Source: Boudabousia liubingyangii (GTDB lineage Bacteria; Actinomycetota; Actinomycetes; Actinomycetales; Actinomycetaceae). Taken from it: a stretch of DNA of 64,000 bases. The notes below the pieces were generated by a model that ran no database searches, was not told the origin of the DNA, and was given only the letters and a program-made list of their open reading frames with translations. Made by a program: the position numbers and the translations under genes. Position 1 is the first letter of the stretch; every line of letters begins with the position of its first letter. Shown piece after piece: positions 1-64,000 of the stretch. The stretch spans positions 146,224 through 210,223 of the forward strand of contig NZ_MQSU01000001.1 in the NCBI RefSeq assembly GCF_001907245.1, written 5' to 3'.

Positions 1-9
1 GGGAGCCAT
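1..9 (-). CDS. rplK: 50S ribosomal protein L11, first three codons only
   Basis: On the minus strand the window edge reads ATG GCT CCC (Met-Ala-Pro), preceded by an AAGGACC-like ribosome binding site at a proper distance. This is the usual beginning of ribosomal protein L11, and rplK is the standard neighbour downstream of nusG. Only three codons are inside the window, so the call rests on the start signal plus gene order; the body of the gene cannot be seen. Confidence 0.6.
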
Positions 10-102
10 AAGTTAGGGTCCTTATTTTTCTAACGGTACGTAACACATTGTGCACGTAATGGACAGAAACACACTTCGCCTAAGCAAAGCGCAATTAGCA
101 AT

Positions 103-146
103 GATATAGGCGCCGACTGTTTAAATCAACGCCGGCGCCTAATATC
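103..146. promoter_or_regulatory. Inverted repeat between nusG and rplK
   Basis: Two arms of 13-14 nt (103-115 and 133-146, core TAGGCGCCG / CGGCGCCTA, one bulged base) flank a 17-nt loop. It lies 20 nt past the nusG stop and about 95 nt before rplK. There is no clear U-tract on the minus strand, so it may be a partial terminator, a processing site or a ribosomal-protein leader element; the sequence alone does not decide. Confidence 0.5.
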
Positions 147-165
147 ACAAATCTGGATGATGGAA

Positions 166-1005
166 TCAGTCCTGCTTGGAGACGTCTTCCATGGCTAGTT
201 CGGTGCTGGTATCGCGACCGAATAGGGTCAAGGTGACCACTAGCTTCTTGGATTCCGGCATGACTTCGGCGACCGTAGCGGTCTGACCGGCGAAGGGGCC
301 GTTGATAACGGTGACGTTTTCGCCGATTTCGAATTCCACGCGGACAGCCTTTTCGGGGGTGGCAACCGCGGCGGCCTCGAGTTCACGGGTGAACTCCTGC
401 TCGACCGAGGGAGCTAGCATTGCGTAGGCTTCCTGGAAGCTAAGCGGGGTGGGGATCTGGTCTTCGCGATCCTTTAGACGGGAGTCACCAACGAAGCCAG
501 TTACGGCCGGGGTGTCCTTAACGGTACGAAGCACAGCGTTATCGGGGTCTAGGGACATGCGGACCATGACGTATCCGGGCATGCGAACGCGGGTGATCTT
601 CTTACGGGTCGCGTTCTTCATTTCGATAACTTCTTCCATGGGGACTACCACTTCGTGGATGTAGTCTTCCATGTCTAGGGAGGCGCGACGCTGTTCTAGG
701 TTGGCCTTTACCTTACGTTCGTGACCAGAGTAGGAGTGAACGATGTACCAGTTACCGGGTAGTAGGCGTAGGTCGTTGCGGAACTTGTTTAGGCGGTCGC
801 GGATGGCCTTTTCTACGTCGACGGGACCTTCGGTGCTGTCTAGTAGTTCGTTGGCAGCCTCGGCTTCACCGTTTTCAGTGACGGCAGCTTCCGGAGCTTC
901 TTCCGCGGCGGTTTCGCTTTCCACAGTTTCAGTTTCTTCTGCTTCAGTTTCCGCCTGGTCCACTACGAGTTCTTCGTTTTCGGGACTTGTGGGGTTTTCG
1001 CTCAC
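166..1005 (-). CDS. nusG: Transcription termination/antitermination factor NusG
   Basis: NusG binds RNA polymerase and modulates elongation, pausing and Rho-dependent termination. The protein (279 aa) has a long acidic Glu/Ala/Thr-rich N-terminal extension of about 80 residues, then an NGN domain beginning near residue 84 (WYIVHSYSGHERKVKANL) and a C-terminal KOW domain (VINGPFAGQTATV). Acidic N-terminal extensions are common in actinobacterial NusG. The GTG start at 1005 is chosen because AAGGAGA stands just upstream and the codons before it do not resemble NusG; a longer frame to 1170 is open but lacks support. secE is normally immediately upstream, but here an opposite-strand lipoprotein gene intervenes and nusG appears to have its own promoter. 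Confidence 0.96.
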   Translation of the reverse strand: MSENPTSPENEELVVDQAETEAEETETVESETAAEEAPEAAVTENGEAEAANELLDSTEGPVDVEKAIRDRLNKFRNDLRLLPGNWYIVHSYSGHERKVKANLEQRRASLDMEDYIHEVVVPMEEVIEMKNATRKKITRVRMPGYVMVRMSLDPDNAVLRTVKDTPAVTGFVGDSRLKDREDQIPTPLSFQEAYAMLAPSVEQEFTRELEAAAVATPEKAVRVEFEIGENVTVINGPFAGQTATVAEVMPESKKLVVTLTLFGRDTSTELAMEDVSKQD

Positions 1006-1027
1006 GAGTTTCTCCTTAAAGGTTTTG

Positions 1028-1122
1028 GTCCCGAGGGCGCAAAATGCCTTTTCGGCCTGCCGGGACATATACGTCTGCCCGGCCACCGGGGCCGGGCAGT
1101 ACACAGTTATGCGGCTATTATA
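1028..1122 (-). promoter_or_regulatory. nusG promoter -10 and structured leader
   Basis: Reading the minus strand, a perfect TATAAT (1117-1122) stands about 112 nt before the nusG start; no convincing -35 box is visible at 17-18 nt. The leader can fold into a perfect 10-bp G+C hairpin (1075-1099, arms CTGCCCGGCC / GGCCGGGCAG) and a second stem (1028-1066, GTCCCG / CGGGAC with an inner GCC-GAAAA-GGC hairpin) that ends just before the ribosome binding site. A separate promoter makes sense because secE is cut off by the intervening gene. A regulatory role for the hairpins is inference. Confidence 0.5.
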
Positions 1123-1293
1123 GCGAAGAAAATCTTCCAGCGCTTCTCCCTTTACTTTCAGATTCCTCACGCTTTCTCACACCATTCAATAAGCGTTAAA
1201 TTTTATTCTCTTTGGTCCTGAAAGTATTTTTAGCTTCCACTTACTCCCAGAAGTCCCTTGCATTTGTGTCTAAGGACGCGAAATAATGCGGCT

Positions 1294-2670
1294 ATGCGAA
1301 AAAGTTCAGTTTTCCCACTAGTCATAATTCTTTCATTGGGCCTAAGCGCCTGCGCGTCTACCAGCTCTAAAACTCCCAGCACTTCAGAACCTAGCAGTGC
1401 ACCTACGGTCGCCACTAGCGCCCAAACGCCCGAGTCCCAGAAGGTATCGGCCGAACAAGCTAAGGCTGAGCAAGAGTTCAAGAAATATCTAGACACGCTC
1501 AAAGAGATTGAGCAGGAAGCCCCGGAAACATCTGTTCTACGTGGTTTAAAAACACTTCATCCGGTCGCCCCTGAAGATCTGGGCGTGGTCTATAAGATCA
1601 ACTTTGCAGATTTGGGACGGTATTGGGACCGCGGCGCTCCCCTGTCGTATCAAGATTTTATTCAAGGTAGTGGCCGAACCGCCTCCCGGGACCGGGTTTA
1701 TTTCGCTTATGGTCAGCCACTTCCTCCCTTGAGCGTGGAGGTCGGACGAAGTCCCAAAATCGAGATGCTCTCACCAACAGAAATGAAGATCGAAGATGAC
1801 TGGTCTGAAGAACCAGATCTTTACCGAGACACGAACCCGAATACTTCTAAGACCTCGGCGATCCTGAAGCTAGAACCCAACGGTAAGTTCACAATCAGTG
1901 GCACGCTGATTAACGTTAAGGACAGTGAAATCGCAAGGATTAATGAAGAGCTCCAGGCTCTACCGGCGGTTCCGTTACCACCCTCGATGCTATTAACCCA
2001 GGCCAAAGACCTTAAACCGGACTTCCGTAAACAGTTAGAAGAAGCGGATCAGAAGCTCAAGGAACGCCTAGCTCTAGCGGCTCAGGGTGAACTGCCGGCG
2101 TGGCCAGAGGACGGTAAAACTACTCCCAATAGCCAGACGGATACGTCTAAGTCTGCGCCTAAGGCAGCTCCAGGAAAAGAAGCTAGCCAGCAGAAGCCTG
2201 CGAATCTTCCTGCTGATGTGAAAATCCCGAAGGCCGTAGAGCCTTTCGCGGGGAAGCTTACGTGGCTAGAAACCATTCCCACCAAGCAGTGTGTAAGATG
2301 GAACTTCCAAGCCCCAGATGCCTCTTGTATGGCTTATGCCGGGGATTATTCCAATGCTGGAGGCGAAGAAGACTTTAGTAATGTGCAGTGCACAGTTCCG
2401 ATTTGGGAACAGAATGGCGCTGCCGGGCAAAACAGCCGTGGATTCTCTAGCAGCCAGATCGCGATGGCAGACAACGGCGAAGCAGCCGCTCCCCAATCAT
2501 CAATGTGGGATACAGGCTGCTACACCCCCACCGAAATCGCGTTTGAATCCAATACTGCCATCCGCTTTGGCAACCTAGCCTGCGCACAAAACCAAGACAG
2601 CCTGTTCTGCTGGGATACCCGAAATGGGAAGGGTTTTAAAGCCAACGCTAAGCAGTTTGTTAACTACTGA
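1294..2670 (+). CDS. Putative secreted lipoprotein with Cys-containing C-terminal domain
   Basis: The family is not recognised. The ATG at 1294 gives a typical lipoprotein signal peptide (short Arg/Lys n-region, hydrophobic core, lipobox LSAC with the Cys near residue 20); a frame start at 1258 would put extra polar residues in front and is less likely. A Ser/Thr/Pro/Ala-rich segment follows, then a mixed region with another low-complexity Pro/Ser/Lys linker around residues 275-320, and a C-terminal part with about six cysteines that could form disulfides outside the cell. The gene sits on the opposite strand between nusG and secE, which are usually adjacent, so it looks like an insertion into a conserved locus. 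It ends at a strong bidirectional terminator. Substrate and role are unknown. Confidence 0.8.
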   Translation: MRKSSVFPLVIILSLGLSACASTSSKTPSTSEPSSAPTVATSAQTPESQKVSAEQAKAEQEFKKYLDTLKEIEQEAPETSVLRGLKTLHPVAPEDLGVVYKINFADLGRYWDRGAPLSYQDFIQGSGRTASRDRVYFAYGQPLPPLSVEVGRSPKIEMLSPTEMKIEDDWSEEPDLYRDTNPNTSKTSAILKLEPNGKFTISGTLINVKDSEIARINEELQALPAVPLPPSMLLTQAKDLKPDFRKQLEEADQKLKERLALAAQGELPAWPEDGKTTPNSQTDTSKSAPKAAPGKEASQQKPANLPADVKIPKAVEPFAGKLTWLETIPTKQCVRWNFQAPDASCMAYAGDYSNAGGEEDFSNVQCTVPIWEQNGAAGQNSRGFSSSQIAMADNGEAAAPQSSMWDTGCYTPTEIAFESNTAIRFGNLACAQNQDSLFCWDTRNGKGFKANAKQFVNY

Positions 2671-2700
2671 TCGAACACAGATTTCCCGCAACAGGTAGGA

Positions 2701-2738
2701 ATTGAAAAAGACGCACCGATTGGTGCGTCTTTTTCAAT
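2701..2738. terminator. Bidirectional rho-independent terminator
   Basis: A perfect 17-bp inverted repeat (ATTGAAAAAGACGCACC and its complement) encloses a four-base GATT loop. The outer part supplies A/T tracts on both strands, so it can stop the lipoprotein transcript on plus and the tRNA-Trp/secE transcript on minus. Confidence 0.9.
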
Positions 2739-2784
2739 AAAGTATTGCTTTCTGAAAAGCAGTGTTTTCAGGATCGGATTAGGA

Positions 2785-3012
2785 CTATGAGAAGACCAGT
2801 CCAGCGACCCAACCGAAGAATAGGTCGACCAAACCAATGAAAGCCATTAGTACGGCCACGAACACGATAACTACTAGGAAGTAGGTCCACAGTTCGTTTT
2901 TGGTGGGGTAAACGACCTTCTTAAGTTCGACGATTACTTCACGGATGAAACGTAAAATGCGCGCGAAGAAGCCAAGCTTCTCACTGTCCTTTGCGGGACT
3001 TGCTTCACTCAC
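2785..3012 (-). CDS. secE: Preprotein translocase subunit SecE
   Basis: SecE is the small essential clamp of the SecYEG translocon in the cytoplasmic membrane. The 75-residue protein matches the single-span actinobacterial form: a charged N-terminus, the amphipathic helix with the family signature (RFIREVIVELKKVVYPTKNEL), and one C-terminal membrane helix (about residues 43-68). It lies directly downstream of tRNA-Trp on the same strand, the usual order, and ends at the bidirectional terminator rather than reading into nusG. Confidence 0.96.
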   Translation of the reverse strand: MSEASPAKDSEKLGFFARILRFIREVIVELKKVVYPTKNELWTYFLVVIVFVAVLMAFIGLVDLFFGWVAGLVFS

Positions 3013-3057
3013 GGCTTCCTCCAGAGGTTATTTTAGATATCTATTTCGCCGGATTTG

Positions 3058-3130
3058 CAGGGCAGGCGGGACTCGAACCCACAACCGCCGGTTTTGGAGA
3101 CCGGTGCGCTACCAATTGCGCCACTGCCCT
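3058..3130 (-). tRNA. tRNA-Trp (anticodon CCA)
   Basis: The minus strand folds into a complete cloverleaf: acceptor AGGGCAG / CTGCCCT, D-arm GCGCAATTGGTAGCGC, anticodon stem CCGGT / ACCGG with loop CTCCAAA (anticodon CCA), T-loop TTCGAGT, discriminator G. The 3' CCA is not encoded. It is followed 45 nt later by secE. Confidence 0.96.
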
Positions 3131-3140
3131 ATGGGACACT

Positions 3141-3155
3141 CTGAAGTAACTTCAG
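3141..3155. promoter_or_regulatory. Perfect palindrome upstream of tRNA-Trp
   Basis: CTGAAGT-A-ACTTCAG is a perfect 7-bp inverted repeat with a one-base centre, ending 11 nt before the mature tRNA-Trp 5' end in the divergent region between tRNA-Trp and the aminotransferase. It could be an operator or part of the tRNA 5' leader. Function is not established. Confidence 0.3.
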
Positions 3156-3323
3156 GTGCAACACCGGAACAGTTTACGGGGCTTTGCGCAGTTATTCCAC
3201 TTGAACGGGATTTAAAGAAAAAAATCACAAATTCGGGGTCGATTTTTTGGTCCACATTCACCAAATCCCCAAAAAGGTCACTTTTTTGCTGCAAGATTCA
3301 GGCAAAAGTGGCACGATAAACTC

Positions 3324-4532
3324 ATGGAAAAGAATCGCATCTCTGCAAGACTAGCCGCAATCACTCCGTCTGCCACTTTGGCGGTAGACGCTAAAGCAAA
3401 GGCGCTTAAAGCGGCAGGCGCACCCGTTATTGGTTTTGGTGCTGGCGAACCCGACTTCCCCACCGCAGACTACATTGTTGAAGCAGCCGTAGAAGCTGCT
3501 CGCGATCCCAAGAATCACCGCTACAGCCCCACCAAGGGCCTACCGGATCTTCGTGAAGCCATCGCTAAGAAGACCCTACGCGATTCCGGCTATGAGGTAG
3601 ACCCGAACCTGATTCTGGTTACCAACGGCGGTAAGCAGGCTGTTTTCCAGGCTTTCGCGGCCATTATTGGCGAGGGCGATGAGGTTATCTTGCCGGCCCC
3701 CTACTGGACCACCTACCCGGAGGCAATTGCTCTGGCTGGCGGCACCCCGGTGATCGTTACCGCTGGGGTGGAAGCCGGATACAAGGTGACTATCGAGCAG
3801 CTAGAGGCAGCCCGAACCGAAAAGACCAAGGCACTACTGCTGTGCTCCCCCTCGAACCCGACCGGCGCTATCTACACTCCGGAAGAAACTAAGGCGATTG
3901 GCCACTGGGCCCTAGAGCATGGCGTCTGGGTAATCACCGACGAAATCTACGAGCACCTAGTCTACGGGGATGCCGAATTCACCCCGATCCTGCGGGCGGT
4001 CCCGGAACTAGCCGAACAGACCATCGTGCTAGGTGGCGTAGCCAAGACCTACGCGATGACCGGTTGGCGCGTGGGCTGGATGATGGGCCCCAAGGACGTG
4101 ATCGCCGCGGCCACTAACTTCCAGTCACACCTGACCTCCAATGTTTGCAATATTGCCCAGCGTGCGGCACTAGCTGCAGTTGCTGGCGACCTGACCGTCG
4201 TCCACCAGATGCGGGAGGCTTTCGACCGTCGTCGTCAGACCATCGTTAAGATGCTGCGCGAAATCGATGGTTTCGTAGTTCCTGAACCGCAGGCGGCTTT
4301 CTACGTCTACCCGGAAGTCGGTGCCCTACTGGGTCGCGATTACGGTGATCGCCGGGTGGAAACCAGCCAGGATCTAGCTGACCTAATCCTTGATGAGGTT
4401 CAGGTAGCCGCTGTCCCCGGTGAAGCCTTCGGTACTCCCGGTTTCTTGCGCTTCTCTTACGCACTGAGCGATGAAGATCTGGTCGAAGGTATTACTCGAC
4501 TGCAGCAATTCTTTGCTAAGTACGCTTCGTAA
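3324..4532 (+). CDS. PLP-dependent aminotransferase class I (aspartate aminotransferase-like)
   Basis: A cytosolic fold-type I aminotransferase of 402 aa that moves an amino group between an amino acid, most likely aspartate, and 2-oxoglutarate. Visible hallmarks are GFGAGEPDF (37-45), the substrate-loop SNPTG (177-181), DEIY (206-209), the Schiff-base lysine K241 in [14 protein letters not shown], and a C-terminal GEAFG with a following FLRFSYA arginine. K241 aligns with the catalytic lysine of aspC-type enzymes. The gene is divergent from tRNA-Trp and is followed 33 nt later by a hydrolase. Substrate (Asp versus another amino acid) cannot be fixed from motifs. Confidence 0.93.
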
Positions 4533-4565
4533 CGGTACCTTTAGTTAAAACTAGGAGGTAACTAT

Positions 4566-5369
4566 ATGGCTTTGCATGGACGCATTGATAAGGCTCCAAA
4601 CGAGGCTGCCATTGTTCTGATTGCCCACGGGTATGCGGAACACTTGGGCCGCTACGATGAACTGGTCAAGCATTTGAACCGTGCTGGCCTGACCTGTTAC
4701 CGCTATGACCATGAAGGCCACGGCAAGTCAGAGGGTAAACGTGCCCGGGTTGATGTTAATGACCTAGTCCGTCAACATTACCGAGTTCGCCAGCAGATTC
4801 GTGCTGCGCACCCCAGCACTCCCCTGTTCCTATTGGGTCACTCCATGGGTGGTCTGATTACGGCTGCTTCCGCGGTTGGTCGACCGGATGATATTGCGGG
4901 CGTGATTCTCTCTTCCCCGGCACTAGGCACAAACCCCAGTTTGTCTGGTCCCGTGTCTGATGCCCTCTACGAGGTCTCAAAGTTCGTGCCTTCCATTCCG
5001 GTGGCCCCGTTCAAGGTTGAGGGGATTTCCCGCACCCAGAAAGTGGTTGACAGTTACCTTGAGGATCCGTTGAACTACGTGGGCCCGGTACAGATGCTCA
5101 CCGGTGCTTCCATGATGGCTCTGGGCCACCGCGTGATGGAGCTGGCCCCGCGCTGGACTCCGGATACTCTGATCCTGCAGGGTGACCGGGATGATGTGGT
5201 CTCTGTTAGCGCCACCAGGGAGTTTGCTTCCAAGGCTGGCACGGAGGTGGAATTCCCGCCGACCATTGATTACGTGGAAGTTCCCGAAGCCTACCATGAG
5301 ATTTTCAACGAGCCAGAGGGCCCGGTCATGATGACCCTGGTGGCCCAGTGGATCAAGGATCAGCTCTGA
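4566..5369 (+). CDS. Alpha/beta hydrolase, monoacylglycerol lipase-like
   Basis: A 267-aa serine hydrolase of the alpha/beta fold with no signal peptide. The nucleophile elbow GHSMGG places Ser93; the likely acid is Asp209 in QGDRDD and the base His244 in AYHEIF. The HGYAEHLGRYDEL opening and GHGKSEGKR segment are characteristic of the Hydrolase_4 / monoacylglycerol lipase group, suggesting a lipid ester substrate. A near-consensus AGGAGG stands before the ATG. The next gene starts two bases after the stop, so the two are probably co-translated. Confidence 0.88.
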   Translation: MALHGRIDKAPNEAAIVLIAHGYAEHLGRYDELVKHLNRAGLTCYRYDHEGHGKSEGKRARVDVNDLVRQHYRVRQQIRAAHPSTPLFLLGHSMGGLITAASAVGRPDDIAGVILSSPALGTNPSLSGPVSDALYEVSKFVPSIPVAPFKVEGISRTQKVVDSYLEDPLNYVGPVQMLTGASMMALGHRVMELAPRWTPDTLILQGDRDDVVSVSATREFASKAGTEVEFPPTIDYVEVPEAYHEIFNEPEGPVMMTLVAQWIKDQL

Positions 5370-5371
5370 GG

Positions 5372-6391
5372 ATGACCCCGAAGGACTTGCGGGCCCTTCC
5401 GAAAGCGCACCTGCACCTACATTTCACCGGTTCGATGCGACCGGAGACCATGTTCGAGCTGGCCCAGGCTAAAGGCATTCGCCTGCCCGCAAACCTTTTA
5501 GATAACCACCCGTTACACGTCCCTGCGGACCGTCGCGGGTGGTTTCGTTTCCAACGCGCCTACGATGCGGCCCGCGCACTGGTCCGGGATGAAGATACCA
5601 TGCGTCGGATCGTCAAAGAAGCCGCCGAGGACGACGCGAAAGAAGGCTCAGTCCGCCTAGAAATCCAGGTCGACCCCACCAGTTACGCACCTTTCGTTGG
5701 TGGGATTACCCCCGCCTTGGAAATCATCCTGGATGAGGCGAGGATCCAGAGTGCCCGGACGGGCGTGGAAGTAGGCGTGATTGTGGCCGCTTCCCGCATG
5801 CACCATCCGCTTTCCGCCCGGACCCTGGCCCGCCTGGCCGCCCAATACGCCGGGGATCAGCCCGGTGAGGTGATCGGTTTTGGGCTTTCCAATGATGAAC
5901 GTAATGGGTTCAGCGGGGACTGGGAGCGGGCCTTCCGTTTAGCCCGCAGGGCGGGCCTAGCTGCCCTACCCCATGGTGGTGAACTCTGCGGCTCGGCAGA
6001 CCTAGCTGAACTAGTACACTTCTTGCAGCCCACCCGTTTGGGGCACGGGATTAGAGCCACCGAAGACCAGCGTCTATTAGACCGGCTAGTGGCAGCCGGG
6101 ATTGGTTTTGAAGTCTGCCCCTCATCGAACCTTTCCCTTGGGATTTTTGAGGACGAACAGGCCCTGCCCCTACGGCAACTATTTGAATCTGGGGCCCAGA
6201 TTGCCCTGGGTGCAGATGACCCGCTACTGTTCCGTTCCCGTCTGAACGACCAGTATCAGTTGGCCCGCACACTGGGCTTTAGTGACGCTGAACTAGCGCA
6301 GATGGCCCGGACTTCGATTCAGGCTTCCTTGGCTTCAGATACCAAAAAGTCCACCTGGTTGAAACAGGTGGACCATTGGTTAGCTAGCTAG
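5372..6391 (+). CDS. Adenosine deaminase family hydrolase
   Basis: A metal-dependent deaminase of 339 aa expected to act on adenosine or a related purine. The ADA motifs are in order: the metal-binding HLHLH followed by FTGSMRPET, PHGGE near the middle, the RLGHG motif, CPSSN, and GADDP with the metal/base aspartates. I place the start at the ATG at 5372, two bases after the hydrolase TGA (TGAGGATG), rather than the overlapping upstream ATG at 5348, which adds eight residues absent from the family. The 3' end of this gene contains a terminator working for the convergent panE-murB transcript. Actinobacteria have several ADA-like paralogues, so exact substrate is open. Confidence 0.88.
   Translation: MTPKDLRALPKAHLHLHFTGSMRPETMFELAQAKGIRLPANLLDNHPLHVPADRRGWFRFQRAYDAARALVRDEDTMRRIVKEAAEDDAKEGSVRLEIQVDPTSYAPFVGGITPALEIILDEARIQSARTGVEVGVIVAASRMHHPLSARTLARLAAQYAGDQPGEVIGFGLSNDERNGFSGDWERAFRLARRAGLAALPHGGELCGSADLAELVHFLQPTRLGHGIRATEDQRLLDRLVAAGIGFEVCPSSNLSLGIFEDEQALPLRQLFESGAQIALGADDPLLFRSRLNDQYQLARTLGFSDAELAQMARTSIQASLASDTKKSTWLKQVDHWLAS
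6344..6373 (-). terminator. Rho-independent terminator for panE/murB, embedded in the deaminase gene
   Basis: On the minus strand a perfect 9-bp stem (GTCCACCTG / CAGGTGGAC, 7-nt loop) is followed by five U residues. It lies about 140 nt past the panE-like stop, inside the last codons of the convergent deaminase gene. Confidence 0.75.
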
Positions 6392-6514
6392 TGCCAACTA
6401 TTTTGGCTGAGCCTTGGGCATGCAACGAAGCAACCCCTAGGTTCTTACGTTTTGCGTGTTCGGTTATTACGTTTTACCCGTCCGGCCTTCTAGCTAGCGT
6501 TATTCTAGACAGCT

Positions 6515-7447
6515 TTACTTCGCGCCTAGGATCTGCTCCTTCGAGTGCACCAGCAGGGTGATTAGCTCGCAGTAGGGTGCCCGGAAGCCGTATTCCACGG
6601 CCTGACGCGCGATAGCCCCATTAATGAAGTCAATCTCGGTTAGGCGTCCCTTCTGTACCAAGTCTTGGTGCAGTGACGGGAAGTGCTCCCCAATCGAATC
6701 GGGGCTGAAGATGGACTCAACGTAAGAGACCACCTCGGGCTGGTCCAGGATAATCCCTTCCTGGGCGGCGACCGCAGCGAACTCAGAGACGACCTCGCGA
6801 ATAATCACGGGGGCTGAATCGGTGCTACCAAAGCTACCAAGGTTGCAGTCCAGCAGTGCGCACACGCCGTTAACGCAACCGTTCAGCGCGGCCTTACGGT
6901 AAATGGAGTAGCGGACGTTAGCATCAAAGGTGGCGTTCAGGCCAGCCTGATCCAATAGTTCAGCAACCTCTTTAGCCTGCTCTTCATGCCCCGGGACCAC
7001 GTTCTGTAGGGCCAGTGAACCCGAACCGTAGAGGTGGGCCTTTCCGGGCCCGTCTAGGCCGGCCGTCCAGATGGTGTTACCGATTAGGAAGTTTTCTGCC
7101 GGGACGTACTTTTCGACGGTTTTTTCGTGTCCGAGGCCGTTTAGTAGGCACAGGACGCGAGTGTGCTCCCCCAGGGCGGGCTTGATATTTGCCAGCATGG
7201 CATCTAGGCCCAGGGCCTTGGTGAAGCAGACGACCAGGTCGTAGCTTTCGGTGACTTCCTGCGGGTAGAGGATCGGGATTTCGACGCTGTCTAGTTGACC
7301 GTCGTAGTCAACCTGGAGGCCGTGTTCCCGGATAGCTTCCACATGGTCGGTCCAGGGGTCAATCAGGGTGACGTCCTGTCCGGCTTTTTTGAGTTGGTAG
7401 CCGAAGCGTGAGCCCATGGCTCCCGCACCTGCGATTGCGATTTTCAC
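6515..7447 (-). CDS. panE: 2-dehydropantoate 2-reductase-like NADPH-dependent oxidoreductase
   Basis: A 310-aa protein of the ketopantoate reductase fold, which reduces 2-dehydropantoate to pantoate for coenzyme A synthesis. The N-terminal Rossmann motif GAGAMGSRFGYQL, the CFTKA segment, the NGLGHEKTV motif, and the C-terminal domain with KAALNGCVNGVCALL and the conserved PSLHQD segment fit ApbA/PanE. The start is the GTG at 7447, overlapping the murB TGA as GTGA; a longer frame reads back through murB. Paralogues of unknown substrate are common, so panE is a family-level name. Confidence 0.8.
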   Translation of the reverse strand: MKIAIAGAGAMGSRFGYQLKKAGQDVTLIDPWTDHVEAIREHGLQVDYDGQLDSVEIPILYPQEVTESYDLVVCFTKALGLDAMLANIKPALGEHTRVLCLLNGLGHEKTVEKYVPAENFLIGNTIWTAGLDGPGKAHLYGSGSLALQNVVPGHEEQAKEVAELLDQAGLNATFDANVRYSIYRKAALNGCVNGVCALLDCNLGSFGSTDSAPVIIREVVSEFAAVAAQEGIILDQPEVVSYVESIFSPDSIGEHFPSLHQDLVQKGRLTEIDFINGAIARQAVEYGFRAPYCELITLLVHSKEQILGAK

Positions 7448-8697
7448 TTCTGTTCCCCTAGGAAGTTGTTGAGGCAGACCGGCTCGGGTTCTAGTTTGAT
7501 CCCGAACTTGTCTTCCACGCCCGCGATTACGTGTTCTGCTAGGTCCCAAACCTGGGTGGCGTTGGCACCGCCTTGGTTGGTGATGGCCAGCGTGTGGCGG
7601 GAGTTCAGGGCCGCCTGGGAGCCTTCTAGGGCGAAGCCGGGTTCAAAGCCGGCGTGCTGGATTAGCCAGGCAGCAGAGACCTTCTGAACTCCCTTGACCT
7701 TCGGGGCGCGGCCCTTAATGCCGGTGGCTAGGGCACGATCGTAAACATCGTAGTGCGGTAGGTCGTCGGGGAGCTCGGCAAGCTTCTCGGTGGGGATGAC
7801 CGGGTTGGTGAAGAAGGAACCGGCAGACCAGGTGTCACGATCCTGATCGTCTAGGACCATGCCCTTACGGCGACGGATCTCTAGCACGGCCTGGCGGAGT
7901 TCGTGGGCGGGCACGCGGTCCCCTACCTTCGCATCCATGGCCTGAGCTAGCTGCTCATAGCGGATGGGGGCTGAGAGGGTGGCGTGACGCATTTGGAAAC
8001 CGACCTCTAGGACGATCCAGCGTCCGGTGGGGCCCCAGACGCGGCCTCCGCCGACCTTCGGGTCGCTGAGGGAGCGCTTGAGTAGAGAGTTGCGGTATTC
8101 GAGTTCTAGATCGCTGAGGGCCAGCTGGTGTGCCCGCTGCTCTAGACGGTCGTAGACGCGCACGGAAGCTAGGGTTTCGGCAACTTCTTGACCGTAGGCA
8201 CCAATGTTCTGGACGGGGGCGGCACCAACGGTACCGGGGATCCCAGAGAGGGCTTCTACACCCATCCAGCCGTTTGAGATAGCGTGTGCGACGAAGTCAT
8301 CCCAGGGTAGGCCGGCAGTGACACGGACAGAGACACCACCACAGGCGGAATCGTGTTCGACGTCCATTTCCTGGCGGAGGTCACGGATAACAGTGCCCGG
8401 GAAGTGCTGGGCGGGAGCTACCGTATTGGAGCCGCCACCGATCACGTAGAGGGGCTGCTGGGATTCGTCTGCTTCTTTGATTGCTTGGAGGAAGTCTGCT
8501 TCAGTTGAGACTTCGAGGTATTTTTCGATAGTTCCGCCCACGCCGAGGGTGGTTAGATCCGCGAAAGTGGGAGCTTCCGGGTTCACCTTGATTCGGTTTG
8601 AAGGGACGGGGGTTACGTTTACTAGTTCACCGTCGGGTTCCCAGGGGCCGCAAGCGGCTCCGGCGTTGGCGACGGGTGCAATTGGAAAATCAGCCAT
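7444..8697 (-). CDS. murB: UDP-N-acetylmuramate dehydrogenase
   Basis: MurB reduces UDP-GlcNAc-enolpyruvate to UDP-MurNAc in peptidoglycan precursor synthesis, using FAD and NADPH. The 417-aa protein shows the FAD-binding VIGGGSNTV, the family block GALSGIPGTVGAAPVQNIGAYGQE-type (seen here as EALSGIPGTVGAAPVQ), the catalytic-serine loop SAGSFFTNP, and a C-terminal HTLAITNQGGA segment. The first 35 residues precede the family start and may be a lineage extension; ATG at 8697 is the only good in-frame start seen. It overlaps the panE-like gene by four bases. murB near rpmG, tRNAs and secE/nusG is a recurrent actinobacterial neighbourhood. Confidence 0.94.
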   Translation of the reverse strand: MADFPIAPVANAGAACGPWEPDGELVNVTPVPSNRIKVNPEAPTFADLTTLGVGGTIEKYLEVSTEADFLQAIKEADESQQPLYVIGGGSNTVAPAQHFPGTVIRDLRQEMDVEHDSACGGVSVRVTAGLPWDDFVAHAISNGWMGVEALSGIPGTVGAAPVQNIGAYGQEVAETLASVRVYDRLEQRAHQLALSDLELEYRNSLLKRSLSDPKVGGGRVWGPTGRWIVLEVGFQMRHATLSAPIRYEQLAQAMDAKVGDRVPAHELRQAVLEIRRRKGMVLDDQDRDTWSAGSFFTNPVIPTEKLAELPDDLPHYDVYDRALATGIKGRAPKVKGVQKVSAAWLIQHAGFEPGFALEGSQAALNSRHTLAITNQGGANATQVWDLAEHVIAGVEDKFGIKLEPEPVCLNNFLGEQK

Positions 8698-8717
8698 GCT
8701 TTAGAGATTAACGCAAT

Positions 8718-8747
8718 GTGCCCCCTGCACGCAGTGGCAGGGGGCAC
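8718..8747 (-). terminator. Hairpin between htpX and murB
   Basis: A perfect 11-bp stem GTGCCCCCTGC / GCAGGGGGCAC with an 8-nt loop lies after htpX and 21 nt before the murB start. No U-tract follows, so it may be a U-less actinobacterial terminator or a murB leader hairpin. Confidence 0.5.
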
Positions 8748-8793
8748 GATTTGTGAGCTCTGAGCTAGCTTTCCGCTAACAGGCAATTCGGGA

Positions 8794-9663
8794 TTAATAT
8801 CCGGCCATTTCTTCTAGGCGGCGGATGCGCTTTTCCATGGGCGGGTGGGTAGAGAAAAGGCTGGCCATATTGAACGGGTTAGCGATCATCATGTGGGAGA
8901 CGATCTCAGTGTTTCCGTTACGCGGCATGGGGTTGGCCGGAATCCCGGTTTCTAGTCGCTTTAGGGCGCTGGCTAGGGCTAGCGGGTCCCCGGTTAGTTT
9001 GGCACCATCCTCGTCGGCGTCGTATTCACGAGTACGTGAGACGGCCAGCTGGATGACAGCTGCCGCAAAGGGGGCAGCGACGGCGAATAGAAGCGCACCT
9101 AGGGGGTTGCTTCGCTGGTCGCGTCGACCTCGTCCCATCCCAGTCATGGCAGAGAACATGAACATTCGCCCGATGGAAGTGATGACACCGGCGATCGCAC
9201 CGGAAACAGAGGAGGTCAGGATGTCACGGTTGTAGACGTGCATTAGTTCGTGACCAAGGACGCCGCGCAGTTCACGCTCGTCAAGGAGGCTGAGGATACC
9301 TTCAGTACAGCAGACGGCGGCATGTTCCGGGTTACGGCCGGTAGCGAAGGCATTCGGCTGCGGCTGGGGTGAGACCCAGATGGTAGGCATGGGCTTGCCG
9401 GCCTTTTGGGATAGTTCGGTGACGATCCGGTACAGGGCGGGGGCTTCTGCTTCGCTTACCTGGTAGGCGCGCATTTGACGCAGCGCTAGTTTGTCTGAGT
9501 TCCAGTAGCTCCAGCCGGTGGTGACCACGCCAATAACTAGCATGACCCAGAACCAGATCATGGAACCGGTAGAGACGGAGATGAACCAGCCGATCAGAGA
9601 CAGTAGGAAGATCATGATTGCGATCAGCATGGCGGTTTTGAGGCCGTTGAAGTGTGAATGCAT
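8794..9663 (-). CDS. htpX: Membrane zinc metalloprotease HtpX (M48B)
   Basis: HtpX is an integral membrane protease that degrades misfolded membrane proteins during envelope stress. The 289-aa sequence has two N-terminal membrane helices (about 12-31 and 35-52), the zinc motif HELMH (138-142), the third ligand Glu213 in SRTREYDAD, and two further hydrophobic segments (about 151-175 and 188-207), with a C-terminal FSTHPPMEKRI typical of M48. It is monocistronic between hairpins. Upstream, paired direct repeats (9725-9762) may be a regulator site. Confidence 0.95.
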   Translation of the reverse strand: MHSHFNGLKTAMLIAIMIFLLSLIGWFISVSTGSMIWFWVMLVIGVVTTGWSYWNSDKLALRQMRAYQVSEAEAPALYRIVTELSQKAGKPMPTIWVSPQPQPNAFATGRNPEHAAVCCTEGILSLLDERELRGVLGHELMHVYNRDILTSSVSGAIAGVITSIGRMFMFSAMTGMGRGRRDQRSNPLGALLFAVAAPFAAAVIQLAVSRTREYDADEDGAKLTGDPLALASALKRLETGIPANPMPRNGNTEIVSHMMIANPFNMASLFSTHPPMEKRIRRLEEMAGY

Positions 9664-9715
9664 GTGTTTAGGCTACCTTAGGGGTTCGGAAGGTGCAGGG
9701 TTTCCCCGCTCAGTT

Positions 9716-9762
9716 GGGGATGCTGTAATCCCCGATTTGGAATTCGGTAATCCTCGATTTGG
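9716..9762. promoter_or_regulatory. Paired 16-bp direct repeats upstream of htpX
   Basis: GTAATCCCCGATTTGG (9725-9740) and GTAATCCTCGATTTGG (9747-9762) differ by one base and repeat with a period of 22 bp, about two helical turns. The first overlaps an inverted repeat GGGGAT / ATCCCC (9716-9733). They lie 53-99 nt upstream of the htpX start and beyond the rpmG terminator, a position expected of an operator. The cognate regulator is not known. Confidence 0.45.
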
Positions 9763-9820
9763 GGGTCTGCATTTGTGTAAGGGTCTTTGGGATGGATTTT
9801 CGGAAGGTTTTGGGGATAGC

Positions 9821-9853
9821 AAAAACCGCCACCTTTTGGGTGACGGCTTTTTT
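9821..9853 (-). terminator. Rho-independent terminator after rpmG
   Basis: On the minus strand a G+C stem (GCCGTCACC / GGTGGCGG with one wobble) flanked by A and U tracts ends 27 nt past the rpmG stop. Confidence 0.8.
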
Positions 9854-9880
9854 AAAGCTTTCGGTCTGCGACCGGCTGTT

Positions 9881-10051
9881 TCAGCGGGTTTCCTTGTGGG
9901 AAGTCGAGCGGTTACAGCGCGGGCAGTACTTCTGCAGTTCCAGACGATCCGGGGTGTTACGACGGTTCTTCTTGGTGATGTAGTTACGTTCCTTGCACTC
10001 AGAGCATGCCAGAGTGATCTTCGGGCGAACGTCAGAAGACTTGCTTGCCAC
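9881..10051 (-). CDS. rpmG: 50S ribosomal protein L33
   Basis: A 56-residue ribosomal protein of the large subunit. The translation starts [19 protein letters not shown] and carries the zinc-type C-x-x-C pairs CSEC and CPRC, then [10 protein letters not shown], the normal L33 end. The start is GTG at 10051 with GAGGAAC upstream. It follows tRNA-Tyr, tRNA-Thr and tRNA-Met on the same strand, the usual actinobacterial arrangement, and ends at its own terminator. The presence of both CxxC motifs marks the zinc-binding (C+) paralogue. Confidence 0.95.
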
Positions 10052-10106
10052 GTTAGTTCCTCACTTTGTTGATTGGCCGCTCCGGGCGGCTACTGTCTTT
10101 CGTTTC

Positions 10107-10183
10107 TGGTAGCGAGGGCGGGGCTCGAACCCGCGACCTCACGATTATGAGTCGTGCGCTCTGACCAGCTGAGCTACCCCGCC
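10107..10183 (-). tRNA. tRNA-Met (anticodon CAT)
   Basis: Complete cloverleaf on the minus strand: acceptor GGCGGGG / CCTCGCT with two G-U pairs, anticodon stem CACGA / TCGTG with loop CTCATAA, T-loop TTCGAGC, discriminator A, and an encoded CCA. The features fit an elongator Met tRNA; CAT could in principle also be an Ile tRNA with modified C, which sequence inspection does not exclude. Confidence 0.93.
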
Positions 10184-10216
10184 GCTTTGGCGGTACCGAT
10201 ATTCGGCCACTACCAG

Positions 10217-10289
10217 AGCCCCGAAAGGGAATCGAACCCTTGACCTTCTCCTTACCATGGAGACGCTCTGCCTACTGAGCTATCGGGGC
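10217..10289 (-). tRNA. tRNA-Thr (anticodon GGT)
   Basis: Minus-strand cloverleaf with acceptor GCCCCGA / TCGGGGC, anticodon stem TCTCC / GGAGA and loop ATGGTAA (anticodon GGT), T-loop TTCGATT. CCA is not encoded. It lies 33 nt upstream of tRNA-Met. Confidence 0.95.
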
Positions 10290-10383
10290 AACGCGAAAAA
10301 CTTTACCGACTCCATCACTGGTTTCGCAACCGGACGGTTCGTGAAAGAACTCTCACGTGCTTTGCTTCTCTAAAAAGAAGCGG

Positions 10384-10464
10384 TGGTGGGTGAGGGATTT
10401 GAACCCCCGTAGCTTGCGCGGCTGATTTACAGTCAGCTCCCTTTGGCCGCTCGGGCAACCCACC
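10384..10464 (-). tRNA. tRNA-Tyr (anticodon GTA)
   Basis: A class II tRNA with a long variable arm on the minus strand: acceptor GGTGGGT / ACCCACC, anticodon loop CTGTAAA (anticodon GTA), T-loop TTCAAAT, discriminator A. It is the first member of the tRNA-Tyr, tRNA-Thr, tRNA-Met, rpmG run. Confidence 0.95.
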
Positions 10465-10509
10465 GGGTGAACGGTTCAGCAGGTTTCCCCGCTTCACTGT
10501 TGCCGGTAT

Positions 10510-10540
10510 AGCATAGCAAAGTTTCCCCTAGGATTACCAA
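10510..10540 (-). promoter_or_regulatory. Candidate promoter of the tRNA/rpmG cluster
   Basis: On the minus strand TTGGTA (10535-10540) and TATGCT (10510-10515) are separated by 19 nt, about 45 nt before tRNA-Tyr. The spacer is long for sigma-70-type promoters, so the call is tentative. Confidence 0.35.
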
Positions 10541-10661
10541 CCGAAAAAACGCGTCCCTGCTCACATTCAGTTTTTTCGATAGGATAAAGGCATAATATAG
10601 CAACCAAATACCGTAAGATTCGCCGCCTAAGTGGCAGCGCCCCCTCGGCAAGAATAGCTGG

Positions 10662-10690
10662 CTAAAACCGGAAGGTTTTTCGGATTTTAG
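10662..10690 (+). promoter_or_regulatory. Alternative hairpins in the yajQ upstream region
   Basis: AAAACC-GGAA-GGTTTT (10664-10679, followed by a fifth T) can form a small terminator-like hairpin, while CTAAAACCG (10662-10670) can instead pair with CGGATTTTAG (10681-10690). The two folds are mutually exclusive. It lies 40-70 nt before yajQ. Whether this is an attenuator is speculative. Confidence 0.25.
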
Positions 10691-10730
10691 TGGGGATAGG
10701 TCTTCGGTTCGTACTGTTTTAGGAGGTCTG

Positions 10731-11225
10731 ATGGCTGATTCATCATTCGACATTGTTTCAAAGGTTGACCGTCAAGAAGTTGATAACGCGGTTAACCAGG
10801 CAGCTAAAGAAGTTAACCAGCGCTACGACTTCCGTGGTGTAGATGCCAGCATTGAGCTCAAAGGTGACGTGGTCACCATGCAGGCCAACAGTGCCGAGCG
10901 GGTACTGGCCATCCTTGACGTCCTACAGTCAAAGCTGGTCAAGCGTGGCGTCAGTCTGAAGGCCCTCGATTTGGGCGATAAGGAACCGAAGCCCAGCGGC
11001 AAGATTTACGTCCTCTCTGGTGGACTGAAGGAAGGCTTGAGCCAGGAGATCGCTAAGAAGATCACCAAGATTATTCGCGATGAGGGCCCGAAGGGCGTGA
11101 AGGCTCAGATCCAGGGCGATGAAGTGCGTTGCTCTTCGAAGTCTCGTGATGACCTGCAGGAAGTTATTGCCCTACTGAAGGGTAAGGACTTGGATGCGGC
11201 ATTGCAGTTCGTGAACTACCGCTGA
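10731..11225 (+). CDS. yajQ: YajQ family nucleotide-binding protein
   Basis: A 164-aa cytosolic protein of the YajQ (UPF0234) family, two ferredoxin-like domains that bind nucleic acid or nucleotides; members in some proteobacteria bind cyclic di-GMP. The start [13 protein letters not shown], the segment [12 protein letters not shown] near residue 34, [21 protein letters not shown], and the C-terminal [15 protein letters not shown] are family signatures, and length is normal. AGGAGG precedes the ATG. It is monocistronic and divergent from the tRNA cluster. A cyclic di-GMP role in this organism is not shown by the sequence. Confidence 0.94.
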
Positions 11226-11244
11226 GTCGTTTCATAAAACTTTT

Positions 11245-11285
11245 GCAGGGGAGCTTGCGCTTAAGGCGCCGCTCCCCTGCTTTTG
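11245..11285 (+). terminator. Rho-independent terminator after yajQ
   Basis: A 10-bp stem GCAGGGGAGC / GCTCCCCTGC (11245-11254, 11271-11280) followed by TTTTGTTTT. Confidence 0.88.
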
Positions 11286-11412
11286 TTTTGGCTCTCTTAG
11301 GTTAGGTTTAGGCCTGAGGCCAGCTATTTGAGGCGTTCCCGAAGGAGGCGAGACTTGCCAGCCAATTGGATTCAGGGCTTAGCAGAAGGATCTAGGGTTC
11401 GTCTAGCCACAT

Positions 11413-11430
11413 AAATCTCATGCGAGATCT
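11413..11430 (-). terminator. Weak hairpin after the RDD-FHA gene
   Basis: On the minus strand AGATCTC-GCAT-GAGATTT makes a 7-bp stem with one G-U pair, 26 nt past the RDD-FHA stop. The U-tract is poor, so termination is uncertain. Confidence 0.3.
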
Positions 11431-11455
11431 TTAACGACGGCGGTATTGGACAGTT

Positions 11456-12925
11456 TTAAGAAAGTGTAATTGTGCGTTCCCCGAGGTGGATCACAGAGCC
11501 CGATTGCAATGCCGTAGCCTCATTCGGGTTAAGCCACTTCTCTTCCTCATCCGGATTCTTGATCTTCGTTCCGTTGGTGGAGTTCAGATCAGTAACCATA
11601 ACTTTCCCATCATTAACTTCAACTAATAGATGGGTTTTAGAGACTGAGAAGCTAGGATCTTCTAGCTTATACGCTACCTGTCCGTCTTTAGCAGCCGGTC
11701 CCCGACCAAACACGAACGGTTGGGCAAGCGTGAGCTGCGTACCGTCGTCCAGGGTTAGTTTTGGAACATCCTGGTTGGTATAACGCGGGCGGAATACCGT
11801 CTTTTCAAGTTCAGAATCCCAATCATCAGTATTTGCAACAACTGGCTCCGATTCTGTTTCAGGGTAGGTTTCTTCAACTTGAGGATTCTGCAAAGCTTCT
11901 TCCGAAGAGGGAAGCGGTTCTGCGACTTGGTGGATTGCTTCCGGGTTTTCGTTGGTTTCTGCCTTGGGCACTTCGCTGATCACGTAGCTCTCTACAGTTT
12001 GCTGATGCTCATGAACCTGCGGTTGCCATTCGGCGACCGGCTCTGCCACCGGGAGTGAAGCCTGCGCCTGATTGTAGTTGTCCGGCGTTGTCGGGGCTGA
12101 AGCCGGTACTTGGTTGTAGCTATTCGGCGTTGTCGGGGCTGAAGCCGGTACTTGGTTGTAATTATCCGGCGCTGAAGGCGCGTAAAAAGGAACCGACTCA
12201 ACTACCTGCGACTGGGGGTACCCCATTTCTGGCTTAGCCCCGTACGGTTTTGCTTCCCCATACCCCATGGGTTGGAAGTCTTGCGGCAGTCCTGAACCTG
12301 CAACTGGTGCAGGGGAAACAGGGGCGCTGTAGTTTGCCGCTGAGGAACCTAGATTGTTTGGAACAGTCGACGTACGGGCATCAATGGTCCGCAAGCCGAA
12401 CATTGCTTCAACCCAATTTCGACGGTAATCGCCGAACAGGAAGAGTTGCGGAATCACTACTACTAAGAAAGCCACCGCGGCAACCACCAACAACATGGCA
12501 ACTGATTCAGCTACTACTGATGAAAGCAGGACGGTTACGATCGAGAAAACAACAAAGAGCACTAGATAAACAAAGTGCTTTGCGAAACTCCTGAATCCTG
12601 GATTTCCATTAGATTTTGCACTGATGCTACGAATTCCGGCTACCCGGTCACCCAAACTAGCTCCAGAGAAAATAACCATGAACAGGGCGACATTCAAGTA
12701 AATGATGGCTAATACGTTAAAGATTAGGAAAGCACTGTAGATGTCACCTTCAAAATAAACATTGCCATCACCGACAACTAGCTCAGCATTGTCGGTACCT
12801 AGGACGAATGCTAGGACCACTAGGAGTAGGGCGATGCCACCGTCTATTACTCCCGCCAGGATTCGCTTACCTAATGAAGCCGGCTTAAAGAAGTTGCTTC
12901 CTGCAGCTGATTGATTGGGGGTCAT
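11456..12925 (-). CDS. RDD-family membrane protein with C-terminal FHA domain
   Basis: A 489-aa membrane protein. The N-terminal about 185 residues form an RDD domain with four hydrophobic segments and the family Arg/Asp positions (GKRILAGVIDGGIALL; GASLGDRVAGIR). A long Pro/Ser/Asn/Gln-rich linker follows, including 14-residue tandem repeats (VPASAPTTPNSYNQ). The last about 95 residues are an FHA domain (FVFGRGP, SVSKTHL, NSTNGT), a phosphothreonine-binding module. FHA domains usually dock on Thr-phosphorylated partners, and a kinase/phosphatase/FHA operon lies about 3 kb away, so membrane recruitment of a phosphoprotein is a reasonable inference. RDD transport function is not defined. Confidence 0.88.
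   Translation of the reverse strand: MTPNQSAAGSNFFKPASLGKRILAGVIDGGIALLLVVLAFVLGTDNAELVVGDGNVYFEGDIYSAFLIFNVLAIIYLNVALFMVIFSGASLGDRVAGIRSISAKSNGNPGFRSFAKHFVYLVLFVVFSIVTVLLSSVVAESVAMLLVVAAVAFLVVVIPQLFLFGDYRRNWVEAMFGLRTIDARTSTVPNNLGSSAANYSAPVSPAPVAGSGLPQDFQPMGYGEAKPYGAKPEMGYPQSQVVESVPFYAPSAPDNYNQVPASAPTTPNSYNQVPASAPTTPDNYNQAQASLPVAEPVAEWQPQVHEHQQTVESYVISEVPKAETNENPEAIHQVAEPLPSSEEALQNPQVEETYPETESEPVVANTDDWDSELEKTVFRPRYTNQDVPKLTLDDGTQLTLAQPFVFGRGPAAKDGQVAYKLEDPSFSVSKTHLLVEVNDGKVMVTDLNSTNGTKIKNPDEEEKWLNPNEATALQSGSVIHLGERTITLS
12056..12180 (-). repeat. 42-bp tandem repeat in the RDD-FHA linker
   Basis: Units starting at 12083, 12125 and 12167 begin with CGGCGYTG and repeat with an exact 42-bp period; a degraded unit precedes them. 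The first two full units are nearly identical. Each encodes 14 residues of the Pro/Ser/Thr/Asn linker, so copy-number change keeps the frame. Confidence 0.85.
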
Positions 12926-13228
12926 GTTTACCGCCTTGTTTGGGTTTACTTAAATTCTGGAGTTTTCCCAGAGATTCAAGCTCTTTCTAGAGTTCAGTTT
13001 AGAAGGTTTCAGAACTTAAAGATACCGGTTTTTATGCTGACCTTAAGGAGGTCCGCAACCCGTATAGAAGGCTGAAGCCTACTAGGTTTTATTGGTGAGT
13101 CCTAAATATTTCATAAAGCGAGGTGCGCAACCTCGTTAATGGGTATTCCTCCCCATTAATGACACAAAGGAGCTCCCCCTCCCCTAGTCTGTAAGTGTTC
13201 AAGTTATTACAGACCTGAAAGGACTCCC
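12926..13228. other. Divergent intergenic region with three inverted repeats
   Basis: No gene is seen in these 303 bases between the RDD-FHA gene (minus) and the first tandem lipoprotein (plus). It contains hairpins CGAGGT / ACCTCG (13119-13135) and TTAATGGG / CCCATTAA (13136-13159), directly abutting, and a spaced inverted repeat GTCTGTAA / TTACAGAC (13187-13214) ending just before the lipoprotein ribosome binding site. Both promoters must lie here. Operator or leader roles are inference. Confidence 0.45.
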
Positions 13229-14068
13229 ATGAACACCAAAATGAAGCAAGGGCTAGTAGCCTTGACCGTTCTAGCATCTGCCCTATCCCTAGGCGCTTGC
13301 GATAAGAGCAGCGATGATGCCCCCAAGAAGTCGGATAAGTCCACCAGCTCAGAAAAGTCCACCGATAAGAAGGACGCAAAGAAGTCTGAAGAGAAGAAGA
13401 CCGAACAGAAGGCTTCTGATTCTAAAAAGCCTGATCAGAAGGACAGTAAGGATCAGGCAAAGCAGAACGAAGCTGAAAAGCCCAGCTCTGGTAACAGCGA
13501 TTCTGGCAGTCTAACCGCAGGCGGTTCCTCGAATCCCTCGTACATGCCGACCCGCGATTCTAATGTCGCTCCCTACCCGGCTTGGATGGAGAACTTCGAT
13601 CCGCAAAAGTGCATCACTAAGCCTCGTCCTAATAACCAGGCTGGTGCTCAGGACTTCCTGAACTGCTATGGGAAGGTTTACTCCGCTGCCCTCATGGGTC
13701 TAGATACGGATATCCTTCACGCCATGTACGTACCGGCTGATTACAAGCCCGTGAAGCTAAATCAGAACGGTAAGATCCGCGAGGTTACCAACTCAGAGTT
13801 CTGGAGTGCAGACCTTAATGATGTGCTCACCGGCGGCCAGAACATTCCTGGCTTGGCCCTACCTGCCACGAAGTTTCAAATCTTGGAATACCACAAAAAC
13901 CAGGATGACCCGGAACGTTCCGTGGCTCGTGTGAAGCTTTCTCGTGGGGCAGGTATCGCTAAGAACGCTTCCGGCACTCAGGAAGTGAAGCCCCTTCAGA
14001 CTCCACCGCGCTTTGCTTTCCTAGCTCACGACGGTAACCGCTTCTTCCTACAGGGTTTCATCCAGTAG
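13229..14068 (+). CDS. Lipoprotein with Lys/Asp/Ser-rich linker, first of tandem pair
   Basis: A 279-aa exported lipoprotein of unrecognised family. The signal peptide (MNTKMKQGLVALTVLASALS) ends in lipobox LGAC with Cys near 24, followed by about 70 residues dominated by Lys, Asp, Glu, Ser and Gln, which may span the cell wall. The globular C-terminal part, from about residue 105, contains FDPQKCI, NNQAGAQDFLNCYGK and HAMYVPADY, closely matched in the next gene. The two shared Cys may form a disulfide. AAAGGA precedes the ATG. Tandem duplication with retained C-terminal domain suggests related extracellular roles; no function can be named. Confidence 0.82.
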   Translation: MNTKMKQGLVALTVLASALSLGACDKSSDDAPKKSDKSTSSEKSTDKKDAKKSEEKKTEQKASDSKKPDQKDSKDQAKQNEAEKPSSGNSDSGSLTAGGSSNPSYMPTRDSNVAPYPAWMENFDPQKCITKPRPNNQAGAQDFLNCYGKVYSAALMGLDTDILHAMYVPADYKPVKLNQNGKIREVTNSEFWSADLNDVLTGGQNIPGLALPATKFQILEYHKNQDDPERSVARVKLSRGAGIAKNASGTQEVKPLQTPPRFAFLAHDGNRFFLQGFIQ

Positions 14069-14223
14069 TTAACGGCCCCGTTACAGCCCTTCCGTTCGCA
14101 GTTCTCCCGGTTGCTACCAAATCTTGGAATCGCCGGGAGCTGCTAACTGAAGTAAATAACGAATCTGGAACCAGATGATTCCTAGGTTTGTTAGACTGTA
14201 CCCACCGAAAGGAGACCACCCCA

Positions 14224-15003
14224 ATGAAAAATTTCACCAAACGATTCCTAGTTGCCACCACCATCGCCGCTTCAGCTCTATCGATGACTGCCTGCAGTAA
14301 GGCAGATCATGACTCGAAAGATTCGAAGTCTTCCTCTGAAACCCAAGACAAAGATCAGAAGAAGGATCAGAAGAAGAACCAGGATCAGGCAGAAGAAAAG
14401 GATCAGAAGGATTCTGATTCGAATTCCTCAGATAACGACAACACCTCAAGTGAAGGTGCCCTTGCCTATCTGCCGCCTCGTCCCAAGACCGATGATCCCT
14501 ACCCTGAGTGGGTAAAGAGCTTCGATCCGATTAAGTGCATCGAGGAAGAACGTCCCGACAACGAAGCTGGTTTGCAAGACTTCTTGGACTGCTACGGTAA
14601 GACCTACTCGCTAACCCTGATGGGTCTAAGCCCTGACGTCATCCACACGATGTACGTCCCGGCAGGATACGGAACCGTTACCCTGACCGTAAATGGAAAT
14701 AAGCAGTCCTTTACCACGGACGAAATGTGGGCCGGCGATAAGCGAGATCTAGCAACCGGTGAAGCCTTCCCTGGTTCCCAGATCGACCCGACGGAGGTTA
14801 AGGTAACTAAGGTCCACCTGGATCAGAATAACCCTAAGACCCGTATTGCCGAAGCTACCATGGGACGCCCCGAAGGTACTTTCAAGAATGCTGATCAGAA
14901 GGGCACCATTCAACCCCTGAAGACCTCAGAGCGAATTATCTTCCTAGCCTACGATAAGAACCACTTCTACGTACAGGGATTCGTCTCCTTCAATCAGCAG
15001 TAG
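14224..15003 (+). CDS. Lipoprotein, second of tandem paralogous pair
   Basis: A 259-aa paralogue of the preceding gene. The ATG at 14224 has GAAAGGAG upstream and gives a clean lipoprotein signal with lipobox MTAC (Cys near 24); the longer open frame from 14188 is unlikely. A highly charged Lys/Asp/Gln linker of about 50 residues follows, with short DQKK-type repeats. The C-terminal domain repeats FDPIKCI, NEAGLQDFLDCYGK, HTMYVPAGY and the final FYVQGF seen in the first copy as FFLQGF. The genes are 155 bp apart and only the second is followed by a strong terminator, so they may share a transcript. Confidence 0.82.
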   Translation: MKNFTKRFLVATTIAASALSMTACSKADHDSKDSKSSSETQDKDQKKDQKKNQDQAEEKDQKDSDSNSSDNDNTSSEGALAYLPPRPKTDDPYPEWVKSFDPIKCIEEERPDNEAGLQDFLDCYGKTYSLTLMGLSPDVIHTMYVPAGYGTVTLTVNGNKQSFTTDEMWAGDKRDLATGEAFPGSQIDPTEVKVTKVHLDQNNPKTRIAEATMGRPEGTFKNADQKGTIQPLKTSERIIFLAYDKNHFYVQGFVSFNQQ

Positions 15004-15016
15004 CATTCACACTACT

Positions 15017-15068
15017 AATCAGGCCGGTAGGGTAAAGCAATAACGCTTGCTCCCCTACCGGCCTGATT
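15017..15068. terminator. Strong hairpin terminator after the lipoprotein pair
   Basis: Arms AATCAGGCCGGTAGGG (15017-15032) and CCCTACCGGCCTGATT (15053-15068) are perfectly complementary over 16 bp, with a 20-nt loop. It separates the lipoprotein pair from the following signalling genes on the other strand. Confidence 0.75.
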
Positions 15069-15130
15069 CATATATAAAAACTAAAAACGCAGATCGGCGC
15101 TGGCAAAGCCAAAAGGCTCGCTCTTAACAC

Positions 15131-15190
15131 TTTGAGCAGATACCGGACGCTTCGAACGGATACCCGACGCTTTGAGCAGATACCCGCTCC
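15131..15190. repeat. Three 20-bp direct repeats
   Basis: Units 15131-15150, 15151-15170 and 15171-15190 share TTYGARCRGATACC with an exact 20-bp period (units one and three share TTTGAGCAGATACC). They lie in the short space between the lipoprotein terminator and the end of an FHA gene, downstream of both, which is an unusual place for operators. Confidence 0.7.
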
Positions 15191-15195
15191 GTCCC

Positions 15196-15945
15196 CTAGG
15201 CCCCCGGAATCTCTGGATTATTTAGGGCGTATTCACGGTCCAACAGGGGCAGGTGCTCTTTAGTGACCAGACGGGCAGCAATCGCATATTCAACTAGGCG
15301 GGCCCGTCGTTGCATGGCGTTGCCGCCCCGGCCACCACGTAGGCCCTTAACGCCACTGCGGTCAAGTTTTTCGCAGACATTATCAATCTTGCGGTTAAAG
15401 CGAGTTTCGGTCCACCCAATCCGGGCAGCCGCATCCGCAGTCTTCGGAATATCAACCGTGCCGGAACCAATCCTCGAAAGCATCGGTTCTGCCAGGGCCA
15501 GGATCATCATCCTTTGCGAAGCGGTCAGGGTTACGCCACCAACGGTGGTCTCCCCTACGGCCTCGGTCACCGGGGTAACCACAAAATCAGCGTTCGGCGT
15601 CTCAAACTCAACCTCGTAAGTGGTTTGGCCGGCCGTAAATACCACCGTCATGTGGGGAAACACTAACGGTAGACGAGCCCCCGGAGCCAACCACGACTGG
15701 GCGGCCCCACCGGATTCGGCTAGGGTCGCAGAAAGTCGGTTGCCCAGGTTCGCTAGCCACCAGAGTCCCTCATGGTGAATGGCCCGCAGGAAACGACGAT
15801 GCAGGTAAGGATTATCGTCAACGGATAGGTCACCCTCGCGGCCAATATCAAAGGTTTCCCCGGGGAAGACCTGGTAGCGTTCCCCGCAGTAATTAATCAC
15901 TAGCGGGCGCACGGGATCCTGAGTTTGAGTTACTTCCTCCGTCAT
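15196..15945 (-). CDS. FHA-like domain protein with C-terminal helical region
   Basis: A 249-aa cytosolic protein, last gene of the phosphosignalling operon. Residues up to about 110 form a divergent FHA-like module (FDIGREGDLSVDDNPYLHRRF), and the C-terminal half contains helices resembling a winged-helix or sigma-like tail (TASQRMMILALAEPML; GWTETRFNRKIDNVCEKL). The start is the ATG at 15945 overlapping the kinase TGA as ATGA, so translation is coupled to the kinase. Proteins of this FHA plus helical-tail layout accompany Ser/Thr kinases in actinobacteria; the binding partner is not known. Confidence 0.75.
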   Translation of the reverse strand: MTEEVTQTQDPVRPLVINYCGERYQVFPGETFDIGREGDLSVDDNPYLHRRFLRAIHHEGLWWLANLGNRLSATLAESGGAAQSWLAPGARLPLVFPHMTVVFTAGQTTYEVEFETPNADFVVTPVTEAVGETTVGGVTLTASQRMMILALAEPMLSRIGSGTVDIPKTADAAARIGWTETRFNRKIDNVCEKLDRSGVKGLRGGRGGNAMQRRARLVEYAIAARLVTKEHLPLLDREYALNNPEIPGA

Positions 15946-17612
15946 TGGGTATCTCCCTTGTAGTAGACGCAAGCAGTGCGCGTATAGGTGACCTGGACGC
16001 CGTTTAAGAATCCAGCCATCACGAAGCAGTTTTCACCCTTTACCAGGTCAAAAATTGCCGACCGGGCCCAGATTTCTTTCGCCGGGCCCTGCTCAACGCC
16101 GTCTACCTTATGTATCACTCGATAGCTGGGAGTGATGGAAGAATCTTCAACTCCAGAGATATCCCAAGTTAGGCTGTAAATGCTACCCACCTTTTCACCT
16201 TTGAAATCGGTGATTGAGGCGTGTACCGGATTGGTTTGGGGAGACGTTGGTGGATTATCTAGCGAAGAGGAGCCATCTCCAGAAGGTCCTTCCGTGCTGA
16301 AGGTATCACCCTGGTAGGTGAACTCGCCACTGTTCTTTTCTTCCCCATCCACAGTTGGCGAGGACGCTTCTTCGTTTTGATCCGAGTCTTCCGTGGACTG
16401 GGTGGTCTCTTTTTCCGAACGGGCTTCCGGCCAGAAATACCAGCCGGCGGTCACGAAACCGCCCAAGAGGGCCACTGCCGCCGCCCAGGGAACAATTCGA
16501 CGAGCCAAGGAGGCCTTTTTCAGCTGCGGGGTTTCTAGGGTTGAGGAACGCGGGTCAACCTGCCAGTAGGGTGGCAACTGCGACTGCATGCCGGGGGCTA
16601 GGACTCGCAGGGACATGCGAGTCTCATCAGAGGCCTGGATGGTGTGCTCTAGGTTCTCTAGCGCTTGGCGGCCAACTTCTGGCTTGAGTTCATTCTCATT
16701 AGCTCGCACATCGGGGATCGGCCCCTGGGTGGATACTTCCTCGTAGGAAGAAGCCCCCAAAACCTCCATGGTGGTGACAGGCTGTTCTAGGTGTTCCTGC
16801 ACCTGTTGGAGGGCGTAAGCAAACTCAAGGGCACTGTTGTAGCGCTGGTCTGGGCGTGGAGAAAGCGCCGCCAGCAAAATACGGAATAGTTCCGGAGGAA
16901 CATCGTCGCGTGCTAGTGGCGTCACCTCAGAGCGGGCACTGCGGTCCATCAAAGCGAACTCAGTATTGTCCCCACCCGGGATCACGAAGGGCGGGTGCCC
17001 GGTCAAGAAAGTGTAGATCGTAGCCGCAAGGGAATAAATATCAGTCCAGGGGCCTACTACGCCCCATTCGGACTGCTGTTCGGGCGGCGCCCACGGCAAA
17101 GAAAAACCACCCGCGGCCGAGTTTGAAGCCACGGCCGAAGAAGCGATCCCAAAGTCAGTTAGCACAGGCTTTTCGTAGCGGGTCAGCAGCACGTTAGCAG
17201 GTTTGATATCGCGGTGGATAATCCCCGCCTGGTGCATAGTCTGAACCGCACCGGCTAGAAGGATACCGACCTCTAGTGCGCGGGCCACGCTCATGGGCTG
17301 CTTTTTGCAGCGAGCCCCCAAGTCCGGCGGCGGGCAGTATTCCATCACCAGGTAGGGGCGGTCATCTTTAGTCTTACCGGCGGCAAAAACTGAAACTACC
17401 GCCGGGTGGGCGGCGATCTGGGCCATCAGGTTTGTTTCGACCTCAAAGGCGCGTTTGGCTTCGGGACCGCCTTGGCCACGCCAAACTTTTACCGCCACCA
17501 TTCGGCGCGGAACTTCCTGTTCGTAACGGAAAACGTCCGCGAAACCACCGGAACCGAGGTGCTCACGGAAAGTCATGCCGGGGATCTTTGGAGGCGCAGC
17601 AGGGGTTGGCAT
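15942..17612 (-). CDS. Transmembrane serine/threonine protein kinase without PASTA domains
   Basis: A 556-aa Hanks-type kinase. The Gly-rich loop GSGGFADVF (20-28), VAVK lysine K42, catalytic HRDIKPAN (133-140, D135) and DFG (153-155) are intact, so it should be active. After the kinase domain (to about 270) comes a juxtamembrane stretch, one membrane helix (about 373-394), and an extracellular acidic Ser/Glu-rich linker leading to a small C-terminal domain with fibronectin-III-like pattern. No PASTA repeats are present, unlike PknB. The gene abuts an upstream FHA gene and overlaps a downstream one; all three follow a PP2C phosphatase, giving a kinase, phosphatase and phosphothreonine-reader set. 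Confidence 0.93.
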   Translation of the reverse strand: MPTPAAPPKIPGMTFREHLGSGGFADVFRYEQEVPRRMVAVKVWRGQGGPEAKRAFEVETNLMAQIAAHPAVVSVFAAGKTKDDRPYLVMEYCPPPDLGARCKKQPMSVARALEVGILLAGAVQTMHQAGIIHRDIKPANVLLTRYEKPVLTDFGIASSAVASNSAAGGFSLPWAPPEQQSEWGVVGPWTDIYSLAATIYTFLTGHPPFVIPGGDNTEFALMDRSARSEVTPLARDDVPPELFRILLAALSPRPDQRYNSALEFAYALQQVQEHLEQPVTTMEVLGASSYEEVSTQGPIPDVRANENELKPEVGRQALENLEHTIQASDETRMSLRVLAPGMQSQLPPYWQVDPRSSTLETPQLKKASLARRIVPWAAAVALLGGFVTAGWYFWPEARSEKETTQSTEDSDQNEEASSPTVDGEEKNSGEFTYQGDTFSTEGPSGDGSSSLDNPPTSPQTNPVHASITDFKGEKVGSIYSLTWDISGVEDSSITPSYRVIHKVDGVEQGPAKEIWARSAIFDLVKGENCFVMAGFLNGVQVTYTRTACVYYKGDTQ

Positions 17613-18206
17613 CTACAGCACCTCCTTGTAATAGCATGACACTCCATCACCGAGTATCAGTTGGTCCCCATCATGAAGTAGAACTGGCGTAAATGCTACC
17701 AGAGCTGTGGGCTTTAAACCTGATTTTACTAGTAAAGAACCGTTTTTGGTTCCCAAATCGACTACTCTTACCTGCCAGTTATCGACCTGGATACGGCAGT
17801 GACTACGAGAGACCTCATTATTGGGACTATGCACCTTCACCAAGGCCGGGGCCGGGCGCGAATCTTCCACCGCCCGCGGATCGCGTCCAATAACCAGATC
17901 AATCTGTACCGGCACCCGATATTCACCGGGGAAAACCAGTTCCCCTAGGACTGGACGCGGCACCCAACAGGGTTCATCTTGAAGCGGTCCCCCACACTGA
18001 GCACAAAACTGGGCCTCCACCCGGTTGATGTGCCCGGCTGAACACAGTACTGCCAGCAGACGCGGACCAGTGACCACGCTTCCGGGTTTTAAAGGGAACT
18101 GGGTATTCTCTGGAAAGGAGGTATGCTCCCCTAGCCCGGTTTCGCTGGGGTCATCCTCTGGCCAAAGCGTAATCTCTGGGTCAAAGTTCGGATCAAAAGC
18201 GCCCAT
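17613..18206 (-). CDS. Zinc-ribbon and FHA domain protein
   Basis: A protein of about 197 aa with an acidic N-terminus, a treble-Cys/His ribbon (CSAGHINRVEAQFCAQCG, roughly 55-72) and a C-terminal FHA domain (VIGRDPRA, EVSRSHCRI, DLGTKNGSLL). FHA binds phosphothreonine; the ribbon may help partner binding. I prefer ATG at 18206, two bases after the PP2C stop; a GTG at 18215 overlapping that stop is an alternative. The stop directly abuts the kinase start. The reader is probably a substrate or scaffold of the neighbouring kinase, by inference from operon layout. Confidence 0.83.
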   Translation of the reverse strand: MGAFDPNFDPEITLWPEDDPSETGLGEHTSFPENTQFPLKPGSVVTGPRLLAVLCSAGHINRVEAQFCAQCGGPLQDEPCWVPRPVLGELVFPGEYRVPVQIDLVIGRDPRAVEDSRPAPALVKVHSPNNEVSRSHCRIQVDNWQVRVVDLGTKNGSLLVKSGLKPTALVAFTPVLLHDGDQLILGDGVSCYYKEVL

Positions 18207-18207
18207 C

Positions 18208-18990
18208 TCACGCACCTGCGCCCGCCAGTAAATCCAGTACTAGGACCGTAATATTATCCTTCCCGCCGGCGTTCAAAGCGGCCTTCGTCAGACGGTGAGC
18301 AGCCTCTTGCGGGTCCTCATGTTCCAGCAGCAGGGCTCTGATCTGCTGATCTTCCAGTTCGTCACTCAGGCCGTCAGAACAGATTAGGAAGCGGTCCCCC
18401 ACGCGGACCGGAATCGTAAAAATATCAGCGTGAGCATAAGGTCCACTCATGGCTCCCAGCGCACGTGTAATTACATTCCGACTGGTGCTAACCCGCGCCT
18501 CCTGCGGGGTCATCAGACCCGCATCAACCAGTTCTTGCACCTGTGAATGGTCAGTCGTAATCTGCTCCAACTGCCCGCCCACGAAGCGGTAGGTGCGCGA
18601 ATCACCCTCGTTAAAAACTAGCAACTGGTCAACGGTTTTGGTTTCCGAGGTCGCGCTGGAACCGAAAACTAAACCCGAAACGGTAGAACCGGGCGCGTCA
18701 AAAGTCTGCGTGCTTAGTTGATCCGTATAGCGGGCAGCCGCGTTTAGGCACTTACGTAAGGTGCGTTCGGAAACGGGCACGCGCCTTTTTACTTCCGTAA
18801 AGGCCCGCACTACCGCACTGGAAGCTAGGGCCCCGGACTGGTGTCCGCCCATGCCGTCGGCAACTAGGAACCAGGGGGCCTGTGCTAGGTAGGCGTCCTC
18901 GTTATGAGGGCGACGACGACCCGGGTCGGTAACTACCCCGACCGCAAAACTGAGCCCACCGAAAGTACCGGTTGTAGGTTCCTCGGACAT
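18208..18990 (-). CDS. PP2C-family serine/threonine phosphatase
   Basis: A 260-aa metal-dependent phosphatase that would reverse the neighbouring kinase. The PPM motifs are in place: RRRPHNEDAYL, VADGMGGHQSG, the DHS..QELVDAG segment, and the metal-binding CSDGLSDEL and KDNITVLVL near the end. There is no membrane segment. ATG at 18990 is chosen over an upstream TTG at 18996. The gene follows the ferredoxin reductase after 30 nt and is followed at once by the FHA, kinase and FHA genes. Confidence 0.93.
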   Translation of the reverse strand: MSEEPTTGTFGGLSFAVGVVTDPGRRRPHNEDAYLAQAPWFLVADGMGGHQSGALASSAVVRAFTEVKRRVPVSERTLRKCLNAAARYTDQLSTQTFDAPGSTVSGLVFGSSATSETKTVDQLLVFNEGDSRTYRFVGGQLEQITTDHSQVQELVDAGLMTPQEARVSTSRNVITRALGAMSGPYAHADIFTIPVRVGDRFLICSDGLSDELEDQQIRALLLEHEDPQEAAHRLTKAALNAGGKDNITVLVLDLLAGAGA

Positions 18991-19020
18991 AAGCAATCGA
19001 CTGTTAGCTAGCGGCTAGGC

Positions 19021-20451
19021 CTATTCGCCATCGGCCCCGATCAGATCCTCCGGGACCTCTTCGCCGCGGGAAATCGCGGTCATGGCCTTGCGGGATACGA
19101 CCTTCACACGCTCACGCATACCACGGCCTTCGGGTAGTTCACCGAATTCTTCGCCCAGCTTGCGCTCATAGGCATCCAGTAGTTCCCAACCATGCCAGGT
19201 GGTGTACTTGGTGCCACGGCTATCTAGCAGTTCTAGGGTGGCCTGGTGACCGACCTGGTCGGTGGTGGCAGCTAGGCGGCCGGCCTGCGCGTCCTCGACC
19301 AGCTTGGAGATGGTTTCAGCAGCGTCAGACTTGGTGGAGCCAATCAGGCCCACCGGGCCACGACGGACCCAGCCGGTGGCGTACAGGCCGTTCATAACAT
19401 TGCCCTTTTCGTCGGTGACGCGACCGAAAACGGAGGGGATCACGCCGCGCTTATTGTCGAAAGGTAGGCCTTCGACGGGGGAAGAGAAGTAGCCGATGGC
19501 GCGGTAGACGGCCTGGACGGGGGTTTCGACGAACTCGCCGGTGCCCTTGACGTTGCCGGTGCCATCCAGTTCGGTGCGTTCGGTCTTCAGGGCACGAACG
19601 TTACCGTTTTCGTCGGCAAGGATCTCTGCCGGCGAGTGGAACATGTGAATGTGGATGCGGCGGGAGGCGGTGTGCTCTTCCGGCGGGACCATGGCGTAGT
19701 TGGTGAGGGTCTTGACGACCATCTTGGTCTGGTTAGAGGCCTTAATGGCAGCCTGGGAGCCCTCGTCGTAGTCGAAGTCTTCCTCGTAAACGATGACGTC
19801 CACGTCGGGAACTTCGCCTAGTTCGCGCAGTTCCAGCGGGGTGAATTTGACCTGGGCGGGGCCGCGGCGGCCGAAGACGTGCACGTCGGTGACGGGGCTA
19901 TTCTTTAGGCCTTCGTAGACGTTCGCGGGGACCTCGGTGGTGAGGATATCTTCGGGGTGCTTGGCTAGCACGCGAGCCACGTCTAGGGCCACGTTGCCAA
20001 CGCCGAGGACGGCGATTTCCTTGGCTTCTAGCGGCCAGGTGCGCGGGTAGTCCGGGTGGCCGTCGTACCAGGCCACGAAGTCGGCGGCGCCGAAGGACTG
20101 CGGGAGGTCCACACCGGGAATGTTTAGGGGTGCGTCACGGTCAGAACCGGTCGCCAGGATGATCGCGTCGTAGCGTTCCTGTAGTTCGGGGACGGTGATG
20201 TCCTTGCCGACCTCCACGTTGGCGATCAGCTGGATGTCGCCGCGCTGTAGGATGCGGTAGAGCGCGGTGATGATCTGCTTGATACGCGGGTGGTCGGGGG
20301 CGACGCCGTAGCGGACTAGGCCGTAGGGGGCGGGGAGGCGTTCAAATAGGTCGATCCGAACATCTAGTTCAGATTTGGAAAGGATATCCGCAGCGTAGAT
20401 ACCGGCGGGACCGGCACCGATTACAGCAACATGAAGCGGGCGTGCAGACAA
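19021..20451 (-). CDS. fprA: Ferredoxin/adrenodoxin-type NADP+ reductase
   Basis: A 476-aa flavoprotein of the FprA (adrenodoxin reductase-like) group, passing electrons between NADPH and ferredoxin via FAD. Visible are the FAD motif GAGPAGIYAADIL near the N-terminus, the family block PAPYGLVRYGVAPDHP, the NADP motif GVGNVALDVARVL, GRRGPAQVKFTPLELREL, and the C-terminal ATGWVRRGPVGLIGSTKSDA. Translation appears to start at TTG (20451) because an AGGAGG lies 5-6 nt upstream and no ATG fits. It leads the PP2C-FHA-kinase-FHA genes on one strand, though its link to phosphosignalling may be only positional. Confidence 0.92.
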   Translation of the reverse strand: MSARPLHVAVIGAGPAGIYAADILSKSELDVRIDLFERLPAPYGLVRYGVAPDHPRIKQIITALYRILQRGDIQLIANVEVGKDITVPELQERYDAIILATGSDRDAPLNIPGVDLPQSFGAADFVAWYDGHPDYPRTWPLEAKEIAVLGVGNVALDVARVLAKHPEDILTTEVPANVYEGLKNSPVTDVHVFGRRGPAQVKFTPLELRELGEVPDVDVIVYEEDFDYDEGSQAAIKASNQTKMVVKTLTNYAMVPPEEHTASRRIHIHMFHSPAEILADENGNVRALKTERTELDGTGNVKGTGEFVETPVQAVYRAIGYFSSPVEGLPFDNKRGVIPSVFGRVTDEKGNVMNGLYATGWVRRGPVGLIGSTKSDAAETISKLVEDAQAGRLAATTDQVGHQATLELLDSRGTKYTTWHGWELLDAYERKLGEEFGELPEGRGMRERVKVVSRKAMTAISRGEEVPEDLIGADGE

Positions 20452-20567
20452 GTTTGCCTCCTATTTTGGAAAGTTAGACTGCCCTTATTTTAACGGTTAC
20501 GAGGGCGCAGGTTAAGGATTCGGGGAAATCTCACTATGCGCTAATTCGCGCGGGACCTAGTTGGGGG

Positions 20568-21575
20568 TCAGGAAACGCGGTCAACCATGAGGTTCGCGAA
20601 GGCCACGAGGGCTTCCTTGGCTTCCCCTTCGGGGACGGGGCCAAGGGCGTCGATCGCTGAGTCGACCCATTCCTTAGCTAGGGCGCGAGTCTTTTCCATG
20701 ACCGGATTTTCTTTGATGAGGCCAACGACGTGCGCCAGGGCTTCATCAGAGCTGAGGTCACCAGCTAGGGCGTCTAGGATCTGGGCGACGGCAGAGTCCC
20801 CTTCCCCATTGGCGGCTTGGCGACGCAGTAGTAGGACCGGGAGGGTATCGACGCCTTCGCGTAGGTCGGTACCGGGGGTCTTACCACTGACTTCACCGGG
20901 AGAGGTTAGGTCTAGGATGTCGTCGGCGATTTGGAAAGCAACGCCAACTCGGTCACCGTAGAGGGCGACTGCTTCGCGGATCTCTTCGCTGGCGCCACTG
21001 AACATGGCACCGAAGGAGGCGGCGGAAGCAACAAGGGAGCCGGTCTTATCGGCTAGCACTTGGAGGTAGAAGTCCACCTTGTCTTCGCCCTGCTTGGGGC
21101 CGAAGGTTTCATTGAGCTGGCCTAGGCAGAGGCGCTCGAAGGTGGCGGCGTGGAAGTCTACTGCTTCGGGGCCCAGGGCGGCCACTAGGCGGGAGGCCCG
21201 GGCGAAGAGGACGTCACCGGCTAGGATGGCTCGGTTATTGCCCCATTCGATTTGGGCGGCGCTGACGCCACGACGCTGCGGGGCAGAGTCCATGACGTCA
21301 TCGTGGTAGAGGGTCGCTAGGTGGGTTAGTTCCACGGAGGCGGCGGCTTTAACTAGGTGCTCTGGGTCGGGTTGGGGGCCGATCTGGCCGCAGAGCATCA
21401 CTAGTAGCGGGCGCATGCGTTTTCCGCCAGCGACTGCTAGGTGCTTGGTTAGGGGGTCTACGAGGTCGGAAGATCCCTGCACCTGTTCTAGTAGTAGTTC
21501 CTCTACTGACTGCAGCAGCGGTTCGATCCGCTGCTGCAGTTCAGGCATGTCTAGGTTCGGCTGAATAGTGCTCAC
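20568..21575 (-). CDS. Polyprenyl diphosphate synthase
   Basis: A 335-aa trans-isoprenyl diphosphate synthase, condensing isopentenyl diphosphate onto an allylic primer. The two Asp-rich motifs are present: DDVMD (92-96) and DDILD (218-222), with GKRMRP (51-56) upstream. The gene starts with GTG 16 nt after nuoN and is last in the nuo transcript. With the geranylgeranyl-reductase-like gene at the other end of the operon, the parsimonious role is making the menaquinone side chain used by complex I. Chain length cannot be read reliably; residues before the first motif (THLATLYH) suggest medium to long products. Confidence 0.92.
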   Translation of the reverse strand: MSTIQPNLDMPELQQRIEPLLQSVEELLLEQVQGSSDLVDPLTKHLAVAGGKRMRPLLVMLCGQIGPQPDPEHLVKAAASVELTHLATLYHDDVMDSAPQRRGVSAAQIEWGNNRAILAGDVLFARASRLVAALGPEAVDFHAATFERLCLGQLNETFGPKQGEDKVDFYLQVLADKTGSLVASAASFGAMFSGASEEIREAVALYGDRVGVAFQIADDILDLTSPGEVSGKTPGTDLREGVDTLPVLLLRRQAANGEGDSAVAQILDALAGDLSSDEALAHVVGLIKENPVMEKTRALAKEWVDSAIDALGPVPEGEAKEALVAFANLMVDRVS

Positions 21576-21591
21576 CCTAATAGGTTAACTG

Positions 21592-23157
21592 CTAAGAGAG
21601 CAGATTGATAACTAGAGTGGGCATAATGCCTAGGAGCACGGTGGCTAGCGCGCTGAAAGCGATAGCGAACAGTGCGAACCCTTCAGAGGCAACTACGACC
21701 GAACGGTCGTCACGTTCGTAGAAGAACATGTTCCGGATTAGACGGAAGTAGAAGACGGCGGTCGCAGCTGAGGCCAAGACAGCTAGGATCACTAGCGGTA
21801 CGGCACCGATGCGGACTGCGTCAGAGAACAACCAGAACTTACCCATGAAGCCGGCGGTCAACGGGATACCAGCGAAGGACAGCAGGAAGATAGTCATGGA
21901 GACTGCCAACAGCGGGCTTTCCTTAGCTAGGCCGTTCCAGCGGGTCATGTTGGTAGCTTCACCGGTGATGTTGCCCTGTTCATCACGATCACGAACCAGG
22001 GTGATGATCGCGAAGGCACCGACGGTGGCAATACCGTAGGTGAGTAGGTAGAACAGGATCGAGGAGACGGTTCCACTGAAGATACCGTTCTGGCCGGTCA
22101 GGGCGGTCAGGATGAAGCCAGCGTGGGCGATGGAAGAGTATGCGAGCATACGCTTCACGTCGGTCTGGCGTAGACCCATGACGGTACCGTAGATGATGGT
22201 CAGGGCGGCAATGATCCACAGGGAGGCTCGCATACCGGGGAAGACGCCAATGCTGACCGAGTGTAGGACTCGGATGATAGCTAGGAAGGCGGCAACCTTA
22301 ACGCCGGCAGCCATGAAGCCGGTGACGGGGCTGGGAGCACCCTGGTAGACATCGGGGGTCCAGGCGTGGAACGGTACCGCAGCGACCTTGAAGAGCAGGC
22401 CAACTAGGATCATGAGGACAGCCAGGACGAAGAGGACCAGCGCGCCGGCGTCTTTGGACTGGGCGAACTGGATAACCACGTCGGCACGAATAGCGGTCAC
22501 GTTAACCATTCCGAACATGAGGAAGAACAGTGCCGAACCCATGAGGAAGAAAGCGGAAGCAAAAGCACCTAGTAGGAAGTACTTCATGCCGGCTTCCTGA
22601 GAGATTAGGCGAGCGCGGCGTGCTGAAGCTGCCAAGATGTAGAGCGGTAGCGACATGACTTCTAGGGCCACGAATAGCGTTAGTAGGCTGGTGGCCTGTA
22701 CGAAGACCATCATGCCACCTAGGCTGAACATCATGAGCGGGAAGATTTCAGTGCGCTGGTACTGCTTGGTGATGGATAGGTGCTCGTCGGCAGAGCCGGG
22801 GCGGTCAGCGGGCTGGGCGGCAAAGGCACCGTCTAGCTGGCTACTGCGGTCAGCAAAGACCAAGACGGATAGTGCACCTAGTACCAGCAGGATGAGCACC
22901 GCGAAGGTCCCGACCCAGTCCAAGAGTAGCTCTCCCCCGGCGATGGGGACGCTCTGCTGGGGTAGGTCACGGAAGTTCAGGGTGGCCATCACGAAGGCCG
23001 CGATGATCGCCAGCAAGCTGGTGACGATCTGGAAGGGGCGGCGAGCCATTTCCGGGAGGAAGGCTTCCAGTAGTACCTGGACGGCGCCGGTTCCCAGCAC
23101 GATAATGATGGGGCTCAGCGCCCACCAGTTCATAGCAATCTGAGCGGTGGGGTTCAC
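21592..23157 (-). CDS. nuoN: NADH-quinone oxidoreductase subunit N
   Basis: A 521-aa antiporter-like proton-pumping subunit of complex I with about 14 membrane helices. Conserved features are the lysine-bearing AGMKYFLLGAFASAFFL helix, FKVAAVPFHAWTPDVYQGAP, and the MLAYSSIAHAG segment. A hydrophilic loop near residues 110-125 is an insertion typical of actinobacterial NuoN. The start overlaps the nuoM stop by four bases. Confidence 0.97.
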   Translation of the reverse strand: MNPTAQIAMNWWALSPIIIVLGTGAVQVLLEAFLPEMARRPFQIVTSLLAIIAAFVMATLNFRDLPQQSVPIAGGELLLDWVGTFAVLILLVLGALSVLVFADRSSQLDGAFAAQPADRPGSADEHLSITKQYQRTEIFPLMMFSLGGMMVFVQATSLLTLFVALEVMSLPLYILAASARRARLISQEAGMKYFLLGAFASAFFLMGSALFFLMFGMVNVTAIRADVVIQFAQSKDAGALVLFVLAVLMILVGLLFKVAAVPFHAWTPDVYQGAPSPVTGFMAAGVKVAAFLAIIRVLHSVSIGVFPGMRASLWIIAALTIIYGTVMGLRQTDVKRMLAYSSIAHAGFILTALTGQNGIFSGTVSSILFYLLTYGIATVGAFAIITLVRDRDEQGNITGEATNMTRWNGLAKESPLLAVSMTIFLLSFAGIPLTAGFMGKFWLFSDAVRIGAVPLVILAVLASAATAVFYFRLIRNMFFYERDDRSVVVASEGFALFAIAFSALATVLLGIMPTLVINLLS

Positions 23158-24674
23158 TTGTTGCTCCCTTCCACGGAAACGTTGGTGATTTGGACACTGT
23201 CAGAGTAGTTACTTAGGGTGCCGACTAGCGGAGCAGCCCAGACACCGAAAATAACCATCGCGACCAGCAACGGGGTGATAACGACGCGCTCACGAGTATC
23301 AAGGTCGGTCAACTTCATGGCCTTCTCTGGCGGACCGGTGAAGATCTGCTGGTAAGGCAAGAGGATGTAGACCGCGGCGATGATGACCGAGAGGACAGAG
23401 ATGGCAGCGGCCCACGGAAGGACCTGCCAGGTGCCCAGAAGGATCATGTATTCGGGAACGAAGCCGGAGAGACCAGGTAGGGCCACGGAGGCTAGGCCGG
23501 TCATAAGGAAGGTGCCAGCCAGTACCGGGGTGACGCGCTGTAGGCCACCGTAGGCGGCGATGGTAGCGGTGCCACCTCGTTCAATGAGGAAGCCCGAGAG
23601 CAGGAATAGGCCCGCAATGGTCAGACCGTGAGCGACCATGTAAACCATGGCGCCGGTCAGGGCGTAGCGAGAACCAACGAAGATGGCCATCACCATGAAC
23701 CCGAAGTGGGAAACGGAGGTGAAGGAGATCAAGCGGAGTAGGTTCTTAGAGCCTAGGGCAGCTAGGGCACCGTAGAGGATCGAGATGATCGCCAGCACGA
23801 TGATGTAGGGGGCGGCAACCTTGGCGGGGCCAGGGAAGACGTTCAGGCAGACGATGATCATGCCGTAGGTACCGACCTTGTCCAGCACGCCAACTAGGAG
23901 CGTGGAGGTACCGGGGCGGGCGGCCTCGGCAGCGTCAGCCAACCAGGTGTGGACCGGGAACATGGGGGCCTTAATCGCGAAGGCGATGAAGAAGCTCAAG
24001 AAGATGAGCATGTCGCCGGTGGCGGAACCGGTGCTGAGCTTGCCGGACTGGAGGTTCTCATAGAGGAACGCGCCGGGGCCGGGGTTCAGGATCGGCAGGG
24101 CGATGACGCCCACTAGCATGATCAGGCCACCAACCAAGCTGTAGATGACTAGCTTCAGGGCGGCAGCGCGACGTTCTTCGGTGAGGCCGAAGCGGCCGAT
24201 CAGCATGTAGAGCGGGATCAGCATGGCTTCGAAGGCCAGGTAGAAGACGAATAGGTCGCGGGTCGCGAAGATCAGGACCATGAAGAATTCCAGCATGAGG
24301 ACTAGAGCGGCGTAGGTGCCGGCGTCCTTGGGATCCTGGTCTAGGTTTTTCTCGGCTAGTAGTACTAGCGGTACTAGTGCGGCAGCTAGCAGCAGCATCA
24401 CTAGGGAGAGGCTGGTGATACCCATGGCCCAGGAGGTTCCGAAAAGCGGAATCCAGGAGTAGGTCTCTGCTAGCTGGTAGGCATTGCCCGCGTGGCCGAA
24501 GTCGAACTGGGTGGCAACGACGATCATGAGCGCTAGTTCGATGACTGCGGCGCCTAGACCTAGGTTGCGTCCGTTTCGACGGGCGGCGGGGATCGCCAGA
24601 ATCAGGATGCTTGCCAGTAGTGGCCAGACGGTCACAATGGTGAGCAAGTGGGTGGAGGAGTTTAGGATTTCCAT
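23154..24674 (-). CDS. nuoM: NADH-quinone oxidoreductase subunit M
   Basis: A 506-aa antiporter-like membrane subunit. FYLAFEAMLIPLYMLIG holds the membrane-buried Glu, KAPMFPVHTWLADAAEAA the characteristic Lys/His helix, and ISFTSVSHFGFMVMAIF the second conserved motif. It lies between nuoL (16 nt upstream) and nuoN (four-base overlap). Confidence 0.97.
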   Translation of the reverse strand: MEILNSSTHLLTIVTVWPLLASILILAIPAARRNGRNLGLGAAVIELALMIVVATQFDFGHAGNAYQLAETYSWIPLFGTSWAMGITSLSLVMLLLAAALVPLVLLAEKNLDQDPKDAGTYAALVLMLEFFMVLIFATRDLFVFYLAFEAMLIPLYMLIGRFGLTEERRAAALKLVIYSLVGGLIMLVGVIALPILNPGPGAFLYENLQSGKLSTGSATGDMLIFLSFFIAFAIKAPMFPVHTWLADAAEAARPGTSTLLVGVLDKVGTYGMIIVCLNVFPGPAKVAAPYIIVLAIISILYGALAALGSKNLLRLISFTSVSHFGFMVMAIFVGSRYALTGAMVYMVAHGLTIAGLFLLSGFLIERGGTATIAAYGGLQRVTPVLAGTFLMTGLASVALPGLSGFVPEYMILLGTWQVLPWAAAISVLSVIIAAVYILLPYQQIFTGPPEKAMKLTDLDTRERVVITPLLVAMVIFGVWAAPLVGTLSNYSDSVQITNVSVEGSNK

Positions 24675-24690
24675 TTCTTTTCCTTCCGCC

Positions 24691-26652
24691 TTAGAGCAGC
24701 CCGATTAAGGCGGTCGCTAGCAGGGCGATCGCACCGAGCAGGGTGTATGAGGCGTAACTGCGCATGTGTCCGTTTTGGGTGGGCGCGGTGAATGAGCCCA
24801 GCCCGCGAACCAGGGCGCTGATTCCGCGTACTGCCCCATCGACGAGGTGGCGGTCTGCGAAGTTCACGCCGGTAGCGGCGGCTTCAGTGGTCTTCACGAA
24901 CAGGGTGTCGTTGATCTGGTCTTGGTACATGTCGTTGCGGGCCGCGTGGACAAGGCCATTACCGGCAGGTACGGCCTTGTTGACGGGCTGCTTGACGTAT
25001 AGGTACCAGGCGTAGACCACACCGACCGCGATGGCGGCCAGGGTGAGCACCATGATGACGGTGGCCGGGAGGACGGGTTCGCCGTGTTCGGCGTGTCCGG
25101 TTACCGGTTCGAGCCAGGTCACGAAGGCACCGTTAATGGCGAGGACGCCACCTAGGGCCACGGAGAAGACCGACAGGATGATCATGGGGACGGTCATGAG
25201 GGCCGGGGATTCGTGCGGGTGTACCGGTTCGCCTTCGGCTTCGGTGGTCCAGCGGGCTTCCCCATGGAAGGTCATGAAGAATAGGCGGGACATGTAGAAG
25301 GCGGTGATTCCGGCACCGATTAGGGCGACGAAACCTAGTACCCAGGGCTGCCAGGCACCGGCGGTGTCGGCGACGAAGGCGGCCTCGATGATCTTGTCCT
25401 TGGACCAGAAACCAGAGAACGGCGGGATACCTAGGATGGCTAGCCAGCCAATGCCGAAGGTGATCCAGGTGATCTTCATGGCGCCCTTGAGGGCACCGAA
25501 GCGACGCATATTGGTTTGGTCTCCCATGGCGTGCATGACGGAGCCGGCACCAAGGAACATCTGGGCTTTGAAGAAGCCGTGGGTTAGTAGGTGGAAGATG
25601 GCGAAGGCCCAACCGATGGGACCTAGGCCGGCACCTAGCATCATGTAGCCGATCTGGCTCATGGTGGAGGCCGCTAGGACCTTCTTGATGTCGTCCTTAG
25701 CGCAACCGACGATCGCGCCGAAGAGCAGCGTGATCGCACCGATGATGGCGACGAAGGTGGTGGCGACGGGGGTCATCACGTAGATGCCACCGGTCCGGAC
25801 CATGAGGTAAACACCGGCGGTAACCATGGTGGCGGCGTGGATTAGGGCTGACACGGGGGTCGGGCCCGCCATGGCGTCACCTAGCCAGGCTTGGAGGGGG
25901 AACTGTGCGGACTTACCACAGGCGGCCAGTAGTAGGAAGAGGCCGATCATGGTGGCCTGGTTGGTGGTGATGGAGTCTAGGCTGCTGAACACGCGGGTGT
26001 AGTCCAGGGTGCCGAAGGCAGCGAAGATGGCCATCATGCCTAGTAGTAGGCCAACGTCACCGACACGGTTCATTACGAAGGCCTTCTTAGCAGCCTTAGC
26101 GTAATCGAGTCGGTAGTTCCAGAAGCCGATGAGTAGGTAGGAGGCCAGGCCGACGCCTTCCCAACCGACGAATAGGACCGCGAAGCTGTTGCCTAGGACT
26201 AGGGTGAGCATGGCGGCAATGAAGAGGTTGAGGTAGGCGAAGAAGCGGCGACGATCCTTATCGTGCTCCATGTACGCGATGGCGTAAACGTGGATGAGGA
26301 AACCAACGAAGGTAACTAGTCCGACGAAGGTTAGCGATAGCGGGTCGATCCGCAGGCCGAAGTTGATGGAGTGTTCACCGGCGGGGATCCAGGTGAACAG
26401 GTCAATGTTCTGTACACGCTGGTCAGCGGGTAGGCCTAGAGCCTGGATGATCATGCCCAGTCCCAGCACCATGGAGGTGGCGGTGGCGGCGCAGGATACC
26501 CAGTGTCCCCACTTGTCGGTGGCACGTCCGGCTAGGATCAGGAAGGTGAAGGATGCTAGCGGGATAGCAATCATCAGCCATGCTTGGGTCGCTAGGCCGG
26601 TGGCGGGCACCGGGGCAACCACGTTGCTGGCGGCGGTTAGTAGGTTAAGCAT
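24691..26652 (-). CDS. nuoL: NADH-quinone oxidoreductase subunit L
   Basis: The 653-aa distal antiporter-like subunit, with the long lateral helix at its C-terminus. FVGWEGVGLASYLLIGFW, KSAQFPLQAWLGDAMAGPTPVSALIHAATMV-type motifs (shortened here) and STMSQIGYMMLGAGLG are diagnostic. A C-terminal membrane anchor follows the region around residue 580. Start is ATG at 26652, 10 nt after nuoK. Confidence 0.97.
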   Translation of the reverse strand: MLNLLTAASNVVAPVPATGLATQAWLMIAIPLASFTFLILAGRATDKWGHWVSCAATATSMVLGLGMIIQALGLPADQRVQNIDLFTWIPAGEHSINFGLRIDPLSLTFVGLVTFVGFLIHVYAIAYMEHDKDRRRFFAYLNLFIAAMLTLVLGNSFAVLFVGWEGVGLASYLLIGFWNYRLDYAKAAKKAFVMNRVGDVGLLLGMMAIFAAFGTLDYTRVFSSLDSITTNQATMIGLFLLLAACGKSAQFPLQAWLGDAMAGPTPVSALIHAATMVTAGVYLMVRTGGIYVMTPVATTFVAIIGAITLLFGAIVGCAKDDIKKVLAASTMSQIGYMMLGAGLGPIGWAFAIFHLLTHGFFKAQMFLGAGSVMHAMGDQTNMRRFGALKGAMKITWITFGIGWLAILGIPPFSGFWSKDKIIEAAFVADTAGAWQPWVLGFVALIGAGITAFYMSRLFFMTFHGEARWTTEAEGEPVHPHESPALMTVPMIILSVFSVALGGVLAINGAFVTWLEPVTGHAEHGEPVLPATVIMVLTLAAIAVGVVYAWYLYVKQPVNKAVPAGNGLVHAARNDMYQDQINDTLFVKTTEAAATGVNFADRHLVDGAVRGISALVRGLGSFTAPTQNGHMRSYASYTLLGAIALLATALIGLL

Positions 26653-26662
26653 TTTCCACCCT

Positions 26663-26962
26663 TCAGTTCTTTAGCAGGCTGAGCTCGTCTAGCGAGGTCG
26701 TCCCGCGGGCTCGGAAGATGGACACGATGATGGCTAGGCCGACTACTACTTCAGCGGCCGCGACGACCATGACGAAGAAGGCTAGGACCTGACCGTTAGC
26801 GTTGGCGTGGATGCGGCCACCGATGATGAACACGAGGTTCGCGGCGGAAAGCATGATTTCGACGCCCATTAGGGATAGCACCGCGGAACGACGGGTCAAG
26901 ACGACGCTAGCACCGATCGCGAAAAGCACGATGGCTAGTAACACGTACCAGATGGGGCTCAT
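26663..26962 (-). CDS. nuoK: NADH-quinone oxidoreductase subunit K
   Basis: A 99-aa, three-helix subunit. GVEIMLSAANLVF and AAAEVVVGLAI carry the two conserved membrane glutamates of the proton path. It overlaps nuoJ by four bases. Confidence 0.97.
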   Translation of the reverse strand: MSPIWYVLLAIVLFAIGASVVLTRRSAVLSLMGVEIMLSAANLVFIIGGRIHANANGQVLAFFVMVVAAAEVVVGLAIIVSIFRARGTTSLDELSLLKN

Positions 26963-27927
26963 TTCTCCTCCTCAGTCTTGGTGGTGTCTTCAGCGTCGGC
27001 AGGGGCTAACGCCTTGGTTGGTTGGTTTAGACCGGTCGGGGCGGCAGCGCCCGGCATGCCCCAGGATCCCGACTGCGGGATGCCACGGGAGGCGGCGGGT
27101 CCGTGTAGGCCCTGGGCGGGGTCGCCGGTGCGGTTGGCCAGTAGGTGCTGGGCCACGAAGGGTGAAATCTCGCCGACGGTCCGGTTGATGCCCTTGGCTC
27201 GCAGTACGCGCGGGACGGATTCTTCAATCGGAGCGTGGGTTTCACCAGAGATGGCGGGCACGTCGAAGGCGTTCGATTCAGCGTAAACACCGGGAGCGGG
27301 TAGCTGACCGGGGTGACGTCCCTGAGCGGCGTAGGCGGCCATCTTGGCTTCGGCTACGTCACGCTGGCGACGAATCGGGGTGATTCGGTCGGCGTGGGTT
27401 AGTAGCAGGGCACCTAGGGCGGCGGTGATTAGCAAGATGGCAGAAAGTTCCACGGTGAAGGCGTGTTCTTGGAACAGGGTCTCGCCTAGGTTCTTAATGC
27501 TGTTGTAATCAGTGCCAGGCTTCATCTGGGGCGGGCTAGTGCTGAACTGGCGGTAAGTGGTGAAGCCTAGGACAACTACTAGCAGGAAGGATAGGCCGTA
27601 GGCGACAACGCGCGGTCCGGCGGGTCCCTGTCGGTAGTTATCGGTGGCACCGATACCGATCAGCATGAGGACGAATAGGAAGAGCATCATGACCGCGCCG
27701 GTGTAGACCACGATCTGAACGATACCCATGAATTCGGCACCGTTTAGCAGGTACATGAGGGCGTAGCCAACCATGACACCGATCATGCAGATGGCGGCGT
27801 AGGCAGCGCGCTTGAAGCGGGCCACGCCAATGGCGCATCCGATCATGAACAGGGCCAGGATGCAGAACTTTACGAATTCGCCCCAGTTTCCTGAGGTGAT
27901 CGTAAAGACGCTTGCGGTTTCGGTCAT
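26959..27927 (-). CDS. nuoJ: NADH-quinone oxidoreductase subunit J with long C-terminal extension
   Basis: A 322-aa subunit. The first about 180 residues are the five-helix NuoJ core ([20 protein letters not shown] is the conserved third helix). The remaining 140 residues are a hydrophilic, Pro/Gly/Ala-rich tail ending in acidic residues, much longer than in E. coli NuoJ (184 aa) and expected on the cytoplasmic side. Such tails occur in actinobacteria. Overlaps nuoI by four bases. Confidence 0.96.
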
Positions 27928-28592
27928 CGCTGGGCCTCCTTAACCACAGTGGCGGAGTTTAGGGTGGGATCTTCGGGACGATTTTCCCGAACCCAGTCGA
28001 TCTGACTCTGGGTGGGGCCGGTGACGGCACCGCGGTAGTAATCACCGTCGGTGGTGCCTTCCACCATGGGGTGCGGGGCGGCTAGCATGCCGTCCTGCAG
28101 GTCCGCGAGGATGTCTTGCTTTTCGTAGATCAGTGAGGTGCGATCGTGGGTTGCTAGTTCGAAGTCGTTTGACATGGTCAGTGCCCGGGTGGGGCAGGCT
28201 TCGATGCACATACCGCAGAAGATGCAGCGTAGGTAGTTGATCTGATAGACGCGACCGTAGCGCTCACCGGGTGAGTACTGTGCTTCCGGGGTGTTCGGGG
28301 CAGCTTCCACTAGGATGGCGTCTGCCGGGCAGGCCCAGGCGCAGAGTTCACAGCCGATGCACTTTTCGAGGCCGTCCGCGTAACGGTTTAGGCGGTGACG
28401 ACCGTGGAAGCGGGGGGCTAGAACCGGCGGGTCGAAGGGGTACTGTTCGGTCACGGTGGGCTCGAACATGGACGTGATGGTCACGCCATATCCGGCTACG
28501 GGAGCGAAGAACTTGCCGATCGCGCCCTTTTCATCGGGGCGGAAGAATGATTCGTCGGGCATGCCTTCGATTTTCTGTGGCTTCTTGCTCAT
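27924..28592 (-). CDS. nuoI: NADH-quinone oxidoreductase subunit I
   Basis: A 222-aa ferredoxin-like subunit holding clusters N6a and N6b. Two complete four-cysteine motifs are present: [12 protein letters not shown] and [12 protein letters not shown]. The N-terminal 60 residues include the membrane-surface helix ([15 protein letters not shown]). It overlaps both neighbours by four bases. Confidence 0.97.
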
Positions 28593-29914
28593 GCCTGACC
28601 TCCTTCGGGGGTTGCGGCGGTTTTAACCAGTGCGTCTTCGGTCTTGGTGCGGCCGGCACGGGGCGAGGGCGGGAGGCTCTGGCCCGGTAGCGGCGGCACG
28701 GGGTAGCCACCGGCGAAGGCGTCAAATTCGCCTTCGGGTTCTTCTTCGATTTCCTTCTTATCGGGGATCACGGCGAGGATGCCAGCGATCACCAGGAAGA
28801 CCACGGCGATACCCATTAGTAGGACGTTGTTGTTGACCTCTAGGAAGGCGGTGACAGCCTGCATGGTGGCGACTAGGACGAACCAGGCTAGGGAGATCGG
28901 GATGAGTAGCTTCCAGCCTAGCTTCATGAACTGGTCGTAGCGGAAACGTAGTAGCGTACCGCGGGTCCAGATCATGAGGAACATGAAGAACCAGAGCTTG
29001 CCGATGAACCAAAGCATGGGCCACCAGCCTTCGTTGAAGCCGGCGTAGAGGTATTCCAAGCCGAAGGGGGCGTGCCAACCACCGAAGAATAGCGTGGTGG
29101 CAACGGCCGAAACGTTAAACATGTTGATGTATTCGGCTAGGAAGAACCAGGCGAACTTCATGGACGAGTATTCGATCATGTGACCGGCTACTAGTTCACC
29201 TTCTGCTTCGGGAAGGTCGAAGGGTAGACGGTTGACTTCGCCGACCATGGAGATGACGTAGATGATGAACGAGGGCGCTAGCGCGAAGGCCCACCAGACG
29301 CGGTCCTGGGCGGCGACGATCTCTGAGGTCGACATAGAGCCGGACAGTAGGAATACGGTCACGATCGACAGTGACATGGACAGTTCGTAAGAAACCACCT
29401 GGGCGGCGGAACGAACGGAGCCCAGTAGCGGGAAGGTGGAGCGGGTTGACCAACCACCTAGCACGATGCCGTACACACCGAGGGCGGAAATCGCCAAGAT
29501 GTATAGGGTCGCAGAGGGCATATCCATGAGCTGTAGCGGCGTGGAGTAGCCGAAGAAGTTTACATTCGGGCCCATGGGGATGACCGCGAAGATCATGAAG
29601 GCACAGAACGCGGCGATCGTGGGTGCCAAGATGTAGATGAACTTATCTGACTTCTTGGTCCAGATGTCTTCCTTGGTCAGTAGTTTGACCGCGTCCGCGA
29701 TGGCCTGGAACAGGCCGAAGGGGCCGTGGACGTTGGGGCCAGGACGGGTCTGCATGCGACCTAGTCCGCGTCGTTCGACCCAGAGGGCCATGAGGACGGA
29801 GAGGATGAGGAAGACAATGATGAAGACCGCTTTGATGACGGACAGCCACCAGGTTTCCTGGCTGAAGTCCGCGGGCACAAATTCATTTGGTCCGAGGGGG
29901 AAGATTGCGTTCAC
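28589..29914 (-). CDS. nuoH: NADH-quinone oxidoreductase subunit H
   Basis: A 441-aa membrane subunit forming the quinone-channel side of complex I with eight helices. Diagnostic segments are [28 protein letters not shown] and [16 protein letters not shown]. The start is GTG at 29914, overlapping the nuoG stop as GTGA; an open frame back to 30004 lies inside nuoG and is rejected. A hydrophilic C-terminal tail of about 60 residues follows the last helix. Confidence 0.96.
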
Positions 29915-32484
29915 TTGCGTACCTCCAGCACGGTGAGGTTTACCAGGGTGCCGTTGGCGCCCAGCGTTTCGTGGACGTTGGTACCGTTGTTTTGCGGTAC
30001 CCAAACGACCTTATCTGGCATGGTGGTCAGTACGACGGGCAGTTCTAGGCTTCCCAGCTCGGTGCTGAGTTGCAGGGTCTGTCCGGCGCTGATGCCCAGT
30101 TGTTCTGCAGTTCCCCGGGAGATCCGGGCGATCGGCCGGCGGGCGGAGGCCCGCAGGTCGGTGGCGCCCGCTAGGGTGAGGGCGTCGTCGACTAGCAGCT
30201 TGTTGGTGGAGAGGACGGCCTGTCCGGGCTGGACCTGCGGTAGCGGGGCTGCCGGGGCGTTGGGGGCGCTGGTGCGCTGTCCGTCCCATTCCATTAGTTC
30301 GTTGACTTCAGCGTAGAGGTCCTTGAGGGTGTCAATGCCCAGTTCCACGCCGGCCGCACGGGCCACGCGGGTCAGGACCTGACGGTCGTCAAGGGCCGTG
30401 GAGGATAGTGCCTGGCCGAAGGGGCGTAGGCGACCTTCCCAGTTGATGAAGGTACCGGGCTTCTCAACCGGCGGGGCCACGGGTAGGACCACGTCGGCTA
30501 GTTCGGTAGCTTCGGTCTGGTTGACTTCGAGGCTGACCACGAAGGTGTCCTTGAGGGCTGCGCGGGCTTCGGCCGGGTTCGGGAAGTCGCGCAGGTCGAC
30601 GCCGCCTAGGAAGACGGTGTCGAGGGCGCCTTCGCGGGCGGCACTGAGGATGGCCAGCGCGTCACGTCCGGTGGTGGACGGTAGTTCAGCACCCCAGGCG
30701 GTGATTAGGTCAGCGCGGGCGGAAGCGTCAGCGACGGTACGACCGAAGGGTAGTAGGTTCGGCAGGGTACCGGCTTCGACGCCGCCGCGTTCACCGGCAC
30801 GACGCGGGACCCACGCGAGGCGGGCGTTGGCGCGGGCGGCTAGGCGGCTGAGGGCGCTTAGTAGGCCACGGGTCTGGGCGGCACGTTCACCGACTAGGAG
30901 CACTCCCCCGTTGAGTTCCTCTAGCAGGTCAGCTAGCGGAGCCCCGGCGGCAATCGCGTCCACAACTTCCGGTTCGGTTCCCGGGGCGGCCTGCACTAGC
31001 TTGGCAGAGAGCTTGAGGGAGCCGTTGCTTAGGTAGGGGGCGATGGTGGTGACCTTGACGCCACCGGCGCGGACGCCCTTGCGGAGGCGTAGGAACACGG
31101 AAGCACATTCGTCTTCGGTTTCTAGGCCCACGAGCAGGACGTGACCGGCGTTTTCGAGTTCACCGTAGGTGACACCTAGACCGGTGCCGGCAACCTCGGA
31201 CCCTAGGAAGCTAAGTTCTTCTTCGGAACCGAAGCGGACGCGGTGATCAATGTCGTTGGTGCGTCCTACGACGCGGGCGAACTTGGCCCAGGCGTAGGCG
31301 TCTTCGAAGGTGAGGCGGCCACCGGGTAGGTAGGCGGTGCGCTGGTCGGCGGCCACGCGGGCGGCCACTAGGCGCAGGGCCTCGTTCCAGGAGGTTTCTA
31401 CCAGTTCGCCGTTTTCGTTGCGGACTAGCGGAGTGCGTAGTCGCTGCGGCTGGTCTTGCCAGGTGTAGGCGAAACGGTCCTTATCCGAAATCCACTCTTC
31501 GTTGACCTGGGGGTCTTCACCGGCTAGGCGGCGAGTAACGTGACCACGGCGGGCGTCAATGCGAATCGCGGCACCGGAGGCGTCGTGTTCGGTGACAGAC
31601 GGGGTGGAGACCAGGTCGAAGGGGCGTGAGCGGAAGCGGTAGCTGGCGGAGGTTAGTGCGCCAACGGGGCAGATCTGGATGACGTTGCCTGAGAAGTAGG
31701 AGGCGAAGGGTCGTCCGGATTCGTCTAGCTCGCCCTCGTGGGTGGGACCGAAGTTGGTCGAGCCAATCACGCCGGGTAGGCCAGCAGGGCCGGCGTACTT
31801 TTCAGTGCCGGAGAGCTGGTTGCCGGTGGGGTTGGTGTCAGAGTCGGTGAAACCTAGGACCTGAGTGTCGAAGGTGCCGATCTGTTCGCCCATGTGTAGG
31901 TGGTGGTCGACCGGGGAGGAGCCACCGCCACGGCCCTGGAGGGCAATGAAGGGGTCACCGGCGATCTGGTCGGCGAAGCGGACGCAACGCTGGCAGAGGA
32001 TGCAGCGTTCGCGGTCCAGTAGGATCTGGCTGGTCAGGGTGATCGGCTTGGGGAAGAGGCGCTTCGCGTCGGTGAAGCGGGAGTCTTCGCGGCCGTTCGC
32101 TAGGGCCTGGTTCTGGAGGGGGCATTCGCCGCCCTTGTCACAGACGGGGCAGTCTAGCGGGTGGTTGATCAGCAGGAATTCCATGACGCCGCGCTGTGCT
32201 TTGGCGGCGACTTCGCTGGTGCGCTGGGTGTTGACCACCATGCCGGGCATGACGGTCATGGTGCAGGAGGCCTGCGGCTTGGGGAAGGGACGGACGTTGC
32301 CTTCACGGTCCGGGGCGGCGACCTCTACTAGGCACTGGCGGCAGGCGCCGGCCGGCTTGAGCAGCGGGTGGTCACAGAAGCGGGGAATGCGGATTCCGGC
32401 TTGTTCTGCGGCCCGGATGATCAGCGTGCCGGCGGGCACTTCGACGGCTTTTCCGTCGATGGTCAGTGATACCAGGTTGCTCAT
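29911..32484 (-). CDS. nuoG: NADH-quinone oxidoreductase subunit G
   Basis: The 857-aa iron-sulfur subunit. The N-terminal [2Fe-2S] motif ([15 protein letters not shown]), the His/Cys cluster [14 protein letters not shown], the [14 protein letters not shown] ligands and an [4Fe-4S] CPVGALTS are seen in order in the first 290 residues; a molybdopterin-oxidoreductase-like domain without cofactor role follows. A loop near residues 180-230 is rich in Gly and polar residues. It overlaps nuoH and nuoF. Confidence 0.97.
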
Positions 32485-33812
32485 CGGTTTCCTTCCTTGT
32501 TGTTGAAGACCGAGGACGCTTCGTAGGGGAAGAGTTCGCGGGCGGGCGTGGTGAGGCCGGCTTCGAATTCTTCGCGGAAGCGCTTGATGCCAGAGGAGAT
32601 CGGGGTGGCTGCGGCGTCGCCGAGGGCGCAGAAGCTCTTTCCGGCAATGTTTCCGGCTACGTCTAGTAGTAGGTCGATATCCCCGGGTTGGCCCTGTCCG
32701 GCTTCTAGGCGCAGCATGACCTGCTTGAGCCAGTAGGTACCTTCACGGCAGGGGGTGCACTTACCACAGGATTCGTGTTGGTAGAACTCGGTCCAGCGGG
32801 CGATTACGCGCACCACCGAGGTGGTTTCGTCGAAGACCTGCAGCGCGCGGGTACCCAGCATGGAGCCGGCCGCACCGACAGATTCGTAATCGAGCGGGAT
32901 GTCGAGTTCTTCTTCGGTAAAGATCGGGGTGGAGGAACCACCGGGGGTCCAGAACTTTAGCTTGTGTCCGTCGCGGATACCGCCGGCCATTTCGATTAGT
33001 TCCCGCATGGTGATACCGAAAGGAGCTTCGAACTGTCCGGGGTGCTTGACGTGTCCGGAGATGGAGAAGATGCCGTGACCCTTGGACTTTTCGGTGCCCA
33101 TAGCGCCGAACCATTCGTTGCCGTTCCGTAGGATACCGGGGACGGAGGCGATGGATTCGACGTTGTTGACCACGGTGGGGCGGGCGTAGAGGCCGGCGAC
33201 CGCGGGGAACGGGGGCTTGAGTCGGGGGTGACCGCGGCGTCCTTCTAGGGAGTCTAGGAGGGCGGTTTCTTCACCACAGATGTAGGCGCCAGCGCCGGCG
33301 TGGACGGTGATTTCTAGGTTGAAGTCACCGTTGGGGCCAACGCCCTGGCCGATGAGGCCGGCTTCGCGGGCTTCACGAACGGCGTTCATGAGGCGGCGGT
33401 AGACGTGGACGACTTCACCACGTAGGTAGATGAAGGCGTGTTCACAGCGGATGGCGTGGGAGGTGATCGCAACGCCTTCGATGAGGACGTGCGGGTTGGC
33501 CATCATGGTGGGGATGTCTTTGCAGGTGCCGGGTTCGGATTCGTCGGCGTTGACCACTAGGTAGCGGGCTTTGCCGTCGTCCGGGGGCAGGAAGGACCAC
33601 TTGAGGCCGGTGGGGAAGCCGGCGCCGCCACGACCGCGTAGGCCGGAGGCCTTGATCATGTCGACTAGTTCGGAGCGTTCCATTTTGAGGGCTTTTTCGA
33701 GGCCTTCGTAGCCGCCGTTTGCCCGGTAGGATTCGAGGTTCCAGGAGCGTTCCCGGTCCCACATGTCAGTGAGGACGGGGGTCAGCTTGGAAGCGGGTTT
33801 TACGATGCTCAT
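32481..33812 (-). CDS. nuoF: NADH-quinone oxidoreductase subunit F
   Basis: The 443-aa NADH- and FMN-binding subunit where electrons enter. GLRGRGGAGFPTGLKW is the NADH site, ICGEETALLDSLEG and the FMN-side ADESEPGT are intact, and ESCGKCTPCREG with a later CALGD provides the [4Fe-4S] N3 ligands. It follows nuoE after 3 nt and overlaps nuoG by four bases. Confidence 0.98.
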   Translation of the reverse strand: MSIVKPASKLTPVLTDMWDRERSWNLESYRANGGYEGLEKALKMERSELVDMIKASGLRGRGGAGFPTGLKWSFLPPDDGKARYLVVNADESEPGTCKDIPTMMANPHVLIEGVAITSHAIRCEHAFIYLRGEVVHVYRRLMNAVREAREAGLIGQGVGPNGDFNLEITVHAGAGAYICGEETALLDSLEGRRGHPRLKPPFPAVAGLYARPTVVNNVESIASVPGILRNGNEWFGAMGTEKSKGHGIFSISGHVKHPGQFEAPFGITMRELIEMAGGIRDGHKLKFWTPGGSSTPIFTEEELDIPLDYESVGAAGSMLGTRALQVFDETTSVVRVIARWTEFYQHESCGKCTPCREGTYWLKQVMLRLEAGQGQPGDIDLLLDVAGNIAGKSFCALGDAAATPISSGIKRFREEFEAGLTTPARELFPYEASSVFNNKEGNR

Positions 33813-33815
33813 CCG

Positions 33816-34517
33816 TCATTCCCCTTTCTGCTGATCGGTCAGGGCGTCGGGGGTGACTTCCGGCGCGGTCCACTGGTTTTCGCGGGCCAGGCGTAGGCCT
33901 AGGAGGGAGGCTTCGCCAGCGGCGGGTCCCTGGTTGGCTAGGCCGTCGTCGAATCCGGCGAGGGTGTGTGAGACTTCCTTGAAGGTGGGGACTTGGTCCG
34001 GGCCGCGGGTGGGTGCGACCGGGCGTCCGGCACGTAGGTCGTCAACTAGTTTGACGGCCTTTTCGGGGGTCTGGTTGTCGAAGAATTCCCAGTTGACCAT
34101 GATTACGGGGGCGTAGTCACAGGCGGCGTTGCATTCGAGGCGTTCGATGGTGATCTTGCCGTCTTCGGTGGTTTCTTCGTGTCCGATTCCCAGGTGTTCG
34201 TGCAGGGTTTCGTAGATTTCGTCGCCACCCATGACGGCACAGAGTGCGTTGGTGCAAACGCCGACGGTGTAGTCACCGTTGGGGTGGCGCTTGTACTGGG
34301 TGTAGAAGGTGGCTACCGCAGAGACCTCGGGGCGGGTTAGGCCCAGCATGTCGGCGCAGAGGGTGATGCCGGCGGCGGTGATGAAGCCGTCCTCGGACTG
34401 CACTAGGTGCAGCATGGGCAGCAACGCGGAACGTTCGTGTCCGGCCGGGTAGCGGGACATGATTTCTGCGGCTTCGGCGCGTAGTCGCGCTTCAACTTCG
34501 GGAGCGTACGCGTTCAT
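33816..34517 (-). CDS. nuoE: NADH-quinone oxidoreductase subunit E
   Basis: A 233-aa thioredoxin-like subunit with the [2Fe-2S] N1a ligands in VCTNALCAVMGG and ECNAACDYAPV. The last 60 residues are an extra hydrophilic tail. Overlaps the nuoD stop by one base. Confidence 0.97.
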   Translation of the reverse strand: MNAYAPEVEARLRAEAAEIMSRYPAGHERSALLPMLHLVQSEDGFITAAGITLCADMLGLTRPEVSAVATFYTQYKRHPNGDYTVGVCTNALCAVMGGDEIYETLHEHLGIGHEETTEDGKITIERLECNAACDYAPVIMVNWEFFDNQTPEKAVKLVDDLRAGRPVAPTRGPDQVPTFKEVSHTLAGFDDGLANQGPAAGEASLLGLRLARENQWTAPEVTPDALTDQQKGE

Positions 34518-35863
34518 TAGCGGTCCACACCTCCAAGTACGGGGTCAACGGATGCAAGGGAGACAACCACGTCGGCCAGCTGGCCGCCTTCGGTCATCAT
34601 GGCTAGAGACTGAAGGTTTGAGAAGGACGGGTCGCGGAAGTGTGCACGGTAGGGTCGGGTGCCACCGTCAGAGACTAGGTGGACGCCCATGATGCCCTTG
34701 GCGTGTTCAACGGTCTGGTAGACCTGGCCGGCGGGGACGTGGAAGCCTTCAGTGACCAGCTTGAAGTGGTGGATGAGGGATTCCATGGATTCGCCCATGA
34801 TTTCGCGGATGTGTTCCAGCGAGTTGCCCTGGCCGTCAGCAGAGACGGACAGTTGGGCGGGCCAGGCGATCTTCTTGTCTTCGACCATGACCGGGGCGCC
34901 GTTGCAGGCGTCTAGGCGGTCTAGGCACTGGTAGACGATGCGCAGGGATTCGTAGCATTCTTCGAATCGCACCTGCACACGGTTGTAGGCGTCCGACTTG
35001 TCCCGGACGGGGACGTTGAAGTCGAAGGTTTCGTAACCGCAGTAGGGGCGCATCTTACGCATGTCTAGCGGTAGGCCGGCAGCGCGGATGCAGGGACCGG
35101 TTAGGCCTAGGGCCAGGCCGGCAGCTAGCGGCATGTAGCCGACGTCTACGTGACGGGCCTTGAAGATCGGGTTTTCTTGGGTTAGTGCCTGTAGCTGGCC
35201 AATGTCGCGGCGCAGTGAGGGCAGTAGTTCGCGGGCCCAGTCGGTGGTGCCCGGGGGTAGGTCCTGGGCGACGCCGCCGGGGCGTAGGTACGCGTGGTTC
35301 ATGCGTAGGCCGGTGACGGATTCGAAGATGCGCAGGACGTTTTCGCGGCCACGGAAGGCGATGGTCATCATGGTGGTGGCGCCCATTTCGTTACCACCGG
35401 AGCCGATTGCCACTAGGTGGGAGGCAATGCGGTTGAGTTCCATCATCATGACGCGAATCAGGTTGGCACGTTCGGGGATCTGGTCCGTGATGCCTAGGGC
35501 CTTTTCGACGGCTAGGACGTAGGCGGCCTCGTTGAACATGGGGGCGACGTAGTCCATACGGGTCGCGAAGGTGGAGCCCTGCGCGAAGGTACGGTATTCC
35601 ATGTTCTTTTCGATACCGGTATGTAGGTAGCCGGTGCCGACGCGTAGTTCACGGACGGTTTCGCCGTCGATTTCTAGGATTAGACGCAGCACGCCGTGGG
35701 TGGACGGGTGGACCGGACCCATGTTGACGACGATGCGTTCAGATGAGAGCTTGTGGAGCTCGTTAACGATGTCATCCCAGTCGCCGCCGGAGGCGACGAG
35801 TTCGTTTAGGTCTTCTTCGTCCAGTGCCGGGCCGGTGGCGGTGAAGATTGGTTGCTGGCTCAT
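34517..35863 (-). CDS. nuoD: NADH-quinone oxidoreductase subunit D
   Basis: The 448-aa 49-kDa-type subunit lining the quinone site. [30 protein letters not shown] with the conserved His/Glu, and [13 protein letters not shown] at the C-terminus are diagnostic. It is separate from nuoC, not fused as in E. coli, and shares one base with each neighbour. Confidence 0.98.
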
Positions 35864-36618
35864 CAGTTGTATGACCTCCGGGTATCGGCGGGCGGTACGG
35901 TGGCACCCTTGTATTCGACGGGAATGCCGCCTAGCGGGTAATCCTTACGCTGCGGGTGGCCTACCCAGTCATCGGGCATGGCGGTACGGGTGAGGTGCGG
36001 GTGGCCGTCGAAGACGATGCCCATTAGGTCCCAGGTTTCACGCTCATGCCAGTCGTTGCCGGGGTAGACGGGAACGACGGTGGGGATGTGCGGGTCACTG
36101 TCGGGGCAGGTGACCTCTAGTCGTAGCACCCGGTTGTGGGTGATCGACATGAGGTGGTAGACGGCGTGTAGTTCGGCGCCTTCCTGTGCCGGGTAGTGAA
36201 CGCCAGAAACACCTAGGCAGAGTTCGAAGCGTAGGTCTTGGTCGTCACGTAGGTGCTGGCAGACCTGCAGGATGTGTTCGCGGGCCACGTAGATGGTCAG
36301 TTCGTCGTGGTCGACAACGACGCGCTGGATGACGTCACGGACGGCTAGGCCATCTTCGGTGAGTAGTTCTTCCAGGATGTCGACTACGGAGTCAAACCAG
36401 GAGCCGTAGGGTCGGGGGCTTTCACCGGGCAGCATGATCGGTTCGACTAGGCCACCGAAGCCGGTGGTGTCGCCGGAGCCGCCGTGGCTGAAGAGGCCGC
36501 GTCGCTCCCCCACCTGGGTGGGTTCGGGGGCGCTACGGAAGGCCTGCACGGAAGCGGCGGTGCCGCCCTCGGCGCTAATCTGGCCTTCTTCTAGGTTTTC
36601 GGGGAGGTTTTCGCTCAT
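35863..36618 (-). CDS. nuoC: NADH-quinone oxidoreductase subunit C
   Basis: A 251-aa 30-kDa-type subunit. The C-terminal signature [18 protein letters not shown] followed by [16 protein letters not shown] identifies it. The first 80 residues are variable and Gly/Pro-rich. ATG overlaps the nuoB stop as ATGA. Confidence 0.97.
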
Positions 36619-37169
36619 GCTAGCAGTCCCTTCATCTGGTGGGTCGGGGTGGCCTCTAGCGCGGCCTTTTCAGCGGCTCGGGCCGCAGCTACGCGGTCCA
36701 CACCCAGCGGCTGGGTGCGCATGTAGTCGTGCAGGGTGAAGATGGCGTTTAGCAGAGCTTCGGGGCGGGGCGGGCAGCCGGGCAGGTAGACGTCCACGGG
36801 GACGATGTGGTCACAGCCCTGAACTACGGCGTAGTTGTTGAACATGCCGCCAGAGGAAGCGCAGGCACCCATGGAGATAACCCACTTGGGTTCGGGCATG
36901 GAGTCGTAGACGCGGCGGACGATCGGGGCCATGCGGTGTGAGACACGGCCAGAGACGATCATCAGGTCCGCGTGACGGGGGGAAGCGCGGAAGACTTCCA
37001 TGCCGAAGCGGGAGATGTCATAGCGGGGTGTACCGGTAGCCATCATTTCGATCGCGCAGCAGGCTAGACCCATGGTGACAGGCCAGACGGAGGCTTTACG
37101 GGCCAGACCTAGGACCTTTTCCACGCTGGTTAGCGCAATGCCGGCGGGGAGTTTTTCTTCAATACCCAT
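36615..37169 (-). CDS. nuoB: NADH-quinone oxidoreductase subunit B
   Basis: A 184-aa subunit carrying the terminal [4Fe-4S] N2 cluster. The tandem Cys pair [11 protein letters not shown], the ligand in MGACASSGG, and [14 protein letters not shown] complete the four ligands. Located 33 nt after nuoA. Confidence 0.98.
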
Positions 37170-37201
37170 TTATTTTCCCTTTTATCCTTTGGTCGTTCCG
37201 T

Positions 37202-37561
37202 TCAGTCCCATTCGAGGCCGCCGCGGCGCCACTCGTATACGAAGGGGATGGTGATGAGGGCGACGAAGGTCATCATGAAGATGAAGACGACGCCACCTAG
37301 GCCCACGAAGTTCACTACCCACGGGTACATGAAGACCACTTCGATGTCGAAGATGATGAAGGTCATGGCCACGAGGTAGTACTTGACGGGGAAACGTCCG
37401 GAGGTTTCCTGGTGGGGTGCGGGGTCAATACCGCACTCGTAGTTTTCGGTTTTTACCCGGTTCTTCTTACTGGGACCCAGAATCGCGGATGCGCCTAGAC
37501 CGCCGAGGGCTAGGACTAGGGCCGCAATCGCCATAATCAGTAGTGGCAAGTAACCGTTCAT
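37202..37561 (-). CDS. nuoA: NADH-quinone oxidoreductase subunit A
   Basis: A 119-aa, three-helix subunit and the first nuo gene. YECGID with the loop Cys and FIIFDIEVVFMYPW are the NuoA signatures. It starts 67 nt after the reductase gene, probably on the same transcript. Confidence 0.97.
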   Translation of the reverse strand: MNGYLPLLIMAIAALVLALGGLGASAILGPSKKNRVKTENYECGIDPAPHQETSGRFPVKYYLVAMTFIIFDIEVVFMYPWVVNFVGLGGVVFIFMMTFVALITIPFVYEWRRGGLEWD

Positions 37562-37628
37562 TTGGTCTCCTTAATTGAGGTGACTAGGTTTTCCCGAAGG
37601 TACCGGGTGAGTTTTTGGCGGTGGTTCA

Positions 37629-38903
37629 TCATGCGGAAGGCACCACCTTAGCAAGAGTCTGGATGATGCGGTCGTTGAGGTCGCCACCTTGGCGCTCGTA
37701 ACCGTCAGAGAGCAGCTTGTGCACCAGTTTCATTAGGTGCTTGCGCGGCAGCCCGTATTTGGTGCAGGCGCGCATGATTTGGGGTTTTTCGATGAGGCGC
37801 ACGAAGATGCGTCCCAGCGTGTAGTAGCCACCCAGCTGCTGTTTGAGGGCTTGCGGGTAGGCTTCCATAGCCAAGTCGAAACCGTGGATGGTCTGGCGGG
37901 AGCGAGCCGAAGCGTAGGCCTGGGCTAGGTAGCGTCCAGCGGCTAGGGCCGGGGCAATGCCTTCCCCATTGAAGGGGGATACAAGGCCGGCGGCGTCACC
38001 GGTAATGGCTAGGCCGGCATGGTACTGCGGCTTACGGTTGAAGCACATGGGTAGCGCGGCAGAGCGTAGCGGCCCGTCTTGGTTTTCGGGGGTGAAGCCC
38101 CATTCTTCGGGTAGGTTCTGGGTCCAGGCTTGGAAGATCTGCTTGTAGGGCAGTTTGGTGGCCGCCTTGGTGGAAGAGACGGAGCCTAGGCCAACGTTGA
38201 CTCGTCCATTTCCGAGGGGGAAGATCCAGCCGTATCCGGGTAGTAGGTTGGATTCTCCGGGCTTGCCGTCCCATAGTTCTAGGTGTGAGATCATCCAGTC
38301 CGTGTCACCTAGGGGTGAGGTGAAGTAGGTGCGGGCGGCCACGGCCATAGGGCGCTTTTCGAGGGCGGTCCGGCCGGCACTGGTGGCTAGGCGGGCGGCG
38401 ACGCCGCCGGCGTCGACTACTAGGCGGGCGCGGTATTCGTAGGTTTCGGCGTCTTGACCGCGGCCCTTTTGGCCCTTGGCGCCAATTACGCGACCGTCGT
38501 GGTCGGTGATGAGTTCGTTGACGGTGACGCCTTCGATTAGTTCGGCGCCGGATTTAACGGCGTGGCGGACTAGTTCTTCGTCTAGTTCCATGCGGGAGCG
38601 GGCCATGCCGAAGCCGGGTAGGCTGCGCTGTTCGGGCCAGGGGAATTTGATGTCGTGTCCCCCACCGACTACTTGGAGGCCTAGGTTGCGCATCCAGCCG
38701 TCGGTGTTGATACCCATGAGGGCTAGTTCGTTAACGGCTGCGGGGGTGAGGCCGTCACCGCAGATTTTGTCGCGGGGGAAGACTGCTTTGTCGACTAGGG
38801 TGACCTGTACGCCCTGTTGGGCTAGGTAGTGCGCAGCTGAGGAACCGGCCGGGCCGGCACCGACGATTAGCACGTCGGTCTCATGCTGGTTGTGACTGGG
38901 CAC
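37629..38903 (-). CDS. Geranylgeranyl reductase family flavoprotein
   Basis: A 424-aa FAD enzyme of the geranylgeranyl/isoprenoid reductase family. The N-terminal GAGPAGSSAAHYLAQQG, the family motif KICGDGLTPAAVNEL, and GDAAGLVSPFNGEGIAPAL are all present. Relatives saturate double bonds in polyprenyl chains, including MenJ acting on menaquinone in mycobacteria. Located at the head of the nuo operon, with a polyprenyl synthase at its tail, partial reduction of the menaquinone side chain is the likely role; this is inference. The start is GTG at 38903, with an AGAAAG upstream. Confidence 0.9.
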   Translation of the reverse strand: MPSHNQHETDVLIVGAGPAGSSAAHYLAQQGVQVTLVDKAVFPRDKICGDGLTPAAVNELALMGINTDGWMRNLGLQVVGGGHDIKFPWPEQRSLPGFGMARSRMELDEELVRHAVKSGAELIEGVTVNELITDHDGRVIGAKGQKGRGQDAETYEYRARLVVDAGGVAARLATSAGRTALEKRPMAVAARTYFTSPLGDTDWMISHLELWDGKPGESNLLPGYGWIFPLGNGRVNVGLGSVSSTKAATKLPYKQIFQAWTQNLPEEWGFTPENQDGPLRSAALPMCFNRKPQYHAGLAITGDAAGLVSPFNGEGIAPALAAGRYLAQAYASARSRQTIHGFDLAMEAYPQALKQQLGGYYTLGRIFVRLIEKPQIMRACTKYGLPRKHLMKLVHKLLSDGYERQGGDLNDRIIQTLAKVVPSA

Positions 38904-39021
38904 CTTACTGTCTTTCTAGTTCTTAAAGCTATAGTTTCAGTCGACTCACGGCGCACGGGACCTAGGCCCTACGCACACTGCAAGCCACATTCAAGCCTAA
39001 CGGTTTCTGCAAGCACTGCAC

Positions 39022-39051
39022 TAGATAGGGGACTTTTAGGCGAAATCTCAA
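39022..39051 (-). promoter_or_regulatory. Candidate promoter of the reductase-nuo operon
   Basis: On the minus strand TTGAGA (39046-39051) and TATCTA (39022-39027) are 18 nt apart, about 120 nt before the reductase start. It is the best -35/-10 pair seen in this gap, but weak. Confidence 0.3.
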
Positions 39052-39061
39052 CAAAAAGCAC

Positions 39062-39092
39062 CTTATATATAAAGAACACAACCTATATATAA
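39062..39092. promoter_or_regulatory. Paired TATATATA sites upstream of the nuo operon
   Basis: Two near-identical A/T sites, CTTATATATAAA (39062-39073) and CTATATATAAG (39082-39092), recur with a 20-bp period, about two turns of the helix, just upstream of the candidate promoter. The arrangement suggests paired binding sites, but A/T runs may also be intrinsic UP-like elements. Confidence 0.35.
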
Positions 39093-39095
39093 GAA

Positions 39096-39165
39096 AACAT
39101 CCCCCTTGCTTAATTCAGGTCTTCACGTAAGGAAGCCAACAATTATTGGTAGCAAGAGGGATGTT
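39096..39165 (-). terminator. Long-loop hairpin terminator after phosphofructokinase
   Basis: On the minus strand AACATCCCTCTTGCT pairs with AGCAAGGGGGATGTT over 15 bp (one G-U), followed by UUCUU. The same bases on plus would leave a C-A mismatch, which supports use on the minus strand. The 40-nt loop contains a small CCAA / TTGG hairpin. Confidence 0.65.
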
Positions 39166-39186
39166 TATTCAGTTTTTCAAAGCGCC

Positions 39187-41787
39187 TCAGGCGTCCGCGA
39201 TCGGGATCGCGTGCGGTTCCCCGCTGATGCGAGAAGGCATGGAAACCACCTCGGAAACCGGACGCAAGCCCATCCACCACTGGAAGCGCGGGCGGCGGTT
39301 TTCAACCTCAACGACCTCCATCATGCGGTCAATGGGGGCGGTCTCAATCGCGTCCTCGGTCAGGCCAATGTAAACAGCCTTCGCGGCCGGCGGGACCCGA
39401 CGAGCCAAACCGTGACCGGCGGCCTCGTTAAGGGCATCTTCTTCGACCAGGGTGCGCTCTACCCAGTCCATCGCGTGGAAGACTAGGCGGGTTGCCAGTA
39501 GACGGTCGAAGGGGGTTGGCGAGCCACCCTGCTGCAGGTGACCCAGCGCGGTGTGGCGGACGTCGTAGAGGCCACGGCCTTCGCTTTCGAAGACGCGAGC
39601 TAGGAAGTCGCGGTTGTAAAGCTTGGAGGCTTCCTCATTGACTAGGACCATGAATAGGCGGCGGCCACCCTCGAAGGACTCGCGCATGCGCAGGGCGTCA
39701 CGGTTAAGCTGCTCCAGGGTCAGGCCGTCTTCGTGCAGGTAGGTAAGTTCCGCACCAGAAGCGATACCAGACATGAGGGCCAGGTAGCCGCAGCGGCGAC
39801 CCATGGTTTCAGCCACGAAGCAACGGCGGGAAGCGGCGGCGGATTCCTTGATCCGGTCTAGGGCCCAAACCGCGTTGTTTAGTGCGGTATCGGCGCCGAT
39901 CGACAGTTCTGAACCGGGTAGGTTGTTGTCGATGGAGGCCGGGACGCAGATGATCGGAATATTGAAGGCCTGGTAGCGTTCGCGTTCCTTGACCAGCTCG
40001 TAGGCGGACAGGTAGGCATTGAAGCCACCGATGATGATCATGGCGTCAATATTGTTGTTTTCAATGGCGCGACCTAGGGAGTAGAGTTCCTCGACGGTCG
40101 GGACGGGGCGGCGGGTACCTAGTTCGGCACCACCTTCGAAGGCCCAGCCTTCGACGCCATCCCAGCTGAGTTCCTCGACCTTATTGTCGATCAGGCCCTT
40201 GAAGGAGCCCTGGACACCCAGGACGGTCATGCCCTTGTCGATGCCAATGCGGACGGCCGCGCGAGCGGCGGTATTCATACCGGGGGCTAGACCGCCAACG
40301 TGTAGGACGGCGACGCGCTTGCCGGCGGCGGGGCGGCTGGCTTCTTCCCAGGCGTGCCCCGGGGACGAGGCCGCTTCCGGGCTCTGCGCGGCCACGTGAT
40401 CTAGGACCGCGTTGCGGGCGTGCTCAACCTTGCCGGTGGTCTGCTCTAGTTCCGCCAGGCGCTGCTGGGCCGGGGGTTCGACGCAGTCGGTTCCCAGGGC
40501 CTTGTTGGCCGGGGCGTAGGACGGCGGGGTGGACATGATGCGGTTGATCTGGATCATCTGCGCGAAAGAGGAACCACGCAGGCGCACGGCCGAGGTGTAG
40601 TCGCCTTCCTTGATCAGGCCCGCGACGGAGCGGGTGTCCTTCACGGCCTTCATCATGTCGATGCGGGCCACGCGGTTGTGGCGGACACCCAGGATCTGGG
40701 GTTCGTCTTCGGGGGTGGCGCGCAGGACTTCTTGGACGGCAGCGTAGCCAAGGACGGTACTCATCCAGCGGTCGTAGGCGCTGGGGGAACCACCGCGCTG
40801 GACGTGACCCAGGATGGTGACGCGGACGTCCTCGTTCATCTTTTCGGAAAGGACGTCGGCGACGTGTTGGGAGGTAATGGGGTTGCCGTGACGGTCTTGA
40901 GCGCCCTCGGCCACTAGGACTAGGGAGTCGCGACGACCGGCGGCACGACCTACGCGCAGTTTGTTGGCTAGTTCGTCTTCCCAGCCATCTTCCGGCGGTA
41001 CTTCGGGGATGAAGACGTAGTCGCAGCCGCCGGCAATACCGGCCATGAGGGGCAGGTAACCGCAGTGTCGACCCATGACCTCAACGACGAAGGTGCGCTG
41101 GTGGGAGGCGGCGGTAGAAGAGATGGCGTCGATGGCGTCGACGATGCGGTGTAGGGCAGAGTCCGCACCGATGGTCATGTCGGAGCCGACTAGGTCATTG
41201 TCGATGGAGCCGACTAGGCCGCAGATCATGAGGTTGGGGTGGGCGTCGGCCTGTTCGGCGGTGATTTCGCCCATTTCCTTTAGTTCACTGATCAGTTGGG
41301 GCCAGAGGAGGCGGAATTCGTTGGTGCCGGTGAGGGAGCCGTCACCACCGATAACGATTAGGCGGTCGATGCCGTAATCAATTAGGTTCTTGGCGGCGCG
41401 ACGCATACCTTCGTGTTCACGGAAGTCTTTGGAGCGGGCGGTACCAATGACGGTGCCACCCTTATTGAGGATGGAGGAGACGTCGGACCAGCCGAGGGGG
41501 CGGATGCGGTCTCCCCCGTCGCAGGCTCCCTGCCAGCCTTCCATGATGGCGCAGGGCTGGACACCCATGGCTAGGGCGGTACGGGCAACGGCGCGGACGG
41601 CAGCGTTCATGCCTTGGGCGTCGCCACCGCTGGTTAGTAGGCCAATTCGGTGCGAGGTGGGCGAGTTGGAGCCGTCGGCGGCGACGGTTTCGACCTCGTC
41701 TTTACTGGCCGGACGTGGATGGATATCTGATTCTTGGAGCTGGTCTAGCAGTTCTTCAGTTTCGGGGTTCTGGGCCGGTGAGCTCAC
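39187..41787 (-). CDS. Tandem-domain (eukaryotic-type) ATP-dependent 6-phosphofructokinase
   Basis: An 866-aa enzyme, over twice the usual bacterial length (about 320 aa), expected to phosphorylate fructose 6-phosphate. Two PFK domains are fused. The N-terminal one (about 47-415) has intact catalytic parts: LLTSGGDAQGMNAAVRA, GGDGS (147-151), SIDND (194-198), VMGRHCGYL and GHVQRGGSPS (327-336). The C-terminal one (about 490-850) keeps the fold but has GGLAPGMN, GGFNA (587-591) in place of GGDGS, and SIDNN (618-622) in place of IDND, so it is probably regulatory. This split, and blocks such as GGTVIGTARSKDFRE and VPASIDNNLPGSELSIGAD, follow animal/fungal PFK. GTG at 41787 is preceded by GAGGAGG. 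Confidence 0.93.
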   Translation of the reverse strand: MSSPAQNPETEELLDQLQESDIHPRPASKDEVETVAADGSNSPTSHRIGLLTSGGDAQGMNAAVRAVARTALAMGVQPCAIMEGWQGACDGGDRIRPLGWSDVSSILNKGGTVIGTARSKDFREHEGMRRAAKNLIDYGIDRLIVIGGDGSLTGTNEFRLLWPQLISELKEMGEITAEQADAHPNLMICGLVGSIDNDLVGSDMTIGADSALHRIVDAIDAISSTAASHQRTFVVEVMGRHCGYLPLMAGIAGGCDYVFIPEVPPEDGWEDELANKLRVGRAAGRRDSLVLVAEGAQDRHGNPITSQHVADVLSEKMNEDVRVTILGHVQRGGSPSAYDRWMSTVLGYAAVQEVLRATPEDEPQILGVRHNRVARIDMMKAVKDTRSVAGLIKEGDYTSAVRLRGSSFAQMIQINRIMSTPPSYAPANKALGTDCVEPPAQQRLAELEQTTGKVEHARNAVLDHVAAQSPEAASSPGHAWEEASRPAAGKRVAVLHVGGLAPGMNTAARAAVRIGIDKGMTVLGVQGSFKGLIDNKVEELSWDGVEGWAFEGGAELGTRRPVPTVEELYSLGRAIENNNIDAMIIIGGFNAYLSAYELVKERERYQAFNIPIICVPASIDNNLPGSELSIGADTALNNAVWALDRIKESAAASRRCFVAETMGRRCGYLALMSGIASGAELTYLHEDGLTLEQLNRDALRMRESFEGGRRLFMVLVNEEASKLYNRDFLARVFESEGRGLYDVRHTALGHLQQGGSPTPFDRLLATRLVFHAMDWVERTLVEEDALNEAAGHGLARRVPPAAKAVYIGLTEDAIETAPIDRMMEVVEVENRRPRFQWWMGLRPVSEVVSMPSRISGEPHAIPIADA

Positions 41788-42064
41788 GAATCCTCCTCGA
41801 TTACGGTTGGCGGTTGACGCTATTCCCTTCAAGTTTCTCACCATAGGTGGGGAAATGCATAGGTATTTAACAGCTTATGCATCAGGTCACAGTTTTCGCT
41901 ATTCTAAAAAAGTAGATTGCGCAGAAATTGGCAATCTAATACTTTTTAGCTGATTAGTTCGGCTGAGAAATTTTTACTTTTGTTAGTAACTATTTCGGAC
42001 TAGAAGTCATTTTGACTGTTTTTCAGCAAAAAACCCGATATTCAATCTAAAAGAGGGGGATAGC

Positions 42065-44053
42065 GTGAAAAGAACTTACGCGACTCTAGCAGTGGCCGCT
42101 TTGGCAGCGACTGTACTTGTCCCCGTAAGCGCCCAGGCTGAAGCCGATACCCATCCTGTATCTACGTCAGCTGACACTTACGGTCAGAAGCTAACTAAGC
42201 GCTTCGTGGTGAAGTTCAAGGAAGGCACCCGTGACGCTCGGACTGTTACTGATTCCAGCCGTCATGAAAATACCGCCCAGAAGCTCAGCTCCAGCACGCA
42301 AGATCGCGTAGCCCGGGCCGCTTCCCAGGCTGGTACCCAGGTTGAAGGCGGCAAGGCTGCCCTACCTTCGATTACCACCATTGAACTAAAGAAGCCCCTA
42401 AATGAGGCTGACGCTAAGCGCTTCATGGAGCGTGTTTCCGCTAACCCCAACGTCGAATACGTCGAACCCGACATTGAGGTTAAACAGCTTGCCGAAGTCA
42501 GTGAAGAAACCCCTGAAGCTCCGAACGATCCCCGTTTCGAAGAACAGTGGTCTCTACACAAGGAATGGGGCATTGATGTGCAGGGCGCATGGCGTCACAC
42601 CAAGGGTCGCGGCGCGACTGTCGCCGTCATTGACTCTGGCATCATCAACCACCCCGACCTACGTGATCGCTACCTAGGCGGTTACGACTTCATTTCCAGT
42701 GCCCGGATTTCTCGTGACGGCGATGGCCGTGACGACGACCCGAATGATGAGGGCGACTGGACTGAAAAGGATGCTTGTGGTTACAACAAGCCTGACCGCT
42801 TCATTTCTTCCTCTTGGCACGGTTCGCACGTGGCCGGCATCATTGCTGCCACCCAGAACAACCGCGAAGGCATTTCGGGTATTGCTCCCGAAGCTAGCCT
42901 GATTCACGCCCGCGCCCTAGGTAAGTGCGGTGGTACCTCTGCTGATATTGCCGCTGCTATTACTTGGGTTTCCGGCGGTAAGGTCCCAGGCGTACCGGTA
43001 AACGAACACCCCGCTAAGGTCATCAATATGTCCCTAGGTGGCGCTTCGAACACCTGCCCTCGCTACTACCAGGATGCGATTAACGAAGCTACCCGCCGCG
43101 GTGCCGTAATCGTGGTGGCTGCTGGTAATGAGGCTAAGGATGCCCGCAACTCCGTTCCCGCTAACTGCGATAACGTGATCACCGTGGCTGCTTCTGGTCC
43201 GACCGGTAAGCTTTCCTACTTCTCTAACTACGGACGTCGGATTGACTTGACTGCCCCCGGTGGCGATGCCCACTACAAGAACGGCACGATTCTTTCCACC
43301 GTGGACTCTGGTCGCACCACTCAGCGTTCCTTCACCTACGGTCAGATGCAGGGCACCTCTCAGGCTGCTCCGCACGTCGCTGGTGTCGCTACCCTACTGA
43401 AGGCTATGGATCCCGATCTGACCTTCGATGAGGTCCGTGACCTGCTGACTGAGAACACCAAGCCGCTAGCTTCTTGCACCAAGGGCTGTGGCACTGGGCT
43501 TTTGAACGCTAAGAAGGCTACCGATGCCCTAGCTGAACAGTTGGGTGAGACTCCGGAACCGACCCCGGCCCCCAAGCCGACCCCGAAGCCAGATCCCAAG
43601 CCCGCTCCGAAGCCAGACCCGAAGCCGGCACCTAAGCCGACCCCGCAGCCTGACCCGAAGCCGACCCCGCAGCCCGATCCGAAGCCGACCCCGCAGCCCG
43701 ATCCGAAGCCGACCCCGCGTCCGGATCCCAAGCCGACTCCGGTTACCAACCCGAGCCTATTCATGTCTCAGTACTACCTCTACCAGGGTGGCAGCACTGA
43801 GGTTCGTGGTTACAACTTCACCCCGAATGCTCGGATTACCTTCTACGTTGATAACCAGCGTTCCTACCTAGGCTCTGCCTACGCTGACCGTTTCGGTATG
43901 GTCCGCGTCCCGTGGCGCCTGTCCTACTACATCAGTGCGGGCTCGCACAACCTGATTGCGGTTGATTCCAAGACCACTAGGGTTGCGACTACTTCCTTCA
44001 CTGTTCGTAGCCGCAGCTACTACAACGGCGGTTACTACCGCTGGTGGCGCTGA
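42065..44053 (+). CDS. Secreted subtilisin-like serine protease (S8) with I9 propeptide
   Basis: A 662-aa exported protease. A Sec signal (about 1-26, cleavage near AQA), an I9 propeptide (about 44-138, ending [10 protein letters not shown]) and an S8 catalytic domain (about 155-490) follow in order. The triad is Asp190 (VIDSG), His252 (HGSHVAG) and Ser432 ([11 protein letters not shown]), with oxyanion Asn355; cysteines at 238, 288, 331, 368, 471 and 475 may pair. A Pro/Lys-rich spacer (about 498-560) leads to a Tyr/Arg-rich C-terminal domain of about 95 residues. The start is GTG with GAGGGGGA upstream. The TGA overlaps the ATG of a lipoprotein. No sortase motif is seen. Confidence 0.95.
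43554..43748 (+). repeat. Pro/Lys/Thr/Asp tandem repeats in the subtilase
   Basis: Short in-frame repeats encode PKPTPQPDP-type units; the clearest are 24-bp copies around 43630-43715. They form the extended spacer between the catalytic and C-terminal domains. Near-identical DNA copies suggest recent slippage. Confidence 0.85.
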
Positions 44054-44589
44054 TGCGAATGACGCGAAAAGGAGCAGCTCTAGCCCTCACGTTCCCCCTG
44101 GTGTTTGGACTGGGTGCGTGTAGTTCGGCAGCAGACGAAGCGAAGACCCCGGAATCGGGCACTTCGAAGACTGTTTCCGCTACTCCCAGCCCTAACCCCA
44201 GCGAGGAAACCGTGAAACCACCTCAGAGTCAATCCGTTCCGCTAACGCCAGAAGGCACTGCCGAACCGGGCTCTGGTTCTTCCCCGGCGGGCACGCCCGC
44301 CCCAGGAACCGGGCAGCCGGCCAGTTTCGACCTGGAACTGAACCCAAAGGATCCCATTGTAGAAGGATTCCAGGACGGTCAGGTACCACTGGCTTTTGAT
44401 GCCAAGCTCAAGGAACTAGCCCAGAAGCACAAGTGTGAAAGTGACTCCGTTGCCATTGGCAGCACCACTTTCATTACCTGGTCGCTGAACTGTGCTGACC
44501 TGAACGAGCTCGAGGCGCTAGCTAAGGAATTAGCTGCGCAGCCTGAGATCGATCACGTCACGCCCGGCGTTCGGATGTCGAACCGCTAA
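44053..44589 (+). CDS. Lipoprotein with I9-like C-terminal domain, coupled to the subtilase
   Basis: A 178-aa lipoprotein whose ATG (44053) overlaps the subtilase TGA as TGATG; ATG at 44059 is also possible. The signal ends at lipobox LGAC (Cys23). About 80 residues of Pro/Ser/Thr/Gly linker follow. The last 65 residues resemble the protease's own propeptide: ITWSLNCADLNELEALAKEL then AAQPEIDHVTPGV parallels the propeptide's [16 protein letters not shown] then [14 protein letters not shown]9 propeptides fold and inhibit their protease, so this is plausibly a membrane-anchored inhibitor or folding helper in trans. Two cysteines (about 138 and 158) may pair. The similarity is by eye and needs a profile search. 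Confidence 0.8.
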   Translation: MRMTRKGAALALTFPLVFGLGACSSAADEAKTPESGTSKTVSATPSPNPSEETVKPPQSQSVPLTPEGTAEPGSGSSPAGTPAPGTGQPASFDLELNPKDPIVEGFQDGQVPLAFDAKLKELAQKHKCESDSVAIGSTTFITWSLNCADLNELEALAKELAAQPEIDHVTPGVRMSNR

Positions 44590-44607
44590 GGCAAGCAAAA
44601 CTAGATA

Positions 44608-44652
44608 AATCCCCCGTCAGTCCTCCTTGGAGGCACTGGCGGGGGATTTCTT
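44608..44652 (+). terminator. Rho-independent terminator after the protease-lipoprotein pair
   Basis: AAATCCCCCGTCAGT pairs with CACTGGCGGGGGATTT (two small interruptions) around an inner CCTCC-TT-GGAGG hairpin, followed by TTCTTT. Confidence 0.85.
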
Positions 44653-44763
44653 TAACCCAGCTCACATCCTATGTGAGATGCCCAAAAGAAGCGCCCTTTT
44701 TCTACCAGTTTCGGTTCTGAAAACTCCGGTCAGGAGTAGCATCTATAGGTAGAAAGGATTTTT

Positions 44764-46527
44764 ATGCTCTTTAGACTTCTAAAGTACTATGCAAAACCCT
44801 ATAAGTGGGAAATCCTGCTAGTGGTTTTCTTGCAGATCGTACAAACAATTGCCAACCTCTGGTTGCCATCACTTAACGCCGACATTATTGATAAGGGCGT
44901 TGTCACCGGTGATACCGGAAAGATCATGTACTACGGCTGGATCATGCTGGGGATGACCGGCATTCAGCTACTGGCCAGCCTAATGGCCCTGTACTTTGGG
45001 GCGCGCACCGGTACTCGCATGGGTCACGATATTCGCCGCGATACCTTCGCGACCGTGCAGAAATTCTCCCGCACGGAAATGCACGATTTCGAGGCTGCGT
45101 CCCTGATTACCCGCGCCACCAACGATATTCAGCAGATTCAGGGCCTGACCATTATGGGCCTGACCTTCATCATCATGTCCCCCATTATGGGTATTGGTGG
45201 CGTCATTATGGCTATCCGTCAGGACGCCGGACTGTCCCTACTACTAGTCGTGGTGGTCCCACTATTGGCTGTGGTCATGGGCATTTTGATGTACAAACTC
45301 CAGCCCCTGTTCAAGCTGTCCCAGAAGCGTACGGACGCCATCAACGCGGTCCTGCGTGAGCAGCTGACCGGTGCCCGCGTAATCCGCGCCTTTGTCCGTC
45401 AAGAAGCCGAAAGTGAACGCTTCAATACGGCCAACCAGAACCTGCGCGATACCAACCTTGGTATCGGTAAGGTCTTCTCCATTATGAACCCGGCCGTGAA
45501 CCTTATTATTGGCCTGGCGTCCTCGGCCGTGATCTGGTTCGGCGCGATCCGGATTGACTCGGGGAATATGGAAGTGGGCGCGATGGTCGCCTTCTTGAAC
45601 TACCTGATGCAGATCTTCTTCGCGGTCATGGTCTTGTCCTTCATGTTCATGATGATCCCGCGCGCGGCTGTGTGTGCGGACCGTTGCGGTGAGGTCCTGA
45701 AGACCAAGCCCGTGATTTCCTCTGACGAGGGCGCAATTAAGCTACCCGCCCCGCAGGCGGATTCCACCCCCACAACCTTCGCGTTCGAGGACGTGTCCGT
45801 CCAGTACCCGGGTGCGGAAGTTCCCGTGATCGCCGGGATTTCGGCGGTCCTGAAGCCGGGGACGACCACCGCGGTGATCGGTTCGACCGGTTCGGGTAAG
45901 TCCACGTTGGCGGCCCTGCTACCTCGCCTAATCGATCCGTCTGAGGGCCGGATTAGCGTGAATGATAAGGACCTGCGTGAGTACGACCTGCCCACGCTGC
46001 GTCAGCATATTGCTTACGTCCCGCAGACCGCGTACCTGTTCTCTGGGACGATCGCTTCTTCGGTCGCCTCCCTACCGGAGGATCAGATTACTGATCAGGT
46101 GAAGGAGCGGGTGCGTTTCGCGCTCGAGGCCGCGCAGGCTTGGGAGTTTGTCTCTCGCCTAGATGACGGCATGGATGCGCACGTGGATACGGGCGGTAAG
46201 AACTTCTCTGGCGGTCAGCGTCAGCGCCTGACCATTGCGCGGGCCCTGTACCGTCACGCGGACCTGTACATTTTTGATGATTCTTTCTCTGCCCTGGACT
46301 ATGCGACGGAGGCTCGCCTACGTGCGGCCCTGCCCGAGGCGATTGGGGACGCGGCCGTGTTTATGGTCGCCCAGCGCGTATCCACCATTGAGCTGGCGGA
46401 CCAGATCATGGTCATTGATGCCGGTCGCCTGGTGGGCTTGGGTAAGCATCAGGAACTACTAGAGACCTGTGAGACGTATAAGGAAATCGTTGATTCCCAG
46501 ATCGATGCAGAGGAGGCCGCCAAATGA
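44764..46527 (+). CDS. ABC exporter half-transporter, degenerate catalytic site
   Basis: A 587-aa protein with six N-terminal membrane helices and a C-terminal ATPase domain. Walker A is GSTGSGKS (about 374-381) and the signature FSGGQRQ is standard, but Walker B reads YIFDDSFS with Asp506 where the catalytic Glu is expected. In heterodimeric exporters such as TM287/288 and LmrCD one partner has this substitution. It is coupled to the next gene by ATGA. The likely cargo class is drugs, lipids or peptides. Confidence 0.93.
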   Translation: MLFRLLKYYAKPYKWEILLVVFLQIVQTIANLWLPSLNADIIDKGVVTGDTGKIMYYGWIMLGMTGIQLLASLMALYFGARTGTRMGHDIRRDTFATVQKFSRTEMHDFEAASLITRATNDIQQIQGLTIMGLTFIIMSPIMGIGGVIMAIRQDAGLSLLLVVVVPLLAVVMGILMYKLQPLFKLSQKRTDAINAVLREQLTGARVIRAFVRQEAESERFNTANQNLRDTNLGIGKVFSIMNPAVNLIIGLASSAVIWFGAIRIDSGNMEVGAMVAFLNYLMQIFFAVMVLSFMFMMIPRAAVCADRCGEVLKTKPVISSDEGAIKLPAPQADSTPTTFAFEDVSVQYPGAEVPVIAGISAVLKPGTTTAVIGSTGSGKSTLAALLPRLIDPSEGRISVNDKDLREYDLPTLRQHIAYVPQTAYLFSGTIASSVASLPEDQITDQVKERVRFALEAAQAWEFVSRLDDGMDAHVDTGGKNFSGGQRQRLTIARALYRHADLYIFDDSFSALDYATEARLRAALPEAIGDAAVFMVAQRVSTIELADQIMVIDAGRLVGLGKHQELLETCETYKEIVDSQIDAEEAAK

Positions 46528-48488
46528 GTCATCATGGTCGGGGCGCTGACCCCACACGTAAGACCAAAGACTTCAAGGGCACGATGCTGCGCCTGATCCT
46601 TTGGTTGAAACCGGAACGACTACGTCTAAACCTGATCCTGCTATTTACCGCCCTGGCGGTGGCCGGATCTGTGGCTGCCCCGAAGATCCTGGGTAATGCT
46701 ACGAATATTGTCTTTGAGGGGATCTTTAACTCGAAGATGCCCGCCGGGGTCACTAAAGCCCAGCTGATTGCGGGCCTGAAGGCTCAGGGTAAGGGCGATA
46801 TTGCCTCCATGGTGGAAGCCATGAACCTGAACCCGGGGGCGGGCACGGACTGGAATGCCCTAGCCAAGACCCTGGGTTTGGTTGTGGCGATCTATGTAGC
46901 GTCCTCGGTAATTTCCTTTATTGCCGGCCTGATGATGCGTATCGTGGTGCAGAATACCGGTTACCGTATGCGCCGCCAGGTGCAGGATAAGATCGACCGG
47001 GTGACCCTGGCGTACCTGGATGGGTCTTCGCGTGGTGACCTGCTTTCGCGCGTTACCAACGATATTGACAATATTACGCAGACGCTGATGCAGACCATGA
47101 CGCAGCTGCTGACCAGCATTTTGACGCTGTTTGGCATGCTGGGCATGATGTTCTGGATCTCTTGGCAGTTGGCGCTACTGACCCTGATTATCATCCCCTT
47201 CGCGATGATCATTGGTGGGTTCGTGGTGAAGAAGGCCAAACCGCACTTCTCTGCCCAATGGAAGGCCACCGGCCAGGTTTCGGGCGTGGTTGAAGAGGCC
47301 TTCACCGGCCAGGAAGTGACCACCCTGTACGGGCTGCAGGAGCAGTTCGCACAGAACTTTGAGGCCGCGAACTCGCAGGTTCAGCAGTCCACCTTTAAGG
47401 CGCAGTTCTTCTCTTCTGCGATGATGCCGCTAATGGTGCTGCTGTCGAACCTCGCGTACGTGATGATCGCGGTGGCCGGCGGCTATAAGGTTGCCTCGGG
47501 CACCATGACCCTGGGTGACGTGCAGGCCTTCATTCAGTACTCGCGTCAGTTCACTCAGCCGCTTTCGACCCTGGCGTCGATGGCTTCGATGCTACAGTCT
47601 GGCGCGGCCAGTGCGGAGCGTGTCTTTGAGTTCCTGGATGCCGAAGAGCTCAGCGATGATGTGCGTACGGAGCAAGACCGTGCAGCCGGGGCTCCGCATG
47701 AGGATCCCGCCCAGGACGGTAAGGACCTGGCGGTTTCCTTCCGCGACGTGGACTTCAGCTACGTGCCCGGCAAGCCGATCATTACCGACTTGACCCTGGA
47801 GGTTCCGCGCGGTCACACGGTCGCGATCGTGGGCCCGACGGGTGCCGGTAAGACCACCCTGGTGAACCTGCTGATGCGTTTCTATGAGATTGACTCGGGC
47901 GCGATCTATGTGGACGGGATTAATACGCTGGATTTGAAGCGTGATGACCTGCGTTCCCGCATTGGCATGGTGCTGCAGGATACTTGGCTGTTCACCGGTT
48001 CCATTATGGAAAACCTGGCCTTTGGTAAGGTCGGGGCCACGGAAGAAGAGGTCATTGCCGCAGCGAAGGCCACCAATGTGGACCGCATTATCCGCTCCCT
48101 GCCCGATGGCTACCAGACACACTTGGATGAGTCCGGTGGCGGTATTTCGAATGGTGAGCGTCAGCTTCTGACCATTGCTCGTGCCTTCCTGGCCGACCCG
48201 CAGATTCTGATACTGGATGAGGCAACCAGCTCCGTCGATACTCGTACCGAAGTGCTGGTGCAGCATGCCATGAACAAACTGCGTTCGGGTCGTACCAGTT
48301 TCGTCATTGCCCACCGCCTGTCCACGATTCGCGATGCGGACCTGATCGTGGTGATGGAGAACGGTAACGTCGTGGAGCAGGGTACCCACCGGGAGCTGCT
48401 GGCCGCCAATGGCGCTTACCGTCGCCTGCATGATGCGCAGCTGAATGCCGGGACGGAAGCCGATACGGGTGAGGCCCTAATGGACTAG
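46524..48488 (+). CDS. ABC exporter half-transporter, canonical catalytic site
   Basis: The 654-aa partner. Walker A is GPTGAGKTT (437-445) and Walker B ILILDEATSS with Glu566 is complete, while the signature motif ISNGERQ deviates from LSGGQ. This is complementary to the first subunit, so each pair of sites yields one standard and one degenerate ATP site. About 70 N-terminal residues precede the first clear helix, and an extracytoplasmic loop of about 65 residues lies between helices 1 and 2 (about 60-125). ATG overlaps the previous TGA. Confidence 0.93.
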   Translation: MSHHGRGADPTRKTKDFKGTMLRLILWLKPERLRLNLILLFTALAVAGSVAAPKILGNATNIVFEGIFNSKMPAGVTKAQLIAGLKAQGKGDIASMVEAMNLNPGAGTDWNALAKTLGLVVAIYVASSVISFIAGLMMRIVVQNTGYRMRRQVQDKIDRVTLAYLDGSSRGDLLSRVTNDIDNITQTLMQTMTQLLTSILTLFGMLGMMFWISWQLALLTLIIIPFAMIIGGFVVKKAKPHFSAQWKATGQVSGVVEEAFTGQEVTTLYGLQEQFAQNFEAANSQVQQSTFKAQFFSSAMMPLMVLLSNLAYVMIAVAGGYKVASGTMTLGDVQAFIQYSRQFTQPLSTLASMASMLQSGAASAERVFEFLDAEELSDDVRTEQDRAAGAPHEDPAQDGKDLAVSFRDVDFSYVPGKPIITDLTLEVPRGHTVAIVGPTGAGKTTLVNLLMRFYEIDSGAIYVDGINTLDLKRDDLRSRIGMVLQDTWLFTGSIMENLAFGKVGATEEEVIAAAKATNVDRIIRSLPDGYQTHLDESGGGISNGERQLLTIARAFLADPQILILDEATSSVDTRTEVLVQHAMNKLRSGRTSFVIAHRLSTIRDADLIVVMENGNVVEQGTHRELLAANGAYRRLHDAQLNAGTEADTGEALMD

Positions 48489-48533
48489 GGGCTCCCCCCA
48501 TTACCTAGACCGGTTTAAGCCCGGCTAAGCGTG

Positions 48534-48572
48534 ACCGCGTCCTTTTGCCTTTTGGCGAGGGCGCGGTTTTGC
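48534..48572 (+). terminator. Terminator-like hairpin after the ABC exporter pair
   Basis: ACCGCGTCC pairs with GGGCGCGGT (one wobble) around a 15-nt loop, followed by TTTTGCTTT. It lies 45 nt past the second ABC gene. Confidence 0.7.
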
Positions 48573-48620
48573 TTTCCCCAAAGCCGCCCATACGGGTGAG
48601 GCCCCAAAGCAGTCTCTATT

Positions 48621-48711
48621 CCTCCCGGGTGTGTGTGGGCGCTGCCGCCCTTGCGGGACAAGCCCGCAAATGCCCGACCGCACCCTCAGCACCCACCCAC
48701 ACTCCGGGAGG
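48621..48711 (+). ncRNA. Candidate structured RNA or leader element
   Basis: Arms 48621-48644 and 48687-48711 pair over about 22 bp with two mismatches and one bulge; the base is a perfect CCTCCCGG / CCGGGAGG. Inside is a second perfect hairpin, TTGCGGG-ACAAG-CCCGCAA (48651-48669). It lies 100 nt before an unrecognised gene. No match to SRP RNA, tmRNA or RNase P hallmarks is visible. It might be a leader, a small RNA or a DNA-level inverted repeat; strand is assumed from the downstream gene. Confidence 0.4.
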
Positions 48712-48810
48712 TAAGGTTTTGAGGTGGGATGGGGCCAGAAAATTACTGTCAGGTAGGCAGATACAGGCTCATATTTGACGACCTTGGGACCTACTGCTTT
48801 ACTTGGAGAC

Positions 48811-50502
48811 ATGGATTACACTTTGGCAGATTTTTTGGTTGGCATGCCCGCTTGGCAGTGGCTGGTTGGCTCCGATGAGCAGCTGGCGCAGTTCGAGGCA
48901 GAACTAGCGGATCCGGGTTTGGATAAGGAGTCCCGGAAGGCCCTGCAGCAGCAGGTGGATGCGCTGCGTCCGTTTGCGTCCCGCTGGGAGGGCATTACGA
49001 ACCCGTTTAAGGAGCCGTACTTGGCGGGCCAGGTGGCGATCACTCTAGCTGCTACTGATGACGAGGGCGTCCCGGCAGGCGCTTTTAAGTCGGTAACTTT
49101 GGACGGGTGGGCGACTTTTGAGGCGCTGCCGCCCGCTGATGATGTGCTGGTTTCTGGCCTGCCGGATTTGCCGTCTTTCCAGGTGGATTTTGCGCCTGAG
49201 GTGCGTGAGCGATGGCAGGCGGAGTTGGGTCTGTCGGGTCCGTTTACCACGCGTTGTTTTACGCCTTGGGACCCGGAGGTGAAGGGCCGCCAGCAGCTAT
49301 TGTTTGTGGTTTTTGATGGGGATGGTCAACCCTGTTGGCACTTGAGTACGCCCTTAAATGCGCTCTATCCCCCGGTTGATTTTGAGGGCCAGTCCGGTAC
49401 CCAGCCGGATACAGAAAGCCAGTTGGAGGCGCAGGGCCCGGAGGTCATTCGTGCCCATGAGCCGCAGGTGTGGTTGCAGAATCCGCTGGCCAGCTACACC
49501 GGTAGCAGCCTGTTTGTTGACGCCTCTGGCGTGCAGGTGGAGGCCCCGGGTGCGCTTTCGACTGAGCCTTGGTTGGGGCAGGTGGATTGGCCGGCAGCCC
49601 GGCCGGGCTCGGACGCCGCGGGCGCAGCATTGCAGCTGAAGCATCCGTTGACCTGTGGGGTGCCGGAGCGGTTCACCCTGATTTTCGCCACCGCCCTTTT
49701 GGCCACACTGCGCCTGTTTGAAGCTGAAGGTGGCAGCTTGAGCAAGCTGGCGAAGGCTTTTGAGACTCGTCCCCCGAAGGCTTATGTGAAGGCCCAGAAG
49801 TTGCCAGAGGATAAGCAGTGGAAGTGGGCGCAGAAGCTGCCCTTCCATAAGGAGTTTAAGGCCGCCTTGAAGGCCCGCCGCGCTGCCACTCCCCTAGCTT
49901 TGGATGCCTTGGGTCCGGTCGTGGAGGGGGATCCGCAGCGCGTGACCGAGTTGCGTTTTGCTCGCACTAGTCGCCTGTCGGAGACGGTTTTGTCTTCGGA
50001 CCTGGGTGATTTCATGGTGGTCTCTAGCCGCTTTAGCGCTTCGGCCCGTTTTGATTGCGACCCGCTGTTAATTAGCCGGGAGCGCTTCGGGGCTGAATCC
50101 GAGCTTCCCTCCCCTGCACCCGGTTTTGGACCCTTGGCGGGTAGTCGCCCGCACCTGTATGGGGGTGTGCCCACAGAGGCGGAGGCTGATACTTACGGTC
50201 AGCAGCATTCCGCTTGGTGTTTGGGCTTTGGTGAGCAGGGCGCCAGCGAGTTTTGGTCTTTTGAGCCGGAACTGCAGCAGCTTAGGTATTTCGATAAGCA
50301 CCACTTGTCGGCTTGTGATTTCCAGGTGACCGACCGCGGGATTCAGATGGTCGTGTCTGGTCCGGGCGGGGTTCGGACCGTGCGCGCCGAGTACTTCTCT
50401 GAGGGTGACTATGGGGTGCTACGTTTTGACTCCGCCCTGTTTGCCACCCAGTTGCTCCCCGTGCTGGCGGGTATCGCCTGGTGGGAAGCAGCCCTACTCT
50501 AG
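48811..50502 (+). CDS. Hypothetical protein, 563 residues
   Basis: I do not recognise the family. The ATG at 48811 with GGAG four bases before it is preferred over a TTG at 48775. There is no signal peptide and no clear membrane helix, so the product is probably cytosolic. It is rich in Trp, Pro and acidic residues. Around residues 18-60 a Glu/Gln/Leu-rich stretch may be helical; the middle (about 310-390) has a Lys-rich patch (KAYVKAQKLPEDKQWKWAQK), and the C-terminal third is beta-rich by pattern. It is monocistronic, between the ABC exporter and the glycosylation genes. Confidence 0.8.
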   Translation: MDYTLADFLVGMPAWQWLVGSDEQLAQFEAELADPGLDKESRKALQQQVDALRPFASRWEGITNPFKEPYLAGQVAITLAATDDEGVPAGAFKSVTLDGWATFEALPPADDVLVSGLPDLPSFQVDFAPEVRERWQAELGLSGPFTTRCFTPWDPEVKGRQQLLFVVFDGDGQPCWHLSTPLNALYPPVDFEGQSGTQPDTESQLEAQGPEVIRAHEPQVWLQNPLASYTGSSLFVDASGVQVEAPGALSTEPWLGQVDWPAARPGSDAAGAALQLKHPLTCGVPERFTLIFATALLATLRLFEAEGGSLSKLAKAFETRPPKAYVKAQKLPEDKQWKWAQKLPFHKEFKAALKARRAATPLALDALGPVVEGDPQRVTELRFARTSRLSETVLSSDLGDFMVVSSRFSASARFDCDPLLISRERFGAESELPSPAPGFGPLAGSRPHLYGGVPTEAEADTYGQQHSAWCLGFGEQGASEFWSFEPELQQLRYFDKHHLSACDFQVTDRGIQMVVSGPGGVRTVRAEYFSEGDYGVLRFDSALFATQLLPVLAGIAWWEAALL

Positions 50503-50821
50503 GCGTCGCCCTTTCAAGGTGCCACCAGTTCGCTTTGTCAGCGTCAATTTAGCTTCTTGCGGGCGTTCGAGCCTACAACATTTTGGATTGTGCACCGGCC
50601 ATCGAATCGCATTACCGGAGCACTTTCCGCTAGCAGGAAGGCCCTATCTAGAGTGTTATTTGCTTGTTGTAAAAGCAGGATTGCTCTGATTTTTACCCTG
50701 AAACTAGACTATAGTTAGGCTGTTATCTTATAACTGGTTCTTTCCATTTCGAGATCATCCTATCGGTACATCGATACTTAAGAAACCGCATACAGAAGAA
50801 AACATAGTCATAGGATTTTTA
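50503..50821 (+). other. A+T-rich gap before the glycosylation cassette
   Basis: No gene, tRNA or strong hairpin is seen in these 319 bases. A TATAGT (near 50710) and further TTATAAC (near 50730) could be promoter elements for gtrA, without a clear -35. Base composition turns distinctly A+T-rich from about 50,690 on, marking the start of the foreign-looking cassette. Confidence 0.4.
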
Positions 50822-51244
50822 ATGAAGCTTAGTAAGCGCACTTTTGAACAGCTAGTCCGCTTTGGCCTAGTGGGTTTAGCGAATACTGCCTTTTACTATC
50901 TCACGTATCTACTGTTCCTCGAGCTAATCATTGTGCTAGGCGGCGAACTAAGCGATTGGCTCTTTGCTCATATTGCTGCTTGGTGTTTAGCTATTGTTTT
51001 TTCATTTTTCATGAATTGTCGTTTCACTTTTAAAGTAAAACCAACGTGGAAACGCTTTATGCTATTTCCTTCGACCACGTTATTGAACTTTTTCATCACA
51101 ACTTTTGGTAGTTACGCGTTGATCTACTATTCCATTGTCAATGCGCGATTGGCAACCTTGATAGCTTCGGTAATCGCTATACCATTCACTTTTGTTCTAA
51201 CAAAACTTGTTCTATCACCTAAGGAACCTCCAAAGGCTCAGTAA
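50822..51244 (+). CDS. gtrA: GtrA family membrane protein
   Basis: A 140-aa polytopic protein with four membrane helices. RFGLVGLANTAFYYLTY at the start, the SFFMNCRFTF segment in the middle and a terminal KLVLSP are typical of GtrA/GtcA, thought to flip or help translocate polyprenyl-phosphate sugars made by GtrB. The gene is A+T-richer than those before it, and the next gene begins one base after its stop. Confidence 0.9.
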   Translation: MKLSKRTFEQLVRFGLVGLANTAFYYLTYLLFLELIIVLGGELSDWLFAHIAAWCLAIVFSFFMNCRFTFKVKPTWKRFMLFPSTTLLNFFITTFGSYALIYYSIVNARLATLIASVIAIPFTFVLTKLVLSPKEPPKAQ

Positions 51245-51245
51245 T

Positions 51246-52805
51246 ATGAATCCCCAAAATTTTCGGAACCAATCTGTACCTTTCAAACTTACAAAGCTAG
51301 CGCCCTTTATAGTTGGGTTATCTGCTTTCTTCTTCATTCGTCTGCTTTGGAACTATTCGCTAGGCAACGGAGATGAAATCTATTTTTCGACTGGCCATTC
51401 TACTTTCAAAATCCATGAAGGAACGAGACAGCAATGGTGGGATTTCTTCAAGATGCTTTGGGTTTCACATACGGGGAGGACTGCAGATTGGCTTTCCGGT
51501 GCGGTCTTCTATTGGGGCGCTAACGTTGGGAAATGGCTAGTAAGTGCAATTACCGTACTATGTGCAGCATTAATTGCTAAATCAACTCTTAAGCTTTCAG
51601 GAGCTATTACTGGGCACAATGCTTGGCTGATCGAAATCACTTGGATTCTGTCGGTACTGTTCTTATTTCCATTCGCGACTCTGAGTTCATCCTCAAATCT
51701 ACTTCTTTATAGCGCTGCAATATGTAACTACCTAGTCCCTGCGGCCCTCTTAATTTGGTCCCTGCAATTCTTTTTTATAAGAAATGGAGGATCTGTAACG
51801 CACTCCCTAGCAGCAGGCTCTACTTTAGGGATAGTTGCCACGATGCATGAACAAGCTGCTGCGATCGTATTGGTCTGGGTTGCTATTATGGGCCTTTTAT
51901 ATTTAAAAGAAATTGGCTTAAAAAACTACTTGCTGTTTTCAGTTCCTGCTTTAGTGGGTTCGATAGAGATGTTCCTCGCGCCTGGACTTTGGGCAAAGCT
52001 TGGTACTTTTAATGAAGCTACGCCGGATCGTCCCCTACTACAAAAAATTTCACTTACATTCTTTAGTTGGAACTTACACTATTCTGTCTTGGTTATTGGT
52101 TTTAGTATTCTAATGGCTGCTTCAGTTTTGACAGCACGTTCCCTTTCACTTCTCCTTAGACTTTCGATAGCGACAGTAAGCCTTATTCTTTCCGTTTCAT
52201 GGCTCTACCTGTTGTCAGATATGGATTTACAGTCGTTCTTGGAAGGCAATTCATACCGCACTGTAAGTGTTATTGGTAGTTTATCGCTTCTTGCGTGGTT
52301 CATTATTTCTCTTGTTATCTGGTTAGACCACGGCTCGAAGATAGTCTTCACTATCTCAGCATTTGGAGTCTCTTTTGGCCTCGCCGCCCTACCCGGACTA
52401 GGACAAATTCGTGTTTTCAACTACCCGATGCTCTTCTTGTTAAGTTCCATTTTTCTTGTTCTTCTTGATTTTATCTACGTAAAAGGGACACAAAATACAA
52501 GAAATGCGCAAATCCAGAAGAGTCAATCGCCTTTGGAAAAATTGTTACGATTAACAGCAGCTATTTCAGTTGGATTAATGATATTCTCATCTTTCTTCAC
52601 GGCCAGGAACCTGTATGTTGCCCAGTCGGAAAACTATCCGGTTGGAGTTACTTTCCTTAAAGCGGTAAAGCAACAATGCGGACATGAAAAATGTCCTCTT
52701 AAAGACATTCCAAAGCTCCCAAATAGAACTGCTTTCCCCGGCTACGCAGACGATAATAAGACTTATGTGGAAGATATCCTTGCCTGGATAGAAGGAAGTT
52801 ATTAA
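51246..52805 (+). CDS. Large polytopic membrane protein, possible glycosyltransferase of a Gtr-like cassette
   Basis: A 519-aa protein with about 11-12 hydrophobic helices and a hydrophilic C-terminal tail (from about 460) containing two Cys (QQCGHEKCP). The first loop after helix 1 carries NGDEIYF and GTRQQWWDFF, polar and acidic residues of the kind used by GT-C glycosyltransferases. It resembles the DUF6056 / GtrII-like class, but I am not certain of the family. ATG at 51246 follows the gtrA stop by one base; the earlier frame start at 51207 lies in gtrA. With GtrA and GtrB it gives the three parts of a glycosylation system. Confidence 0.75.
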   Translation: MNPQNFRNQSVPFKLTKLAPFIVGLSAFFFIRLLWNYSLGNGDEIYFSTGHSTFKIHEGTRQQWWDFFKMLWVSHTGRTADWLSGAVFYWGANVGKWLVSAITVLCAALIAKSTLKLSGAITGHNAWLIEITWILSVLFLFPFATLSSSSNLLLYSAAICNYLVPAALLIWSLQFFFIRNGGSVTHSLAAGSTLGIVATMHEQAAAIVLVWVAIMGLLYLKEIGLKNYLLFSVPALVGSIEMFLAPGLWAKLGTFNEATPDRPLLQKISLTFFSWNLHYSVLVIGFSILMAASVLTARSLSLLLRLSIATVSLILSVSWLYLLSDMDLQSFLEGNSYRTVSVIGSLSLLAWFIISLVIWLDHGSKIVFTISAFGVSFGLAALPGLGQIRVFNYPMLFLLSSIFLVLLDFIYVKGTQNTRNAQIQKSQSPLEKLLRLTAAISVGLMIFSSFFTARNLYVAQSENYPVGVTFLKAVKQQCGHEKCPLKDIPKLPNRTAFPGYADDNKTYVEDILAWIEGSY

Positions 52806-52806
52806 T

Positions 52807-53763
52807 TCATTTCCATGTCGTCTTTTCAGGGAAGTAACGGGGGCGCCGTTTCACTTCATCATAGATCTTGCCGATATATTCACCTAACACTCCTATTGAA
52901 AGCATGACTAAGCCACCAATAATCCAGATTGATACGGAGAGTGACGCCCAACCTTCAACAGTAACGCCGCGGAAGAACTGCACTAGTGTGTAGATCAATA
53001 GGGCAATGCCAATAATGAAGACGCTAAACCCTAGCCGAGTGATCATCTTTAGCGGTTTGGTAGAAAATGACGTGATTCCCTGCCAGGCAAAAGCCAACAT
53101 CTTTTTAAGCGGATACTTAGATTCTCCGGCTTCTCGTTTTGAACGATCATATGTTGCTATCGCAGTTTTGAATCCAAGGTCAACCGCTAGACCTCGTAAG
53201 AATAGGTTTCTTTCTTCATATTCGGATAGCGCTTCCATAGCACGCTTGGACATCAATCGACAATCCGCATGATTGGGAATTGTATCTGCCCCCAAATGCT
53301 GCATTACCGAGTAGAACCCCTTTGCCGTATTCCGTTTAAAGAAGGTATCGGTCGAACGGGCTTCACGTACTCCGAAAATTATTTCTGCCCCAGCCTGCGC
53401 TTCCTCGAGCATTTTGTCCAAAACATTAACATCGTCTTGTAGGTCTGCATCAATACTAAATGAATAATCACAATAGTCTTTGGCCTCAATCAAACCGGCA
53501 TATAACGCGTTTTGATGCCCTCTATTATGCGCTAATTTCAATCCCTTAAAACGGGGATCACTCTCGCACAATTCTTCGATAATTCTCCATGTATTGTCTG
53601 AAGATCCATCGTCTACTAGTAACACTGAGCTAAATTCGCTAATGACTCTCTGCTCTTGAAGGGAATTGATTTTTTCAATCATTCTTGGAGCGGTAATACG
53701 CAGGACTTCTTCCTCGTTATAACAGGGACTAACGATCCAAACAGTAGGACAGATAGACGACAT
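52807..53763 (-). CDS. GtrB-like family 2 glycosyltransferase
   Basis: A 318-aa polyprenyl-phosphate sugar transferase. The GT2 fold shows SPCYNEEEVL (12-21), DDGS (51-54), the DXD-type IDADLQDD (104-111) and a following RSTDTFFKR. Two C-terminal membrane helices (about 233-256 and 269-290) anchor it. It would load a sugar from a nucleotide donor onto polyprenyl phosphate. It converges on the polytopic gene with one base between stops, so the set is split over two strands. A+T-rich codon choice matches its two partners. Confidence 0.92.
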   Translation of the reverse strand: MSSICPTVWIVSPCYNEEEVLRITAPRMIEKINSLQEQRVISEFSSVLLVDDGSSDNTWRIIEELCESDPRFKGLKLAHNRGHQNALYAGLIEAKDYCDYSFSIDADLQDDVNVLDKMLEEAQAGAEIIFGVREARSTDTFFKRNTAKGFYSVMQHLGADTIPNHADCRLMSKRAMEALSEYEERNLFLRGLAVDLGFKTAIATYDRSKREAGESKYPLKKMLAFAWQGITSFSTKPLKMITRLGFSVFIIGIALLIYTLVQFFRGVTVEGWASLSVSIWIIGGLVMLSIGVLGEYIGKIYDEVKRRPRYFPEKTTWK

Positions 53764-54017
53764 TTTGTTCCTTTACAATCAGCTTCTGTGTCTTATAGTA
53801 CGCGATAGTTTCCTCTGGACACGTTCTATATACGCTCTTATCAGGAATGAAGGTCGTGGCCTGCATTGCGCAACTTCTGTTTAGTATTATCTTCTATATT
53901 CATTTCGGCAAATACAACTAAACGATAAGGTCGACAGGCTAGGATAAAGGCTTTTAAGAAAGAACTTTTTACACCTCCTTACATGCCTTTGCGACTGTTG
54001 TATCTGAGGAGAATCTT

Positions 54018-54524
54018 GTGGACTCGGTTAGTTTTTGGTTGGCTCTAGTGGGTTTCCTGCTCATGTTTGGTATTCATGAGTTTGAAGAGGCCACCCGCGT
54101 CCTACCTTGGCTGGATCGCAACCGTGACCGCCTACCGGCCCCGTTCCGGCACTTGCGGCTTAGCCGCCGTCAGTTTTGGTTTATTGCCGCCGAGGAAGCG
54201 CTGCTGATTATTTTGGTGGCCCTACTGTTACCGTCGGTTTGGCTGGCCGGGGCGGTTATTGCCTACGCGGTACACCTGCTGGTTCACGTGGTACAGATTT
54301 TGGTTACTGCCCGTTGGGGCTTTACGATCCCCGTATGGACGGCAGTGATTGAACTGCCGGTAATGCTGAACCTATTGTTCCTGCTGCCCACCAGGCAGGG
54401 TGACACGACCCTGCTGTTTACCAGCTTGGTCATGTCTGTGGTGATGGTCGTGAATCTGGTGCTGATGCACCTTTTGGTGAAGGTAGTGCCGGCCAGGAAG
54501 GGTCCTTCGGGACGGGTCGTTTAG
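54018..54524 (+). CDS. HXXEE-motif membrane protein
   Basis: A 168-aa membrane protein with four or five helices. The first helix ends in GIHEFEEA, the HxxEE signature of a small membrane-protein family of unknown role, and a second His pair (HLLVHVVQ) lies in the fourth segment. The start is GTG with AGGAGA upstream. The stop overlaps that of the convergent acetyltransferase by three bases. Confidence 0.85.
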   Translation: MDSVSFWLALVGFLLMFGIHEFEEATRVLPWLDRNRDRLPAPFRHLRLSRRQFWFIAAEEALLIILVALLLPSVWLAGAVIAYAVHLLVHVVQILVTARWGFTIPVWTAVIELPVMLNLLFLLPTRQGDTTLLFTSLVMSVVMVVNLVLMHLLVKVVPARKGPSGRVV

Positions 54525-55192
54525 AACAGATTTTTGACGTAGCGTTCTTCGGTGGCCGCATGGCCGTCAATGCTGACGGTCTTGGAGGCGTAGTCACTGG
54601 GAGCCTGCCAGCCGTGTGACTGGTAGAAGCGGATGGCGCGTTCGTTTCCAGCTAGGACCCACAGGTAGGCGCTTTCGTGTCCATGGGCGGCGATGGTCCG
54701 CTCCCCTAGTTCGATCAAGGCACTGCCGGCACCTTGCCCGAAGTGTTCGGGCGCCACGTAGATGCCTTTTAGTTCCCCCATGTGCTGGTAGTTTTCTTCC
54801 CGAGCCCGGCCCACAATGATCCAGCCGACCAGTTCACCGGCCACTTCGGCGACGAAGCATTCGTCCCAGGGCTCCCCACTAGCGTTATCCGGGGTGCTAG
54901 ACGGGGCGGGCACCTCAGGAGTCGCTTCACCGGCCGCACCGCGTTCCCCACCGGCCATTCCACGTTCCCCGCCGGCCATATCATTTCCGGCAGCGATCAT
55001 AGGGGCCAAACTACGGTGCCACTTCTGGGTTTGCCCCTCTAGCGTGCGCGCGTCAAGGAGTTCATCAGGTAGTAGTCCCCGGTAGGCTTCCGCCCAGGCA
55101 TCCAAGTGGATTCGAGCGAACTGGGGCACGTCCGATTCTTGCACGGGACGCAGGATTACTTTCGGGTCCGTGCTGGCGTCTTCGGGTCGCAT
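54521..55192 (-). CDS. GNAT family N-acetyltransferase with internal Gly/Ala repeat
   Basis: A 223-aa acetyl-CoA-dependent acetyltransferase. The N-terminal half opens with ILRPVQESDVPQFARIH and a substrate helix; the acetyl-CoA motif is GIYVAPEHFGQGAGSALIELGE (quoted in part: EHFGQGAGSALIE), with NERAIRFYQSHGW near the end. An insertion around residues 72-105 has three tandem copies of a GGERG-type unit and a Pro/Ser stretch before ECFVAE resumes the fold. Substrate is unknown; GNAT proteins acetylate antibiotics, proteins or polyamines. Confidence 0.88.
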   Translation of the reverse strand: MRPEDASTDPKVILRPVQESDVPQFARIHLDAWAEAYRGLLPDELLDARTLEGQTQKWHRSLAPMIAAGNDMAGGERGMAGGERGAAGEATPEVPAPSSTPDNASGEPWDECFVAEVAGELVGWIIVGRAREENYQHMGELKGIYVAPEHFGQGAGSALIELGERTIAAHGHESAYLWVLAGNERAIRFYQSHGWQAPSDYASKTVSIDGHAATEERYVKNLF

Positions 55193-55330
55193 CCTTGCCT
55201 CCTTCAGCTCGTCTCCGGCCCCCTATGGGACTTCCCTTAACAGCAGTTTACCGGCAGACGACCCGTAAATAGCGAAACTTTAGACCCTTAAAGTTGCGTT
55301 TAAAGCTTCTAAACGAAAGGTTATCCCGTA

Positions 55331-55370
55331 AAAGAAGAAGTGGCGCCCACCCGTTAAAGGTGAACGCCAC
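55331..55370 (-). terminator. Rho-independent terminator after DUF2871 gene
   Basis: On the minus strand GTGGCGTTCACC pairs imperfectly with GGGTGGGCGCCAC, followed by TTCTTCTTTT. It ends about 20-60 nt past the DUF2871 stop. Confidence 0.75.
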
Positions 55371-55388
55371 GGCCTCGGCAAGAAATAA

Positions 55389-55832
55389 TCAGGCCTGCTT
55401 AACGCCGCGATCCTGCCCGGCGCCAACAGCCTGGTAGAGCGCGACGAGGATCAGCACTAGGCCCGCGGTCAGGCCAATGTGGCCCAGGCCAGCCATGCCA
55501 GAAATAGCCGCGTTCGGGCCCTTGGCCAGTTCACTGCCGCCCACCTGGACGATGCCTCGGACGATCATCATGATCACGGTGACGTTCAAGAAAATGTTGT
55601 AAACGATCAGGCCAATGTGGCCCAGCTTGGAGCCCAGGAAGTGGAAGCGGTCCTCTAGGGCCAGCATGATCAGGAAGAAGAACATGCCCAGCACGAAGTA
55701 GTGAGTGTGCAGGATAGACAGGGTGGTGAAGCCCTTAAATTCGGCGTATTTGGTGTACTCGCGGTAGAAGAAGCCGCCGGTCAGGGCCAGGGCCATGTAG
55801 ATGATTGCGAGTTTGGCCAGTAACTTGTTCAA
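55389..55832 (-). CDS. DUF2871 family membrane protein
   Basis: A 147-aa protein with four membrane helices. LTGGFFYREYTKY, HTHYFVLGMFFFLIML with the paired His, and GLGHIGLTAGLVLIL are DUF2871 features. The His residues in helices might bind a metal or heme, but this is only a guess. It is a single-gene unit with its own terminator; function unknown. Confidence 0.85.
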   Translation of the reverse strand: MNKLLAKLAIIYMALALTGGFFYREYTKYAEFKGFTTLSILHTHYFVLGMFFFLIMLALEDRFHFLGSKLGHIGLIVYNIFLNVTVIMMIVRGIVQVGGSELAKGPNAAISGMAGLGHIGLTAGLVLILVALYQAVGAGQDRGVKQA

Positions 55833-55989
55833 AGCATTTTTCCTTAATAACTAAAGGGTGCGCTGCCTACCAGCCACACCCCATTTTTATGACACTGTGT
55901 ATTATAAAATGCTTTGGGGCCATTTAGCCACCCTGGCAACCGAACTCACAAACCGGGACAAAAACTAGGGAGCCCCTTAGACAAACCTC

Positions 55990-56373
55990 TTAGTCAAGAA
56001 GAAACATGTAGCAAGTGAAGACGGTCAGCAAAAGAGTAAAAATACTCACCACCCATGCCAAAACGTCTTGAAGAACCCTAAACGGCATCGGCGACTGGCC
56101 CTCACCATTCGGCCGGGAGGAAACTACTAGCTTCAAGAACAAAAATACGCCCCAAAGCAAAATCCCAAGCAAAGCCAATATCAGCCGAGTCCTATCAACC
56201 CATGGGGGCGAAACCTGCCCAGCCGGGACCCGAAAGATCAAAGTCTTGACGTAATCAGTATGCCAATACCCGGCAAAAGTCTGTACCTGCAGCAGGAAAC
56301 CAAGCCACCACAAGCACCTCAGCAATACTCGCAGACCTGACCTGCCACCTGAGGCCCTAGTTCCGGATTTCAT
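55990..56373 (-). CDS. Small hypothetical membrane protein
   Basis: I do not recognise this 127-aa protein. It has a basic N-terminus (Arg-rich) and three hydrophobic stretches (about 16-32, 64-84, 106-126). No catalytic motif is seen. Codon use is G+C-poorer than the core genes. It is isolated by A+T-rich spacers. Confidence 0.6.
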   Translation of the reverse strand: MKSGTRASGGRSGLRVLLRCLWWLGFLLQVQTFAGYWHTDYVKTLIFRVPAGQVSPPWVDRTRLILALLGILLWGVFLFLKLVVSSRPNGEGQSPMPFRVLQDVLAWVVSIFTLLLTVFTCYMFLLD

Positions 56374-56552
56374 AGGCTAACTCTAGCAGGACACCGAAAC
56401 TCCAGACATCAACACACCAAATGCAGCTTCCAGCTCCCCTTCATCTTTGCCGAGGACGCTCCGCCGGGTTTTCGGGTAGCAATAAAAACAAAACCCATCT
56501 CAGTAGAAATTACCGACAACATAGTGCTACATAATGACCTAGCACCAATAAA

Positions 56553-58448
56553 CTATTTGAAGGATTGCTCCATCTCAGATCTTTCAATCAAAGACCTTTC
56601 ATCCTGCGGCAAAGGAAAGAATAAAACTTCATCAGTTTCGCCTTTAAGTATCCCCCCTATCGTTGGCATGCTTAAGAACAATGTCCAGATTGGATATCTC
56701 ATTAATTCTTCCAGCTCCTCCGACGACATTTTCTGATGGTAATACTTAAAATCATCTATATTTTCTAGAAGACCTGCTATTAGTAGGTTTAGAAGCAATG
56801 ACTCTCCTCCATTACCCCTTGATTGAGAAGTCCTAAGATCACGTAACATATTCTTCTCAGTGTCGCTTAAGAAACGTTCTCTTCTATTCAGTTGTATCCG
56901 ATTGATTATTGTGAAGTCTTCCTCACCGAACTTTTCCGAAATCCATGTAAGCAATTTTTTGGCTTGACGATAGTAGTATGGTCGATAGTTAACTTCCCTA
57001 TCACCAAGGTTAATTAATTTCAGGCACATGTTATTCGCCAAGTCACGTGTATCGGAGTTAATACCAATGCTTTCGTAGTGTTCAACAAGATGACCTAAAT
57101 TATTGTTTAACACTGAATGTAAAGATTTCTCATCAAAAATTTCATAAATTGTTGCACGCATGAGCTTATTAGTGCTCGAGTCACAATTTTCTGGACCAGC
57201 ATAAAAGTACAATTGATCTGGCTGAAATAAGGAATATAAACCTTCTACGCCGTTTATTTCTCCGGCAAATAGTTCAATGCGCTTTTCCCCCACTGGAAAT
57301 GCAACTCTCCCCTCACCTTCAGCGTTAACAAACGTCCTATCTCGTTTTTCTAATGCTAAGGACATTTCCTTAAGGAAATCTGATCTCATATGTTTAATAT
57401 CGCCCAGAAGTAGAAAGTTTGGATCAATTCCTAAAGAAGTACAACAACTAGATAGCTCTTGACAATACTGAAGCATCCCAGAATTTTTTTGAGTATATGC
57501 CTGATCGAATCCTTCAACTTTCAAGCCCCCTTCTTCACCAAACTGCAGTTCTCTAGTACGCGCGAGAGCATCAATAAATTCGACGGCTTTTTTCAATGTT
57601 ACGAAAGGAATACTTTCATCTGTTGAAAGTCTAAGGCTTAGTCTAGGTTTATCTGGATTGATCACAAAGTCTATAGCTAGGGCTCTAGATAGTATAAGCT
57701 TCGCCGAAGAAGAGGTCTTTTGTTTCTTATAGACATCTTCATAAAGAACTTCTCCGCTAGCAACAGAAAATGGGTATTCTTCGATGGCTGGGGCTAATGT
57801 TACAGATGCGGAAGAAAGTAAAAACTCTTCTCCGAAACTATCAATTACCGATAGGGTAAAATCATCTTTGAAGCTATCTAGTTGAATGGCTTCTCCCGGA
57901 TTACTCAAGTCTTGCATAGACGCAAGTTTGAAACCTCTCACCTCCACTTTGTTCAAAAGAGAACGGCTAATAGCTTTCGGATGGTTCAAGTGCTCTACAG
58001 CAATCTCCATTAGTTGCCGAATTTGGTTTTCCTCGCTCGGGAATCGCTTGAGAGGGACACTGATACTCTTACCTTGACGAGCTTCTAAGAGTCGTTCACA
58101 TCTTGATCCATGAAGCAGCGAATAAAACACCTGTGGATCCCGTTTCGACTCAGATAAATCGATAAAGACTGCAAAAAATAATACTCCACCAAGGTTCTTG
58201 TATATCTGAATATCAGTACGTTTTAACGGGAATGATTTTGGATGTTTCTTATTTGTATAAGTCTTTCCTTTAATCTGAACCGGGATTTTTCCACGAATAG
58301 TTATGCACTCCCTATCGTAGACAAAAATGTCCCCATCAAATGCGGGAGTTTTATCATTTCTTTGAAAATTAGGGATTACTTCATCTGGTAAAAGATGTTC
58401 TTCTACAGCATTAACTGCTTTCTGCTCAATTTTTCTGGAACTTATCAA
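56553..58448 (-). CDS. DUF4365 domain protein, putative PD-(D/E)XK nuclease
   Basis: A 631-aa cytosolic protein. Residues about 5-150 match the DUF4365 pattern: an N-terminal helix with Glu9, then AFDGDIFV (Asp38/Asp40) and PVQIKGKTY (Gln58, Lys60), a QxK variant of the PD-(D/E)XK nuclease core, followed by a LFFAVFID strand. The remaining 480 residues are unrecognised. The start is probably TTG at 58448 with GGAG upstream. Being next to a type I restriction system in a foreign-looking region suggests a defence or DNA-processing role, by inference. Confidence 0.8.
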   Translation of the reverse strand: MISSRKIEQKAVNAVEEHLLPDEVIPNFQRNDKTPAFDGDIFVYDRECITIRGKIPVQIKGKTYTNKKHPKSFPLKRTDIQIYKNLGGVLFFAVFIDLSESKRDPQVFYSLLHGSRCERLLEARQGKSISVPLKRFPSEENQIRQLMEIAVEHLNHPKAISRSLLNKVEVRGFKLASMQDLSNPGEAIQLDSFKDDFTLSVIDSFGEEFLLSSASVTLAPAIEEYPFSVASGEVLYEDVYKKQKTSSSAKLILSRALAIDFVINPDKPRLSLRLSTDESIPFVTLKKAVEFIDALARTRELQFGEEGGLKVEGFDQAYTQKNSGMLQYCQELSSCCTSLGIDPNFLLLGDIKHMRSDFLKEMSLALEKRDRTFVNAEGEGRVAFPVGEKRIELFAGEINGVEGLYSLFQPDQLYFYAGPENCDSSTNKLMRATIYEIFDEKSLHSVLNNNLGHLVEHYESIGINSDTRDLANNMCLKLINLGDREVNYRPYYYRQAKKLLTWISEKFGEEDFTIINRIQLNRRERFLSDTEKNMLRDLRTSQSRGNGGESLLLNLLIAGLLENIDDFKYYHQKMSSEELEELMRYPIWTLFLSMPTIGGILKGETDEVLFFPLPQDERSLIERSEMEQSFK

Positions 58449-58785
58449 TTTATGTTCTCCATGGAAGATAACTAAGAACCTTCTACACCAATAGACTCAT
58501 GTTTCTACTGTTCTATCTACAAGTCAAGAGCCTCTTTCGCTAACCACCACAAGTTAGCAATATGCCCGAATATTAGTTTTCTTTGTTCTTGAGGATTGTT
58601 GGCCTGGCGACATCACATAAGGAATAATCAATCCATCAGTTTTCGCCTTCGATCCATGTTGTTTTACAACAAAAGATCAAAAATCAGAGATCATTAGATA
58701 GGCAAGAGAAAACAAGATCCTGCGCCACAAGATTAAAAGAAGATGCAACGCACTACCCGAGTTCACTACCTATAAACTTATAATT
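58449..58785 (-). other. A+T-rich gap between hsdS and the DUF4365 gene
   Basis: No gene or strong hairpin is seen in these 337 bases. It is A+T-rich and should hold the DUF4365 promoter. A short TTGT-TTT-ACAA hairpin (near 58660) is the only symmetry noticed. Confidence 0.4.
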
Positions 58786-59919
58786 TTAGGTAAAAGACTC
58801 TAGTTGCCTTAATGCATCACAATACCTACGAGAGAAAGTAACAACATCATCTTGATACTCATTAGACGGTAATCCAAAGGACAAAGCCATAAGATTTTTC
58901 ACCGCTAATCCTGGCTGCGCAGTTGCGGTTGCATATTGATTTAGATTCATAGCAGTTAAGAGGTAAAAAGCCCATTCAGGATTTATGTCTAAGTTACATG
59001 ACACAGTTACAGCATGTTCCGTGGCATAAAATTTTCCTCTAGCTATCTTTACGTTTCCGCAAAGAGCTCCTTGCCTACCAATAAGGGGAAAAGTACCCTC
59101 GTAATTGTAGCGGTCAACATACCCACGTATACCATTGCCCCCAAAGCAGGGATAGGCACCTGAACTCTTGATTTCAGAAGCCTTTATAAATTTTCCAGCT
59201 TTCAGGGTAAAAGCCTCACCTATGGTTACTAATTTCGTAGGTGTTTGACCTAAAATTTGCGAATCCAGAATAAGTTTTAGCAGACCTTGCAAAAGCAGAT
59301 CTGGGAGGTCGCGGTCTAGATCTTCTCTCTCTCTCTCGAGTTCAGCAAGACGATCAATTTTAGAATCAAGTAATTCAAGGCGCGCGAGGATGGCTTTCTG
59401 CTCACTTAAAGGTGGGATGAGAATTTTAGAATCAAGAAGTTGTTTTAACTTAATACCTTGAACAGTCGCACCAGAGGTCTGAAACTCCAATCCAGAGATG
59501 GCGAGCATTAAATATTCCGGAAGAACAGAATCGTCCGGGAAAAGAGCACGTAAATCCTGATTGATTGCCACCTCAATTTTATTTACGCAAACTTTACCAA
59601 CTCCCATTCGCATCCCAACGATGACAGAATCAACGGGAATTAAATTTGATGAGGATTCTTTAAGACCTCTCTCTGTAATTGTGTCTTGAGTTCGCGTTAG
59701 AACAGTCGATTTAATGTCTTTGATGCTCGCCCAAGCAATACCTCCACCCCAATAACTAACTTCAGTTTTCGATGGAGTTCCACCACCTTTATGTCCTGTA
59801 ATAACTTTGTGTATTTCACGCGGTAGCCAGGGAGAAGCAGAGGAAACTTGCAAATCGCGCGTAAGGTCACCTGATAACGCCGCTACCCTCACGGCCTTTC
59901 TTAGTTTTTCTGCGATCAT
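58786..59919 (-). CDS. hsdS: Type I restriction-modification specificity subunit
   Basis: A 377-aa DNA-recognition subunit with two target-recognition domains. Each begins like the family (first: GGTPSKTEVSYWGGGIAWASI; second: VTIGEAFTLKAGKFIKASEI) and is followed by a coiled-coil helix (SEQKAILARLELLDSKIDRLAEL; and the C-terminal QYDDVVTFSRRYCDALRQLE). The layout gives a bipartite target. ATG overlaps the hsdM stop as ATGA. The DNA is A+T-rich, especially in the TRDs, as is usual for exchangeable specificity genes. Confidence 0.93.
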   Translation of the reverse strand: MIAEKLRKAVRVAALSGDLTRDLQVSSASPWLPREIHKVITGHKGGGTPSKTEVSYWGGGIAWASIKDIKSTVLTRTQDTITERGLKESSSNLIPVDSVIVGMRMGVGKVCVNKIEVAINQDLRALFPDDSVLPEYLMLAISGLEFQTSGATVQGIKLKQLLDSKILIPPLSEQKAILARLELLDSKIDRLAELEREREDLDRDLPDLLLQGLLKLILDSQILGQTPTKLVTIGEAFTLKAGKFIKASEIKSSGAYPCFGGNGIRGYVDRYNYEGTFPLIGRQGALCGNVKIARGKFYATEHAVTVSCNLDINPEWAFYLLTAMNLNQYATATAQPGLAVKNLMALSFGLPSNEYQDDVVTFSRRYCDALRQLESFT

Positions 59920-61394
59920 GCGCGTGCCTCGTTGAGGATGGCTTCGATGAGGGCGATTTGTTGGTCGATTTGGGCGTCGAGTTCGGCGCGTCGTTTGCGG
60001 TAGTTGGCGATGGTTTCTTCTGGGGTGAGGATTTCTTGTACCTTTTGGGGATAGCCGCACTGGTCAAAGTTATAGTCTACATCCACGAGCTCTTGCGCGG
60101 TGAACTTTTTCGCCTTGTAGGTGTCGGTCTCAAGGTCCTTGATGTCTTTGCGGTCGTGCCACCACTCCCAGCACTCATCAAAGTGCTTCATTTCCATGGG
60201 GCGGGTTTTGGAGAACGCCTTGTATCCTTCGGGTAGGTCTACGCGGTAGAACCATGTTTCCTTAGTTGGTCCTTGGTGATCGAAGAACAGAAGGTTTGTG
60301 GCGATAGAGGTGTATGGGGCGAAGACACTTCCGGGTAGGCGGATAATTGTGTGGAGGTTGAAGTCTTTTAGTAGTTTTTTCTTTATTTCTAGCTTGGCGC
60401 GGTCAGAGCCGAAGAGTAGACCGTCAGGCAAAACCACCCCAGCGCGTCCGTTCTTTTTCATGCGGTACATGATGAGTGCCATGAATAGATCAGCGGTTTC
60501 GCTTGAACGTAGATTGGCCGGGAAGTTTGCTTGCACGCTGGCCTGTTCTGTACCTCCGTAGGGTGGGTTCATGAGCAGCAGAGTGTACTTTTCGTCCTCT
60601 TTAAACTCACGTACATTGCGTTCGAGGGAGTTGCCGTGGAAGAAACTGGGTGCGTCCACGTCATGCAACAATAGGTTCGTAACCCCCAGTAGGTAGGCCA
60701 TTGGTTTTTTCTCGATGCCGTGAACTGCATTGCGGTATTTTTCTCGGTCCTCCACCGTGTTCACCTGGGTCTCTAGATGTTTGAGACTAGAGGTGAGGAA
60801 CCCACCCGTGCCAGCAGCGAAGTCTGCGATTGAATCATCAAGGGTTGGGTTAGTGGCTTTGACCATGAAATCAGTAACTGCGCGGGGCGTATAGTACTCG
60901 CCGCTAGAACCTGCGCTTTGTAACTGTTTAAGGAGACTTTCATATATGTCACCGAAGGCGTGGCGTTCTTCGTAACTGTCAAAATCAATCTCGTCTACCA
61001 GATTCACCAGCTGGCGGATAAGAACGCCGTCCTTCATGTACTGGTTCGCATCATCAAAGACCGCTTTAACAATTGCTTTACGCAGCGGGGTACGTTTAGT
61101 AACCGGCAGGGCTTTCAACGTTGGGAAGAGTTCTAGGTTGATGAAGTCAAGCAGGGGCTGACCTGTTAGGGCTTGACCGTCTTTATTGTCTACTGCCCAG
61201 TTCCGCCAACGCAGTTCCTCGGGAATGATGGAAATATAATCGTCTTCGTCAAGTTCCCATTGTTCTTCCTTGGCATCATAGACCTTAAGGAAAAGAAGCC
61301 AAGTGAGCTGCTCGATTCTCTGAGCATCACCGTTGATCCCAGCGTCCCCGCGCATGATGTTGCGTGAGGTGGAAATGAAAGAATTTAAACTCAT
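59916..61394 (-). CDS. hsdM: Type I restriction-modification methyltransferase subunit
   Basis: A 492-aa N6-adenine methyltransferase that modifies the target in hemimethylated DNA. The S-adenosylmethionine motif DFAAGTGGF (191-199) and catalytic NPPY (276-279) are intact, after an N-terminal helical domain (MRGDAGINGDAQRIEQLTW). The C-terminal helix (ETIANYRKRRAELDAQIDQQ) contacts HsdS. It starts 24 nt after hsdR. Confidence 0.96.
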   Translation of the reverse strand: MSLNSFISTSRNIMRGDAGINGDAQRIEQLTWLLFLKVYDAKEEQWELDEDDYISIIPEELRWRNWAVDNKDGQALTGQPLLDFINLELFPTLKALPVTKRTPLRKAIVKAVFDDANQYMKDGVLIRQLVNLVDEIDFDSYEERHAFGDIYESLLKQLQSAGSSGEYYTPRAVTDFMVKATNPTLDDSIADFAAGTGGFLTSSLKHLETQVNTVEDREKYRNAVHGIEKKPMAYLLGVTNLLLHDVDAPSFFHGNSLERNVREFKEDEKYTLLLMNPPYGGTEQASVQANFPANLRSSETADLFMALIMYRMKKNGRAGVVLPDGLLFGSDRAKLEIKKKLLKDFNLHTIIRLPGSVFAPYTSIATNLLFFDHQGPTKETWFYRVDLPEGYKAFSKTRPMEMKHFDECWEWWHDRKDIKDLETDTYKAKKFTAQELVDVDYNFDQCGYPQKVQEILTPEETIANYRKRRAELDAQIDQQIALIEAILNEARA

Positions 61395-61418
61395 AACAAT
61401 ACTTTTCCTCTAAGTTAT

Positions 61419-63821
61419 TTATGCGGCGTAGATAGAATCGACAAGTTCGTGTACCGCTTTAAGATAGTCATCCTTGCCGCCAAACATTTTCACAATCTTA
61501 GGTGGGGACCCGAAATGTGAGAACGGATCGTTAGCTAAGATACGAATATCTTCAATCTGGGTAACACCTAGAGTCGCATACTTTTCCAACAAGCCCGACA
61601 AGACTGCCTGACATTCCTCAGAATATTTATGCAAATAGCCAGTCTTTTTGACCTTATTAGCACGTTCTTTCCGGGTCAGAGGTGGCTTATCAAAAGCCAC
61701 ATGCATAATCAGATCAAAATCGTCAAGATCCTGACCAATATCCCCAGCCTCATCACGCAAGGCTGCGAGGAGTACACCTTGTTCTTGAAGTTCCTCAATG
61801 AGGGCAGCCTTACGCGAAGCATGCGACCAAGCTTCAAGGAACTCACTCAAAGTGGCATACTGGCCCAGCAGGTTCTTCCTCGAATAATCCGTCACAGACT
61901 CAGTGACGAGTTTACCGCTCTTAGGATCAATGAACTGAACACGCTCATTAAGCAGTCGAACTTCTACTCCCCTAACCCGCACTTTTCTTGGTTTACCAGG
62001 ATCTACAATAGGGTCCCGATCCCGGTCCCGGTCATCATCAATTGGGGTTAACGGCTCAATATCATCATCAAGATCTACACCTGGGCAAGGTCCCGGTTCG
62101 ATAGGTGGATCAATATCATCATCCTCAGGCCAATCGGGTTCACCATCCCGATCACCATCAAGGACATCCTTAATAACAACCGGCTCACCATCAAAATCTG
62201 GGTCAGCAAACAAACGAGTCGAGCCCCGGAAATCCAAAATCGTAAAGAATTCCTTCCCATACTCAGGCGCTAAGCGAGTACCTCGACCAATAATCTGTTT
62301 AAACTCCGTCATTGAGCCAATATTGGCTTCGAGCACAATAAGCTTAATAGTTTTAACATCCACTCCGGTAGTTAACAGTTTCGAGGTAGTAACAACCGTG
62401 GGATAAGGCTCGTTAACGTCAGCGAAGTTTTCTAACTGATTCTTCCCCTCTTCATCATCACCGGTAATACGCATGACATAACGGTGATCGGCCAGCATCT
62501 GTTCCACGTTCTCATTCGCAAGAGCCTGACGCATACGCTCAGCATGCTCAATATCAGAACAGAACACAATAGTTTTTGAATCCTGACCGTACTTACGAAG
62601 CCACGATGATACATACTTAGCTACCATCTGAGTACGCTCATCAATTATTAGGTTGCGATCGAAATCCTTAATGTTGTACTCACGGTCTTCAACCAAATGA
62701 CCCTCAACATCAGTTTTACCTTCTTCAGGGCGCCACCCCTCAAGATCCACATTCAACCCAGCACGCAAAACCTTATAGGGCGCCAAGAACCCATCAGCAA
62801 TACCCTCTTTAAGACTGTAAGTGTAAATGGGGTCCCCGAAATAGGTAATGTTAGAAACCTCCTTGGTTTCCTTAGGCGTAGCAGTCAGACCCAAATGGAT
62901 CGCACTTGAGAAATAATCAAGGACAGCACGCCACTGAGAATCATCCTTCGCCGAGCCACGATGACACTCATCAACCACCACTAGATCAAAAAACTCAGGT
63001 TTAAACTGACGGAATGGCTCCATCCCATCCTCACCAGCCAACTGATGATACAGACTTAGATAGACCTCATACGAACTATCAAGCCTGCGGTTACGTACCT
63101 TAGTAAGCCTATTACCCAAGGGCCGGAAATCCCCACTAATAGTCTGATCAAGCAAATAATTACGATCAGCAAGATAAAGCACCCGCTTAACCTTACCCGC
63201 CTCAAGCAAACGCCAAATAATCTGAAAAGCAGTAAAAGTCTTCCCAGTACCCGTAGCCATCACCAACAAAAGCCGACGCCTATCTTGAGCTACAGCCTCC
63301 ACCGTACGATCAATAGCAATACGCTGATAATAACGCGGCTCCTTATCAATAAACTGATCATAATGATACGGCTCGCGAAGTACCTGCTGACTCTCACCAC
63401 TCAGACCACGAGCATCAACATACCGCTGCCACAATTCATCCTCACTAGGAAACTCACCAAGCCCAAACTCTCGTTCAGCCCCCGTAAGAAAATCATGCTC
63501 AATAAAACCCGTACCATTCGAAGAATAAGCAAAAGGCGCATCCAACTTCACCGCATACCCCATAGCCTGCTGCAAACCCGCACTCACACTACGGTTCCCA
63601 CCCTTAGCTTCAACCACCGCAATCGCTTTACCGGTCCCCTTCATACGCAACACATAATCAGCACGCAAATTCCGACCACGCCGCGTCTTACGACCATCAA
63701 CAATAATCTGGCCAGGGGCAAAGGCCTCCATAAACAACTGCTCACGATCCCAACCAGCCGTCTCAACCAAAGCAGGAGTGATGAAACGCTGCTTAACATC
63801 TTCCTCAGTTAAATGTTCCAC
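61419..63821 (-). CDS. hsdR: Type I restriction-modification restriction subunit
   Basis: An 800-aa ATP-driven translocase and nuclease. The N-terminal PD-(D/E)XK nuclease core shows Asp55, and Glu71/Lys73 in VVEAKGG; the SF2 helicase has Walker A ATGTGKT (Lys194) and DECH (284-287), with QIIGRGTRLAPEYGK as motif VI. An acidic Asp/Glu/Arg/Pro-rich insert (about 555-612) precedes the C-terminal HsdM/HsdS-binding part. I prefer the GTG at 63821, which has GGGAGG five bases upstream, over the GTG at 63839. All motifs are intact, so the enzyme should be active; it resembles the EcoAI-like branch. Confidence 0.94.
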   Translation of the reverse strand: MEHLTEEDVKQRFITPALVETAGWDREQLFMEAFAPGQIIVDGRKTRRGRNLRADYVLRMKGTGKAIAVVEAKGGNRSVSAGLQQAMGYAVKLDAPFAYSSNGTGFIEHDFLTGAEREFGLGEFPSEDELWQRYVDARGLSGESQQVLREPYHYDQFIDKEPRYYQRIAIDRTVEAVAQDRRRLLLVMATGTGKTFTAFQIIWRLLEAGKVKRVLYLADRNYLLDQTISGDFRPLGNRLTKVRNRRLDSSYEVYLSLYHQLAGEDGMEPFRQFKPEFFDLVVVDECHRGSAKDDSQWRAVLDYFSSAIHLGLTATPKETKEVSNITYFGDPIYTYSLKEGIADGFLAPYKVLRAGLNVDLEGWRPEEGKTDVEGHLVEDREYNIKDFDRNLIIDERTQMVAKYVSSWLRKYGQDSKTIVFCSDIEHAERMRQALANENVEQMLADHRYVMRITGDDEEGKNQLENFADVNEPYPTVVTTSKLLTTGVDVKTIKLIVLEANIGSMTEFKQIIGRGTRLAPEYGKEFFTILDFRGSTRLFADPDFDGEPVVIKDVLDGDRDGEPDWPEDDDIDPPIEPGPCPGVDLDDDIEPLTPIDDDRDRDRDPIVDPGKPRKVRVRGVEVRLLNERVQFIDPKSGKLVTESVTDYSRKNLLGQYATLSEFLEAWSHASRKAALIEELQEQGVLLAALRDEAGDIGQDLDDFDLIMHVAFDKPPLTRKERANKVKKTGYLHKYSEECQAVLSGLLEKYATLGVTQIEDIRILANDPFSHFGSPPKIVKMFGGKDDYLKAVHELVDSIYAA

Positions 63822-64000
63822 CCATACCTCCCAAGACACCCACGCTCTCTACCAGTCTCAAAACAAAAACCACGCGGGGAACAAACTGTGATCCATCACC
63901 ATTTTAGAGACAAAACCCCCAACCCAACACCCGAAACACCAACCAATTTACAAAGCTAAAATCACGAAAAACTGCACCTACATTATTCCTGTATTGGTTG

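Follow-up and report, generated by a model that had tools for sequence, protein, structure and literature searches.

PFK1 is a textbook control point of glycolysis. The closest described relatives of the enzyme analysed here are the eukaryotic PFK1s (PFKM/L/P, yeast Pfk1/Pfk2), in which a catalytic N-half carries a fused C-half that has no Mg/ATP site and keeps the F' sugar pocket, with HxQQ and QWW as common motifs. According to a 2025 review, which still presents tandem duplication as characteristic of eukaryotic PFKs, the F2,6BP effector site of eukaryotic PFK1 derives from what was once the F6P pocket of the C-half, and a crystal structure of human PFKP has F1,6BP in this C-terminal site (PMC12203962). 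Bacterial PfkA (TIGR02482; E. coli, Geobacillus) belongs to the same superfamily, but is unfused and about 320 aa long. Our literature search, whose coverage of subscription journals was limited so that an earlier mention is possible, returned no description of a fused PFK from bacteria.

A fused phosphofructokinase in Boudabousia liubingyangii

The window, a stretch of 64,000 nucleotides from the B. liubingyangii contig NZ_MQSU01000001.1, holds a fused 6-phosphofructokinase gene on its minus strand at 39187..41787, which encodes 866 aa from a GTG start. The surrounding open frame comprises 885 codons, with its first ATG at 41844 and its end at 39187; GTG 41787 is preferred as the start because a strong ribosome-binding site read directly from the sequence, GAGGAGG (41792..41798, minus strand), stands 4 bases upstream. 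The GC3 of the gene is 75, compared with 72-76 in the neighbouring genes, and two sister genomes retain the nuo and GGR genes next to it. Contamination with eukaryotic DNA was considered as a source of the gene and rejected, since the neighbours are bacterial and the gene recurs in named isolates. Divergent and upstream of it, at 42065-44053 of the window, lies a gene for a subtilase (Peptidase_S8, 211.8 bits) that ends in a tail of proline/lysine repeats; the two sister loci examined showed no match to it beside the PFK.

PF00365 matched the protein twice (619.7 bits over two stretches, E 7e-187, far beyond chance), in agreement with the preliminary description, which had recognised two PFK domains fused in one chain and had proposed to score them against the eukaryotic and the bacterial PFK models. 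In this comparison the protein reached 941.2 bits with the eukaryotic PFK1 model TIGR02478 (cut-off 708.4) versus 490 bits, summed over the halves, with the bacterial PFKA_ATP model TIGR02482, and each half on its own also preferred TIGR02478 (560 vs 289 bits and 384 vs 206 bits), the N-half aligning to model positions 1-375 and the C-half to 387-740. Searches against solved structures gave 691 bits for rabbit muscle PFK, 532-590 for the yeast enzymes and 212 for single-domain bacterial PFK. Identity to rabbit PFKM over aligned residues amounts to 52% in the N-half and 38% in the C-half. Since the corresponding values between rabbit and yeast alpha are 53% and 36%, the bacterial fused enzyme resembles the animal one as closely as the yeast enzyme does. 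The two halves of the Boudabousia chain are only 31% identical to each other, as in eukaryotes. Judged from its sequence, the gene product belongs, as a bacterial representative, to the family of fused PFK1 enzymes of eukaryotic type, and it differs from PfkA in length as well as in its best-scoring model, although its N-half has the same catalytic residues. The term eukaryotic-type, chosen in the preliminary description, is upheld by score, tree and residues, but does not imply acquisition from eukaryotes.

The catalytic N-terminal half (374 aa; 40528..41649, minus strand, as for all features that follow) keeps all catalytic residues. Aligned to E. coli PfkA, whose numbering is used throughout, it retains R72, D103, G104, G124, D127, D129, R162, M169, R171, E222, R243, H249, and R252. 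Its GGDGS motif (41335..41349) provides the Mg-binding Asp103 and the ATP-type Gly104, and its SIDND motif (41194..41208) the catalytic base Asp127 together with Asp129, the ATP-type Gly124 standing before the motif. Asp103, Asp127, Asp129, Arg72, Arg162, Arg171, Glu222, Arg243, His249, Arg252, and the glycines at 104 and 124 are kept in all N-halves compared, with the single exception of Arg243, which is Lys in one yeast chain. Glycine at both 104 and 124 in a PFK goes with ATP rather than PPi as donor, and the PPi-PFK signature (Asp104, Lys124) is absent from this half.

The halves are joined by a linker of about 66 aa (40330..40527), a difference from eukaryotic PFK1; it is longer than in most relatives. 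Such a long linker was also seen in sister genomes of Boudabousia, while in most other members of the family just a few residues separate the matched halves. The extra N-terminal domain of yeast PFK1 is missing from the Boudabousia protein.

In the regulatory C-terminal half (362 aa; 39244..40329), the motif GGFNA (40015..40029) has Phe at 103 and Asn at 104 and therefore lacks both the Mg-binding Asp and the ATP Gly, and SIDNN (39922..39936) keeps the Asp127 equivalent with Asp129 exchanged for Asn. Arg77 is deleted, and HLQQ (39529..39540), in the former F6P / F2,6BP pocket, contains the Arg252 to Gln exchange that is a hallmark common to eukaryotic C-halves. Near the C-terminus, structure-database matches and residue alignment revealed QWW (39274..39282), which is also found in animal PFK (QWWLKLRP) and not in single-domain PfkA. 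Actinomycetaceae-type C-halves carry Phe, Leu or similar in place of Asp103, and have the Arg77 deletion and the Arg252 to Gln exchange as in eukaryotes. Because Asp103 is replaced, Arg77 deleted and Arg252 turned into Gln, catalysis by the C-half should be dead. The sugar-phosphate pocket, by alignment, is kept: Arg162, Met169, Glu222, Arg243, and His249 correspond to rabbit Arg566, Met573, Glu629, Arg655, and His661, which are residues of the F2,6BP site, and they are invariant in 15 of 15 Actinomycetaceae C-halves compared. Arg471 and Arg735 (rabbit numbering) are likewise present in the C-half. With respect to the nucleotide sites N1 and N2, which are new in eukaryotic PFK1, the comparison covered the phosphate arginines that match R21 and R25 of E. 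coli, and both halves retain them. The bacterial C-half pocket differs from the eukaryotic one in that it keeps Asp127 and Arg171, where eukaryotes have Ser and Gly; in C-halves of a second bacterial class, position 127 is mostly Asn and position 129 mostly Asp. The four motifs GGDGS, SIDND, GGFNA, and SIDNN stand exactly where they had been placed before, and the residue table bears out the division into a catalytic N-half and a converted C-half, as in animal and fungal PFK1, that had been read from them. An AlphaFold model of the fused PFK built from five sequences had a mean pLDDT of 57, too poor for a fold search, and was set aside.

Distribution among Actinomycetota

A match at the strength of the fused N-half was found in 178 of 200 Actinomycetaceae genomes, in open frames mostly of 750-980 aa, and the same fused architecture lies on long contigs of sister genomes, such as those of Boudabousia marimammalium and Actinobaculum massiliense. 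The preliminary description had suggested looking for the same length in sister genomes, where the fused architecture does recur, and had regarded the fusion as unusual for a bacterium; the latter holds for the patchy occurrence elsewhere in Actinomycetota, but not for Actinomycetaceae, in which the fused form is the norm. Outside this family, seven sampled genomes of the order, from three families, exceeded the cut-off, as did 14 of 295 other genomes from the rest of the phylum and 32 of 66 genomes from one other class. None of the 14 control genomes did, and no fused PFK was found on plasmids. A scan of genome contigs, which covered close relatives only, returned the fused gene from Actinomycetaceae alone. 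Nearly all genomes of the order search that lacked any match belong to one family, presumably Bifidobacteriaceae, users of the bifid shunt, as far as we can guess its identity. Three loci from three genomes of other classes have open frames of over 900 codons, and these fused PFKs may carry extra N-terminal sequence. The regulated type of PFK usually called a eukaryotic invention thus also exists, and widely, in one bacterial phylum. Since this bacterial version is conserved, the fusion must either have originated in bacteria or have entered them early.

A single fusion event and its direction of transfer

The preliminary description had called for a tree of both halves and had held that either a recent self-duplication inside bacterial PfkA or a better score to the bacterial family would speak against it. 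We split 29 bacterial fused PFKs, all from Actinomycetota, and five eukaryotic chains, all from opisthokonts (rabbit and two yeasts, taken as the database's own sequences from alignments), into their halves; 20 single-domain bacterial PFKs completed the data set. The bacterial and eukaryotic N-halves formed one clade (100/99) and the C-halves another (100/100), so that N-halves group with N-halves and C-halves with C-halves, each next to its eukaryotic counterpart. A recent self-duplication in the Boudabousia lineage was rejected by the AU test with extra sequences (dlnL 387), and neither of the two adverse outcomes was obtained. An independent duplication and fusion of bacterial PfkA, with a convergent likeness to eukaryotic PFK1, might be entertained, as bacterial PFKs are the ancestral stock and the low identity between the halves parallels that in eukaryotes. 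However, support for the grouping of each half with its eukaryotic counterpart is 100%, and in the data set with extra sequences a tree that forces all bacterial halves together is worse by 183-187 log units (p-AU below 1e-6; 2e-39 at dlnL 183). In addition, the Arg252 to Gln exchange, the Arg77 deletion, the replacement of the Mg-binding Asp by an aromatic or aliphatic residue, and the C-terminal QWW are common to both groups, and we consider such convergence extremely improbable. The tree shows that the fusion happened once, in common to the bacterial fused PFKs and animal/fungal PFK1.

The direction in which the fused gene travelled is less clear-cut. In the N-half tree the eukaryotes stand outside all bacterial fused PFKs (97/87), which, together with the patchy distribution outside Actinomycetaceae and the lack of any control genome over the cut-off (0/14), would fit a move of the fused gene from a eukaryote into Actinomycetota with subsequent spread among Actinomycetota. 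The deep bacterial diversity, which extends over several classes at 43-57% identity, argues against such an acquisition, as do the ancestral residues that bacterial C-halves hold and eukaryotes have lost (Asp127 and Arg171 in this group, Asp129 in the other class) and the C-half tree, where the eukaryotes are nested within the bacteria, beside the Actinomycetaceae-type group (98/85). We regard this direction as possible, if somewhat doubtful. The nested placement in the C-half tree points instead to a bacterial origin of the fusion, with a later transfer to some early lineage of eukaryotes, and this is also consistent with the C-half Asn129, the N-half Trp near position 54, and the QWW motif, all of which occur in eukaryotes and in Actinomycetaceae-type enzymes and mostly not in the other class. 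Against a bacterial origin stands the N-half tree, and the sampling on which it rests comprises only five animal and yeast chains on the eukaryotic side and only Actinomycetota among the fused bacterial enzymes. Alternative placements of the eukaryotes were not rejected in single-clade AU tests (p 0.32 and 0.20), nor was any of three rootings of the fused clade in a joint test on both halves (p-AU 0.57, 0.45, and 0.22), a result that weighs against either direction. We give a bacterial origin a chance that falls just short of even. On that basis, and still more tentatively, we speculate that the PFK1 duplication and fusion took place in bacteria, in Actinomycetota or a relative, before the F2,6BP signal existed, that the second half began as a sensor of the product or substrate of the enzyme itself, and that eukaryotes later plugged F2,6BP into a ready-made site.

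Proposed role of the C-half and other enzymes of the genome

Taken as a whole, the observations are probably best explained by a fused PFK1-family enzyme with an ATP-using N-half and a C-half that acts as allosteric sensor, derived from a single common fusion. Given its residues, the N-half would phosphorylate fructose 6-phosphate with ATP; the C-half would be a dead copy in which Mg/ATP binding is lost and the sugar-phosphate pocket kept, and binding of a sugar phosphate there may stabilise the active tetramer. Allosteric control of the fused enzyme, as had been raised before, is likely. It is conceivable instead that the C-half binds no ligand and persists only as a structural remnant by which the tetramer is held together, as the loss of its catalytic residues and the stability role described for the eukaryotic PFK1 C-half might suggest (review PMC12203962). 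We deem this unlikely, since the five pocket residues do not vary among the 15 Actinomycetaceae C-halves compared, a degree of conservation for which a scaffold has no need.

As to the ligand of the presumed sensor half, PF01591, the 6PF2K family (PFKFB) responsible for the synthesis of F2,6BP, an activator of eukaryotic PFK1, was found in 0 of 59 relatives, the own genome included, in a search run without a eukaryotic positive control; a bacterial host lacking a detected 6PF2K family is a further difference from eukaryotic PFK1. For this reason fructose 1,6-bisphosphate appears to be the likeliest ligand of the C-half, at about an even chance in our estimate, and with Asp/Arg in the pocket in place of the eukaryotic Ser/Gly the ligand may differ from that of eukaryotes. 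A natural enzyme with an F2,6BP-type site and no detected F2,6BP maker renders the site's original ligand directly testable. Among fructose bisphosphatases, the two classes searched yielded no class I FBPase in the own genome and a GlpX match below the cut-off.

The genome encodes just one other PFK, located on contig 3 (469768-470973). This paralogue is a PPi-type PFK of the actinobacterial PRK06555 family (NF005121; 738.8 bits vs a cut-off of 395, and only 68.5 bits with TIGR02478), and belongs to the same superfamily as the fused enzyme, but carries GGDD and PKTIDND, with the Asp and Lys typical of PPi use, where the fused PFK has Gly104 and Gly124. The PPi enzyme being reversible and running both ways, the fused enzyme could supply an irreversible, regulated forward step. 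In work by Takahashi from 1995, PPi alone reportedly served as PFK donor in extracts. The PFK described in the literature on Actinomyces naeslundii is PPi-dependent (PMC10715109), and the fused enzyme could accordingly be poorly expressed, activator-dependent or otherwise employed. For the physiology of Actinomyces, in which the PPi-dependent PFK is the enzyme described, the presence of the fused one poses a concrete question. Of 121 Actinomycetaceae genomes, 118 have a PRK06555 match above its cut-off, so that a PPi-type PFK is present in nearly all of them, usually alongside the fused ATP-type enzyme.

Follow-up and report, generated by a model that had tools for sequence, protein, structure and literature searches.

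The propeptide of a subtilase acts both as an intramolecular chaperone and as an inhibitor of the enzyme. In known cases, the propeptide sheet binds two parallel helices of the enzyme, with two acidic residues capping these helices (Glu69 and Asp71 in BPN') and the C-terminal tail entering the cleft; the PfSUB1 tail counts six residues between the cap residue Asp211 and the terminal Asp217 (PMC6993865). Propeptide-like proteins are also encoded as separate genes. In Aeromonas sobria, the gene for ORF2 lies immediately downstream of that for the subtilase ASP, and ORF2, an external chaperone and inhibitor with an IC50 of 84 nM, binds ASP with its C-terminal residue (Lys) at the catalytic centre (PMC5638518, citing J Biol Chem 2015;290:11130). 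ASP has no propeptide, and ORF2 is described as a chaperone needed for maturation. The Plasmodium protein SUB1-ProM is likewise a stand-alone propeptide-like protein encoded beside subtilase genes, and is a potent and selective inhibitor; this system is eukaryotic and probably resides in the parasitophorous vacuole lumen, and the available part of its description mentions no lipid anchor (PMC6993865). Yeast peptidase B inhibitor, Pleurotus peptidase A inhibitor 1, and Arabidopsis propeptide-like inhibitor 1 also use the propeptide fold as a separate small inhibitor; all three are eukaryotic and are said to be without significant sequence similarity, with anchoring not mentioned (PMC6993865).

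Among cysteine proteases, SpeB–Spi of Streptococcus pyogenes and the staphopain–staphostatin pairs each combine a protease gene with a neighbouring gene for a specific inhibitor, the two being co-transcribed, and Spi is called a propeptide analogue; these inhibitors are thought to be cytoplasmic (PMC2873492, PMC3462683). The Bacteroides C10 protease inhibitors Bfi and Bti are adjacent to their proteases and co-transcribed with them where tested, several are predicted lipoproteins, and a role in cell protection has been proposed; however, they are staphostatin-like rather than propeptide-derived, and their targets are cysteine proteases (PMC2873492, PMC3462683).

Here, we describe a pair of genes in a 64,000-nucleotide stretch (hereafter, the window) of the genome of Boudabousia liubingyangii, a member of Actinomycetaceae, to which Actinomyces also belongs. 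Like ASP–ORF2, it is a subtilase with a gene immediately downstream that encodes a propeptide-like partner. In contrast to ASP, which lacks its own propeptide, the window protease keeps a cis propeptide, and its partner carries a membrane anchor signal; the partner also shows detectable homology to the propeptide of its own protease, unlike the eukaryotic stand-alone inhibitors, and its C-terminal tail is similar in length to that of SUB1-ProM. The original prediction knew of no bacterial pair of this exact design. This holds in a narrower form: the general design has close precedents in SpeB–Spi, the Bacteroides lipoprotein inhibitors, and ASP–ORF2, whereas no description of a membrane-anchored propeptide relative beside a subtilase that keeps its own propeptide was found in the open-licence literature. 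The kind of system is known, and the combination and its repeated origin appear to be new. The features of the locus are as follows.

42065..44053, + strand: secreted S8 subtilase of 662 aa, GTG start and TGA stop (Pfam Peptidase_S8, E = 1.7e-62)
42194..42484, + strand: cis I9-type propeptide of the protease (partner-domain profile match, E = 6e-11)
42605..43462, + strand: catalytic domain of the protease, residues 181–466 (Pfam)
43553..43744, + strand: Pro/Lys-rich linker in the protease (from the translation)
43748..44050, + strand: C-terminal domain of the protease, about 100 residues, with the aromatic-rich end YYRWWR (from the translation)
44051..44055, + strand: TGATG stop/start overlap (from the sequence)
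44053..44589, + strand: lipoprotein gene overlapping the end of the protease gene, TAA stop (open reading frame)
44053..44121, + strand: predicted lipoprotein signal peptide with lipobox LGAC, Cys23 (match to the Gram-positive lipobox pattern)
44122..44304, + strand: Pro/Ser/Thr-rich linker between anchor and domain, lipoprotein residues 24–84 (from the translation)
44305..44586, + strand: stand-alone I9/propeptide-like domain, lipoprotein residues 85–178 (profile homology and AF2 model)
44569..44586, + strand: C-terminal tail of the lipoprotein, VRMSNR, six residues past the strand-4 cap position (from the translation)
44607..44649, + strand: intrinsic terminator-like hairpin 3' of the second gene (folding energy -33.1 kcal/mol, z = -7.9)

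The lipoprotein frame has three candidate starts (GTG 44044, ATG 44053, and ATG 44059), and the lipobox with Cys23 is numbered from ATG 44053. The coordinates of the original prediction are correct, with an ATG overlapping the protease stop codon, and this TGATG overlap suggests translational coupling. A two-gene transcript is likely because a strong hairpin follows the second gene and none was reported between the two genes by a simple terminator scan; that scan did not list the 44607..44649 hairpin either, which was detected by folding with a z-score. The overlap, the hairpin after the lipoprotein gene, and the conserved adjacency described below mark the two genes as a putative co-encoded pair. 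Elsewhere in the window, the frame at 39187–41844 (- strand, 885 residues) reads as if two 6-phosphofructokinase-type domains were joined in one protein.

The catalytic Asp, His, Asn, and Ser motifs of the protease are intact (DSGI at 190, HGSHVAG at 252, AGN at 353, and GTSQAAPH at 430). A search of the 2.03-Mb genome identified this protease as its single S8 enzyme, so the target of the lipoprotein is clear. Its nearest solved relatives are Pseudoalteromonas 5yl7 and AprV2/AprB2/BprV, and the crystallised chains of these relatives start opposite residue 152 of the window protease, at APNDPR. The cis propeptide of the window protease left only sub-threshold traces in Pfam, including PF05922.

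The C-terminal part of the lipoprotein had been proposed to align over 65 residues with the I9 propeptide of the protease. The similarity is real at the level of profiles, whereas the length was underestimated, the domain spanning about 94 residues (85–178). When searched against this genome, a profile built from 13 partner domains and no propeptides matched two places, the lipoprotein itself and the propeptide of its own protease. An hhalign comparison of all partners with all cis propeptides gave a probability of 99.1% (E = 1.1e-18) over 94 columns. With just the two partners of the window genus, it gave 82% (E = 1e-5) and a score of 34; the scores of 100 column-shuffled alignments averaged 10 and never exceeded 21. 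In two related genera (L016, L058, L052, and L055), the partner matched its own propeptide directly by BLASTP over about 95 residues, with E values of 7e-9 to 2e-13 in a small sequence set. These comparisons show that the lipoprotein domain is homologous to subtilase propeptides. The pairwise similarity between the window lipoprotein and its own propeptide is weak, and profiles were required: with the lipoprotein as sole query, searches of Pfam, NCBIfam, and PDB sequences returned nothing useful, and neither did a scan of genome contigs with the single sequence. The domain falls below the PF05922 threshold, as does the protease's own propeptide. Because the domain is below Pfam thresholds, such partners have probably been annotated until now as anonymous lipoproteins.

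The I9-type fold class originally suggested for the domain was also predicted by a single-sequence AF2 model, for which no alignment was used (E-H-H-E-E-H-E, pLDDT 81). The closest Foldseek and VIA matches in the PDB were generic ferredoxin-like proteins, such as ribosomal S6 and ACT domains. This fold is very common, too common to decide the matter, and subtilase propeptides and I9 inhibitors were absent from the listed matches; the model thus supports the fold class rather than the family. An AF2 run on alignment A4, which included cis propeptides, gave a pLDDT of 72 and again generic matches, the lower value probably reflecting a misplaced first strand in A4. In alignment A3, which combined the window domain with its Corynebacterium, Lysobacter, and Luteimonas counterparts, the first strand was out of register, and A3 played no part in the modelling.

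Conservation of the pair in relatives, on which the original prediction depended, was examined in 213 Actinomycetaceae genomes. Stand-alone copies of the partner domain at E < 1e-20 were found in 14 of them, spread over six genera, and every one lies directly 3' of a subtilase gene (14/14). All are on the same strand as the S8 gene, mostly overlapping it or a few tens of bases away, with a maximum of about 130; weaker matches in short frames (G097, G035, and G102) were left outside this count. The sister genome G003 carries the same protease–lipoprotein pair, and loci with relatives of the protease in other genera of the family supplied further partners. With an I9-type fold class predicted and the pair conserved, neither of the two outcomes named as refuting the original prediction occurred. 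Elsewhere in the class, matches to the partner profile fall in frames of more than 550 residues and are apparently propeptides of large proteases. The partner is dispensable for the protease, since half of the 28 genomes with this subtilase are without it. Every intact subtilase examined retains its cis propeptide, and the idea that the partners substitute for missing propeptides was rejected on this ground.

All 14 partners have an apparent anchor. In the window genus and in genera g24, g26, g27, and g33 it is a lipobox, and the Actinomyces partners read as having a hydrophobic N-terminal segment and no lipobox. In Actinomyces, the subtilase's own propeptide also seems to be membrane-anchored by a lipobox or a hydrophobic segment that is perhaps uncleaved (L066, L067, and L070; L051, L056, L057, L059, L060, and L063). 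With such an anchored cis propeptide, the enzyme would be released on maturation while the propeptide stayed behind at the membrane, which would be a third way to tether an I9 domain. The idea that this arrangement and a partner exclude each other is unsupported, as several Actinomyces seem to have both.

Recurrence in other lineages was traced through named genomes with relatives of the catalytic domain, followed by a neighbourhood scan with two profiles. Lipoproteins with a propeptide-like domain adjoin subtilases in Corynebacterium sp. 13CS0277, two Lysobacter strains, and one Luteimonas genome, and each subtilase at these loci retains its own propeptide. Among 201 Corynebacterium genomes, two contain a partner, both times a short distance 3' of the match to the subtilase propeptide. 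In 247 genomes of the Lysobacter family, 17 stand-alone copies could be parsed, and every one of these has a lipobox; an S8 gene lies nearby on the same strand in 12 cases, and in five no S8 gene was recognised within 1.5 kb. For four I9-like proteins with a lipobox in this family (L214, L215, L220, and L221), no S8 gene was recognised at distances up to about 1.5 kb; these proteins could be either orphan inhibitors or partners of distant proteases. In one Lysobacter cluster (L177; genome G976 contig C16, ~241–253 kb), at least four S8 genes are grouped around just one lipobox-bearing I9-like gene, whose product may act for every S8 enzyme of the cluster.

In a tree of partner and cis domains, partners from Xanthomonadaceae fall within the propeptides of that family, and those from g24/g26 cluster with the g24/g26 propeptides; the window partner sits on a long branch. 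A common origin of the Actinomycetaceae and Xanthomonadaceae partners was tested by forcing the g24/g26 and Xanthomonadaceae partners into one clade, and was rejected (AU p = 0.005). On this phylogeny, Xanthomonadaceae acquired their lipobox-bearing I9-like domains next to S8 genes independently.

The cap acids, at the positions equivalent to Glu69 and Asp71, are common in I9 domains and subtilase propeptides without strictly defining them. The window copy has lost both, with Thr and Gly in their place (VTPG), whereas most other partners read AEED, AEGD, AEPx, or IEID and keep one or both. The affinity of the window copy may therefore be lower or its role changed. The tail past the strand-4 cap position is five to nine residues long in Actinomycetaceae partners (median 6), as if it mimicked the product of an already cleaved propeptide. 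Lysobacter-type partners have longer tails.

We consider it reasonably likely that the second gene encodes a membrane-tethered I9 inhibitor, derived from a propeptide relative, that guards the envelope. The protease would be exported in zymogen form, and its own cis propeptide would bring about maturation. The lipoprotein, translated from the shared mRNA, would be displayed on a flexible linker at the outer face of the cytoplasmic membrane, where it would bind protease that is active close by. Binding would use the same face as the propeptide, with the C-terminal tail entering the substrate cleft in the style of a cleaved propeptide. Protease diffusing away would be free, directing activity outward and sparing the envelope proteins of the producer, in the way that an immunity lipoprotein shields a bacteriocin-producing cell. 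Since the protease keeps its cis propeptide, a second copy has no missing propeptide to replace. Propeptide-like proteins tested in other systems, SUB1-ProM and ORF2, do inhibit. Counted against inhibition are the lost cap acids of the window copy, the absence of the partner from half of the subtilase genomes, the generic PDB matches, and the longer Lysobacter-type tails. Many of the same facts would also fit a partner with a role in localisation only. On balance, inhibition is the reading we favour, with some reserve, over the alternatives that follow.

It is unlikely, though it deserves some weight, that the tethered copy is instead a folding helper in trans, catching the newly exported protease and aiding its folding with at most transient inhibition. 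Subtilase propeptides are classically intramolecular chaperones, ORF2 of ASP sets the example of an external chaperone from an adjacent gene with its C-terminal Lys at the catalytic centre, and a foldase would be well served by a membrane anchor where export takes place. However, every intact subtilase here retains its own propeptide, unlike ASP, and the many close relatives that have the same subtilase and no partner indicate that folding does not generally require the partner. Less probable still is a docking or retention factor, by which the lipoprotein would retain the mature enzyme on the membrane and inhibit it little or not at all. The lipobox and the long linker would serve such a factor, the loss of the helix-cap acids in the window copy may mean that binding differs in character, and the Actinomyces protease's own propeptide appears membrane-anchored; yet the partner C-terminus has the tail length of a processed propeptide and, in the usual binding mode, would obstruct the active site. 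A coincidental ferredoxin-like lipoprotein with an unrelated job, which the common fold, the first rank of unrelated ferredoxin-like proteins in Foldseek, and the weak pairwise similarity in the window might suggest, is very improbable against the profile evidence, the adjacency of all 14 strong copies in Actinomycetaceae, and the direct BLASTP matches in related genera.

The inhibitor reading extends to a wider proposal, which we regard as evenly poised: that the copying of a subtilase propeptide into a separate, membrane-anchored gene next to the protease has happened repeatedly in bacteria, each time yielding a dedicated immunity-like lipoprotein for self-protection, by which the enzyme is held inactive at the envelope of the producer and acts only at a distance. 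If true, the recurring membrane-anchored propeptide relative would reveal a simple evolutionary route from a propeptide to a dedicated self-protection protein, and would explain how producers of secreted subtilases, such as Actinomycetaceae and Lysobacter-type bacteria, spare their own surface.

In the window genus and in Actinomyces, the partner domains have cysteine pairs, which occur in none of the cis propeptides examined. The pair in the window domain is Cys44 and Cys63 (44434–44493), and the spacing differs between the two lineages (19 residues versus 26 in the Actinomyces partners L053, L054, L061, L062, L068, and L069), which suggests that a disulphide was gained separately in each. 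Given where the strands of the model begin and end, Cys44 and Cys63 are expected to be opposed across the strand 2–3 hairpin, and a disulphide between them would stabilise a long-lived inhibitor near an active protease.

Several of the partner-bearing subtilases end in short tails rich in Trp, Tyr, and Arg: YYRWWR in the window (44033–44050), and YRWFW, GWWFR, and YSWFR among the others (L015, L017, and L118). These tails possibly serve surface association.
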